Below, in pieces: positions 1 through 64,000 of a stretch of 64,000 bases of DNA. Made by a program: the position numbers and the translations under genes. The stretch is from Omphalotus guepiniiformis. Lineage: Eukaryota > Basidiomycota > Agaricomycetes > Agaricales > Omphalotaceae. Numbering within the stretch: the first letter of the stretch is position 1; every line of letters starts with the position of its first letter. Under the pieces are notes generated by a model, which saw only the letters and a list, made by a program, of their open reading frames with translations, ran no database searches and had not been told where the DNA came from. Location: NCBI GenBank assembly GCA_028554645.1, contig JAQOOI010000058.1, positions 62,001 through 126,000 on the forward strand, given 5' to 3'.

Positions 1-777
1 CCAAAATCGCTCGCGACGAGTGCGTCCGAGCCTCTGCGCTCCCGTGAATCGTCGTCCGCGGACTCCCCGGCATCTATTCGAAGGGATTCCACTTCGCCTT
101 CAGATATTGCTGCAGCCAATTCTCGTGCAGTGCAAAATATGGACGACGGTACTTGGGAGCAGACTATCATCATGAATGACCAGGCTTCCGATGTTCCTAG
201 CTCCTCCGCCTCGTCCTCCTATCCACTTCCTCCCATGTCCGCTCCCGCCCCTTCATCAAAACCCATGCATTATAGTCCTTACCCAAGCTCGGTTCCCTCG
301 TCTTCTCGCAGTTCCTCCTTGTCCAGTCCGATGTATATGAATTCACAGCCTACCTACTCCCATTCTGCCGACAGACCTATGGGAAATAATTATGGCAGTC
401 CCAGCTTTGCGCCTATGCGAGGCGACATACGAGACGAGCAGCGACAGCAGTATTCGTATTCACCATCTCCTTATCATTCCCATGACACCCCTCTACAACA
501 CTCGCAGAGCAACCCCTCCGCAATACCAACTTCGTTGCATAATACCCACCACCCGCAGCGCGATTCTCCTCTTCCCTATGTACACAGGCGGTCTGTCACT
601 GAGCCCCAGGCACCGTATACCATTAATTCGGGGTTCCCTCATTTGCCAAACCCACACTCACATCAGAACATACGTCTTCCTTCACCCCCGCGACTGCAGG
701 ACAGCAATGGGCACCACACTCATCTTTCTACGCGACATATTTACAGCTCAGATGGTCGCATAAATTCTATGACATGA
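1..777 (+). CDS. C-terminal part of a Ser/Pro-rich low-complexity protein (5' truncated)
   Basis: An open frame enters from the left edge and stops with TGA at 775-777, so only about the last 258 residues are visible. The sequence is rich in Ser, Pro, His and Gln, with runs such as SSSASSSYPLPP and short motifs typical of disordered tails of fungal transcription regulators (for example RRSVTEP). No DNA-binding or catalytic domain is present in this part. The composition and lack of stops over 777 bases support a real coding end. The function cannot be named; a transcription-factor tail is only a guess from composition. Confidence 0.7.
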   Translation, partial: PKSLATSASEPLRSRESSSADSPASIRRDSTSPSDIAAANSRAVQNMDDGTWEQTIIMNDQASDVPSSSASSSYPLPPMSAPAPSSKPMHYSPYPSSVPSSSRSSSLSSPMYMNSQPTYSHSADRPMGNNYGSPSFAPMRGDIRDEQRQQYSYSPSPYHSHDTPLQHSQSNPSAIPTSLHNTHHPQRDSPLPYVHRRSVTEPQAPYTINSGFPHLPNPHSHQNIRLPSPPRLQDSNGHHTHLSTRHIYSSDGRINSMT

Positions 778-1836
778 TGTGCGTGGCTCTGTGTTGCTTG
801 CCTTACGAGCACCCCAGTTGGCGTCTACTCTAGACCGAGCAGGAACGAATGCCATGTTATGTGAACTCATGAACTAGTTTTCCCTATCAAATTCGCGGTA
901 GCAGAGAATGAACCGTTTGTATCCCTAATGGATTTTCATAGCCCCTATATAGATGGACCAATAGTACGATACCGATGCAACGTTTTACTTATTGTTGTAT
1001 CCTTGTATCCCTCCCCTTTCCGAACCCTCCCGGTGTGGTGTCGCTTACCGTGTACATCTATGAGGCCGGGCGCCAGTCGATAACCATATATGTAGATATG
1101 GAAGGCACACAAACTCAGACATCACACCGAACAGCCTCGAATTCTTTTCAGATTCGCGGAGTCCAGATTATCAGCGCGATACATTCAGTCGCCTTGTAAG
1201 TAGGTCGTTTTGGCACAGATCAACCTAAGATTCTTGATGCAAAACTTGTCCAAAAATCATCAAGTAGACTTCAGAGGGGTTAGTCTTGACCCAAGCCAGG
1301 AGATTTGAGGATAGTGAAAAAAAATAGGAAAAAAAAAAGTAGGATCGGGACAGCGGGACGCCTGCGCCAAGTAGGCGCTGTAAAAAGGCTAAATTTGAAA
1401 TATCCGGCACTCCGGCTGATTAACGCCCTACATTTGTCAGCAACTTCCTCAAGCGGTTTCCGTCGACTCGGCACATATTCCGTGTTTCATGTTAACCCGT
1501 TCTAAGAATTTTTTGAAGCGAACTGTACCTATATCGCATGCTCAGTGTTCTAGGTCTCTCTCAATCAACTTTTCTCTCTGAAGTCCTTCTGCGCCGCAGG
1601 ACAGTGGACTTTTGGTGATCACCGCTTTTACGAGAGCTACTTACTCGCTATGTCTCTTGTTCACACACAACATGAGGCATTGGAGGAGAACTGACAGCCA
1701 GAATAATTATGAACAACGTTCACTCCTCCGTCATGCAAAAATAACTGGAAGCATATAGGTACAGTCGAGATTGAAAGGCCCTCTGGGAAGACTCGTTAGC
1801 AGCATGGTACACAGCTGCACACTAGCGATGGAAATA
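778..1836. other. Intergenic, no gene seen
   Basis: About 1.06 kb downstream of the truncated gene. It holds the probable 3' UTR of that gene and short open frames without recognisable motifs. An A-rich run occurs near 1317-1340. I see no conserved coding exon or RNA gene. Confidence 0.5.
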
Positions 1837-3029
1837 TTTGCAAAGGACTGTTGGCAAAAAATATGCCAAGTTGATTTTGCAAAGTATTGTACAAATATTT
1901 GAGAAAATTTTGCAAAGGCTGGTCTTCCCCTATTCTTTGCAAATTATGTTTGCAAAATGTTTGCAAACTTCAAATATTTGCATATTTTGTCCTCAGAAAT
2001 TCCTGCAAAGATTTGGAAAACGGCGAAATGATCCGAAATCCGCCCAAAAAAGGTGAAGCTGGGTCTAGGGCATTGCTATTCAAGCCCCGATGTCTGTGTC
2101 AGCATCGCGGTGGCGTGATTTGTTTGTTTGTTTTTTTTTTTTTGGTTCCAAACGCAAACATTTCAACTTGAACTTCATCTTCTTCCTTCCCGCCTCCTCA
2201 CTCGCCCAGCTCCAGCCTGCCAACCCATCTTCCTTTCTCTCTCCCTTTTTCTCCACCTTTCGAAGAGTGAGCAGTGCACGCGGAAGCCACGACCTTGGAG
2301 GCTGAAGTTCACTGTGCTGCTTGCTCCTGGGCCTTTTCTTTTTCCTCTTAGATGCTTGGGCTCGCGCTATCGTTCAAGTTCGGCTGCTCAAGAGGATTGC
2401 ATGGTGAGCTTTCAAGTCCTCTCTGCTGTTAACGTGCTACATCTCATGTTTGTGTGTTGTTCAATGTGTGTTGGTAGGCCACACAGGACACACCTTAACG
2501 TGCAACGGTATGTCTTTCCATCTTTGATTTTATGATATAGCTAATCACCATGATTCTTTGTTGGAGTTCACAGGGAGGGCATTGATTCAAGCCTGAGGTA
2601 TGTCTAGCATTCTCTTTCATTGGGTTAGCACATTCTGACCAACTGTCATGTTCTAGGGACAACCAACTATTGTGGGACTTGGCAAGTGGCATTGATGATT
2701 TGAGGTTGCAAGGCCGGCAACCCTAGCATTAGAAGGCGAAGTTCAAGAGCATTGAGTCATAAGTAGCGCATTACCTTTCTGTACCATACATAGCTAGTGA
2801 ATATATATCATTTTATTACTATCTACCATGTGGTTCAAGGAAGCGGGGGCGAACGAGCGAGGGAGGAAAACGAACCAGTACTATTTGTGGTAATGTCATC
2901 ACGTGATATTGAGTTTCGCAAACATTTTGCAAAAGATTTCTAAGAAAATTGGCCAATTGTTATTTCGGAACATTTTGCCTTGTGCCATTTTGCCAACTTT
3001 TTGCAAAGTCCCGGCAAAGATTTTGCAAA
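1837..3029. repeat. TTTGCAAA-bounded repeat-like segment
   Basis: The palindromic octamer TTTGCAAA occurs six times in 131 bases at the left side (starting at 1837, 1876, 1909, 1936, 1949 and 1960) and three times at the right side (2926, 3000 and 3022). Between them is a T- and CT-rich stretch followed by what looks like a spliced, essentially non-coding transcript. Dense clusters at both ends are reminiscent of subterminal repeats of a DNA transposon. I could not find clear terminal inverted repeats or a target-site duplication, so the element class and its exact ends are open. The right cluster lies just beyond the stop codon of the uracil-DNA glycosylase gene. Confidence 0.4.
2352..2728 (+). 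ncRNA. Candidate spliced transcript with very small exons (little or no coding)
   Basis: Three consecutive canonical introns can be read: 2404-2477 (74 nt), 2508-2573 (66 nt) and 2598-2656 (59 nt). Each has a GTGAGC or GTATGT donor and a TAG or CAG acceptor, and plausible branch sites (GCTAATC, CTGACC) occur in the latter two. They leave internal exons of only 30 nt (2478-2507) and 24 nt (2574-2597). Joining the exons from ATG at 2352 gives a 34-residue frame that stops inside the third exon, so this is either a tiny peptide gene or a non-coding spliced RNA. It lies between the two TTTGCAAA clusters and may belong to that repeat. The call rests only on splice-signal pattern. Confidence 0.3.
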
Positions 3030-3107
3030 GCCTGACTTCGCGAATTTTTCGCCGAGTCCGGTGCACCTGTGTAACACTCAACGCAGCATCCATGTGTTTT
3101 CTGAGCC

Positions 3108-4707
3108 TCATTTGGCCTCGGCTTCAAGACGACACCAGTCTACCTTTGCTTCTGGACCGTACCTCTCTTCCAACCAGTCATTGGCAGCTCGGAAATGACC
3201 ATTGCCAAAGAAACCTCGATTCGCAGAGTAAGGCGAAGGATGCTATCGAACACACGCAATATTTTTCATGATTTTGATTTTTGCGAACAACAAAGAACAT
3301 CAGTGGCGTACGGCAGCAATTGACGATAGGAATCACTCACAGCACTCGTCAGGATGAGATGCTTAGTCTGTCAATAAACGAGGCATAGGCGCGTTTCAAC
3401 AACGTGTTGTTTCCCGACATAGCGAGGAGCAGCTAACCTTGTTGAGCTTCGTCACACGTTTTTCTGCGAAGCTACCCCATGCCATGAATACGACACCGCG
3501 GCCGACACCGCTAGCATCAGAATTCAAACTACTGAGGTTTGCACCACCATACTTGTCCACGACGTCAACGACCTTATCTGTAAACGTTTCCCAGCCTTTG
3601 TTGGTATGAGAAGCAGGGGATTTTGCTCGGACGGTGAGACAGGTATTCAGCATTAGAACACCATTGGAAGCCCATTCTGATAGATTGCTGTAGTGATTTC
3701 GGGATTACATGTGCATGGGTATCATGTCAGACACCTAAACTAGTGCGTGAATTACTCACCCATGATTTGGTGGGTTGAATTCGGGATACTCCGCTCTGAT
3801 TTCTGCGTAGATCTACCAGATCAAGAGATGTGAAGAAGTGGGTCAGCTGTGGTGCTCAAGGACTGTATGCACCCCAATCAATTATGTACTCACGTTTTTT
3901 AAGGAGGGAGGAATACATAATCCAACGGGGACGGAGAAACAAAGGCCTAAATGCAGCAGAACTTTCAACTTAGCACCTGACGAGATAGGTATACAACATT
4001 CATACTTGCCGTGAGCTTGGCCGGGACCATGATATGGGTCTTGTCCAATTATAACCACTTTGACTCGGCCTAAGGGTGTATTCGACCAGGTATAGATGTT
4101 TCGCGCTTTAGAGAATCCTCTCAATACAGTTCTCTTGTGAAAGCAGTGAGAGACTTACGAGAAGGATACACTTTGAGGGGCGTAGGGGTATCTTCGGCCC
4201 CTCGGACACCCTCCTCCCAGAGATATCGTTTAAGAGAGAGGAAGTAAGGTTTCTTTAATTCGTCCTTGAGAATCTTCAACCTGAGAGGAGTTGCGATGAT
4301 TGGATGGCAGTCAGTCACCCGGACAGTCGGACATACCAACTCTTTCCCATTACTTCGCACTCGAGTTTCAAAAGTCTAGCCTCGTCCTCGCTGAGAGAGG
4401 CCTTGAAGTCATTCATAGAGAAGGGAATAGCATTCAACTTTGTCGGACCAACATTACGGGATGAGCTGGCGTTCGAAGTTATGGAAGACGCGGATTTCAG
4501 CCTCTTGGCCCCAGGTTCGGACTTGTCCTTGGATCCAGAGAACATGTCCATCAAGGTTCGCTGACGCTTGACGGCAGTCGTCCTGGACGTGTTCGTGATA
4601 ATAGTGGTCTCCTTCTCCGCCACTACAGATACAGTGGCACCGGTAGCTGTTTGTGATGGACTTATGGGCTCAATGTCCTCAAGATAAACAATCTCTTTAG
4701 TTGACAT
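3108..4707 (-). CDS. UNG1: Uracil-DNA glycosylase (UNG family 1)
   Basis: Removes uracil from DNA to start base-excision repair, in nucleus and/or mitochondria. Reading right to left, a disordered N-terminus carries QRTLMDMF, a degenerate PCNA-binding (PIP) motif at the place where UNG2 proteins have one. Then come the core motifs: [13 protein letters not shown] (water-activating Asp, near 4023-4061), the [20 protein letters not shown] segment around 3590-3650, [13 protein letters not shown], and the Leu-loop motif [13 protein letters not shown] in the last exon (about 3200-3245). Stop TGA is at 3108-3110. About six short introns interrupt the gene. ATG 4707 is preferred; an in-frame ATG at 4725 is also possible. 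It is divergent from dolichol kinase with 178 bases between start codons. Confidence 0.93.
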
Positions 4708-4837
4708 GACGAGAATAAGATGCAAACAAGACGCGTTGTTCGAGGCTGTAGTAGGACGCGTTTATGGTGATATATGTAAAAAGGACAATTTTGAAATCTT
4801 TCCACAGACACTATTTTTAGTTTCTCCTGGGGGGTGG

Positions 4838-4854
4838 CACGTGAGGAGCACGTG
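4838..4854. promoter_or_regulatory. Paired CACGTG E-boxes in the UNG1/dolichol kinase divergent promoter
   Basis: Two perfect CACGTG palindromes occur at 4838-4843 and 4849-4854, 11 bases apart, so on the same face of the helix. They lie 32-48 bases upstream of the dolichol kinase ATG and 131-147 upstream of the UNG1 ATG. CACGTG is the classical site for bHLH and some bZIP factors. A functional role here is inferred from spacing and position only. Confidence 0.5.
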
Positions 4855-4885
4855 AGCTCTGCAACTTTCCGGTCGTTCGACGTTG

Positions 4886-7800
4886 ATGGTACGCACAGAC
4901 CATTCACGACTCACGAGCGCCACGACATCAACTGCCAGTCTTTCCTTTGTGACTAATATCAAGCTGCCTCGCTCAAGGTCATCACCCTCCCCACCTGCTT
5001 CGAGAGCAGCTACACGACGAGGCGACACCAGTCGCCAGCAAGCTCGCAGGAAACCGAGTGCCATCAGTACTGGTACCAATGGCAATGGCGGGGACGTAGC
5101 AGTTACAGCGCTGGATTGGAGCACCAGCTATCAGGCGGGTTCCTCAAGGTAACTCGCTGTCATGCGAATATTGCGTGTCCGAATATAATTGATATTGGCT
5201 ACTGCAGTTCCCAGTCTCGAGAGAGCTCGGGAGATGACGATACGGATGATGAAGTGCCTGTCACTGCTCGCGGGAGAACGTATTCTCAAAGTACAGCACG
5301 AAACGGGTCTCTCACTCGGCACATTTCCAAAAATATTTCGTCTTCAACCTATCGCAAAGAAAGTCCGCATCCAAATTCCTCTGGGGAATCGTCGGGGCCA
5401 GGACCTGTGAACAACCGGATACCTTTCACTCGTTCCAGATCTCCAGTTGTTTTCCGTGCCTCAACACAACGCAAGTTGTCTCCGATCATTTCATCGTTTC
5501 CGCGTCACCGCTCGAGTCTTACTCGCTTTCGCCACATCCTACCCGCAGCGTTTGAACTAAACCTTCGCGTTCCTTTCACTTCGTATGCTTGGACATTGTC
5601 AATAGATGCCCGGAGAGCGGGAGAATGCCTTACTATCATTGGGTCGTTGGTGTATGCAACTTCTAAAATATGGGAGGACACGGACTTTCGCTCCTCTCGC
5701 TTCGATTCTCGTCAATGTAATTTATGGATACTCACAGGTTTGATTCTTACTTGGTAGTTGTCGGGTATCTCACCGATACATTTACAGAGTTACATCTTTT
5801 GGCTGCGGCCTCAATACTCTACATGTTGTGGGTGCATAACGCCCTAATGTCACCATCAAAAGCATCTCCCCCGAAACCTCCCAGCCCCCAATCACCTTCC
5901 CTAAGTCTAAATTCTCCGAGACGACCTTCATCTCCGCGTATACCTGACATTCGCGACCCCAAAAGAAGTCCAGCTCTCCAATTGTATCGCAAAAAATCAG
6001 ACTTCGGGTTCGTGTGGATGTCCGTGCCCAAAAATTTCCGGAATTCGTCAGATGATGGAATCCTCACTGGCCTTCTATTCGGTCCTCTGGTTTCCTGTGC
6101 CTTGCTGTATTCATCATTGTCCTTGTCTCCCTCAACGAATCCTCTACCCTCTTCTTGGATAATCGAGCCTCCCGTCCGGTTGAATAATGCCATAGGCGGC
6201 TACACCGCATTAGAGGCGCTGGTTCTGTCTAGGTACAATCTAGTTGATCTAGCAAATTTATGTTCGACTATTTTGCTTTTCCATGTCTGTGCGTCCTGGT
6301 GGTTGGAAGGTAGATACCGAGGGGGAAACGCTCCAGAAAGCGAAAGAATATCAGTCCCCCGTGGCGAAGGGCGCAGATTCATTTACTATGTTATTTTTAC
6401 ACTTGGGACAACACTCGGCATGCTGGGAATCAAGTATGCCCTTCAACGATCGTTGTCAGGCATCTGGCAGCGTGAGTTGCGCCCATGAGTTCTTGTCCTA
6501 TATGAAGTTAACGTCCTGCATTTCTAGATCTCAGCTGGCTTGAACTCATTTTCAGCTCCTTGTTCTACCAATTCACTCTGTATGGCGCCGTTCGACTTGC
6601 GCACCGTGGATTTACTCTGGGCGAGCTCGGCCTCGTTTGTTTTGGCGGCACTGCTCTGTTTATGGAGTTTCTGAACATTACACGAGCAAACGTATGAATC
6701 CATCAGTCTGTAGACCATAGTTGAACTGATTGATTGCGAGGGTAGATCTGGCCGTTGACAACTCCGTTCATCAAGACCTATCGACTCCCTACACCTCTTC
6801 TTGTCTTCCAGACAGCGCTAGTTGCAGGATCGTTTCTCACTGGTTTCATGGTCTCTCCTTTCCTCATTTTATCACGACATATTGGGCAGAGACCAGTGAG
6901 GCGGATGCGGTACCCTGAACAGAAGCTTCGATATCGTCGTCTTCTGGCTCTTGGTTTTTATGTAGGGTCATTCATTGTGATCTTTGGGCTAATAGGCATG
7001 TGGACGCGCTGGTGTCTTGGGAAGCGGGATCCCTGGCTCTGGGTGATTTTTTGGCTTTTAGATGGCCGAAAGAAGTGGAGCAGACCAGCGCTTCTGGCAT
7101 ATTGGGCTGCTCTGGGCAGTTTGAGTGTAGCAGGCTGGAATAGACAACTGGCGAGATCCAGGAAATTTCGAACCTGGTCGTTGGCGGGTGAAAATTTAAT
7201 CATTCCTGGTACTCCTGCCAGCATCGTCGGAGCTGCAAGTACCTATTCCACCGGAGCCGCCTTGTTGGATAACAGCTCTCCTTCTCAGCAAGGATCAGGG
7301 AGTGATACACCTGCCGGCGCTTTAGCTTCAGGAGCCAATACGATGCCATCGGGCCCCGCGTCTTCTACGACTTCAACTGGAGCTCTGGGTTTGACTTTCC
7401 CTAACCTTCCAAATCTGCCGACGTTGCCTCAGTTTCCTAATGGGGCCACAGACTTGCTAGATGCTGCTGACAAGCACGTCCCCACGTTGGGGCTGAACGC
7501 GAGGCGGAAGTTCTTCCATGCATTGACGGTGGTGATGTTTGTTCCAGGGGTGGCTTTCGATGTGAGTCTCCATTCCTTTACTGTGCGCAACTTCGACGCA
7601 TGGGGGTCACAAACTCATTTCTGACCCTTCTGTTTCTGCTTCTGATATAGCCCGCTTTCACACATTTGTGTTTCAGCGCCGCATTTGCACTCTTCACATT
7701 CGCAGAGTATGTTCGATACTTTGCCATCTATCCGTTTGGTGCAGTCGTCCATCTATTCATCAACGAGTTTCTGGATCACAAAGATAGCGGGACTGCTATT

Positions 7801-8642
7801 CTGAGTCATTTTTATTTGCTCACAGGATGCGCAGGTAGTCTTTGGCTTGAAGGGTGAGCTTGGCATATCTTTCGTCGAATGGCCACTAATATAAGCATTT
7901 GGACTATACAGTTCATCACCTCTTCTGCAATTTACCGGAATCTTGGTACTTGGGGTTGGAGATGCTCTGGTATGTTCGTGAATGCTGGAGACCACTTTAA
8001 GCCGTGTTACTTCTCCCGTTGCGGTAGCTTTTCGGCGGCCTGTTAATTATTGTTTTTACGCACAGGCTTCAATAGTCGGGAAACGAATTGGAATCCACCG
8101 ATGGTCTCCTACAACTGGTAAAACGCTTGAAGGAAGTTTCGCATTCACTCTCTCAGTGGTGATGTGTGCCTGGATCCTGAGATTATTTGGAATGGTGGAA
8201 AGCTTCTCAGTGAGTGTTAATCATAACCTTTTTTCATGATCCTCCCTATTTGTTTTTTTCCTTCCCCTTTCTAAATAATTGATAACAAATACGAGTTTTG
8301 CGTCATACTCGTTTCATTGGACAACCCCGATCCTCTGATCATCCGCGCAGTCCCGTGCGTAGCCCTGGAAAATTTTCTCTTTTTTTTTGCAATTCGGCAG
8401 TCGGGTCTTTGATCGCGTGTTACCATCTTACTACTGTATCTTCATTCTTTGTCGCCTGTTTGAGTTCGCCTTTCTCATGAATTGGATTTGAGCTTAATCT
8501 GAACAACTAATTTTTGTTGACTTACCAGACGCTACGTTACGCCACTGTAATCGGAATCTCGTCGGTGTTGGAAGCCCTCTCTGACCAGAACGACAACTTG
8601 ACTCTGCCTCTATTTGCATGGAGCTTATTGGCACTGTCATGA
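4886..8642 (+). CDS. SEC59: Dolichol kinase (Sec59/DOLK family), long form
   Basis: CTP-dependent kinase of the ER membrane that makes dolichyl phosphate for N-glycosylation, GPI anchors and O-mannosylation. The C-terminal half carries the family signature: NARRKFFHALTVV, then GDALASIVGKRIGIHRW with KTLEGS (CTP-binding region, about 7960-8130), and the ending LEALSDQNDNLTLPLFAWS before TGA at 8640-8642. Many hydrophobic helices precede it. The start is ATG 4886, giving MVRTDHSRLTS. The N-terminus has a Ser/Arg/Pro-rich extension of about 200 residues, and a second Ser/Thr/Gly-rich insert (about 7230-7400) interrupts the membrane domain. The protein therefore appears much longer than the yeast or human enzyme (about 520-540 residues). 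Introns are short and canonical, for example the one beginning at 5150. Confidence 0.88.
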
Positions 8643-9573
8643 AAGGAGCATTAGTTTCTTGCCAAGATGCCGTTCACTATTCGGGATCGAGATTTATGTA
8701 AGTATAGATTTGCATGGAATATCATATACTGTACTCGATGGGACACTCAATGTATTTATCGCATCAGTAGTGGTGGCAGATAGAGGATTTATGGACCAAT
8801 TTATTTGTAGACGTCGGATGTATGCAGGATGTATGCTAGTGTACCTCAGTGTACCTGCAAGTCAAGAGAGGGAGCAAGTGGGACGCCTGCCAACTTCCGA
8901 GTATAGCTTGCTCTGCTTCAGTGCTTGGCTGATCTTGGTTCTTTGAACGACAGTATACCGAGCTCCATATTTCGCATAGCTGAGTTCAGACAATGGTCTA
9001 TGGGTAACCATACCAAGTAAGAAAAGGTGTTCAACGTGCGCAGCTGGTGTTTCAACAGCCCGCAGTGGTTCCATCTTCTGATTCAAGTAGAATTCTCTCA
9101 TACATATCAAAGGTGTATCCTGGAGGTATACCAAAGAATTAATGGTCAGATGTACACTGTACACAGCAGGCTAATACGACCATGAGATCCAAAGATACGA
9201 ACCGCAGCCAAAGTATATGCTCAAAGGTAAATAAGGACGTCCGGTCCGTCCGGCGGGAGGCTCCGGGTACTTGCGTTCGGCACCGACTGAACTCCAGTAA
9301 GTACATACTACATATACGGTACTGTAGTAACTTTTTAACTTCAGCGCATCAGATGAGATTATTGACACTATGTACGTAACATAAGCACCCCAGAAGCACA
9401 TTAAATTGTGTACTGATCTGAATCGGGTTTTGTAAGACCGACGAGTGTCGAGCGCTGCGGTCAGAAGAGTACAGTAGAATATATAGGCAACGTTGCGTCT
9501 TGAGAGTATCGTCACCGTATCGGAGTATGATAGTATATCCTGTGGGACAAGTGGTTGTCAGCGCGTATACAAG

Positions 9574-9984
9574 TCAAGTACACGGGTGCAATCTCTGCAG
9601 CGCGCGCTGTGTTTGAACTTCAGCTAAAGCGACCGGGCGACGTCTCGGGTTGCCCAGAACCTTGAGGCCTTGAGGAACTAAGTATTGTAACAAGGTTAGA
9701 ATTGACTCCGGCTGAAGGGGCGATGGTTTTGCTGTCGTTTCGCCGCCGACTCCAACGCTGTAACCAACTTCTAGTGGGTTTGCAGGGGGCATGCAGTCCG
9801 GTATGTTCCGCCCGCAGGGCTCAGCCGAGTGGTCGTTAGTGGTCATAGCTGACTCTGGAGGTTTTTTAAGGTTCTCATTTTGTTGTCCGCTGGGTTGGTC
9901 ATAAATTAGGTCGCTGATAGAAGATTGTATACTGCGGCGGGACCGTATATCTTGTTCGTACTTATATCCGTGAATAGGTAGCAT
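9574..9984 (-). CDS. Weak candidate small ORF, unknown
   Basis: A 136-codon ATG-initiated frame in gene-poor sequence. The translation is polar in its first half, and near the end has a hydrophobic stretch (ILTLLQYLVPQGLKVL) followed by a basic tail. It matches nothing I recognise and shows no neighbouring exon with good splice signals. It could be a chance frame or a relic. Confidence 0.18.
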   Translation of the reverse strand: MLPIHGYKYEQDIRSRRSIQSSISDLIYDQPSGQQNENLKKPPESAMTTNDHSAEPCGRNIPDCMPPANPLEVGYSVGVGGETTAKPSPLQPESILTLLQYLVPQGLKVLGNPRRRPVALAEVQTQRALQRLHPCT

Positions 9985-10218
9985 GCCCCCTAATAAGCTA
10001 TAGTCTGCTATACTATTAGTGGTGTCCTGTCCAGTCTCGATACATATAGGCTAATATGTAGTTCATGTGCAGGGTCGTTTCTTGCCGGATCTTCAACACA
10101 GAATCGCACTTACGGTACGTATGTACTTACTCAACATAACGCCAGATCCACAATCTAGACAAATCTGTTTCATTGTCAAGGTTAATTCTGAATATCATAT
10201 GTCGTGTGTATGTATATA

Positions 10219-10930
10219 CAGTCGAAGCCCTCCTAGTCCATAGCCCTATCCACCCATAGTCTCCCATACCCCATAGAAATTTTATATGACCAAGGTGGTT
10301 TGCGGGAGAAATGTATGTGTAACCCATAACTCTCCTATACCCCATAACCCATAGAGTTTTCGCCAGGACCGACACCTCATAACCCATAGTAGATATTAGA
10401 TAAGCGCATTTGGGGCAGGTAGCTGCGTTTGTTTTCAGCTGAATTTGGTCTTCAAACTTTTAAAAAAAATATCATGCCGATTTTCTGTGCTACTTAAGGG
10501 CTCCTGGCACCAACCGACCGACCGACGTGGACACATACCTCCATATATGGAAGGTATGATTATGTCATCACTGCCCGGATAATACTAAGTACCAGCGAGA
10601 AGATTTGTTGAGACGATCTGACCACATATTCATCGCATCATTAATGCAGATGATCCATTTGCTCGCAAGCTGGAAAGTCTTCTCGCCACATTTGGTCGCC
10701 ACACACCTAAAGCAGAAGCTTGTTCTATCTTCATTACTCATATCACCCAGTATTTCTCTCGCACATAGCCAATCAGTAATTTAAGGACACATAATAACCC
10801 AATCTATGCAAATAACATGCTATTTCACAAAATTGACATTTTTACGACATCTCTCTACTCACCCATACTCCCCCATAACCCATACCCTCGGAGCTCAACG
10901 GAGAGGTATGGACTAGGAGGGCTTCGACTG
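10219..10930. mobile_element. 712-bp TIR element, Tc1/mariner-like MITE
   Basis: The ends are perfect 24-bp inverted repeats: 10219-10242, beginning CAGTCGAAGCCC, and its exact reverse complement at 10907-10930. TA dinucleotides flank the element on both sides (10217-10218 and 10931-10932), as expected for a TA target-site duplication. CAGT ends with TA duplication are typical of Tc1/mariner and pogo-type transposons. Inside, each end has several copies of CCCATA or ACCCATA as subterminal repeats (10237-10390 and 10860-10895). There is no transposase-sized open frame, so this is a non-autonomous copy (MITE). Perfect TIRs suggest it is fairly young. Superfamily assignment is inferred from the ends. 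Confidence 0.8.
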
Positions 10931-12978
10931 TAGATACTTACGCTCACGATTCACAGTCAGCGATATAGTCTTTTAGCCTCGAACTCGTGGGCGTATCTCA
11001 AAGAATCGAAGAACACCTCAGCCTGAGAAATGTTCAGTGTGAGTACGTTTTATCGGAGTACGCCTGAGTACGCTCACTAGCAGCATGATGGAGGTCTGTA
11101 GACGTGCGATGTTTCGCCTCTGCGGAGTTGGAGGGTCGGAGTTGAGAGGTTGCAGCTTGAAGGAGCTCTAGCTAGCCCAGGGCTCAGGAACTGAATAGAG
11201 AGCCTGTCAGCTGTGAGTGCAAAATATTAGCTAGGGTCTAGCCTGGACCGCACTGGACCGCCACTACTGTATGTACTGACACTTTCAGTCTGAAAAACGA
11301 GAAGTTTGTCTGGGGTCCGACGCTTGAAGAGCGGCAAATGTCAGGCTTCAGCAGCCCAATGGAAATGTGGCAGTCGTTAAAGTGCAGATAAGTTCGAAGG
11401 ACTTCGAAACTCTGGCCCGCTATTTCGGAAGTAGGTATCAAGTGAAGTTCCTCTGGTTCCCTCATCATCATTAGTATTGAGGGATTGAGACTTTGCGGTC
11501 AAACCTGGCCAAACGCACTAAAAGCACGCTAACATATGTACGTGATAGAAATCATAGAATACATAGCCCTTACGAGAGCTATCTACCGCCGAACATTTAC
11601 AATGATTTGGTTCATCCTGTAAAGACAGATCTTTCAGTTGAAGAAGCCAGCGAAGACTCACACCATTGTAGAACTCGACTCCTCGAGCAAGCGTGGTCAG
11701 TAAGAGATGGTGGCCGCCCCGGAGCCATCCCGAAACTCTATAAGTCCGACTCCGCTGTATGGGCGACACGCTTCCGACCTTTTCGTGAGCGTACGGTCCT
11801 CCAAGACAACTGGAGTCCTGGCCCGGGCACTCTGTGATGCCCTAGCATCACTCGACTTGTGTGGTCTACGGGACCAAAGACCGGTCATGGTCCTAAACAT
11901 TATCAACAAGGCTAACACGTTTTGACTCCCCGGCAATGTCAAGGTTGCTCGAACAGCACCTTGACTCAGTCTTTCGCCGACGTTGGCAATGGAACTGGCG
12001 AACCAAAATAGATGAAGTTCCTTGGCAAGCAGAAAGAAGAAGTAAGGTACTTTACTTGGTTCAAATCCGATAAGCTAAAGCTCCGTTCAACGCTGCTTCT
12101 TGTACGAGAGCCATGGCTTCGATCTTCCATGTGTACGACACTCGTGGAATCGAGACGGGGGCTTTCAGTTACTTTCACAACTCGAAAGTACCGTTCTAGT
12201 TTGACGGAAGATTGGGAATGCCACATTGTGCCCAAACGTTCGGACCATGCAAAGGGACTTTTATGATGCCCCGGCAGACTGTCGGTTTTCCTGAAGTCGG
12301 GCCTGAAGTACTGACACTCGGCAGAGTAGCAAACCCAAGGGCCTGTTCGTCTGACCGATAGCGTGTCTGTTTATTTCATAGCACCCGAACTTTATGTGAC
12401 CTTGTCCTGGGGCAACCGTAGAGCGTGAGCAAGGCTTGCATTTGCAGTGAACCATTTGACAAACTCCACTGAGACGGCAGCTCTACTGAAGAACAGCTCC
12501 AAAAATCTGAGAATTGAATGACCGCAGCGCATGCGTGAATTACGCCGGCGGCACTGGGATGAAAGGCCCACAACACCCGCGCGACAGTCTCTCTTCAATG
12601 TACAGACTGAACACTCTGGTGTCAAAGCGCGATAACGCTGATCAGTTCCACATCTGGATTTACGAGACGACGTACGCGTACTTTTGAACGACCCTTGTAA
12701 TTATGGCGATAGCCGCGACTGAATCGAGCTGCTGATGGTAGCGAGAATATCTCGAGTTTAATCATTGGAGCCTTTATAATAGTAACAATGAATCTTGTTC
12801 ACTGGAATTGCCCCACAGTCATAAGTAAGAATGAGTTCTAGAGTGGGGAGAGAATTTGAAATTTAATAGCAAAGGAGGGAGTTTATTGCGGGCGTCTAAG
12901 TCACGAGATGTGACGCACATCTGGTGGTATCGGTTTTCTGTGGAGCAGTTTCGCTATGGTCGACGGTTCGACAGTGGC

Positions 12979-15900
12979 ATGCCCTCGTCTTCCGTTCTGT
13001 TGAACGCTTTGTCCCAAGCTTATCCTTCTCAATCTTCCTCTATTTCTTCAAATTCTGATGCTTTCCTCTCTTCGTCCTCTCCCTCAACCGTCTCCATGCC
13101 TCAGAAACGCATAAGAAAGTCTTCTAGGCCCGCAACAGCCCCAGCAAAGGAAGATATTGTTCTTTTACCTTCCCTCAATCCTTCTTCGAGGATGCAGTTG
13201 CTTTCTTCAGATTCAATGAGTAACATGCAGACCGTCAACGAGGATGAATGTTGCTCAGATCATTCCAGCTCCACGCCCGTCACACCCATGGAATCAGCCA
13301 CTACGGTACCTAATAACTCTCTTCATATACATACAGCTTCGTCGACTATGAATGGTGTTCCCGAATTCTCCTCTGTTTCTCCAGTATCTCGAGATCATAC
13401 TGTTGCGCTCGATGCCGCTCAGTCTCATCCTGTGACGTCTTACCGATCCAACTACACAAATTACACAGATTCCTATGACTGGGGCATGTTCATCTCAGCT
13501 TATGCTTCAGGACGATGGGATCCGCATAAGACTCCCAATCCACCTGTGAGTACGAGCGGGAACTCATCTCTAGGCTTAGGAATTCATGGGCTTGGCCATC
13601 ATCTACCTCCCGCCCTCGATACAAGCCTGTCCAAAGCAACCCATAATTCCAGTGGTACAGCTTTTCCGGAACACGAATCACCTGCAGACACATCAGAGGA
13701 GATCACTCCCATCGCTAACTCTCCGCCCATGTCTGTCTCAGAAAATCCGCCTTCAGTATCTAAAAGACCCTACCAGGAGGTCGCCCTTTCTACCAACAAT
13801 ATCCCACAATCTCACCCGCCATCGAGTCTTTATCCCAAATCTCTCTCAACTCATCGATTGCGGAACCCCTTTTCCTCTGCTGGAAAGGCGTTGCCTAGCC
13901 CCTCGAGTCCTTCCTTCAGGAAGGGAAAGCAAGCGCAGGTCCATTCAACCGTACCGCTCGGTTCCAGTTTGAGCGCAGGCGCGACTAGGAAAGACTCGAA
14001 CTACAAGGCCCAGAAAGCGAAAGCGGACTTGTTCCTTACTCTACCCCATCGTCTACCTTTCACCTCGTCTTCGGGGCTATCACCAGGTGTACAAGTGGAT
14101 CGTTTGCCTTCTACACCATTGCAATATGCCGCTGCCTTACAGAGCAATGCATTGTATACAAACACACATTATTCTCAATCAGACGAGAGTCCTGAACCTT
14201 CTCCAACGTGCGTCCCTTCGATAATATTCTAATAGAATCTTCTTACATGTATTTCAGTAAGCTTCCTTCTTCAAGTCCTTCACAGCCTATTCATTCCACG
14301 TCGGAACCTGTGCCGATATTGCATGAATATTTACCAAGTACATCGCCACCATCACTGACCAAACCCGGCTCTAACTCCTCAGCATCCTCCTCAACAATAT
14401 CCATCCCCACACCAACGTCGAGTACCTCCTCCCGCAATTTTTCTTACCAGTCGTCGCTTCCTAACACTGCTTCCACGCCCCATTTTCCGCCCTTTCATTC
14501 ACCTTCGCATCTTCATACACAACACCTCCCGCAGTTCGCTAATTACGTTTCGTCATCCCGTCACGATTATTCCAATGTCCCGACCCTCAATGCAGCGACT
14601 ATCCGTCTTGCTGGAACGAATGTTAATATTTCGCCTCTCGCTCTTCCAAGCCCTGAGTATGAACTTACGGATCCGATGAGAAATGTAGGACCTTTGGGTG
14701 GACCGGTATGCGTCACAGTTCCCGGGACTCTGCCCGATGACCAAGTCTCGGCCTCTGTTGATGACGAAACGCAAGACGGCACTTTATCGGATTATGGGGT
14801 TCTTTTCACGAATGGAGAAAACGGACATCCGAATGGTATGGGTGGTACGAGTGGCAAGGAGTTGTTCAAGGTGCATACGCGCAATACGAGTCTTGATTTG
14901 AAGAAACTCGGGGAGAGGCCGGACAGTCGGGAAGGGAAGGAAGGGGAGTTTGGTAGGGACAGGGATAGCGGGGAGTTTGGAAATAGTATCGTGACGACGC
15001 CTGGTGGAACAAGGCGGCGGATGCGGATATCGATGGAGCTGAAGAAATTCTGGGAGGGGACGATGGATGTTGATCAACCTGGGACTGGGGATGCGCATAG
15101 CCGGGGAAGTGCTGCAGAAGAAGGCTCTACTGTGCCAAAGGGGAAGAACAAAACGGTCAAAATTCGGACTCCGGAAGTTGACATGGATGGAGCGGAGGAT
15201 GATTACTTCTCGAGGGGAAAGGAATTTTCTGCATCGTCGCTGGTGGATGGTGTTGATCAGGTAGACGGTGGTGTGCCGCAGCTGATAGTGCCTACGTCTG
15301 AACTCATCATTCCATCTACTGATTCACACGAGCGTGCCGGCCAGAATACAGCACCGGATGCTGCTGCAGCTGTGGAGAAGGAAGACAGCACGCATACGCT
15401 TGCGGTGACGGACTCTGAGAGGTTGACAAGCTCACCTCAGCCCATATCAGGGACAATCTCCCCCTCCGGTTCAGAACTGCATAGTTTAGGTGCACCGAAG
15501 ACTGTGCCGACGTCCATATCTTTACCACCAGCGCCAATGTTGTCTTCGTATTCCTTTCCGTATCCCTATGATCATGCGCATGTGCACCTCCATCCTACAG
15601 GTGTCATGAGTGTCCCTGTACCACCTTCGACGAGCAATCCTGCACGCGACGGGATGGCTGGCATCACTGAGGAACTCCCTCACTCTTTGACGGTGGGACC
15701 CTTTAGTGGAGGCTACCACAGCGAGGGTAGTTCAAGCGGAGCGAGTGTGTCAAATACACCCCGCAGGGTGAATTTGACACGACAGACAAGTGCGCCTTTG
15801 CCGGTTGGTAGTGGGAGTAGCGCGACACTCAGCGGCGGCATGGGTATCGGGATTGGGATGCCACCACATGTACTTCCTTCGGTGAGCGAGCGGGAGAAAT

Positions 15901-18900
15901 CTGAAATGGTCGGGTTGGCTGGAACTATTGGAGGAGTGGGGAATGTAACTCCCCCGAATATGTTATCACTAGATGGATCCGGTGAGGTATCAAGCTCTGC
16001 TGTTATACATCCGACAAGAGGTTCGAGTTTGCCTCCGCCGAGTGGGTTGAGTGCAAGCACTTCAGCGAATCTGATGGGTCCACTGGGCAGTCAAAATCCT
16101 GGAGTGAGGGCAGCGAAAGAGGAGCAAATGTATTTAGAGTTGGGATATTTGGCTCCGCCGAACCCGCCGGATGAGCTGGAGAGACGTAGGGCATTGTACA
16201 AGTGCGTTCTGGGGTGTCTTAACTGTGTTTCGTTCCCTGACCACTCATCTACTTTCGTATAGGTTCAACATTTGGAACACGGGCTCCGATCTCAATTTCG
16301 ACCGTATCGCGCACCTGGCCAAACTGGTGTTCAATACAAAGGGGGTTTTCATCAGCTTGGTGGATGGAAATGAACAGTGGTTCAAGTCTGAATGTAAGTT
16401 TGAGCTGGGTGTAATGATTTGTGTCATTACATGCGTACTCTGTGGATGAGGTCATGGATTACTCACGGACTTGTATATTTGACCTTTTTCTCTGGGGATA
16501 TATTCCATTACTTGCAGGGGGCGTCAAACTCAACTCGTGTGCACGGACACAATCATTTTGTGCCCACACGATTCTGCAACGGTACGTGCGAGGTCGTTTT
16601 CTTCTTGAGATGCTTGTGCTGATTCTGAGAATAAGAGATGACGAACCAATGGTTATCCTAGATACACTGCAGGATTGGAGATTTGCAAGGAATGTGAGTA
16701 CTCATCGTCCTATCTGCCAAGGAGAGTTCTGCTTATAGCTTGTGCAGCCTCAGGTCGTGGGTCATCCCCACATTCGCTTCTACGCTGGTGCACCCTTACG
16801 AACGCAGGATGGCTACAATGTCGGAAGGTGGGGCAAATCGAGCCTAGTTTCCAGTTTTCGTGGGCCTGACCAGAGTTGTACCAGCCTCGCAGTTATTGAC
16901 GATTCTCCACGTGAGGAGTTCACACCTAGGCATCGACATACGCTCAAAGAATTCGCCGCGATTGCAATGCGAGAGATGGAATTGTGGAGGGACAAGGTGT
17001 GTGTGTGTTTGGTTGTGTACAAGGTTGAGCGCTCATGGCTGTCAATCTGTAGATACAGCTGAGGATTCGGGATAGGATCCAGAATTCTGTAAGGCTTTCA
17101 TCCTCGTGGAAACTTTTTGGTGGAGCTGACTACGGATGCCATGTAGATGGAGCAATTCAGTCGGGAGTGTCTAGAGATAGACATGGAAGAACAGAATCCT
17201 TCGGCGTCCTCGAGGCAAGAAAGTCCCGCCAATACTCCTAATCAATCGCCAAGTCTGTTGATGCCTTCCTCCATGGATCGAGTTTACGATCGTGCAGCCA
17301 AGCTTGTACAGCGCACCCTAGACGTTGAAGGTGTCATTGTAATGGACGTATCCCATATTGAAGTCCTTGAAAATATGTCAAGCGAGGGGAGTGTGAGCGT
17401 TGTGATGCATCATGGTGATCCTGACATCACGGAGACGACGGTCAAAAATTTGACTGCGGAAGAGTATTCGAAATTGAATGCATTCTTTGCGAAGTACCCT
17501 GATGGGAGGATCAGCGAGGGCATTGTACCGCCTAGTTTCAGGCTGTTCTTGCCGACCTCAAGGATACAGTACGCTCTCAGTCAGTGTGCTAGAGTTTTTC
17601 TTTTAGATGGCTATAGAGAACTTATCTTGTGCGGCATTCTTTTAGCTGTTCCAATATACAACATTGACAAGAGGCCCTTCGCGTTGCTGTGCGCGTATAA
17701 CGCATCCGACCATACCAAGCGCTTCGTGAGTCTTCTGCATGGTTTGAGGAAGAAGGTGTCCTGATTGGTTTATTGCGTAGCTGGAAGGCCACGAGCTTTC
17801 ATATCTGCGAGCAATAGGTAAGACGCGCGAAGGTATCAGATTAAAAGGACGCAATTGGACTGAATGTCGTAGGTGTCATCATACTTTCTGCGGTGCTTAA
17901 ACGGCGAATGATCCTTGCCGACAAAGCAAAAAGCTTGTTCATATCTAAGTTCGTTAATATGCCTTTGCTGTACATCTTGGGCGATTCACTTATCGTGCTT
18001 TATATCAGCATCTCGCATGAACTTCGAACACCGCTGCACGGAGTAAGTGCCTGGCTTGATCGATGCATTTATCGCAACTAACAGGCGTTCGGATCTCGTT
18101 GACCCTTAGATTTTGGCAGCTGCGGAGCTTCTCAGTGACACGGACCTCAATCACTCTCAAGCTTCGTTCCTGCAGACGGTTCAAGCGTGCGGCACTTCAC
18201 TTGTTGAAACTGTCAATCATGTTCTCGACTTCACCAAATTGAGCGGTAATTCCAAGGCTGGTGGAGTGGAGAATGTCATTGTCTCGAGCAAGTCAGTTTT
18301 TGTTTTTACTTTTGGGGAGCAGACAAACTGATATCCGGTGTCATAGGGTGGATTTGATGCAGCTTGTTGAAGAGGCTGTTGATGGTTGTTGGATTGGTCA
18401 TCGTGCCCGAACTGCAATAGTAGATGATTCTGGAATTGGTAGTGTCTATTCACCGCCGAAGGAAGATGATACATCTTCCAATAGGAAGCATGTTGAGACT
18501 GTCGTCGACATCAGCGACCGCAAAGAGGTTTGTGAAGCATTCATGCCTTCTTCCTGTTGGTCATTACTGATGACTTCCAGGGATGGCTTCTCAAATGTGA
18601 AAAGGGTGGTATCCGCAGGGTACTTATGAATGTGTTCGGGAACAGTCTCAAGTTCACTTCTGTGCGACGCCATTCTCTCGGTCTTTCCATCCTCACTAGC
18701 TAAAACACTTCTCTAGGATGGCTACGTGCATGTCATGCTGCGCACCGTTCCAGCGGGAGAAGACGACCCGCCAGACAAAGTCAAGATAGAATTGTCTGTA
18801 CAAGACACCGGCAAGGTAATCGTTCTCACTGCTTAAGTTTATCCGTCGCTGTACCTGACACTCCGCGCTTTCATAGGGTATCAGCCAGAATTTCCTCAAG

Positions 18901-20436
18901 GTATCTCTCAAGCTATTCTTATCAAGGGGAATCGTGTTGATCATACTTTCACTAGAACCAACTGTTCCATCCCTTTTCCCAGGAAAACCCGCTTCAGACC
19001 GGAACGGGCCTTGGTCTCGCTATCGTCAATTCCATTGTCACTTCCGACAGCGTGGGTGGAAAGGTCGATGTCTGGAGTGAGGAGGGCGTCGGAACAGAGA
19101 TCAAAGTCACTTTTTGCGCAGAACTTCCGGAGGATGCCGACGAAACTTCAGTCTCAGATACAGCGGTTTTCAAGTTTGACGACCCAGAGCATCCACCCAG
19201 CATTTCTTTAATCGGCTTTGAAAGCACTCATCGTGGCGTCCAGCTTCTTCGTTCGGTGCTAACAAACTATCTTATCACATGGGGTTTTGACGTCCGACCT
19301 GCTGGTGACTTGTCAGGAGACATCTTCATTTTGAACGAGGATGTCGGGTCGATCGTGGCTGCAACAGAGAGGCGGGATACGTCCCGCCCCTTTATTGTAC
19401 TTTCTGCTTCTCGAGGCATGCCCACGATGATGTCAATTGCGAGTGAACACGAACTCATAGGTGGCTTTTGTCGCATCGTGTTCAAGCCAGGGGGGCCCTC
19501 GCGCATCCGATCAGTTCTCAAACTTTGTCTACACGCACTGAAGATTGGCTCGCAAAATTCAACGCCCATGGTGAATGTGGACAACCGACAAGTCACTCAA
19601 GGATCATTTGAGGCGAACGGGCCTTTTTCCGCTAGCGCCATCATTCCTCGACGCAATTCTGAAGATACATACTCACGTGGCTTGCGGCCTGCAATGAGCC
19701 CTCGAAGCACTACTGTTCATTCCAATGCACCAACTACTTGGAAAAAGTCAATGCCAGTCAAGGAGGAAGAGAAGGAGGATGATAGAGAACAAGCGCCAGA
19801 TCCTGAGGCGAATGAGCCGACTATCACACTTGACTCGGGTGGGACTTTGCTAAAGTCATCCATGAACGCTGCGCAGGGAAAAGAACAGAATCTCAAAGTT
19901 TTGGTGGTAGAAGACAACGTCATACTTCGGGATCTGCTGTGCGTATCAATATACTCAGAGCCTTTCTCTCTCTCTGACCTGATGACTAGGGTTAAATGGC
20001 TGAAAAAGAAAGGGTACGAATTTCGAGACGCTGTCGATGGCCGTGACGGTGTTAACGTCTACGCTCGAGATGGGCCCTTTGAGTAAGTTGTGGTCAACTT
20101 TTCCTTGTCCGAATGCTTATTTGTCTGCCTCCAAGCGTGGTTCTATTGGATCTTTCTATGCCAGTTCTTGACGGCATTGGAGCCACGGCGGAAATAAGAC
20201 AGCTAGAGACTGGACAGCAGAGAGAGCTTCATCCATGGCATAGTAGAATTCTGGCGTTGACTGGTATGTCTTCTTTGGAGGACAAGCGTCGTGCGTTTGA
20301 AGCGGGCGTCGATGGATAGTGAGTGTCGAGCGTCAGCGAAGTGAAGAAAGGACTGACCCTTTCTCTTTTTAGCCTTGTAAAGCCTGTTCCGTTTAAGACA
20401 TTGGACGAAGTCTTCCATAAACTAGGGTTCTCTTGA
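12979..20436 (+). CDS. GAF-domain hybrid sensor histidine kinase
   Basis: A two-component phosphorelay sensor feeding, by family analogy, Ypd1/Ssk1/Skn7-type proteins. The first two exons (12979-14207 and 14258-16201) encode about 1057 residues of Ser/Thr/Pro-rich disordered sequence. A GAF domain follows: FNIWNTGSDLNFDRIAHLA, FVSLVDGNEQWFKS-like text, FCAHTILQ, DTLQDWRFARN, HPHIRFYAGAPL. A second, weaker GAF-like region lies at 17270-17730. Next come the H-box HELRTPLHG (about 18016-18043), N-box NVFGNSLKFT, G-box GTGLGLAIV (about 19000-19026), and a receiver domain (VLVVEDN, phosphoacceptor Asp in LLDLSMPVLDG, Lys in YLVKPVPF). TGA is at 20434-20436. No transmembrane segment is visible, so it is probably cytosolic. 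ATG 12979 is chosen because the low-complexity composition begins there; an in-frame start further upstream cannot be excluded. Confidence 0.9.
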
Positions 20437-20848
20437 AAGCACTTAGAACTCATGTATCCTTAGACATCAGCACCGATGTGTGCTCTTCGGAACGCCGTAA
20501 TCTACACAGCACTGCATGAATGTCTTTTATAATTCTTGGGCTCTCTTCTTTCTTCCTCTTACAACAATGATTAATATATTACATACAACATTGCCTTGCT
20601 CTTCATTCTCAACTATTGTGTTTTCGTCGTGCTTTTTTACTTACAATCACCTCCATTGATAAATCTGTCTTTTGGCTTTCTGTTGTATCTCTGCTACACT
20701 TATGTCTCTATACCTAGTCTATGTTTATTTGGGCAATCAGGTGCTATAATGTATAATCATTGGAATACGTCTCCCGTAGTTTTATGCATATACTTCGCCA
20801 AGCATGATTAAATCGGCCGAATGAGACTTGCCTTTGGCATCTGTCGGC
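20437..20848. other. Intergenic, 3' UTR and upstream region
   Basis: Between the histidine kinase stop and the homocitrate synthase promoter motifs. AT-rich and T-rich, without coding potential. It probably holds the 3' UTR of the kinase. Confidence 0.5.
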
Positions 20849-20915
20849 CCAATCAGAAGCGGGCCGTCCATAAGCGATCGGCACGTGGAGCGTTGTGACG
20901 TTATCAATATGACTC
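20849..20915 (+). promoter_or_regulatory. Homocitrate synthase promoter: CCAAT, CACGTG and TGACTC
   Basis: About 95-160 bases upstream of the homocitrate synthase ATG lie a CCAAT box (20849-20853, in CCCAATCAG), a CACGTG (20882-20887) and a TGACTC (20910-20915). TGACTC is the core half of the Gcn4/CpcA general-amino-acid-control site, which fits a lysine-pathway gene. The motifs are exact; their function is inferred. Confidence 0.4.
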
Positions 20916-21009
20916 GACAACAAATTTATCAATAAAAAAACTTTAGTGAAGGATACTATAGCCTCTCAACTACCATCGCGACTGTCTTTAAAAGCCTCTT
21001 CTATACAAA

Positions 21010-22861
<1,852 letters not shown>

Positions 22862-24817
22862 AGACGAGCGTGCGGGGCGACGGGAGGGGAGAGAAGAAAT
22901 CTATATTTGCTTGCTTGGTGTTGCTGATCACAAGTCCGGACGATTGTACATTGGTGATTGTAGGTCTTCGGGACCTTTAAAAACCGCACTTCGAAGTGCG
23001 CGAAGGCAGTATATTGCTATATATGAAACTGCCTGTTTGTTGTATTATTAAATTTGGTGCATGAGGAAACGAGTAGAAGATTTTTAGTGCGGAATGAGAA
23101 CTCCTTCGATGAGCTGTGACCACACTCCGAGTTCAAGTTTGTACTGTGGGTATACTTTGGTATGTCGTGGGTACCTGGCGGTGATAAAATGGTTAAGTGG
23201 CGTATAGAAGGCCTCTCTTCATTCTTTAGTACATATAACAGATGAAACGTCCCCGGCTTTGGTTTCACCGGTATACCTATTGTACTGAAGCTACTGAGGC
23301 TTGAAGCTTGAAGCTTCGAAGGCATGGGGCTTCGTACTCGAGGCAGTCGTACGGCAGGCTGAAGTATCGTTTCAGTGAGACGGTTGATGATCCGGGATAC
23401 CGATCTTTCACCCCTTTCCCCGGAACTCTGTACATCGTTCGCTCGCTGACATTCCAATTCGCAAAGTCTGATAAGTAGGCAGGCATTTTCTGACATGTGC
23501 AATCTCTAATCTCTTGAGAATATATGAATATATGCTCTCACCAGTGGGACAACCAGGCCATCGGACAACCAGGCCATCGGATCCACGAGCAGGCCATCGG
23601 ACAATGACGATTGAAGGCCTCCACTTTACAGGCTTGTGTCCTTACAGACAGCCAGGTGATTCGTCTTGCTACTATTAGCACCACTGAAGTTTCGATGGTT
23701 TCCTGTCACGATTCTGCTCCGCTGAAGATGGCGCAACGTGTTGTGGCGCCCAGGCTTGAAGCTTGAAGCTCGAACACGCTGCAGTTATTAGAGACTTGAA
23801 GTGCGTCGAGCTGAGCTGCTTAACCGTATTCGCTCCATTTCCGCATAAACTTCTCACTCTGTCTCGTATTCTAGTCTTTTTTTTTTGGTCAATGGCCTGG
23901 GCAGTCAACCCCTACTTACGTGACATATGAAGGGAAGGGTCTATCGACGTTGTTTTCGTTGTGCAGCTGGGTAATGCGGCTGCACGAGAAGCTGAACAAA
24001 GAACTCTCCAGTCTACCAATAGACGACCGGTTTGGTTAGTGTTCAGCGTTTGCGCTTGCGAAAGTTGCAGACTCACCGGTGATGAAGACCCTGTCGAGGC
24101 AGCATGCCTAAGAGGTGTACGGACATTGATATACCGGTACCACTTCAACTCACATAGTCATAGTTTCATTGTGTGTAAGGAGATCGAGGAAAAGATCAGA
24201 GCATTTCACATGATCAATTCTTTGCAAAGCCAGACTTAGCTTGAGGAGTTGGTACCCAGTAATTTGATCGTCCTTGGGGAGTGTACTGACTGTATCGTAG
24301 TCAGCTCTACCTGATGCATACCCTTGAGTAGTCTGGAAACTAAGATCGAACGGGCGATCAAAGTGGTGGTATAATTGATACTGTCATGAGAGTGCACAGA
24401 TGCCAGTGTGAGAGTGTCTTGCTGTCATTTGAGGCCGTCGGAAGGTCCTTACAGTACAACGGTTTGCTATTAGCGAAGATTGAGCGTATTGCACAAAAGA
24501 AAAAAATTTATCTAGCGAGGTCTTTCCAACTTTGTGTAAGAATTACAACTTACCTACGAGGTCGTTCCAGCTTCGGGCACTAATATCTTGAGTTACATAC
24601 AACATGCCTGCAGGTGGCGGAAGGCATCTCGGTAAAATTACATATTTTCCGGTGAGTAATGCATAATCTCTGGTTATATTACATAATCTTCAAAATGGAT
24701 AATGATCTGTCACTGCTCGGTTCAAGCATACGTAGGCAAAGTATAAAAAGATCGTAGTTCGGAAATGGCAGGAAGGACTGAAAGTGCCCTTTGAGTTGCT
24801 CCCTTCAAGCCTTTCTC
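22862..24817. other. Intergenic with simple repeats, no gene seen
   Basis: About 2 kb between homocitrate synthase and the ABC transporter. It contains the short tandem repeat at 23549-23600 and two separated runs of the heptamer GCTTGAA (near 23298-23318 and 23753-23770). Open frames are short and unrecognised. The last 200 bases, AT-rich with TATAAAAAG at 24741-24749, would be the ABC transporter promoter. Confidence 0.5.
23549..23600. repeat. Short tandem repeat, 16-bp unit
   Basis: The 16-base unit ACAACCAGGCCATCGG occurs twice head-to-tail (23549-23564 and 23565-23580). A third, partial copy, CAGGCCATCGG, is at 23590-23600. Confidence 0.8.
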
Positions 24818-27800
24818 ATGTCTGCTCACTCTGAGGATGGAGACCTGGACGAAAAGACTCTGGAAGCTGGAAAGACTGAGCAAACAGTAAAGTCTGCAGC
24901 AGAGTCGTGGTATGTGCTGACGCCATATGTCAATGTCATTACTTTATCTTGGCTTACTCCTAAAATTATTAGGCCTTTCTCCTTGCTTCCGTTTAGGAGC
25001 GCGAAAAATATACCACTTCCCAAGGCATCGATAGAAGAGGCCGATCTTATTCCAGAGGCAACAGCCAGCTTTTTCAGCTTGTTGATATTTCAATGGATTA
25101 ATCCTCTTCTTACACTCGGTTATCATCGTCCTCTTGAAGCTTCGGACTTGTTCAAATTGCAAGACGATCGCGCTGCTGCTTACATTGGCAACAAGATCCT
25201 CGCTTCTTTTGAGAAACGGACTGCAGAAGCCAGCGAGTATAATGAACGACTCGAGAAGGGCGAAATCTCTCCTGGCTGGCGAAGCATTTGGTGGACGCTG
25301 CGAGGGAATAAGGCTACTCGAGAAAAGCAATGGAGGGAGAAGGATGGCAAGAAAAGACCTAGTCTTGTTAGAGCTTTGAACGACAGTGTCTTCTTCTTCT
25401 TTTGGTCGGGTGGTGTATTGAAGGTCATTGGTGATACCGCCCAGATTACCAGTCCGCTCCTCGTCAAGGTACGGCTCAAAACACTCTTAACCTTACCTCG
25501 GATGCTAACCATCAGGTTGTAGGCTATCATCAACTTCGCCACCGAGTCCTACAATAATCATCTCGTTGGCGAACCGGTACCTCCCGTTGGTCGAGGTGTA
25601 GGCCTTGCTATCGGCCTTCTCGCGTTAAACATTGTCTCATCGCTCTGCACCCACCAATTCTTCTATCGTTCGGCCGGTACTGGTGTCCTCATTCGTGGAG
25701 GTTTAATCACAGCCATCTATGCTCGCTCTCTACGTCTCACCTCGCGCGCGCGATCTAAGCTTCCCAACGGTCTAATCATGAATCACATTTCCACAGATGT
25801 GTCCAGGATAGATTTCTGCGCAGGCTTCTTCCATATGGTGTGTTTACTCGTTACCCTCGTAGATGTTTACTGACCCTTGCTTCAGTCATGGACTGCTCCT
25901 ATTCAGATGATAATTTGTCTCATACTCCTTTTGATCAACTTGGGACCTAGCGCTCTTGCTGGCTTTGGTTTCTTCATCCTCGCCACACCATTTCAGACAT
26001 ACATCATGAAGAGGATGTTCGCGTTTCGAAAGAAGAGCATGGTCTGGACGGACAAGCGAGCTAAATTGCTTCAAGAGCTTCTTGGTGGTATGAAGGTGAT
26101 AAAGTACTTTGCATGGGAGGAACCGTTTCTCAAGAGGGTATCAGAATACAGACATAAAGAGATTGGGTGCGTATCTGCCTAATATCTTTATACTTTATTG
26201 TTCATTACTCAATAGGTATATTCGTACCCTTCTGGTTATTCGATCTGCAAACAATGCTGTCGCTATGTCGCTTCCAGCGCTCGCATCTGTCCTTGCTTTT
26301 GTGACATATTCACTGTCTGGACATACATTGAACGCCGCCGATATTTTCGCGTCCTTGACGTTGTTCAATCTGCTAAGAATGCCTTTAATGATGCTTCGTG
26401 AGTCTGCCTGTCCTGATACTATACTCATTGCGCTCAAATCTTTTTGCATCACAGCTATGTCGTTAAGCGCCATTGCAGATGCCTCCAACGCTACCTCACG
26501 TCTCTACGGGGTATTTGAGGCTGAAACCCTGACCGAGACCTTGATCATTGATAAATCTAGCGATTTTGCAGTTGATGTCAAGGCTGCTACGTTCACATGG
26601 GATGCACCACCTCCAGAACCTGAAGATAAGAAGCGTGCGAAGAAGGGGAAAAAATCTGCAATTGGCAATGCTCCAGCTGCAGCTACTGAAGAGAAACAGG
26701 AGGAACCGTTCAGAGTACGAGACGTCTCGTTGACCATTCCGAGAGGTCAGCTTGTGGCTGTCGTAGGTCAGGTGGGCTCCGGAAAGACGTCGTTACTTCA
26801 AGGCGTTATTGGCGAGATGAGGAGAACAGCTGGTAGCGTCAAATTTGGAGGAAGCGTTGGGTACTGCCCGCAGAGTGCCTGGATTCAGGTTGGAGCCTAG
26901 TTTTCGTAAGAAATGAACCCTGAGCTGACTTGGTTGATTTCATTTCACCACAGAATGCGACTATACGAGAGAATGTGTGCTTTGGACGACCTTTTGAAGA
27001 GGCAAAATATTGGAAAGCGATCAAGGACTCTTGTCTGGAACCTGATTTAGAGATGCTGCCAAACGGCGATCTGACGGAGGTTGGGGAGAGGGTATGTGAT
27101 GGGCTTCACTATCACGTTGATTTATCTCATACTTTCAATTCAGGGTATCTCGCTCTCTGGAGGTCAGAAGCAACGATTAAACATATGCCGTGCTATCTAT
27201 TGTGACACGGATATACAAATATTTGACGTGAGCTTGTTCAGGTCCAGAACTGGTTGTAATGGTGCTTACAGGGGTGCTCTGTTGCAGGATCCGCTTTCTG
27301 CACTTGATGCACACGTTGGAAAATCAGTGTTTCATAATGTATTGCAGAATGCGAGCTCAGGGAAGACACGTATCCTCGTCACTCATGCCCTACACTTCCT
27401 GCCTCAGGTCGATTACATCTATGTCATCTCCGAAGGGCGTATTGCTGAGCGCGGGACATACAACGAACTCATGGGAAATGGGAGCGAATTCTCGAAGTTT
27501 ATCAACGAGTTCGGAAATAACGACCAAAAAGAGGCTGAAGTGGAAGAGGAAGAAGAAGCTATTGAGACTGCTAAAGATGACAACGGTGATGCAGAGAAGA
27601 GGAAGAAAATGATAGCTGGAGCAGGAATAATGCAGGCAGAGGAGAGAAATACTGGTGCTGTTAGCTGGCAAATCTATAAGGCTTACTCAGATGCTGCGAA
27701 AGGGAAGTTGATCTTGCCTATATTCACCTTGGCTATCGCACTGGTACAAGGAGCTACTGTGATGTCCTCTTATTGGTGAGCTCTTATTGTTTCCTCGTGT

Positions 27801-30373
27801 GTAACATGACTCTAACCACGGCATGAAAGGCTTGTGTATTGGGAGGAAATGTAAGTTGCCCTAACTATTCTGTGGCTTCGTTATTTAACTCTTCACATAG
27901 GAAATGGCCTCAGCCTCAAGGATTCTATGTTCGTAATACTTTGTTCTTGTTGAGCTTTTATTAACCGATTGTACAGATGGGTATCTATGCCGGGCTCGGT
28001 ATTGCTCAAGCAATCGCGATGTTCGTCATGGGAAGCACATTTGCTCTCTTGACGTACTTCGCTTCACAGAATTTACACAGAGTACGAGCCTTCTTCGCTC
28101 ACCAAACCATTCCGGTTCTAACTTGACGTAGGCAGCCATTGGGCGAGTCATGAAGGCACCAATGTCATTCTTTGAGACCACGCCCCTCGGTCGGATTATG
28201 AACCGTTTTTCGAAAGGTTCGTCATTGTAAGGTCGTGTGCTTCCGTGAGCTGACCTCATGTTGTAGATATCGATACGATTGATAATTTGCTCGGCGACGC
28301 TTTGCGCATGTTGGTCGGGACTGCGTCCAATATTCTTGGCGCAATCATCTTGATCTCCATCGTTCTTCCATGGTTCCTCATCGCCGTTGCCGTCATCTTG
28401 TCGGTGTATTTTTACGCTGCTTATTTCTACCGTGCAAGTGCTAGAGAGCTCAAGGTATGTGATTAATGGCGTGTGAAGCACTTGACTGATGTGACTTTGG
28501 AAATACTTTTCACACTTCAGCGATTAGGTGAGTATTTTTAAGCTGTGATACGGGTAACGATGCTAATTTCAAAAAACCAGATGCTGTACTGCGATCTTCA
28601 CTCTATTCGCATTTCTCCGAGTCTCTATCTGGTCTTGCAACCATTCGAGCCTATGGCGAATCTGAGAGATTCCGTCTTGATAATGAGCGTCGAATTGATG
28701 TTGAGAACAGGTCTGTATGAATCGTTCACGTGCTGACTTTTACATTGACCCGGGCTGGCACTTCATTTAGGGCATACTGGTTGACGGTTACCAATCAGGC
28801 ACGTTAATCTGTACGAAGTCAGTTTAGTTGATGCTAAAACTCAATCGTATGTAGCGCTGGCTCGGTATCCGACTCGACTTCCTTGGTTCGCTGTTGACGT
28901 TCGTGGTTGCATTATTAACCGTCGGAACACGGTTCACTATCTCGCCATCCCAAACTGGTGTCGTTCTTTCGTACATTCTTAGTATACAGCAAGCGTATGT
29001 GGCCCTCTTTTACCTTTGCGGATCTGTAGGCTTATTCATGCTTTCTAGCTTTGGATGGCTAGTACGACAGACTGCGGAGGTTGAAAATGACATGAACTCG
29101 GTGGAGCGTATAGTTTACTATGCTAAGGAAGTAGAGCAGGAAGCTCCTCACGAGCTTCCCGAAAACAAACCTCCAGCGGTCTGGCCTTCGCAGGGTCAAG
29201 TTGAGTTTAAAGATGTTGTATTGAGATACCGTCCGGAGTTACCCCCTGTCCTGAAAGGTACATTTATCGGATTGAATGCCACATGTGTACACTGTCGTCT
29301 TTCTGATGGGAATCACATTGAAGGTAAAACCTGGCGAGAAGATTGGTATTGTCGGTCGGTGAGTGGCTGTGCATGTAGCTGCCCTCCCACGGCGTCTAAT
29401 TTATGGTGCAGTACTGGAGCGGGCAAGAGTAGTCTGATGACTGCAATTTACCGCCTCTGCGAACTTGACTCTGGTTCAATCGTCATCGACGGTGTGGATA
29501 TCGGAAAGGTCGGGCTTACGGACCTGCGCAATGCGCTGTCTATAATTCCCCAAGATGCGGTTAGTCCATCTCCTGCCAATTTCACCTTTATTAACTGACC
29601 TTTGTTCTCTTCAAGTTGCTATGTATGCTCAGGTTCCCGATTTGAGTAATGAATATCGCACTGATTTTGTTTAAGTTTCTGGAACCTTGAGGTCTAACCT
29701 CGACCCGTTCAACCTACACGATGACGCGACCCTGTGGGATGCCTTGAAGAGGTCCTACCTTGTGGATGTGGAAACCACGAAGCACACTTCCGTTCTTTCC
29801 ACTGCAACAACGGATGAAGTACCTAGTGGTGCTCACACCCCGGTGAACAGATTCTCGCTTGACTCCGTCGTCGAGGACGAGGGAACCAATTTATCTATCG
29901 GTCAGCGGTCGTTAGTCTCTTTAGCACGTGCACTGGTGAAGAACACGAAGATCTTGATACTAGACGAAGCAACTGCTTCAGTGGTTTATTGATAACTCTG
30001 CCGCGTGTTCTAACACATGCCTATAGCTTCAGTGGACTACGAGACGGACAGAAACATCCAAGATACGATTGCCAACGAATTCAGAGATCGAACCATCTTG
30101 TGTATCGCCCATCGACTACGTACGATCATTTCTTATGACCGGATATGCGTCCTTGACGCGGGTCAAATCGCTGTACGTCTCAGTTGTGCGGTTATGAATC
30201 AGTGCTAATTGCTAAATATTCTTTTGTAGGAATTTGACACGCCCGCTCGACTATTTGACACGTCCGGCGGGATCTTCAGAAGCATGTGCGAACGTTCCTC
30301 GATTACGCTTGATGATATCCGACTCGCTTCGAAACTACGAAAAGACGAACAAGATTCAAGAGAAGTATTGTGA
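24818..30373 (+). CDS. ABC transporter, ABCC/MRP subfamily (Yor1-like), with NBD2 lesions
   Basis: A full transporter TMD1-NBD1-TMD2-NBD2 for export of drugs or organic anions at the plasma membrane (family inference). TMD1 is recognisable from [18 protein letters not shown] to [13 protein letters not shown]1 has Walker [11 protein letters not shown], signature [11 protein letters not shown] and Walker [17 protein letters not shown]2 contains [20 protein letters not shown]2 has [16 protein letters not shown] and [15 protein letters not shown]. Start ATG 24818, stop TGA 30371-30373. The gene has some twenty introns, two 7-nt microexons (28521-28527 and 29616-29622) and a GC-AG intron (28799-28854). 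Two defects hit NBD2: the acceptor expected at 29308-29309 reads GG, and an 8-nt duplication at 29976-29983 shifts frame at a donor site. NBD1 and both membrane domains look intact. It is either a recently damaged gene or a sequence with base errors. Confidence 0.88.
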
Positions 30374-30872
30374 CACGATAGTATACACGAAGTACTTAGA
30401 TATAATTGCGGACTTTGTTGTTAAACATTACATTGGTATTTTCATGAAAGAGCTATCTTTGGATAGTTGGTTGATACATGCTACAAAGCTTGAAATAGAG
30501 CCTTCGTAAGATGAAGAACGAATAGGTCGGCGGGGGTATCTCGGCAGGTCGATGATGATAAATCATCCGCTTTTGTGCCCTTACCACAGTTCACCACTGC
30601 CACCGCTGCATCTCCCTGGCATCTCCTATATGCAAGTGAATACGTTACCTAGGATATATTGGTACGCAGGATTTAAAGGTAGTGAACAGTGCCTACGCCG
30701 ACTTGTAAGAGAGCTTGTACATTGCAGACAGAAATAGCAATTCAAAGCTTGACCGAACCAAACAAGCGCCAAACAAGGCTGCTCACTGTCGACGACGACC
30801 TTGAGAGTCAAATCAGCACTTCACTTGCTTATTTCTCCAGTTGAACTGGCTTTGACGTCTTCTCGTTCGTAA
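30374..30872. other. Intergenic, no gene seen
   Basis: About 500 bases between the ABC transporter stop and the MYST gene start. No coding exon or distinct motif is supported. It should contain the ABC transporter 3' UTR and the MYST promoter. Confidence 0.5.
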
Positions 30873-35777
<4,905 letters not shown>

Positions 35778-36080
35778 AGGTGGATCTACATTGGATAGTT
35801 ATTTTATCTTCTTTTTCTCGATGCTCTGTATAATTGTAGGGTAGTGTTGTACATGCTAGAATTGTGAACTGAGCTTGGAGTCGAGCCGATGTTTGCCGAG
35901 GAAGTGTGATACAAACAACGTGGCGAACCGATGCTGCGGACGGCCTAATTCGAGTCGGCCCAATCCAGTCCGGGATGGTTGGCAGTCAAGTGCAAAGGTA
36001 AGTAAGGCATTGACCTGTACTTTTCTTATTTTTTGAAGGAGAGATAACACCTAGCTTGACAATTCAACAGTGAAACTGTG
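35778..36080. other. Short intergenic region
   Basis: About 300 bases holding the MYST 3' UTR and the promoter of the Myb/SANT-like gene. A CCAAT box lies at about 35964 (GGCCCAATCC). No other feature is supported. Confidence 0.4.
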
Positions 36081-37975
36081 ATGCAGTATGGACATTTATC
36101 GATAGGCGACCGACGAGATTCGGGACTGGAGAGCAACGGTTCAGTGAGTTTGCGCTGCTAGTTTGCTCGAATTCGTTGGTTCAGTTGAACTGAACGCCCC
36201 GCATCCGCTCTCAGACTACTTTCCAATCACACGTCCCAAGTCTAAACCAAGCTTTAGGTCACCTCCAGCCTGGCTATCCTTCCCGTAACCCCCACACCCA
36301 TGATTATCGTGTCTCCCCTTCTCCCTCCCCCATACATCCTCAGCAGAATGGCCAGCCCTCTCAGCAGCAGCCCAATATGTCTTTCCCTCCAGCTCATGTC
36401 AAAAGAAAACACCCCGTGGACACTGTTATAGCCCAGTCGAACCACAAGCGCCGAAGGGATGCAGATGATCCCGATGGCTTTGATGAGGCCAGCGGTCAGG
36501 GTGCAAAACACTGGTCCGATGAAGAGAAATCTAAACTATTCAAATGGCTCATGGGTCCCGGCGAGGATGAGCATTGGCATGCACTTCGCGCAACGAAAAA
36601 CTCTTGCCTGAGAGAGGTCCTATTGTTCTTGTGACCTAATCGTTTTGTGGGCTCATGCCGGTTTCTTACAGTGCGCCATGGAAGTTTTTCATGGTAAAAA
36701 GACGTACCAGGCTTTGAAAGGTTGCTACGAACGTAACTTTAATCTCTTCAAGCAGATATATTCTTTCGAGTCCTTTCACGGGCAACACGGTACCCTTGGC
36801 CTGAATTCCAACCTCAGTGAAGCCGACACGCTCAGAGAATATGAACGACGCCTGCAGAGCGCGCGTAAAGGCGGATGTGACGTGGGTAACATTACTGCAC
36901 GCACAATAGACAACTGGCATCGTAACGGATGGTACGAGCTTTTCTATCAAAGGTTTGTCTATTGTGCCACTAAAGTTTCTTGTCATGAAAACTAATCATT
37001 TTTTAAATAAAGATGGCACGGCGATCCTGCAACGACCCGACCTTCCATGACGCGTATTGTAGGTCACCAGCCCGTCAATGGCAATGGCGGCGGTGCTAAC
37101 GATGATACGGACGACAATGACGACCATGGTATCGAGTTCGCCGAGACGATCGCTCCCAATGGGTCTGCACTGTCGCATGAAAGACCATCTATGCCCGTAA
37201 CCTTTGTCAACCCGCAAAGTATACAGCGCGCGACGCAGATGGCAAACTCGCCACATATAAATGGCCATCCTGTGCCTACACCACACCAAGGACTAAACGG
37301 ATCCGCGTCACATACGTCTCCGACACTATCGTCATCCACCACCTCTCCGTCGTCGTCCTCTTTAACAGCTACGCTTCTCAATCCGACATCTAGTTCCCTG
37401 CCATCCTCGGCTTCTCTTCTCGCCTCTACTCTCAACCCAGCTTCACTCGCAAACCCAACATCCTCACCTGCCTCCGCCTCTCTTCCAAGCTCATCATCAT
37501 TAGCAGCAAGCCTTTCTTCTACGGCCGCAACGTCTTCTCTCCAGTCGAACGCTACTACCTCGTCATCTCCACCAGCCGGATCTTCAGACCAAGCTGTCGT
37601 CAATGTCACCCTCACACAGGGCATGATCACTTCATACCTCCAATTTTTACAAGTGCAAACTCAGACAGGCAAAATGAAGCTGGAATACTTGCGGAAACGC
37701 GAAGAGAGAGAAGAGCGGGAGAGCCATCAGAGAAGGGAGCTAGAGAAATTAAGGCTGGAGCGGGAGAGGGCAGAGTTTGATCATAAACAGAACTCTGCGA
37801 ATACGAAGCAAAAGGCTGATCGCGCTATTGTGAGTTAATTAGCTTGTTCGCTTTCAATTACAGCGCTGATGTACCACCTTTGTTGATATAGGAACTTTTG
37901 AGTAACCCCAATGTCGATGCTTCCGTCAAACAAGTCGCGAGCGATTTCTTGAAGAGATTGTTCGCATCAGACTGA
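36081..37975 (+). CDS. Myb/SANT-like putative transcription regulator
   Basis: Probable nuclear DNA-binding protein. I place the start at ATG 36081: exon 1 (36081-36143) reads MQYGHLSIGDRRDSG and splices with a canonical 71-nt intron (36144-36214) into a frame running through ATG 36377. This gives a fuller N-terminus than starting at 36377. The conserved block KHWSDEEKSKLFKWL with ECAMEVFHGKKTYQALKGCYERN resembles a Myb/SANT three-helix fold, with conserved Trp spacing. A long Ser/Ala/Thr-rich linker follows, then VNVTLTQGMITSYLQFLQVQ and a charged coiled coil (about 37675-37810, REEREERESHQRRELEKL). The end is ASDFLKRLFASD, TGA at 37973-37975. The coiled coil suggests dimerisation. Target genes are unknown. 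Confidence 0.82.
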
Positions 37976-40121
37976 CCAGCGTCGATTCATCTGGTTCGCG
38001 ACCCCTTTCTTTTTCCAGTCTCCTCTCTACAGCTGTCACACTCACTGCCTGGAGCTTGTGGCCTTGGACCTTTGTAAATTTCGTGAATAGTGTATACACC
38101 GCGGACTTTGCGGATTTCCTGATCATTCTGAATCAATGCGTTTAAGCATGCATAGAGATCAGAATAGGTCGTGTATGATATAGGGATATCTAGCTTACTG
38201 TTCATACCATTTATACCAACCTCCATCATCATTCCCTGAGTTATATCACTTGCGGTTTTTTTCTTCTTTCTTCTTTTTTCTTTTCTTGTTTTTCATCTTG
38301 CTGTGCACTTTTGTTTCGTTGGCGTCTCTTTGTAGTCTACCCTTTGCTTTCCATTTACTGTTCCTGTTTCTGTCAACTGCTTTGGTACATACTTAATTAT
38401 CACAATCTCTGCATGTAAGCCGATCGTAGGTTCGTTTCAATTTGAGGGGATTGAAAGGACGAATCCGGAGTTGAGCCTGGTCGGGCTTGACTCCGCTCGA
38501 CTCGACTCGTCTCAGGGCAAACGCGAGCGCGGGCGCGGAACCCGAACCCAGTGAACAGCCACCTAAACAAGCTCCTCAAAAGCGTGAGCGTCATGATCGA
38601 CCGCTTCTCTCCCAAACGGGCCGGTCCGGGTTGTCCTTCGGCTTTAGGGGCTTTTAGTGATTTTTTGGCCTGAGAGTGCAATATTAAAGTATGGAAGGTA
38701 TGTCTTTCTCTTGATTGTCAACTCCGATTCAATGATATCAAAACACCTCAGAATCACATTATCATTCACATTCTGTAGCATACGACTGGAGTTGAACGAC
38801 TAGGCATGGCTCCGGACTAGTTCAATATCTGATGCGACCAAGTAACACTCGGTGTACTAATCTTACCTGTCGGAAGTCTAACAGAACTCTAACTTTCACA
38901 GAGCCGGACCGTTTGCCGCGGATGCAAGCAGGCTCGCGAGTACCATAAATTTGAATTAACCCCAATATAATTGAGTTCAACCGTGCACCTGGCTCGTTCC
39001 GACCTGAATCTGTTCAATTCTACCCTTGATCAAGTTGATGGCTTCTGGCCGCCAGATTGCGTGGACGTGCAGGCTGCAGCCACTTTTCTGAATGTTCAGC
39101 AATGCCTTGAGAAACGTTCTCGGTCCAGCCGCGCCGCGTGAAGCAAGAGGCCGCAAGCTACTCAAAGGCCTAGTATGCACCTCAAAATCAATGCTTGTCT
39201 TGTACACTCTTAATGTGGCCGATTACGAGAATAATACAGGAGAATAGTAAGTCAAATGGTCATGTTATTCGCAACGATGATGTGTGTACGTGTATGAAGT
39301 GTACTGAAAGTAGCTCAAAAGAGGCCACATCATGATACACATGATGTGGTCGTTGGCAGTCAAGATACGAACGTCATGTAAGTAACACGCTTGTGGTCTG
39401 TCGACCAGGCTTCTCGGCGCTGGTTTGTGTACACCGCGAGCATATCATCAGAGTTGCCCGTTAATGGCATTCGAAGTAGCAGCGGAGCGAAACAACGGTG
39501 TAGAGACTCCAAAACAATGAACAGACAGCTAATACTGCAAGGCTTCCTGACCTGCAATTGGAGACCATTCATCACGGGAATCTGATTGCTCGTAAGCAAG
39601 TACAAGCTCCAAGCATCGAGGGTCATCTCAATCTTCAGAACATCACACGAAGCCTGTCCCTGCCGTGTAGAAAGTACTGAACGAACGTCGTTAGGTAAAT
39701 AACGAAACACACACATATGGGCCAGAATGCATACTTAAAACAGGGTCGAAAAGCATCTTAAAGAAGTGCAATGAATCGTACCAGACCCGATCGAGTGTAA
39801 AAAATATTCAGATACCAGCAAGGAAGTCACGCAATGCGAGTCTGGCATTCGATAAGAAAGTATGTTTCCAAGTGCCTCGATGGGTGCGCCGCATTACCCC
39901 TCAAGCTGCTGAGATTTTTCGAACTGACAATGTGCATTCGTAACTGAGCGTCAACCGCAAGACCCACAGTCAAGCTCGAACACATCCCGGCCCACAAGGC
40001 AATACTTCAGGAACTTTTTTGAGTTGCAGGGAATAGGTTATTGGTAGGATGGATAAATACACGCCTGGATGTTAATCACATCGTCGCATCGAGACATTTT
40101 TTCAGCCCAAGTCATCCACAC
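37976..40121. other. Intergenic, no gene seen
   Basis: A 2.1-kb interval between two convergently oriented genes. It is C/T-rich at 38240-38360 (probably 3' UTR of the Myb-like gene). Elsewhere there are only short open frames. One clean hairpin sits at 39325-39349. No domain, tRNA or transposon terminus could be recognised. Confidence 0.5.
39325..39349. repeat. Perfect 10-bp inverted repeat (hairpin)
   Basis: CCACATCATG at 39325-39334 is followed by a 5-base loop and its exact reverse complement CATGATGTGG at 39340-39349. It sits in intergenic DNA with no gene within 700 bases and no T-run after it. Confidence 0.6.
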
Positions 40122-41293
40122 CTACTTCTTCCCCTTCCTCCGTTTACCTTCAGTTCCACTGGTCTCGCCTCCACTCAACTCATCACCACTGCTCAATGCA
40201 CCGCTTTTCTTGCGGCTGGTCTTGGGCTTGCGCAAATGGTGTTCAGGTATCCACTCTTCTTGGTATCCTCCAGCGCCAGTGGCGGTAACAGTCACGGGAG
40301 CACTGACAGCGGCAGGATTCCTTCTTGGCTTCTTCGCTTGCGGGACGAATGAGAGATAGGCAGCGTAAACCAGGCCACCCACAAGGCCCGAGACAATCAA
40401 ATAAGTGGAGATTCTGGGAGGTACGATCAAAACTTGAGAAGAACGAAATTGAAGAATGCACGGTACGCACAGTTTCAAGTCGAAGATAGATCCTTCCGGT
40501 TCCACAATGGTGACGATAGAGTCGTAGACGGCGATGCGTTGTTTACCATCCTATGAAATGCCATGTCAGGAAAGAGATTATGTTGAGATGCAATTGGCTT
40601 ACCTCGTCCGAGTGCTCCAACCAGACACTGAGCCTTACATCACCAGGCTAGAGAACACCTTCTAAGTTAACGAGACAATTAAATGAGTAGGGAGAAGCCA
40701 CCTTAAACCTGCGCGAGAGATTAATGAGTGAATTCACAAGATGCCAGAGAAAACTCACTCGCTATAGAATGCATAGGGAAGTTGCAGCTTCACACCATCA
40801 AGTAGCTGGATGTCATAGGTTAGTGTTGTAAGCTATTTGTCGAAAAAGAACAGTAAGTATTAAGAAGTGGATAAGTACGAGCAATTACCGACATTCTTGA
40901 TGAGTTTCTCGGTCTCGGGTTGATATATCGCACCAGCGATGTTAAGGAGGGTGACATTCTTTTTCAGCTTGTTATCCAGCAGCACGCTGATAGTGTTCTT
41001 CTCTCCATTGACGACGTCTAAGAATTGCGACGTGAAGACACGTTGGAACAGACAGAACAGTGACAACTCACGACCGAATGGGTTAGTTTCAGGCCAGGCA
41101 GCAGATGCAATGAGTTGAGGTTCCACGACTTCATGTTCCACGGGGACTAGAGGCGAGATTAGAGTCAGGTCGGTTGTATGTAAGTACTTCATTTTCCAGA
41201 CGAACTTTTTTCCTCCGAGTCTTCTTGACCAACAACCAGTGAAGCGAGAGCAGTGAAAGATAAAGCTGCAGTCAGAAACGAGGAGAACCGCAT
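40122..41293 (-). CDS. SSR1: Translocon-associated protein alpha (TRAP-alpha/SSR1, Irc22-like)
   Basis: ER membrane protein of the Sec61-associated TRAP complex. Start ATG 41293 gives a signal peptide (MRFSSFLTAALSFTALASLVVG). The lumenal domain follows: EHEVVEPQLIASAAWPETNP, VVNGEKNTISVLLDNK, NVTLLNIAGAIYQPETEKL (with an N-glycosylation sequon NVT), then KLQLPYAFYSEF and a segment on SVWLEHSDEDGKQR. A single membrane helix (about YLIVSGLVGGLVYAAYLSFV) precedes a basic cytosolic tail ending GKRRKGKK, TAG at 40122-40124. Several very short introns interrupt it. The lysine-rich tail is expected for an ER-resident type I protein. The upstream region carries two CACGTG boxes. Confidence 0.9.
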
Positions 41294-41389
41294 TTTGAAG
41301 GGCAATCCGAAACCAAATTCAGGATAGACCGAAAGAAAGGGAAGAGTATTTTGGAATTTAGACCATCGGCCACGTCGACTTTACTGCTG

Positions 41390-41416
41390 CACGTGCGTCA
41401 TTGCACTTTGCACGTG
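41390..41416. promoter_or_regulatory. Paired CACGTG boxes upstream of TRAP-alpha
   Basis: CACGTG at 41390-41395 and again at 41411-41416, 21 bases apart (two helical turns), 97-123 bases upstream of the TRAP-alpha ATG. A GGCCACGTCG element lies just proximal (about 41369-41378), resembling CCACG-type ER-stress half sites. It parallels the paired boxes in the dolichol kinase promoter. Confidence 0.45.
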
Positions 41417-41640
41417 ACCTACGCGTCCTGGCTGCGCGGCGTGCCTCTGCCCATAGTAAATTCATCGCCGATGTCAGTTTTGCATCGCTCTGGTATGTGT
41501 TATTTCGTCTTTCGTATGTCAAGTCAATGATATGCTTTTTAATCAGCGAACTAAGAAACACAGCTTGCGCGATATGTGAATTTATGATAGTGTTCACAAA
41601 AAGGCGGGCTAATTTTGAGAGTACAGGTACATCGTAGTTG

Positions 41641-43017
41641 TTATGTCGGAGACCTCTTCTTTAACAGCTCCTTTGCAATCTCATCTGCATCCGCTGTCGT
41701 GTCAGGTAGCCAGAAAGCCTGCGAAGAACAAAGATGAGGAATTTCGTTAATGCTGAAAGACAGTAAGCTCACCAACTCAGCCCCGGCCGTGCACATCATG
41801 GAAAAACGAGGATTGAATTTCACACATCTGGACGGTCCGGGATGACCATCCAGTACTGCCAAAGGCGACATCTTTGGTGGCACAGCCTTGTGATTTGGAG
41901 GTCCAGTCGGAACATGCAAATTTTGCACATCCCAAATGACAACTTGGCCGTTGAGACTCCCTCCGACGATATATTTGCTATCCGGAGTCCATGAGACCTC
42001 TTCTCCGCTACAACCCTTGTCCGGATGAATGTTTAAAGGAGCAGCTAGCGACCTCCGCTCCAGTCCAACATGACCCTCGAGCTTCGCTACTAGATGGCCT
42101 TCGTAGGCATCCAGAATGTAGTGGGCGTCACCTGAGCAGCCGACAAGAAGGAACTTCCCATTCGATGAGAATGCCAGAGAGGTTATGTATATCGGGCGCG
42201 GAGGATAGCTGATGAGGGAAAGTGTCGGGTCCTCCAGAGTTATGACGAGGAAAGGTGCTTTGTCGTAGTTCGCCTGGTCGTATAGAAGTATACGGGAGTA
42301 GTGGTTCACAGCGACGGCAAATACCAGTCCGGAAGTATCGTAGGCGATTATGGGTGGTGCAGGAAGAGTAAGCAGACCTCGACAGGTTGGAGTTCGAAGA
42401 TCCCAAAGCCGAACAGTTTTGTCCATTGAGCCCGACATAAAGCCATCATCTACAGGTGATACTTCCAAGGATATCACCCGCTCTTTGTGTCCTTTGAAAT
42501 ATGAAAGATATTTGTTGTCGTGCAGTGAATGATATCGAATGCCATCATCCTCCTTGGTGGAAGCATGGATAATGGCCGAACTTTTGTGTGTGAAACGAGG
42601 TAAATCTATTCCATATTTCTTTGATTGTAAAGTCTTCAAATGCCTGAAGAGTATGGAGTTCAGTGCGAGGTTATAGTGGTAAGATGAGACAACTCGCTTG
42701 CCAGATTTACAACTGTACAATCGAAACGTCTCGTCTTCTGCAGCGGTTATCAACTGGTCTCCTCGGTCGTCAAAGCAAATTCCTGTGATATGAAGAGGTC
42801 CAGAAGGTGTTCGCTGCCCAAATGCATTTGGTGTTGGGGGAGGTTCGACGGCGTTCTTGAATATCCTCGAGGGCTTCAATTTGATCTACATTACTCGTCC
42901 TTTCGAGTCAGACTTATTTCTCTCAGTCTTATAGTAATGCCCTTTCACCATTAAGCCATTTGTTAAGGTAAGTTGAGTCGGGGGAGGCGCATTGCTAGCA
43001 TTGGGCGGAGGCGCCAT
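41641..43017 (-). CDS. SWD2: WD40 protein Swd2/WDR82 (COMPASS and cleavage/polyadenylation factor subunit)
   Basis: WD40 beta-propeller that links Set1/COMPASS H3K4 methylation and 3'-end processing. Exon 1, from ATG 43017, reads MAPPPNASNAPPPTQ...TNGLM and splices across a ~64-nt intron to IKLKPSRIFKNA. Propeller blades follow: HITGICFDDRGDQLITAAED, the LNSILFRHLKTLQSKKYGIDLPRF segment and conserved IRYHSLHDNKYLSYFKGHKERV, GFMSGSMDKTVRLWDLR, VSWTPDSKYIVGGSLNGQVVIWD, and CVKFNPRFSMMCTAGAELAFWLP. TAA is at 41641-41643. A second intron (about 41715-41770) removes a short segment near the end. The order and wording of the blades are diagnostic for Swd2. It is head-to-head with Rpb5, with 61 bases between start codons. 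Confidence 0.93.
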
Positions 43018-43078
43018 TAAAAGTTTGAAGACAACTGTCGGAGTTTATATAATTTCTTTGATTCTTACCTTCATCACT
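43018..43078. promoter_or_regulatory. 61-bp divergent promoter of SWD2 and RPB5
   Basis: Only 61 bases separate the two start codons. The stretch contains AT-rich GTTTATATAATTTC (about 43043-43056), the only TATA-like element, and a polypyrimidine-like tract on the Rpb5 side. Both transcripts must have very short or overlapping 5' UTRs. Confidence 0.6.
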
Positions 43079-43976
43079 ATGTCCGACGTTGACGAAAGCG
43101 CCAAACTATGGAAAGTCAACCGAACAATACACGAGTTAGTCAAAGATAGAGTCAGCTAGCCTTGGGCAACTTCCGGAATGCTTGTGCTCATGTTGAAAAT
43201 AACGACCTAGGGATTCACGGTCTCGGATGACGAGATCAATATGGACTTGCAGACCTTTCGTGACCTCTATGCGAACAGCAGTGGGGTTGTAGAGTGAGTA
43301 GAAATCCTTGAAGCGTATTTTATGTTCATAACGCGTCCTAGTCGGAATCAGTTAAATTTCTTCACGAATTCTCGAGTAAATCCGACAGAGCAGATGTTCG
43401 TGTTTTTCTCTGAAGAGAAGAGTGTGGGGGTAAAAACAATGCGAAAGTACGTCTCTTGTCTCTTCCTTTATCGAATAAATCGACAATGATAGCCAGGATG
43501 CTCTCGATTCTGGAAGAAAAATCTATACAGCAGGGCATCATCGTGTTCCCCGGAAACATGACCCCATCCGCCAGAAAAGTAAGCACCCCGCCTTACCCCT
43601 GGTATCGGTTGCTCCATGTTTACGCCCGTAGGTCATTGTCGCGATGGCAGCTCAATACCGTTTGGAGGAATTTTCCGAATCGGATTTGCTAGTCAACATT
43701 GTGCACCATGCACTAGTTCCGAAACACGATGTATTATCTCCAGAAGAAAAAAAGATGTTGCTGGAAAAATAGTACGTCCCGCCCTCCGATCACTTGTCCC
43801 CCCACTAATTAGATGTTTTGTACGTTGCATATCGGCTAAAGGAAACGCAGCTCCCTCGCATACAACTTGCTGACCCAGTTGCACGTTATTACGGCCTCCG
43901 GCGAGGACAGGTCGTGAAGATAACAAGACCTAGTGAAACTAGTGGGCGTTACGCGAGCTATCGCATATGTTTCTGA
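43079..43976 (+). CDS. RPB5: RNA polymerase I/II/III common subunit Rpb5 (RPABC1)
   Basis: Shared subunit of all three nuclear RNA polymerases, in the lower jaw near downstream DNA. ATG 43079 gives [21 protein letters not shown]. After an intron comes the N-terminal domain ([53 protein letters not shown]). The C-terminal domain shared with archaeal RpoH follows: [62 protein letters not shown] is at 43974-43976. About five short introns are present, all with readable GT-AG ends. No damage seen. Confidence 0.96.
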
Positions 43977-46449
43977 GGTCTTGTCTAATATGCTTTACTG
44001 TGGGCAAGGCATATTGCAAAATCTGTTGTGTACACTGACTGCCTTTATACACCTATCTTCTACTTATTCAAGTGTAATAGTCTATCCATTGCTCACTGCG
44101 AGCGAGTCGCTCGCCTTTCAGGTTTCACAAGTCAAGTTCCAAATTGTAGCCCCGTACGTCGGCATTGGTAGACTATTCAATTCCGCTGGACCCTACGCCT
44201 CATGTCTCAGCTACGCCCACGCTGTGATACTCTTCTCCGCTTGCGACCCTTGCACCGTTGGATACTGGAGCTAGTGTATCTCGATAAGTCACCTCCCACT
44301 GGGCATGTCTCCGGACACGCGTTCACTCTTTCTGAACACTCTGCATGGCGGCACGTCTTTTTTGGTGATATGTATGTGTGTGAGTCCATATTTGTCCGCT
44401 TATTTCGTAAACATCAAAAAAGTCTGTCACTCCGATTTTTCCTGAAGGTGTCGGGCAGTCCATATCGGATCTCTGAGCGCGCCTCGTTGCAGCAGACTTC
44501 AACTTGGGGTCAGGGTCGTTTACCTTGCTCGACTTGGAAGGTTTGACCCACAGCATCGTTTCGAGCGTGCGCATCATTAAAGCCATTCAATCATCTTGAA
44601 CGACTTAGATCCTGCTCCGCTCATCAGCTTCGGTAATGACATTGAAAGAACCAGCATCTCCACGCGCTTGAAATCCATCTCCGACGACAAATCTGAAGTC
44701 ATGATATGCTCACCAGCCGTGGAAACGCTATCACAGGCTGCTCAGGAAGTTCAAAGCTGGTCGCCTGGGCTTCCATTTTTCATTCCCTGCTCTTAATCAA
44801 ATCACACGTGAGACCGTTTCGCGCTCTCTATTGAAAAATCTGCCAGAGCGCCGCACTGTCTGCGGATGAGAGCCAGTCTTGTGCCATGGATAAGCTGCAA
44901 GGTTCCGTCTCCCGAACATAATTTCTAAGGCCTTTCGATTTGCGTATGTAATGAAGGGCGTTCCCTGGGCACTGTCGTTTCATGTGCCATCACCATCTGG
45001 ACGTTCATGACGTTGTACTATACTCCATATGTCAACGATGCCTAGCACTTTCAAGGAGTCAACGTCAACGCCGAACGGTCAGGATGCGGATGAAATACCT
45101 GCTGCCGCACTTGGTGATGAACGGCATGTCCATTGCCCTGCACTAGTGACCGGAGCCTTGAATTCCCTAGTTAACGTTGAGTAATAGCTAGTGCTCAGTG
45201 CATCATTCTATGGCGTCGCGCGATATGAACGCACACTGCATGAAAGCCCCGTTTGTTATTTTACCCTTCTCATGATCTTGAATCTAGCAGCGACTTGAAA
45301 CGATGCTGGCGCTTAGATTGGAAACATCTGGGCCGGGACGGTATCCAATGCTTGAAACATGTCCTTCACCTTGATGGCCTTGGGTCCGCGCGTACTTTCC
45401 GTTGCGTAAAGGGAGAGGAAAGGCATCCGGCATCGGTCAATTTGAGGAACAGCCGGGACTTGACCACATGCACATTCCGCCCAAAGCCTCTGTTCCTCAA
45501 AAATCTCGGGTTATGACATGGAGATGTTCAATTTCATCTGAATACTTAGGCGTGTTTAGACCCTCTAATAAATGGAGATTGGATTGCAAACTGAAAGGTC
45601 TACGTTGTTCTTCCGAATATCATTGGCTTAGCAACATATTAATTCATTCTCGTGATTGCGGCGCGGAGCACATAGCAATGCATTGAGGAAGGGCCAGCTC
45701 AGACTCCCGAACATTGTCGGGGGATCTGAAAGTGTCACAGCGAGAGAAAGAAGGTGAGCGCAGTCCCAGGAACTTATCAATTGTTCGGAGGTCAGCACCA
45801 GTCTGCGCACTCAGAATATACGTTGCCGCCGGGATCGCAGATCGCCTAAAAATATTATGCAAGAGGCCAAGTTGAGTGCATACATAACGGATTCAAGCCG
45901 CAATCAACCGTTTGCCATGGAGAGAGTAGACCAAGTTGCGTTGCAACTTGTACTTACGGTACTTATATAAAATAGATCTGATAATGGCAAACATGATTAA
46001 ACATCGCGTCTCTCATCACTTCATAGGATGTTACTGAACTCCCCCTTGACAGAACCCACCGACAACAGACTCCGGATTCGATATTGATCTGAACAAGCCC
46101 TTGAATCGAATGAGATCTCGTTGCCAATACTGCCGGCATTCTCTGACTTTCGCGCTATCAAGCTATGTAAGTCCAGTAATGGGGAGTATCTCATTACAGT
46201 CTGATTTTCAATTGCATAAACATGTGTGTCCATATTTCTTGAAGGGTTGGTCCATCTCATCATCATTGTTGACAATTTTTCGGAGATGAAGTCCACGTTG
46301 GCACATCGTGGACTTTCTCAAATCGCGATGTCTGCGACAATCTACAGATCTACGAATGAACCTTGAAGAATTGAAGCGCATCCTGGACCCTGACTGGATC
46401 TAAAATTTTCTGCCATGCACTACTATAGCGTCCAGGCCCGTAGACCCCA
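43977..46449. other. Gene-poor interval with a probable decayed gene
   Basis: A 2.5-kb stretch between Rpb5 and the sesquiterpene synthase. Its centre (44401-45520) shows scattered protein-like pieces on the minus strand in different frames. The rest has no recognisable feature. Several TATATAA-like stretches occur (for example 45963-45970). Confidence 0.5.
44401..45520 (-). pseudogene. Probable relic of a multi-exon gene, unknown family
   Basis: On the minus strand, protein-like segments appear in shifting frames broken by stops. About 45520-45315 reads PEIFEEQRLWAECACGQVPA...GPKAIKVKDMFQALDTVP. About 45080-44830 reads VDSLKVLGIVDIWSIVQRHE, an internal TGA, then GTPFITYANRKALEIMFGRR. About 44735-44585 and 44580-44400 give further short frames. 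ITYANRKALEIMFG resembles the conserved strand-helix of PAS-like domains, but this is a single short match. I cannot connect the pieces with intact introns, so decay is more likely than an intact gene. Confidence is low. Confidence 0.25.
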
Positions 46450-46456
46450 TATAAAA
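46450..46456 (+). promoter_or_regulatory. TATA box of the sesquiterpene synthase gene
   Basis: TATAAAA at 46450-46456, in CATATAAAAGG, lies 79-85 bases upstream of the sesquiterpene synthase ATG. The spacing fits a TATA-driven, regulated promoter. Confidence 0.5.
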
Positions 46457-46534
46457 GGACTTGTTTTCCGCGTTATTTATGTATATCTTTTTGCTCCCAG
46501 GTAGTGTCCGGTTTTAGCAACTTTATTCTTCCAG

Positions 46535-47781
46535 ATGTCTCCTGCTCCTACGCGTTTTCTTCTTCCTGACCTCTTGTCGGCCTGTCCACTTAAGGGCTCT
46601 ACGAATCCTTACTATAAGGAGGCAGGCGCCGAATCTTCAGCGTGGATCAACAGTTATGATATATTCACTGATCGGAAACGCGCTTTCTTCGTTCAAGGCT
46701 GCAATGAATTGCTCGTAGCCCACACATACCCCTACGCAGGTTACGAAGAATTTCGAACGTGCTGCGACTTCGTATGTCTTCTGGTTCGTTCCGGCGCCCT
46801 TGCTCAATAATATCATTTTAGGTCAACCTACTCTTTGTCGTCGACGAAGTGAGCGACGAACAGAGTGGCTCAGATGCTCGTGTCACTGGTGAAGTCTTCT
46901 TGAATGCCATGAGAAATCCCGAGAACGACGATACTTCCAAACTATCAAAAATCAGTAAAGAGTCAGTCTCCTCGGAGAGTGATTTAGCTTCCGTTAAACT
47001 GATGACGATATTTACAGATTCCGAGCGCGTTACTTCAAACGTGCAGGTCCTAGAACGGCTGAGCGTTTCCTGAAGCACTGTCAGGACTACATTGACTGCG
47101 TCACACGAGAGGCTGAACTTCGTGAACGTGGAGAAGTCCTCGATATCCCTTCTTTTACTGCCCTGCGTCGCGAGAACAGTGCTATTAGGCTTTGCTTCGG
47201 TCTTTTCGAATATGTCCTAGGTTTTGATCTTCCCCAAGAGGTGCTTGATGATCCGACGTTCATGGAGATGTATTGGGCTGCCGCGGACCTCGTTTGCTGG
47301 GCAAATGTAAGTAACGTCTATGTTACTTTGAATGATGGGATTTAACGGCTTCGTCGGTCAGGATGTCTATTCTTACAACATGGAACAAGCAAAAGGACAC
47401 AGCGGGAACAATATCGTCACTGTTCTTATGAAAGCGAAGGACCTCGATTTGCAGGCTGCATGCAACTACGTTGGCGTGTATTGCGAGCAGCTAATGGAGC
47501 GTTACTTGTCTGCCAAGGCTCGTCTACCTTCATGGGGCCCTGAAGTTGATGCTGCTGTTGCGCAGTATGTGGAAGCTGCAGGTCACTGGGTGAGAGGAAA
47601 TCTTGAGTAAGTGTTCCCTTTCTTCTTTTGTCTAGTGATACTTATTTTACTTCACAGTTGGAGCTTTGAGACACAGAGGTACTTTGGTGCTCAACATGCC
47701 GAAATCAAGGAGACCCGCCTAGTCACTTTAACACCAGCAATTCCCGAGGACTTCAGTGACACAGGGTCTGAGAGCGAGTGA
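46535..47781 (+). CDS. Sesquiterpene synthase (class I terpene cyclase)
   Basis: Cyclises farnesyl diphosphate to a sesquiterpene scaffold. Start ATG 46535 gives [15 protein letters not shown] and the agaricomycete block [20 protein letters not shown]. The metal-binding Asp-rich motif is DEVSD, in [14 protein letters not shown] (about 46825-46865). The second motif is [14 protein letters not shown], which fits the NSE consensus (N-D-x-x-S-x-x-x-E). The C-terminal RY pair lies in [13 protein letters not shown] is at 47779-47781. Introns: after CCDF, inside KISK|EF (donor GTCAGT), after CWAN|D, and after GNL|D. All metal-ligand motifs look intact, so it should be active. The product cannot be predicted. 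It lies tail-to-tail with the mevalonate kinase fusion, 423 bases apart. Confidence 0.93.
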
Positions 47782-48204
47782 TTCCTGACATTTGTTGACT
47801 GATTGAACTTGAACAACTCTTTGATGACTTACCCATGATACTCTTATAATCCATATTACAACAATTCATATCGTAATACAGACCCTAGGTGTATACTTGT
47901 ATTTAGTTCTGGTCTATTGTAGATGTCTAGTGCTCACGAAAATCAAAATTTAGGCCTTTCCATGGCGCCATATGTAAATTAAGCCAGGGGATGAACCAAT
48001 CAGAAAGGCAATGCCCTTGGTCACTGATCGAGAATTTTAATATTTAATGATCATCAAGAAGCATTCTAAAGATTAAGTACAGTGATCGATCCAAGTAGTG
48101 GCGTTGACTTCATAGATCTCACTCATACAAATTCAAAAAGGTTCCATGCTCTTCATATTGACTCTAGACCTTATTCTACCAGATTCGCTACAACATATTA
48201 TATC
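47782..48204. other. Convergent intergenic region
   Basis: 423 AT-rich bases between the stop codons of the sesquiterpene synthase and the fusion gene. They probably contain both 3' ends. No other feature seen. Confidence 0.5.
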
Positions 48205-51200
48205 TTACACGTACAACCATTTCCCGATATCACGAGCCCAGTCTGCAAGATCAGATACGGATTTCTGTTCAAAAGGTACCTTTAGTGATTCTTCCGAATC
48301 GAGCGGGTCATTTTGCGGAGTCGGGGTCTCGGGAGGTGTAACCTGACCCAAGGTAGGCGAAGGTCGAACACTTCGTGCATTCGGATTCCTGTGTTCCTTG
48401 AAGGGGGACAGTATACCCAAGCCACTGCCACCAACGGAAGTGATATATGGATCGAACTTGGCATCGGCGAGCTCAGCCAGCAAATCCGTCATAAGACTGT
48501 CGCTAAAATCTGGAGGCAAGTTGTGAGTGTGTCCGAGGCGTGACAGACTTGTAAATCTTACCGTCAGGAATCAGCGTGACGGCACAACCCCCACCGCCAG
48601 CTCCAGTAAGCTTAGTACTCAGGCTATACGGTGAGGCAGCTGTTTTCTCTCGAATGAGCTCGAGGGCAGGATGCGATACCCCAAGGGAAACCAAGTATCT
48701 ATGATTTTCGTTGATCATAGCCTGAAAGCCAGGTAGTAAAATCAGCATGGAAACGTGTTGAATGACAGACACAACGAACCGAAAGATCCCGTAGCAGGTT
48801 GTCTCGACCGAACTCGGAAGAGTCAGCGAGAGAGCGTTTTGCCTGGAAGCTGATATTTTCGATTGCGTCCAGAAGGTTTCCGACCACCTCAGGTTGCTGC
48901 ATACAAAGGCATTTCATTATAGACTCCGAGTGCAGTGAGCAACAAACTTACCTCAAGCTTCATCCGGCCGACGCCAGCAACAAGTTTCTTAGTATCCCGA
49001 GGAATCTTGGAATTGGTCAAAAGGAACCGCAGAGATCCGAATCTATTCAAACGTTAGCACGAACCCTCTTACTGCAAGTCCAAGGTGTAACTAATCCTTG
49101 AATAGATTCCATTCCACTAGGCTTACCGAAGCCCGGTCTGTTGTATGAAAGGGCACCGCCAAAGACGGATACACTATTATCAACACCGCTAGGGTTCCCG
49201 TGAAGTATTTTCTCGGCAACAAATGCCCATCGGTTCACTTCTTCAGCTGTGTGGCGTTCGATAGCATGTCTACCGTGGTGAGTGAGATGAGGGTGATCTG
49301 AGATAGGTGTAGGTAACGGCGGTATAGATACTCTCTGGTTGAGCAGAAGGAGCGCTGTAGCCGCACAAGTGGAAAATGATGCTGAAGATCCGAGACCAGC
49401 ACCAACGGGTAGAGTCGAGCGAGCTGCGAAATGTATAGAAGGTCTGAAAAGGGTAAAAGGTGAAGTTCAGAAGGGGTAGCTTTCATAAAACAACAACATG
49501 CCTGTGACCATGAGCCAACTTGATGTACATATACAGAAACGCAAGTGCGGCAGCCCGAGCTTGATGTTGTTCCTCGCCCAGATTCTTAAGAGGTCCATCT
49601 TGAATCGCATCTATTAGTTTCTGATCAAGGTCTTCAGGATGTTTTTCATTGAATGCCAAAGCGGTAACGTCGGACCACGGTAGGCTCTCAATATCCCATT
49701 CATGATAGAAATTTCCGATATCATTGAAGTGTACCGACACTGTGTTGTCGTTCTTAGGTGTGGCCAGGCCATAGCACCGAAGATCCACTGATGCTGCAAT
49801 AGCGGTCTATAGTGAGGAATGAATTTGACATGCCAACAAAGAAGAACACCATCTACTCACTACACCATGCACTACGGCATGTTCACCAAAAAGAATAACC
49901 TTCCCAGGTGCACTTACGAGCCATTCTTGGTCCAGATGTTTACTGCCTCCTATAGCCAGTTGTTCCACAGCTTTATTCAAGGCGGCTTCGTCTGGCTGTA
50001 CCCGGACAAATTTGTTTAGCTGAGCGCTATACGTGATAGCACCTGCATCTACAAGCGCGTGCTCCAAGTCATCCAGAAGGTCGCCAGAATCCTCGATGCC
50101 GACGCAAAGGCGGATCAGGTTTTCAGGCAGCCCACGAGCAGCACGAATCGCAGGGTCAATCGAGGCATGCCTAGATGAAACGCGTCAGAAGAGGAGCCTC
50201 AGCAAACGTGGCATATAACGTACGACATGACACAGGGCATACTTATCAAGCTATTCACGCATCCAAAGCTTACACTGATTCCCCAGAGTCTAGTCCCTCC
50301 GACAATTTTCTCACTCAGCTCTTTGTTGCCTGTTTCGAAGCTAAGAACTGCGCCATTGCCGTCAGCAATACGGCTATGTATGTCACGACCAGGGTGATCG
50401 GGTAGACCGGGGTAGTTCACTTTGAATCCCAAGGAGTGAAGATAGGTGGCCACAAGCGAGGCGGTGGTTTGTTGGCGGTCCATGCGTAAAGCCAATGTTT
50501 TAACTCCTCGGAGGAGAAGAAAACAGTCGATTGGAGTAAGAGCATTTCCTACAGAGTTGATGACGAAAGCCATTTGCTGCACGGAGTAAGGAAATGCACC
50601 GATCTAAATAGTTTAAAGACGAACCTTTGCAATCTCATCCCTGTTGCATGTAATCATTCCAGCCATTAGGTCGTGGTGACCACTGAGATACTTTGTAGCA
50701 CTGTCGTAAACGATATCGGCACCATGCTCCAAAGGCCGTTGGAGATACGGGCTCATCATAGTATTGTCTACTACTACAATCGCATTCGGAGCGCGCTCCT
50801 TGATTTCCTTGCTGATGAGAGCCAAGTCGGCGATCTTGAGAAGAGGGTTGGTTGGAGATTCCAGCAGAACCATCGCAGTCTTTGTGGGGTGAATAAACGG
50901 AAGAATTGTGTTAGGATCGGTAGTGTCGACGTGGTGGACCGTAACCCCTCCGTGAGTCTTTATATAGGTGAGCAATCGGTTTGTACCGCCGTACAGGTCA
51001 TCTCCAGCAATAACCTCATCGCCTGGCTTGAGAAGTCGCAAAATGACATCTAAGGCGGCCATTCCTGAAGAAACTGCAAATGCATGGGTGGCCGATGAGA
51101 TCTTAGCGATATGATGTTCTACAGGGCAATTTCAACAATCAGCTCCTTCGTTTTGAGATGTTGAGGAACAAGTCCTTACCCAAATGGCTACGTGTTGGAT

Positions 51201-51417
51201 TTCCACTGCGAGAATAATCATATTCACCAGCTACACCTTTGAACGTGGCTGTTTGATAGATTGGCACAGAGCTGCTGCCATACTGATCCTTCTGGAACGG
51301 ATTCTCGACTGTAGCACACAATGTAGAAAACCTGTAAGGTTTACGAGGCCGCAAAGGTGATTCTGAATCCGGGGTAGGAAGGTCATGTAGGACCTTGGTG
51401 TCGACCGCTGGGCCCAT
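48205..51417 (-). CDS. In-frame fusion: cystathionine beta-lyase (Str3/MetC) + mevalonate kinase (Erg12)
   Basis: Ten exons (51417-51180, 51118-50625, 50576-50224, 50170-49861, 49806-49502, 49443-49096, 49042-48952, 48896-48780, 48721-48562, 48509-48205) join in consistent phase to 906 codons plus stop. Residues ~1-443 are a PLP enzyme converting cystathionine to homocysteine: SSVPIYQTATF, YDYSRSGNPTR, PLP-lysine motif YDSATKYLSGHHDLMAGM, LWGISVSFG, LIRLCVGIED. Residues ~446-906 are a GHMP kinase phosphorylating mevalonate: LVSAPGKVILFGEHAVVHG, STLPVGAGLGSSASFS, HGNPSGVDN, TKLTGAGGGGCAVTL. Exon 4 (49861-50170) carries both the lyase end and the kinase start without stop or ATG between. Oddities: a GC-AG intron (49444-49501), and an intron (49043-49095) whose donor reads AT where GT is expected. 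Rival: a separate kinase start is possible via a hidden 47-nt intron. Confidence 0.85.
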
Positions 51418-51669
51418 GATGTGACAGAGGATGCTGGTTCAAATGATTTTTGAGACAAACAAGTAAAGATGGACGATCTAGTGAGACAAGTAGCAAGAAG
51501 ACAAGAGAAATAACCAGAGTAATACAGCCTACATGTTTTTGAGGCCATCGACCCACCATTCTTGATGATTGCGTGCTCGGTGTTCTCAGGGTCGACCCAA
51601 GGTTGCGGCAGGTAGCGGCAGGTGCCCAAACCTTTCTTACTAGTAAGACTACCCTCCTACCCGTGCTAT
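51418..51669. promoter_or_regulatory. 252-bp divergent promoter of the fusion gene and VPS71
   Basis: The start codons of the minus-strand fusion gene (51417) and the plus-strand VPS71 (51670) are 252 bases apart, so this stretch must serve both. No TATA box or CACGTG is evident. Confidence 0.5.
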
Positions 51670-52349
51670 ATGCCTCCAAAGAGGACCAGAGAACTCTGTA
51701 AGATATAATTCATATCTTTCTTTTCACAAGTAACTGAAATTTTACAGCAACCAGGCAGGCTAATAATGCCGCTTCGTCTGGTCTTGCCGCCGAGGTTATT
51801 GCAAAACGAACGAAACGTCATCTGGATGAACTTGAAGTATGTTACAATTCTGTTCGCCGCTATCAAAGCTCATCTTTACAAGAGGTCAAACTACGCGGAG
51901 CCGTCTTCACTGAACATAGGTGAGGACGACGAAGAAGGCGGAGGAAAATACACCAAAGGTCGGGCAAGGCAAACCATTTCTGATAAACGAAACCCCAAGC
52001 TTTCTGGCAATTCCCCTGCTGCACGGAAGAAGAAATCGACTATGAATGTCCGAACAGCTCTACTTTATCGCAAGAATCTGGCCACCCTGATTGATGAATC
52101 TGTCTGTATTTTCTTCAACAGATCATTATAATCATCTGAACTCCCCAACAGGGCATAGCGTCTCTTCCTGCTTCATCTCCATCATATCTCACCGCTCATA
52201 GTCCACCCTCATCGTATCCTCCTCGCTTGATCTGCTCTGTGTGTGGGTACTGGGGACGCTACAAGTGCCGCAAGTGCGCCTTACCCTACTGCGATCTGAG
52301 TTGCGAGGGGGTTCACGCTGAAACTCGATGTGAAAGACGGGTCGTCTAG
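51670..52349 (+). CDS. VPS71: HIT-type zinc-finger protein Vps71/ZNHIT1 (SWR1 complex)
   Basis: Subunit of the SWR1/SRCAP remodeler that deposits histone H2A.Z. Exon 1 from ATG 51670 reads MPPKRTREL and splices (acceptor about 51747) to TRQANNAASSGLAAEVIAKRT and KRHLDELE. A 46-nt intron then leads to RSNYAEPSSLN and an acidic linker. The conserved helix RTALLYRKNLATLIDES precedes a last intron and the zf-HIT domain: ICSVCGYWGRYKCRKC, LPYCDLSCEGVHAETRCERRV (C-x2-C, C-x2-C, C-x3-C and H/C ligands). TAG is at 52347-52349. The length (about 175 residues) and domain order fit the family. I chose the splice pattern that keeps one frame; the 46-nt intron is short but canonical. Confidence 0.88.
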
Positions 52350-53440
52350 TTTCATCGTACAAGGTATGTTAATCTTCCATCTGTGTCTTCGTTCGTGTGA
52401 CATATAACCAGTGTTTGCACTCAGGACTGTGATTTTCCTGCTACGCTCAATGACCGTAATATCTGCCGCGCTCACTGAAAAGGATCCACTTGATAACGCA
52501 GGGAAAGGAGCCAGCTCGGTTGCTACACGTCCCGATGCAATGCAAAAATCCAGGTTTTTGCTGAAGCAATTCCTGGATTTGCGTGTGTGAGTTCGTAATG
52601 TGTGAGTTCGTATTTAGAAGGTCGCTTGTGTTTTGATGCACTTGATTCAAGTCTCGGTTCTGACAAATTCTCAATAGCTACGTTGCTCCCAGTGGGCCGA
52701 TAGAAGTCGCTGTAATATATCTTAGGGGTGGGCACTCACCACCATTGACGTCTATCCGTAACTCAAATAGCTTGAAAATATGATAGAATTCTAATCTGCA
52801 AGATCAGAACGGAATCATACTGCTTTGAGCGGAAGGTCAAAGACATGCGCTGTTCATTTACCGCTTCCTCGCAAATCCAGTTCAGACCTGGGAACGGTAT
52901 CAAGTTCTGATAGGTTCCGAGTTAGCGGAATCTGCTTCAGTTTCTCATGTAACTCGGCAGCCTTTCTTCTCTCGCTTCCTCTCTCTCTTCAAGTCTTCAG
53001 AGCAAGTGCGAAATTCCACCTGCGCCGCTCGACGTTCTGCTTCTCGAATATTTGCATCAATTCGATGTGCCTCCTCCATGATATAGCAATAGTCACTACC
53101 TGCAACAGTGCATTCGTGAACGACAATGTGTGGTTGCGTGAGTACATAGCTTCTGCATTGTATTGACACAAGATTAAGGTTGGCTTTCCATGTACAGTGA
53201 CACGACAATGACTCAAGCGACCTTCATTTGCATCGTTTGTGGACGGCTTTCAGGCTAATTGGTGTTCATCTGCCGTAGCTTCGTCTATCAAGCCTCCCGG
53301 TGCAAATAGCGGAACCTATCCCCATGCCATCATTCGCCTATAAATTCCAGCTCGAACTTTACTCAGCAGTCTGTATTTGTCAGGACCGCCCAGGGACCGT
53401 GGCGTTACTGCAAACACCTGAGTCAGCTGGAAATCAATGG
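52350..53440. other. Intergenic region with a possible broken ORF
   Basis: About 1.1 kb between VPS71 and the metallo-hydrolase. It contains the possible frameshifted minus-strand coding piece at 52854-53208 and a small tandem duplication of the 14-mer GTGTGAGTTCGTAA/T around 52583-52612. Nothing else is supported. Confidence 0.45.
52854..53208 (-). pseudogene. Possible gene fragment with a one-base frameshift
   Basis: The minus strand reads a charged helical sequence, MEEAHRIDANIREAERRAAQ then SEDLKRERKREKK. At the A-run near 52961-52966 the frame must shift by one base to continue as AAELHEKLKQIPLTRN and RSELDLRGSGK, stopping at 52854-52856. The two halves fit as one coiled-coil-like protein. 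The simplest reading is a single-base insertion (real or a sequencing error), or a chance alignment of two frames. No family is recognised and no clear start was found. Confidence 0.28.
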
Positions 53441-53447
53441 TATAAAA
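53441..53447 (+). promoter_or_regulatory. TATA box of the metallo-beta-lactamase-fold gene
   Basis: TATAAAA at 53441-53447, in GGTATAAAAGAC, is 62-68 bases upstream of the ATG at 53509. This suggests a regulated promoter with a short 5' UTR. Confidence 0.5.
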
Positions 53448-53508
53448 GACTAGCAGTGATCAAGAACTTCTCTCAATTGCAGCTCGTTCTCCTTCTAAAG
53501 GTCAAGTA

Positions 53509-54830
53509 ATGTCATCGTACAAGGACCTAGGCATACCCGAATCAGATGCTACAGTAGACGTCAAGCTGTTTGATCTTGCGGGCCATTTCGAGGAAATGAA
53601 AAGTCCTGCAGGGAGATTTTATCAACCCATACTGCCTGGCAGGGAAAACATGCAATGCACGCTGTTTGCGTTCCTCATCGAACGACCTAGTACGAAGGAG
53701 CGTGTTATGTTTGATCTAGGGCCTAGGAAGGACATGGAAAATGCAGCTCCGATGTTGGCTGCCGCATTCAAGAGTGGAGATTTTAACTTCCGTGTTGAGA
53801 GTGATATTGTCGATCAACTCGAGGAAGCAGGTGTTCCTCTGGAGACCATCAAAAGTGTTATCTGGAGGTACTTCACATTTGGAAGCGTCTGTCATCTGTT
53901 CTATATACTCACACTTCATAATTTGCAGTCATACACATTTTGATCATGTTGGTGAGCGAACACCTGCAACTCTCATGATCACAACGAATGCTTATTCTCC
54001 TCAGGGGATATGTCCAAATGGCCTAGCTCTACAGAGCTTGTCATCAGTGCTGAAACTGAAAAGGCACTTTGGTCAGAAAATCCTGAAAGTACCTTGCTTG
54101 CCAGTGACTTCAGGTGAATAGATCACGTTTAGTCGGAAGCTGCATTGTTAATAAGCCCATTTAGCGGACACAACATTATTGAGATTGCTTTTGAAGATTC
54201 CAAATTAGAAATTGGGGGTTTTAGAGCTGTAGACTACTTTGGCGACGGTAGCTTCTACTTACTGGATGTTCCAGGCGTAAGGATGATTTTCAATTTTCTG
54301 CATGTTTAATGCTGATTGTGGGCCTGCAGCATGCTCTTGGACATACAGCTGGCCTAGCTCGTGTCACCCCGACGACCTTCATTCTCCTCGGAGCGGACAC
54401 TTGCCATCACCCTGGTCTTCTCCGCCCTACTGCTAGTCTCCACCAACATTTTCCTTGCCCTGGCGCACTTGCCCTCGCTGCCTCAAGATCAGTCTCCTCG
54501 AAGCACTTTCCTCCCACCAACAGAGAACCTAAGGAGGGTGAGCTGTTTAATATTCACGCGCGTACGAAGCCCATGTTAGACGTTCCGCCTGCGGGAGTAG
54601 TCGCCTACTTTGCGGATCCCATTCAATCTCGACTCTCTATCCAAAAGTTCACTGTCTTTGACACCAACCCAGACGTGCTTGTGTTGATCGCGCATGATTC
54701 TTCGCTGGATGGGATTGTGGAGATGTATCCAGCTACTCTCAATAGCTGGAAAGAGAAAGGTTGGAAGGAGAAGGGTATGTGGGCATTTCTGGACGAGAAG
54801 AATCGGGCGTTCCGCTTTAGTCCATTATAA
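53509..54830 (+). CDS. Metallo-beta-lactamase-fold hydrolase
   Basis: A zinc hydrolase of the lactonase/glyoxalase-II superfamily; the substrate is unknown. Start ATG 53509 gives MSSYKDLGIPESDATVDVKL. The N-terminal strand region reads TLFAFLIERPSTKERVMFDLG. The metal site is SHTHFDHVGD (H-x-H-x-D-H), assembled across two introns near 53930-54010. Further ligands lie in VPGHALGHTAG (about 54270-54355) and in the GADTCHH motif (about 54392-54412). The C-terminus is FTVFDTNPDVLVLIAHDSSL ending AFRFSPL, TAA at 54828-54830. Fungal proteins of this layout are often annotated as lactonase-like, but that is only fold-level inference. All metal ligands look intact. Confidence 0.86.
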
Positions 54831-55244
54831 ACAGACGTCATATATCTGGTCTATACATATATACGAGTGTTGATGTTTTTGTACCACCACATTCATATGT
54901 ACATTGAATAATTTCATGATTCTTTACAACTGTTATCAAAGACCTTGACAGTACGTCACAACTATATAATACAACTATAAATGGTATATGTAGAGGAAAA
55001 ATTCTGACAATGTTCAGCTTCTTGTTGGTCTTGTCCTTTCTTCTCATTAACATGACTACTCATTTTTGATTTTTTTATGAGAAATTGTCTACTGCAAGTT
55101 AAGCTGTTCTGTATTCTTGTCAAACACATCTGCGAATTCATGTCTCTTTGAAAATAACTGTGACATTCTCAACCGCGTTTGCCAGAGTAAATATATCATG
55201 TTTACCATTAGTCTTCTGTACAGATAAGTCAACAAATTGCTATT
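54831..55244. other. Convergent AT-rich intergenic region
   Basis: About 410 bases between the stop codons of the hydrolase and the secreted protein gene. Strongly AT-rich; expected to contain both 3' UTRs. No feature seen. Confidence 0.5.
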
Positions 55245-56394
55245 TTACGAAGAAGCCATAACTCCAGCAGATATACCCGCAGAACTACCTTGTAAACCTG
55301 AAGTCTTGGCGACAGTATCAACACCCAATCTGGCAGTTTCACCAATCTGACCATTGGAAACGCTAGCCAAAGCAGCCGCAGAACCAACTGCGTTGACATT
55401 GGCCAAAGTAGCCGGAAAAATGCTTACGCCGGCATTAGCCATCGCAGTCGGGGGCGCGTTAACGTTGATATTAGAGACAAATTCGTTGCCGGTTTGAACG
55501 CTGGGGAGGTTCACATTAGTCAAAACAGCCGGGGAAGCAGGATCGTTGCCATTAGCCATAGCAGCCGAGGGAGTAGCACCAATCAGACCATTGGGGTTAA
55601 CTTGAGCAGCCAAATCTGGGGAAGAACTGCCAAGCGAAGCATTGAGAACCTTATCTCCGGCCGAAGTAGTAGACGAGTCCTTAGTACCAGCGATCGCAGC
55701 AGGCATTGTAGCAGGGGTTTGACCTTGAACTTGAGGGGTTTGGACTTGAACTTGAGCTACGGCAAGACTGCCGGAGCTCTGATCATTAGATCCAGCGACC
55801 TGAGCAGTGGTGGAGGATGAGGAAGAGGGATTTCCAGCCGCAGAAGCCATAACAGCGCCACCAATTCGAACGCCGGACCCTTCACCTTGATTAACATCAC
55901 TAAGACCTTCGACCTGAGCAGCGGAAGTTGACGCGATCTGAGCGGCGGGAGAGTTGATTACAGAAGCGGTAGCAGCACCAACAACGGCATTTTGAGAAGG
56001 AGGAACATCCGCGCTTGGAGAATCAACAACTTGAACTTGAGCAGCGGGTTTTGCGTTGCCAACGGTTTCCAATAGAGGAGAAACCTGAGTAACATTGACA
56101 TCGGCGGAGGCTGCGACATCCCGAGCATAATTCGAACGGAGAGTGACAGTCTTAAGACTGCCACCACACTGGGAATCCAGGTCAAGCAGGGAATCCACTG
56201 CTTGCACACAATCAAATCGAGGGAGGGAAGAAAGTGCTCCAGACGTCTTGTAAAAGATCAAGTAAGCAAGGCGAAACCGAAGCTCAATGGGCGATACTGA
56301 CCATTCCAGTTTGAGGCTGCTGCAAGATGGGACCAGCGATGACACTGACACCAGCGAGCAATACGATGGGCAAAGACTTGTTGATAGAAGGCAT
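55245..56394 (-). CDS. Secreted low-complexity repeat protein
   Basis: Two exons (56394-56302 and 56246-55245) join in phase to 364 residues. The N-terminus is a signal peptide (MPSINKSLPIVLLAGVSVIAG). A short region with the only two cysteines (FDCVQAVDSL...DSQCGG) follows. The remaining ~270 residues are dominated by Ala, Val, Ser, Asn, Gln and Gly with degenerate repeats, such as AQVQV, AQVEG, AQVAG, and LTNVNLPS, LANVNAVG. No catalytic domain, TM helix or GPI signal is obvious. It is likely a cell-wall or matrix-associated secreted protein, but nothing names it. A TATATAA box (56521-56527) precedes it, consistent with strong or regulated expression. Confidence 0.82.
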
Positions 56395-56878
56395 GATAAG
56401 TGTGTTAAACGAATGTAGCTTAGAAGTGAGCGAGCTTCGCTGATAGTAGAGCGTGCTGAGAAAGTAGAGATGATGTGCGAGAAAGAGAGGGAATGAAGAA
56501 TATGAGCGGAGGGACCCTCCTTATATATGTTTTCGAGGCCCCTTCATTGCCCCTTCTTGCAGCGCGGGTCAAATGCGGTCAATCTCGGCGCTAATGACGA
56601 CAAAAGAGCGCGATGACGTTTTTCGAGAGCTTACATAAGGGTCGCTACAGTCGCAATGGCAATTCTGATTTCCATTCAATCAGTACGAAGCTGTTGAAAA
56701 TGAACCTTGCTGATTCTTCAATGATGATAGGTATTGTTTGTAGAGTGCCCACAATGTTAGATACAGACATCTCAGCAACAACGAGCGGTAATTTACAATT
56801 AACGATACAGACACGAACTGGAAACGGTTAATATTTAATTCCTGTTTTGACATTCGCAGTCCCACAAGTGCTGCTCAT
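56395..56878. promoter_or_regulatory. Promoter of the secreted repeat protein with TATA box
   Basis: On the minus strand TATATAA lies at 56521-56527, about 127 bases upstream of ATG 56394. The intervening leader is purine/pyrimidine-biased (GAGAAAG-rich on the plus strand). The rest up to 56878 holds the 3' region of the siderophore synthetase gene. Confidence 0.45.
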
Positions 56879-59055
56879 TCATTCGGTGGGGTCTACACCT
56901 CGGTACTGAATGAGATTTGGGAAAGGCGAATACACCATCTGAACCACAAATAAGTAACATCTCAAAACATTGAACCAACGGTATACTCACATCCCGATAG
57001 TAGTCTTGAAGCCGCATTCTCATCAAACATTTTCCAGACACAAATGTGGCATCAGGACTTAACCATGCTTTGAATAACCCATGGTCAGACGGAATGATAC
57101 CCGTCAAATGTCGCCTCAACATCTCCCAACCTATACCATTATAATGGAATCCCAGGAGACGGATCAGGCGTTGCAGGTGGTTATGAATCAGAGTGTGATA
57201 AAACTTGGGATAAGCTTCTTCAGCTGTCTTCGTCACGACACAGTGCCCATCCAAAAATTCAAAATCTATGCCGGTAGATTTTTCCAAGCTTGGCGGATGA
57301 ATACGAAGTCCACCCAGGTCTCGAACAACAAAACCCAGCAATTGCCCCTTTGCGATGTCAAATCGCGCAAGAACATTCTGTGCGTGTGCTTCAAATGCGA
57401 CACCATTATGCAGCAAGGGAGGTACAAAGGCCTCAACCGCCAGCTGAATATAGCTGTAATCGCACGCGAGTCAGCAGCTTACAGGCAGACTACGACCAAG
57501 GCTCACCGGTCCAGGAATGCGACCTTTTTTTCCGTAGTATCCAATCGAAAAACATGCTCGACAACAGACAATCCAGTAGGAATGCCATCATGCCCAGACT
57601 CAAGCAACGCCGCGCAAACTATAACATTCTCTCCGCATTTAGGTTTGTAGCACTCTCTGAGAATCGCCGTGAAGTGCTTCGCAAGATCAGGGTCCTTTTC
57701 ATGAGACACCGCACTGGCAGGTTCTCGTTCGACTGTTAAGATTTCTGGGTTGATCGATAGTTTGGGAACGACGATTCTAGAAAATCGCGGTCCAAAATTA
57801 GCTGTGTAGTGGGAGATTGTCCTTAACGAGGAAGATATCTTGACTCCGACCGCAAGCTTCAGCGCCATCCCGGGTAACGTGGGTACCACAACAGTCCTGC
57901 AGCTCGCTTTAGAACTATCTTCATTCGCTTGAATGGTAGATGATCACCTAACACTAGACTGAGCAGCAGCCTTGAAACTGATTTTCGGATGCAGAGCCTC
58001 TACATAGGGAAATTTCGCGAGAATTACATCAAGTTGGAGCTCGTGTACCGGCATGATGACGGAGGAATCATTTAATGGCAAAGACTGCCCGGCAGAATGA
58101 GCGATTGAGTAAGCTAGCTCTCCCATAACGACGTCAAACGCCCCGAGCAGATCCAGATTGATTCGTGGCACGCGGACGAAACGTATCGTAGGTTCGTACC
58201 AGTTGTAAGAGGGGATATCAGAGGGCGACGCCCGCGCACGATGCATCTTAAGGTGTGTTAGTATTTTCATTGATCAACATGGAAATGTTTCTAACTGGGT
58301 GAGTCGGATGTCCCTCCACGAGACTTTGCTCCCACTTGATGGATGGATATGATAACAAAGGACATGCCGGAGGATTCTCATAAGCAACCTCTATATGATT
58401 GCAATCGTGAGCACACTTGGGAGCAAGTAGAACAGATTCTCTTACTCTGCCAGTGAACGGAACTTGAGAGCTCGTTTTCGATGGAAACGGAGATTTGATC
58501 TTGAATGACTAGCTCCTTCACGAATTTCCTCCAAATTTGAATGGGAGAGTCAACGCTCTTGAGTTTTAAGTCTTGACCCAGTGTCCACGGAGGAAGCTTT
58601 AGTGTAGAAATGACGATACTTTCAAAGCCATCAAGTTCGGCCTAAGAACGCTTGAATATATATAAATGTGGAACGTGCTCGCAGTTACGCACAGGTTCAG
58701 AAGTATCTGCAACATTCCTGAGGACTTCGTATACTTGAGGAAGCATATCGAGAGGGTCGACAAGGGTCACATAAGATCCATGCTTAATGTGCTGTGCTTG
58801 AAGGATCGGCGGGTGATGAAGAGGTACGATCGCTAGTATATCGTCAGCCTGAAGGGCTCGAGTGATGTCCGGATGCTCCGAGATGAGACATCTCGAAAGT
58901 ATAATTAAAAGCCCTGCAGCAGGACTTGATTGACCAATTGGGAGGTAGAGGGCCCGAAGAAGAGATTCAGTTACAAGGCAGGAAAGAAGACGAGAAGAGA
59001 CGGCAAATTCGGCGCGTTCAGCAGGCTGAAGGAGGTTGAAATTTGTAGAGGGCAT
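56879..59055 (-). CDS. NRPS-independent siderophore synthetase (IucA/IucC family)
   Basis: ATP-dependent ligase that joins carboxylates (usually citrate-like) to amines or alcohols to build siderophores. Seven exons from ATG 59055 give 617 residues plus stop in my model (58693-59055, 58446-58641, 58296-58390, 57960-58246, 57507-57896, 56991-57453, 56879-56938). Diagnostic motifs: EGHPTHPMHRAR (the GHPxHP adenylation motif, about 58240-58316), AVGVKISSSLRTIS, AFEAHAQNVLARFD, and GFVVRDLGGLRIHP. The FhuF-like C-terminal part has LGFHYNGIGWEM, FVSGKCLMRMRLQDYYRD and the PFPNLI ending. Length and motif order match the family. The intron between exons 4 and 5 (57897-57959) is the least certain. 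No siderophore transporter or N-hydroxylase gene is adjacent. The upstream region has an iron-type GATA site. Confidence 0.9.
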
Positions 59056-59493
59056 TGCGGAAATACATTTACGACACACGTCGTTCAGTCCTTTTTGTAC
59101 CCCCGGCTTGGCGACCAATTAACAGAAACAGTCGGCTGCAGGTGGCAAGGAAAAGGAAAATATGTCTAAAAATGGCGTCAGATATATAGGACGATCCTCA
59201 TCACTCAATTATGACAATCTGACTTACTTGACCAAGTTCACTTCGATGCCAGACAAAACTCGTCACTTGCATCATTTTGTACAAGCCCTCTGCTGATATA
59301 TTTCCTAATCGAAAAGATCAACACATGCGCAGCCAAACTAGTTACCTTCTTAGTGAATGACTAGGCACATTTTCACTGAAAAACTCGGATGCGAAAAAAA
59401 GATTGAGCTGGGTTTTCTAACATGACACTGGAGTTACGGCAAATCGATGGGTAAAGACCAGATTTACCCGAATCTTTTATCCCCGAATTCTTT

Positions 59494-59502
59494 ATCAGAT
59501 AA
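59494..59502 (+). promoter_or_regulatory. Iron-type GATA site ATCAGATAA
   Basis: ATCAGATAA at 59494-59502 is an exact match to the ATCWGATAA consensus of fungal iron-responsive GATA repressors (Urbs1, SREA, Fep1 family). It lies about 440 bases upstream of the siderophore synthetase ATG. The match is direct; regulation by iron is inferred. Confidence 0.5.
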
Positions 59503-59715
59503 GCGGAGATCAAAGTACACAGGGCACGTGCGTGACTTCACCGCTCTGAGTTCGCTCACCCCTACGGTCTTGGGCCTAGGCAGCCACGGTCTAATTTCGT
59601 TGCATGCGCGTAAGGATTGTAACTTTGGATAAAAATGATTCTTTTTACCCTCACCCTTCGTCCAAGAAATGAACTATATGCAAGACATGGGCACGATGTG
59701 CGTCTCTGGCTTGTT

Positions 59716-59749
59716 GATATGATAAGATAAACGAAGATAAACGAAGATA
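59716..59749 (+). promoter_or_regulatory. Cluster of five GATA motifs
   Basis: GATA cores start at 59716, 59721, 59726, 59736 and 59746, including two tandem 10-base units GATAAACGAA. The cluster lies 87-120 bases upstream of the C2-protein ATG and about 660 bases upstream of the siderophore synthetase ATG. Confidence 0.45.
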
Positions 59750-59835
59750 ATCACACCCGTGAGATTGCCCCTGCGCATTGGACTCGGAGGCTATACATCG
59801 TAGCTTGTCTCACTACACCTCTGTCACAATATCCC

Positions 59836-61716
59836 ATGCCAAACGAAGAAGAAATAGGAACCTTGATTGTGGTGGTTCTCAAGGCCAGAAATCTCAATGA
59901 CAAACATTTCTATAAACAAGATGCGTACGCTCAGCTCACTTTCAACGGTATGTGAGTTCCATCATCTACTTTTAGAAGCATCTCAACGATGTGTAGGCGT
60001 CTCCAAAAGAACCCGAGTAGAGGTAAAGGGCGGCCAACATCCTGTGTGGGACGAAGAGATTCGATTTCCGGTGATGAAGAGTACTTCGTCAAAATACAGG
60101 CAGCTGGAAGCATCTTGTTGGGCAAAAGAGCATAAAGATGACACATTGTTGGGTGAAGCCAAACTTGATGTGACACAGACTATAAATTCGGGCGAGTTCG
60201 ACGGTGGGTTAGAATTATCTTTAGTCTCTACAGGCATTTGACTAGTTTTTCAGAATGGGTTCCTCTGGAAGTAAACAATGTCTCTCGAGGCGAAATCTAC
60301 CTGGAAATAACTTACTACAGCAACGGTCCGGCTCCTGTCAATTTGGCAGCGCCGACAAACCTGTCCAGAAGGCCGTCGAAACTTAGTCCAGCGGACAGAT
60401 TATCTCGACCTCCGGTCACCCCGCCCAAGTCATATGCCAATCTTGAGCCTACCCAGCTGCCTTTTAAAAATGCCTCTGCGCTTGCGCTGCCGAATCCAAT
60501 TGAAAGATTGTCTCGGCCTCCGGTCACCCCGCCCAAGTCGTATGCCAATCTTGAGCCCAGTCAGCAAGGTTCTCGTACGCCTCCTAAAGTTCCATCCGCG
60601 CTGCCTGAGAGCTTGGCACCTGCTGTTCCAAGTACACTGAGACCCGGTCCAGCACGAGTCGTTTCCTCTCAGCAGATTCCTTCCGCGTCTGCACAACCGT
60701 CCCGACTTCCTAAGGAGGTTCCCTCTATTCTCAGACCAGGAAATCCCCAATCAGATCATACACATCATCATGCTCGCACTCATTCAGCATCCTCATCCAC
60801 ATCCCCAACCCCGTACTTTGGCTATGATGCTGCACCACAGGGGCAAACTTTGTACAATCCAATTCCTGTTCAATCGATCTCAAATCCCACAAACTCTCAT
60901 TCTCGCAGTTCATCTTCTCCCGCTCTACCCCCAGCCGGTTACCGTCCAGCACCCGTCCAAGGACCATATAGCGGTGGATCTACTCCTCCCGCAAATTCAG
61001 GGTATCATCAGGTACCCACTTATGCACCCACAAACTCATCGGTACCAGATGAAGAAGTCAACCTTTCGTTCCCGGTGCCCAGTGTATCCAGTGGTCCCCC
61101 TTGCCCAGCGGCTGCTCCCTCTAGCCTCAATTCTAGCTATTACGCTCAACCCTACCCTCCAGAGGCTATTTCCACCAATTCACGAAATGCATCATATCCT
61201 CCTCAGCAACCACTCGACTTCTCCGATTCCAGTACTGACCTACCTGACCCTTACTTGATGGCCCGGTACCGAACACCGCTTCCTCTCCCTCAAACAGAAC
61301 TTACATCTGCCCCTCATCCCCAGCCTCCTTCTGTCTCTGGCTACTACAGAACGCCGAGCCCAGAACTTCCCCCGCTTCCTGTACCGCAGGTAGCTAACCA
61401 ACCCGCTCGCTCTCATACACCACTTGATGAGTCTCGACTTAGAGTCTTGCGGCAGGCCGAAGAAGAAGCTGCACGCAGGAAAGCGCAAGAGGAGCAGGAT
61501 TTAGACTTAGCTAGACAGTTGGATCAAGAATTTGAAAAGGAGAACGCTCTCCCCCTTCACGAAATAAACCCTCCTGCTCCCCCGCCGAAGTCTGTGTCAT
61601 CACCGCCTCACCCACGAGTTGCGGAAATTGATGCAGCAGCCCAAAGACGGGCGCAGGAGGAGAAAGATTTGGAGCTTGCAAGGCAGTTGGATCTAGAGCT
61701 TAATTTGAATGCCTAG
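59836..61716 (+). CDS. C2-domain protein, Inn1/Fic1-like (cytokinesis)
   Basis: An N-terminal C2 domain (GTLIVVVLKARNLNDKHFYK, QDAYAQLTFN, VWDEEIRFPV, LLGEAKLDVT, EWVPLEV, GEIYLEITYY) built from three exons. It is followed by a ~450-residue Pro/Ser-rich tail with many PxxP motifs. This architecture matches budding-yeast Inn1 and fission-yeast Fic1, which couple the contractile ring to septum formation by binding SH3 proteins. Within the tail, RLSRPPVTPPKSYANLEP occurs twice, 108 bases apart (from 60397 and 60505). The C-terminus has two copies of a charged helix with QEE(Q/K)DLxLARQLD. ATG 59836; TAG 61714-61716. Assignment to Inn1/Fic1 rests on architecture, so the exact orthology is inferred. 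Confidence 0.85.
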
Positions 61717-61956
61717 TGCTGTGAGAAAAGTATCGACCGTTAAGACATGTGCATAGATCTAAGAACGAATATTTTATTTATTGTATACTCTACACCGGAC
61801 TCTATACCATATAGCAATTCTATGCTTACATCGTGTGCCTCAGTTCATGAAGGGTAAGGATAAAATACAATTTATGCTGTATGTAAAAGTTGAATTCAGG
61901 GAATCTAATTAGCCATCAGAGTTGAATCATAAATGAATAGTTCTTGCAATTATCAG

Positions 61957-62993
61957 CTATACGGCCGGTCTCATGTCATGACGCCTTTCACTTCTCATAT
62001 TCACCATCTTCAACTCGCCCTTGTGTACACCTTTCGATTGCCTGAGATCGTACCAGAACGTGAGTACGTAAAAGGAGAATCCGAACGCGATCGTCCACTC
62101 CAAAATGGCTCCAAGTCTAGTATGAGATCTTTCATAGCATCACGAGCAAGTACCTTTTACTGACCTCCAACATCGGTAGCTTTCCAGAGAGCAATCGCGA
62201 AGGCAATAGCAAGTAGAATGAGAATGCCTGCTATTATAGCCTTCATCCAGTAGCCAGTCTTCAAAGTATGGACGTCCCCAAAATCTTTGCTGATCCAGCG
62301 AAACTTGTACGGAAACACGAATGAGTGTACGGTCAACATTTTGGTGAGACTACCCACTTCGACAATTGAAAATATGGCGCTGAGAGCCACACCCAACATG
62401 AATACTAATAAAAATACACGATGCAGAGTTGGGTGACGCTTCGTATCGAACACAGACAGAAGTATGAGGCCGCAACCACCAATGAAGGCGCCAAGAACAG
62501 CTAATGTGCCCAGCACATGTTCTCGCTTGCGCATGTTGGGCATGAGGCTGTTACAACCAAAGGCCAAACACCCGTTAGAAGATGTGCAGCCCAGAAGACA
62601 TCAACGTACCGTCCTGAATGCCTCAAATACCTTTCAATGGCAAGTGACAGAAAGAAGGACACAGCAGTGATCGAAGAACCAGTGACAAAGAGTGGCTTCA
62701 GTATATCTGCTCCTACATCAGATATGTATGCAATGCTTCCATCCATCGATACTAAGTAGAACGGGCAAGTCAGTGATTACGGTGAAGGACTTGAACACGG
62801 TTCATCACCATAATGTGGTCTTCCAGTTGCAAGCCAGGTGATTAGCATAGCCCATAGCGTTCCTACACGACTCCAAGTCAGTTCTTCCTTCCTTAAGATG
62901 GAAGAGACAAAAGTCACCAAACCAAATGAAAGCACCAACGATTGGAATCCAAACGTATGCCCAATGGTGACGCTGATGCGAAAAGATGGCCAT
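61957..62993 (-). CDS. Frag1/DRAM/Sfk1-family multi-pass membrane protein
   Basis: Membrane protein of the family containing yeast Sfk1, animal DRAM and PGAP2/FRAG1, linked to phosphoinositide organisation, autophagy or GPI remodelling. ATG 62993 gives MAIFSHQRHHWAYVWIPIVGAF. After a 55-nt intron come LWAMLITWLATGRPHY, then SMDGSIAYISDVGADILKPL (the family's conserved ISDxGA segment) and FVTGSSITAVSFFLSL. Later helices are GTLAVLGAFIGGCGLILLSVF, VFLLVFMLGVALSAIFSIVE, MKAIIAGILILLAIAFAIAL and AILEWTIAFGFSFYVLTFWYDL. The frame continues past a stop-like reading at 62157 by an intron (about 62104-62159), ending in a basic tail, TAG 61957-61959. About six helices. Which subfamily it belongs to cannot be settled here. 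Confidence 0.85.
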
Positions 62994-63614
62994 GGGATTC
63001 CTGAAGGACTGGGTGGTGGATGCTAATAGGTATGTCAGGCGTTGCTGCAAGCTGGAGCTTCATACTAATAGACTGCAACGAAAATTTCATGACGTCACCG
63101 ATTAAGACCGAGATACAAGGGTGGAGAACATGCGCCGCCGGGAACCTCGAATGCTCGGCTTGTTTACAATTACCCGGTTTTTGAGCTGAGGAATGAAGTC
63201 ACCTGGCTGTAAGACTGGGGGAGACGGATTTGTAGAGGCTTTGAATATCACGGTACCTTCCTGCGTATTAGAAAAGTTAATACAATATCAAGAGGTGAAT
63301 GACACTGTCACTCGGTCTTCCATCGGTGGTAAAAGATGTCAGAGGGCTGTGGGGCTTACTGTGCAGCAGCAGTGCTGACTACGAAATGACTAAGTGACAT
63401 GAGAAAATCCAACGAATGGTCACTAATACATCTGGGAAATATGTGGGTACTGTGTAGTAGCGGCGATGACATTCAGGCACCTAGACAAAATCTGAAGAGA
63501 CTAAAAAAACAGGGGACGAGGGAAAAAGTACAAGATCATAAGGGGAATCGGTAACATTGCGAGTCGAAGGACAGATAAAGTTTAGAGACAATAAAAAATC
63601 GTCCATGTAAAGTC
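62994..63614. other. Intergenic, no gene seen
   Basis: About 620 bases between the membrane protein start and the stop of the DsbA-like gene, both on the minus strand. No recognisable coding exon. It contains the promoter of the membrane protein and the 3' UTR of the DsbA-like gene. Confidence 0.5.
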
Positions 63615-64000
63615 TCATGTGGCAACCTCCACGACGGGAGCGGAGAAAGGTGACGGTGCAGCAGAGACGCTAGTGTATGCCAGCTTCTTGAAAATCTAGA
63701 TAGGAGAAAAAGTAAGGTTGAATAGGCTGTGGAGAGAGGTTCTTGGGAAAGCTCACCTGAACAAAGACCTCTGAAGACTGGCCACCATTTAGCACCCATT
63801 TTCCATCAATGACAGTCATCGGGATACCGGTAACACCCTTGGCCTTGGCTTCTCGGCACAGTCTATCAACCTCTTCCTCTAACTCATTTGATTTGAGGAA
63901 ATCGATTGCCTACACCAACTACATTAGCGACTGAAACGAAAACGCGGTGCAAAAAACGTACCTCTTGTTTGGTCATCATGCCTACTTCTGCAGCTGCATC
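63615..64000 (-). CDS. DsbA-like thioredoxin-fold oxidoreductase (FrnE type), C-terminal part
   Basis: Only the last three exons are visible; the gene continues beyond the right edge. The visible translation reads AAAEVGMMTKQE, then AIDFLKSNELEEEVDRLCRE, AKAKGVTGIPMTVIDGKWVLNG and GQSSEVFVQIFKKLAY. These correspond to the end of the helical insert and the cis-Pro loop (GVTGIPM) of FrnE-type DSBA-like oxidoreductases. TGA is at 63615-63617. The CxxC active site, if present, lies outside the window. Introns at about 63700-63755 and 63910-63960 are canonical. Confidence 0.82.

Follow-up and report, generated by a model that had tools for sequence, protein, structure and literature searches.

The gene on the minus strand between positions 48205 and 51417 is most probably (about 0.88 by our own estimate) the basidiomycete metC-MVK (STR3-ERG12) fusion, encoding one bifunctional protein that we estimate from its 906 residues at ~99 kDa. 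All positions refer to the window, the whole 64,000-nt stretch of DNA that was analysed (Omphalotus guepiniiformis, GCA_028554645.1, contig JAQOOI010000058.1, positions 62,001-126,000 of the forward strand). The evidence is direct observation of an open frame, of domain identity, of catalytic motifs, of conservation and of a single clear kinase locus. The spliced gene model, starting at 51417 and ending at 48205 on the minus strand, has ten exons of 2721 nt in all, or 906 codons plus a stop, and encodes a eukaryotic-type cystathionine beta-lyase followed by a mevalonate kinase, with 0 stops and 0 in-frame Met residues between them. The features of the fusion, namely both domains, the lyase-then-kinase order and one open frame, are all present. 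The parts of the gene are as follows.

48205-51417, minus strand: whole fusion gene with its start and stop codons, 906 codons in ten exons (gene model, homologs, profiles)
51180-51417, minus strand: exon 1, lyase (gene model)
50625-51118, minus strand: exon 2, lyase, with the PLP-site lysine, residue 222 (gene model, structure alignment)
50224-50576, minus strand: exon 3, lyase (gene model)
49861-50170, minus strand: exon 4, a single open frame joining the end of the lyase, the linker and the beginning of the kinase, no Met (gene model)
49996-50042, minus strand: possible 47-nt GT-AG intron behind the out-of-frame ATG at 50048 (arithmetic; not conserved)
49921-50040, minus strand: linker, residues 406-445, no Met and no stop (gene model, alignment)
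49502-49806, minus strand: exon 5, kinase, followed by the GC-AG intron 49501-49444 (gene model)
49096-49443, minus strand: exon 6, kinase, with PVGAGLGSSA and HGNPSGVDN (gene model, relatives)
49043-49095, minus strand: intron 6, AT-AG ends, ATTAGT...GCTAACGTTTGAATAG, non-canonical first base (donor enumeration)
48952-49042, minus strand: exon 7, kinase (gene model)
48780-48896, minus strand: exon 8, kinase (gene model)
48562-48721, minus strand: exon 9, kinase, KLTGAGGGGCAVTL (gene model)
48205-48509, minus strand: exon 10, end of the kinase and a tail of low conservation (gene model, alignment)

The two enzymes meet in exon 4, whose uninterrupted frame takes in LIRLCVGIED at the end of the lyase, the linker and then LVSAPGKVILFGEHAVVHG, without any in-frame Met. 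The preliminary description had placed the join of lyase to kinase in a single frame of this exon, with no in-frame ATG ahead of the kinase part, and both statements were borne out. Its total of ten exons in phase and 906 codons was also reproduced, but that total depends on an AT-AG intron 6 which went unmentioned, and the GC-AG ends of intron 5 (49501-49444) were likewise absent from it. Introns 1-4 and 7-9 have GT-AG ends, and the introns of the gene sum to 492 nt. Exon models using donor 50274 for intron 3, GT 49497 for intron 5 or GT 49126 for intron 6 were ruled out by stops.

The earlier naming of the two halves as cystathionine beta-lyase and mevalonate kinase proved right, both halves exceeding the cut-offs of their equivalog profiles. 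The lyase half scored 533.2 bits over residues 34-405 against the eukaryotic cystathionine beta-lyase equivalog TIGR01329 (cut-off 487.5), and its best solved match was the cystathionine beta-lyase 1ibj, which we take to be the Arabidopsis enzyme; K222 aligns with K278 of that chain, presumably the PLP-binding lysine. The kinase half alone scored 207.4 bits against TIGR00549 (cut-off 163.05) and aligned over nearly its full length with the mevalonate kinases 2r3v and 1kvk, presumably the human and rat enzymes respectively. Residues K452, E644 and D655 fall opposite K13, E193 and D204 of 1kvk, which we take to be catalytic, and the GHMP ATP motif GLGSSA is retained.

Relatives spanning both domains, for which a protein search had been proposed at the outset, were abundant. 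At a threshold of E <= 1e-3 the 906-residue query found 1035 homologs. Of the best 120 listed, 119 carried both domain types (lyase and GHMP kinase, by precomputed annotation) at 67-83% identity; the lone exception among those listed, P0104 (904 aa), aligned over the whole query. Because so many homologs were found and nearly all of those listed have both domain types, a chance origin of the observation can, on sequence grounds, be regarded as excluded. The Collybiopsis luxurians protein GYMLUDRAFT_41956 (P0001) is 83% identical over its full length, both domains included, and its sources name only its lyase half or call it a hypothetical protein, while P0127, P0141 and P0287 already bear the JGI name "cystathionine beta-lyase/mevalonate kinase". 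In Lentinula, the database model P0140 is a kinase with only the lyase end, and P0130, P0131 and P0126 have only the lyase domain precomputed, yet 94% of the kinase query aligns with them; all four appear to be the fusion under variant annotation.

Searching with a Malassezia fusion gave 589 homologs, and the 120 listed brought in smuts and their relatives (Sporisorium, Ustilago, Tilletia, Exobasidium), red yeasts and theirs (Rhodotorula, Sporobolomyces, Microbotryum, Mixia), and also Calocera and Bartheletia. Among the matches listed, the fusion occurs in mushrooms, smuts, Malassezia and red yeasts, which we take to represent all three basidiomycete subphyla; in the 120 matches listed per search, none from Tremellomycetes, Wallemia or rusts was noticed. 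The linker plus kinase as query gave 7567 homologs, and the 120 listed included kinase-only proteins of Aspergillus, Penicillium, Candida, Lipomyces, Morchella, Basidiobolus and Hesseltinella, the kinases of Ascomycota and early-diverging fungi being separate among these matches. Compared with five near relatives, mean identity was 91% for the lyase, 74% for the kinase and 63% for the linker; compared with nine fusions from smuts, Malassezia and red yeasts, it was 69%, 44% and 13%, respectively. The fusion seems to have been retained since early in the Basidiomycota.

The observation is real, and a fusion of this kind is already known, having been in print since 2012, when two papers described it independently (PMC3342255, PMC3468542). 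The accessible text of PMC3342255 names it metC-MVK, reports it from 12 basidiomycetes including Ganoderma lucidum, infers its origin in the basidiomycete ancestor, and gives it as the sole K00869 homolog in the basidiomycetes analysed, with no other mevalonate kinase; it also treats Laccaria bicolor as exceptional and describes some of the kinases as carrying a 16-residue insertion. The metC-then-MVK order there is the same as ours, and at an average of ~886 aa those proteins show, within that text, no substantive difference from the one described here. As far as its accessible portion extends, PMC3468542 came upon the same fusion from STR3, as ~450 extra C-terminal mevalonate kinase-like residues in all Basidiomycota examined except Postia placenta, with no stand-alone kinase found in the Basidiomycota examined and no difference from our gene that we know of. 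That portion also reports that the STR3 and kinase genes of ascomycetes are apparently unclustered; the same two enzymes, Str3 and Erg12, are separate proteins in ascomycetes, as the kinases among our listed matches also are, and the deletion described there was made only of the STR3 of an ascomycete, M. oryzae. Later reports, in the parts accessible, include a fused unigene from Pleurocybella porrigens mycelium (PMC3720577, 2013) and GME67_g of Lignosus rhinocerotis (918 aa; PMC4129116, 2014), the only mevalonate kinase match in that genome and the same fusion, differing only in species. In the accessible text of the openly licensed literature we found neither a functional test of the fusion nor a test of why the two enzymes are joined, or of the tie between sulfur and isoprenoid metabolism that the preliminary description conjectured.

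Copy number in this genome agrees with a single clear source of the kinase. A search of the 42.5-Mb assembly with the kinase sequence gave six matches, all of them exons of the fusion gene, and the TIGR00549 profile gave four, two of them in the fusion gene and the other two, on C22 and C73, low-scoring (28.4 and 23.3 bits), so that neither search of the assembly yielded a clear stand-alone mevalonate kinase. With no second clear kinase locus, the fusion should supply the mevalonate kinase step. The lyase profile, exon by exon, also ranked the fusion gene best (largest piece 381.7 bits), ahead of a locus on C13 whose best piece scored 197.6 bits; in these genome searches with the lyase and TIGR00549 profiles no single piece reached the curated cut-off, because a genome search takes the exons apart.

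Elsewhere in the 64-kb window, Rfam and tRNA scans gave no match. A FhuF domain (56838-57470, minus strand) adjoins an IucA/IucC match (57602-58075, minus strand; G000:C61:119602-120075) with one TGA inside, and 56838-58075 looks, from its sequence, like an intron-containing NRPS-independent siderophore synthetase; a second IucA/IucC locus of the genome lies on C60. An open frame of 414 residues with WD40 repeats occupies 41644-42885 (minus strand), and stop-to-stop frames of 465, 688 and 770 residues at 12835-16259 and 33465-35774 (plus strand) had no Pfam match at E <= 0.001.

The 906-codon total requires intron 6 to run from 49095 to 49043 (ATTAGT...GAATAG, minus strand). When GT, GC and AT donors over 49200-48961 were enumerated and each was paired with AG, every in-frame, stop-free GT-AG pair cut away residues of exon 6 or 7 that are conserved. 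The GC-AG pair 49122-49043 is in frame and keeps exon 7 but loses PSGMESIQG, which near relatives mostly retain, and the remaining AT-AG pairs in the interval also lose residues. The sole junction tried that matched the residues of relatives was 49095-49043; they read GKPSGM-SIQGFGSLRF in P0001 and P0004 and, with one further difference (SIHG), in P0010. Three accounts are possible and all fit: the intron may be of the rare AT-AG type, position +1 may carry a G-to-A variant, or the base there may be a sequencing error. On AT-AG introns in fungi the literature search brought up one review, of the minor spliceosome. With AT-AG ends the sequenced allele might fail to yield a complete kinase on splicing, and we regard it as a toss-up whether the G at +1 of intron 6 has been lost here, through a splice mutation or a base error; kinase from the sequenced allele would then be truncated and another allele, or the true sequence, normal. 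Such a lesion is compatible with the fusion reading. The remainder of the fusion gene is intact, mevalonate kinase is expected to be essential and true AT-AG splicing is itself possible, all of which count against a lesion, but past its first base the donor ATTAGT resembles a normal GTTAGT, a CTAAC branch-like site and an AG end are present, and no GT-AG alternative keeps the conserved reading. An assembly search found no second copy of 48900-49443, and with this stretch in single copy a second allele could be hidden. That the locus is a regulated one, in which poor splicing of intron 6 yields both the bifunctional protein and a lyase with a truncated, inactive kinase, their ratio setting isoprenoid flux against methionine synthesis, strikes us as very improbable.

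Free mevalonate kinase, made from a kinase-only transcript or an internal start besides the fusion or the lyase, is also unlikely. The preliminary description had offered a kinase-only start followed by a 47-nt intron, and its arithmetic works, for with the ATG at 50048 and the GT-AG intron 50042-49996 removed an in-frame reading beginning MQPDEAAL... results, but the codons it requires are not conserved. For the out-of-frame ATG to arise, the codon ahead of Ala must end in AT, as that of Asp does here; in the 232 fusions among 325 fetched proteins in which both linker borders were recognised (the 93 dropped include some fusions too), the site held Asp-Ala in 73, His-Ala or Asn-Ala in 7 and the incompatible Glu-Ala in 88. 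A Met lies beyond the first 20 linker residues in 85 of the same 232, and within the last 20 residues before the kinase motif in 35, which would allow an internal start, whereas 147 lack a Met beyond the first 20. Some listed proteins do comprise the kinase part only, yet 12 of the 14 whose starts were inspected look, from their sequences, like pieces of fusions: P0134 and P0140 still carry the lyase end, P0137 and P0138 start, with no Met, in the linker or at the end of the lyase, and eight (P0135, P0144, P0146, P0150, P0158, P0164, P0166, P0180) lack the kinase start motif. The other two are P0192, which resembles a yeast-type stand-alone kinase, and P0160 (471 aa, no starting Met), which has the kinase start motif and no recognisable lyase end in the part inspected. 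We also considered 16 fusion ORFs on contigs, chosen by eye, some of them partial and their contig origin not stated. In 11 the spare contig sequence (75-433 nt) is shorter than the 492 nt of introns here, which suggests spliced cDNA, although the argument is weak for P0157, P0275 and P0301 (at least three of the 16), which resemble sequences of smuts or red yeasts, groups in which introns may be few; the other five have 572-4347 nt to spare. The linker is kept in 15 of these 16 short-contig ORFs, the pattern not being found in P0141, and this too speaks against a free kinase. Wrongly merged fungal gene models exist, and intron 6 is odd, but that gene prediction or assembly merged two neighbour genes here is scarcely credible. 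Both domains lie within one open exon, the identical join recurs in many independent genomes, and the accessible text of a transcriptome study reports the fusion (PMC3720577).

On the preferred reading of a bifunctional fusion, one spliced mRNA would give a single ~99 kDa protein, the first ~405 residues of which would form a PLP-dependent cystathionine beta-lyase converting cystathionine to homocysteine, separated by a variable linker of ~40 residues from a remainder that would act as a GHMP-family mevalonate kinase converting mevalonate to 5-phosphomevalonate. The two active sites are most likely independent, their substrates being unrelated, and an ancient gene fusion would have joined both enzymes and equalised their levels. 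Poor conservation of the linker beyond near relatives makes post-translational cleavage possible, and this 13% identity to the distant fusions, together with P0160, would weigh against our explanation to the extent that sequence comparison can. We nevertheless infer one polypeptide with both activities, without proteolytic separation and without a regulatory link.

Since the same fusion is present in many basidiomycetes and has been published, the Omphalotus guepiniiformis copy is an ordinary one, and what it contributes is a clearly defined model of the gene, together with an intron possibly of the AT-AG kind. The result matters for annotation: many of the listed proteins are named for the lyase half only, so that the kinase can appear to be missing.
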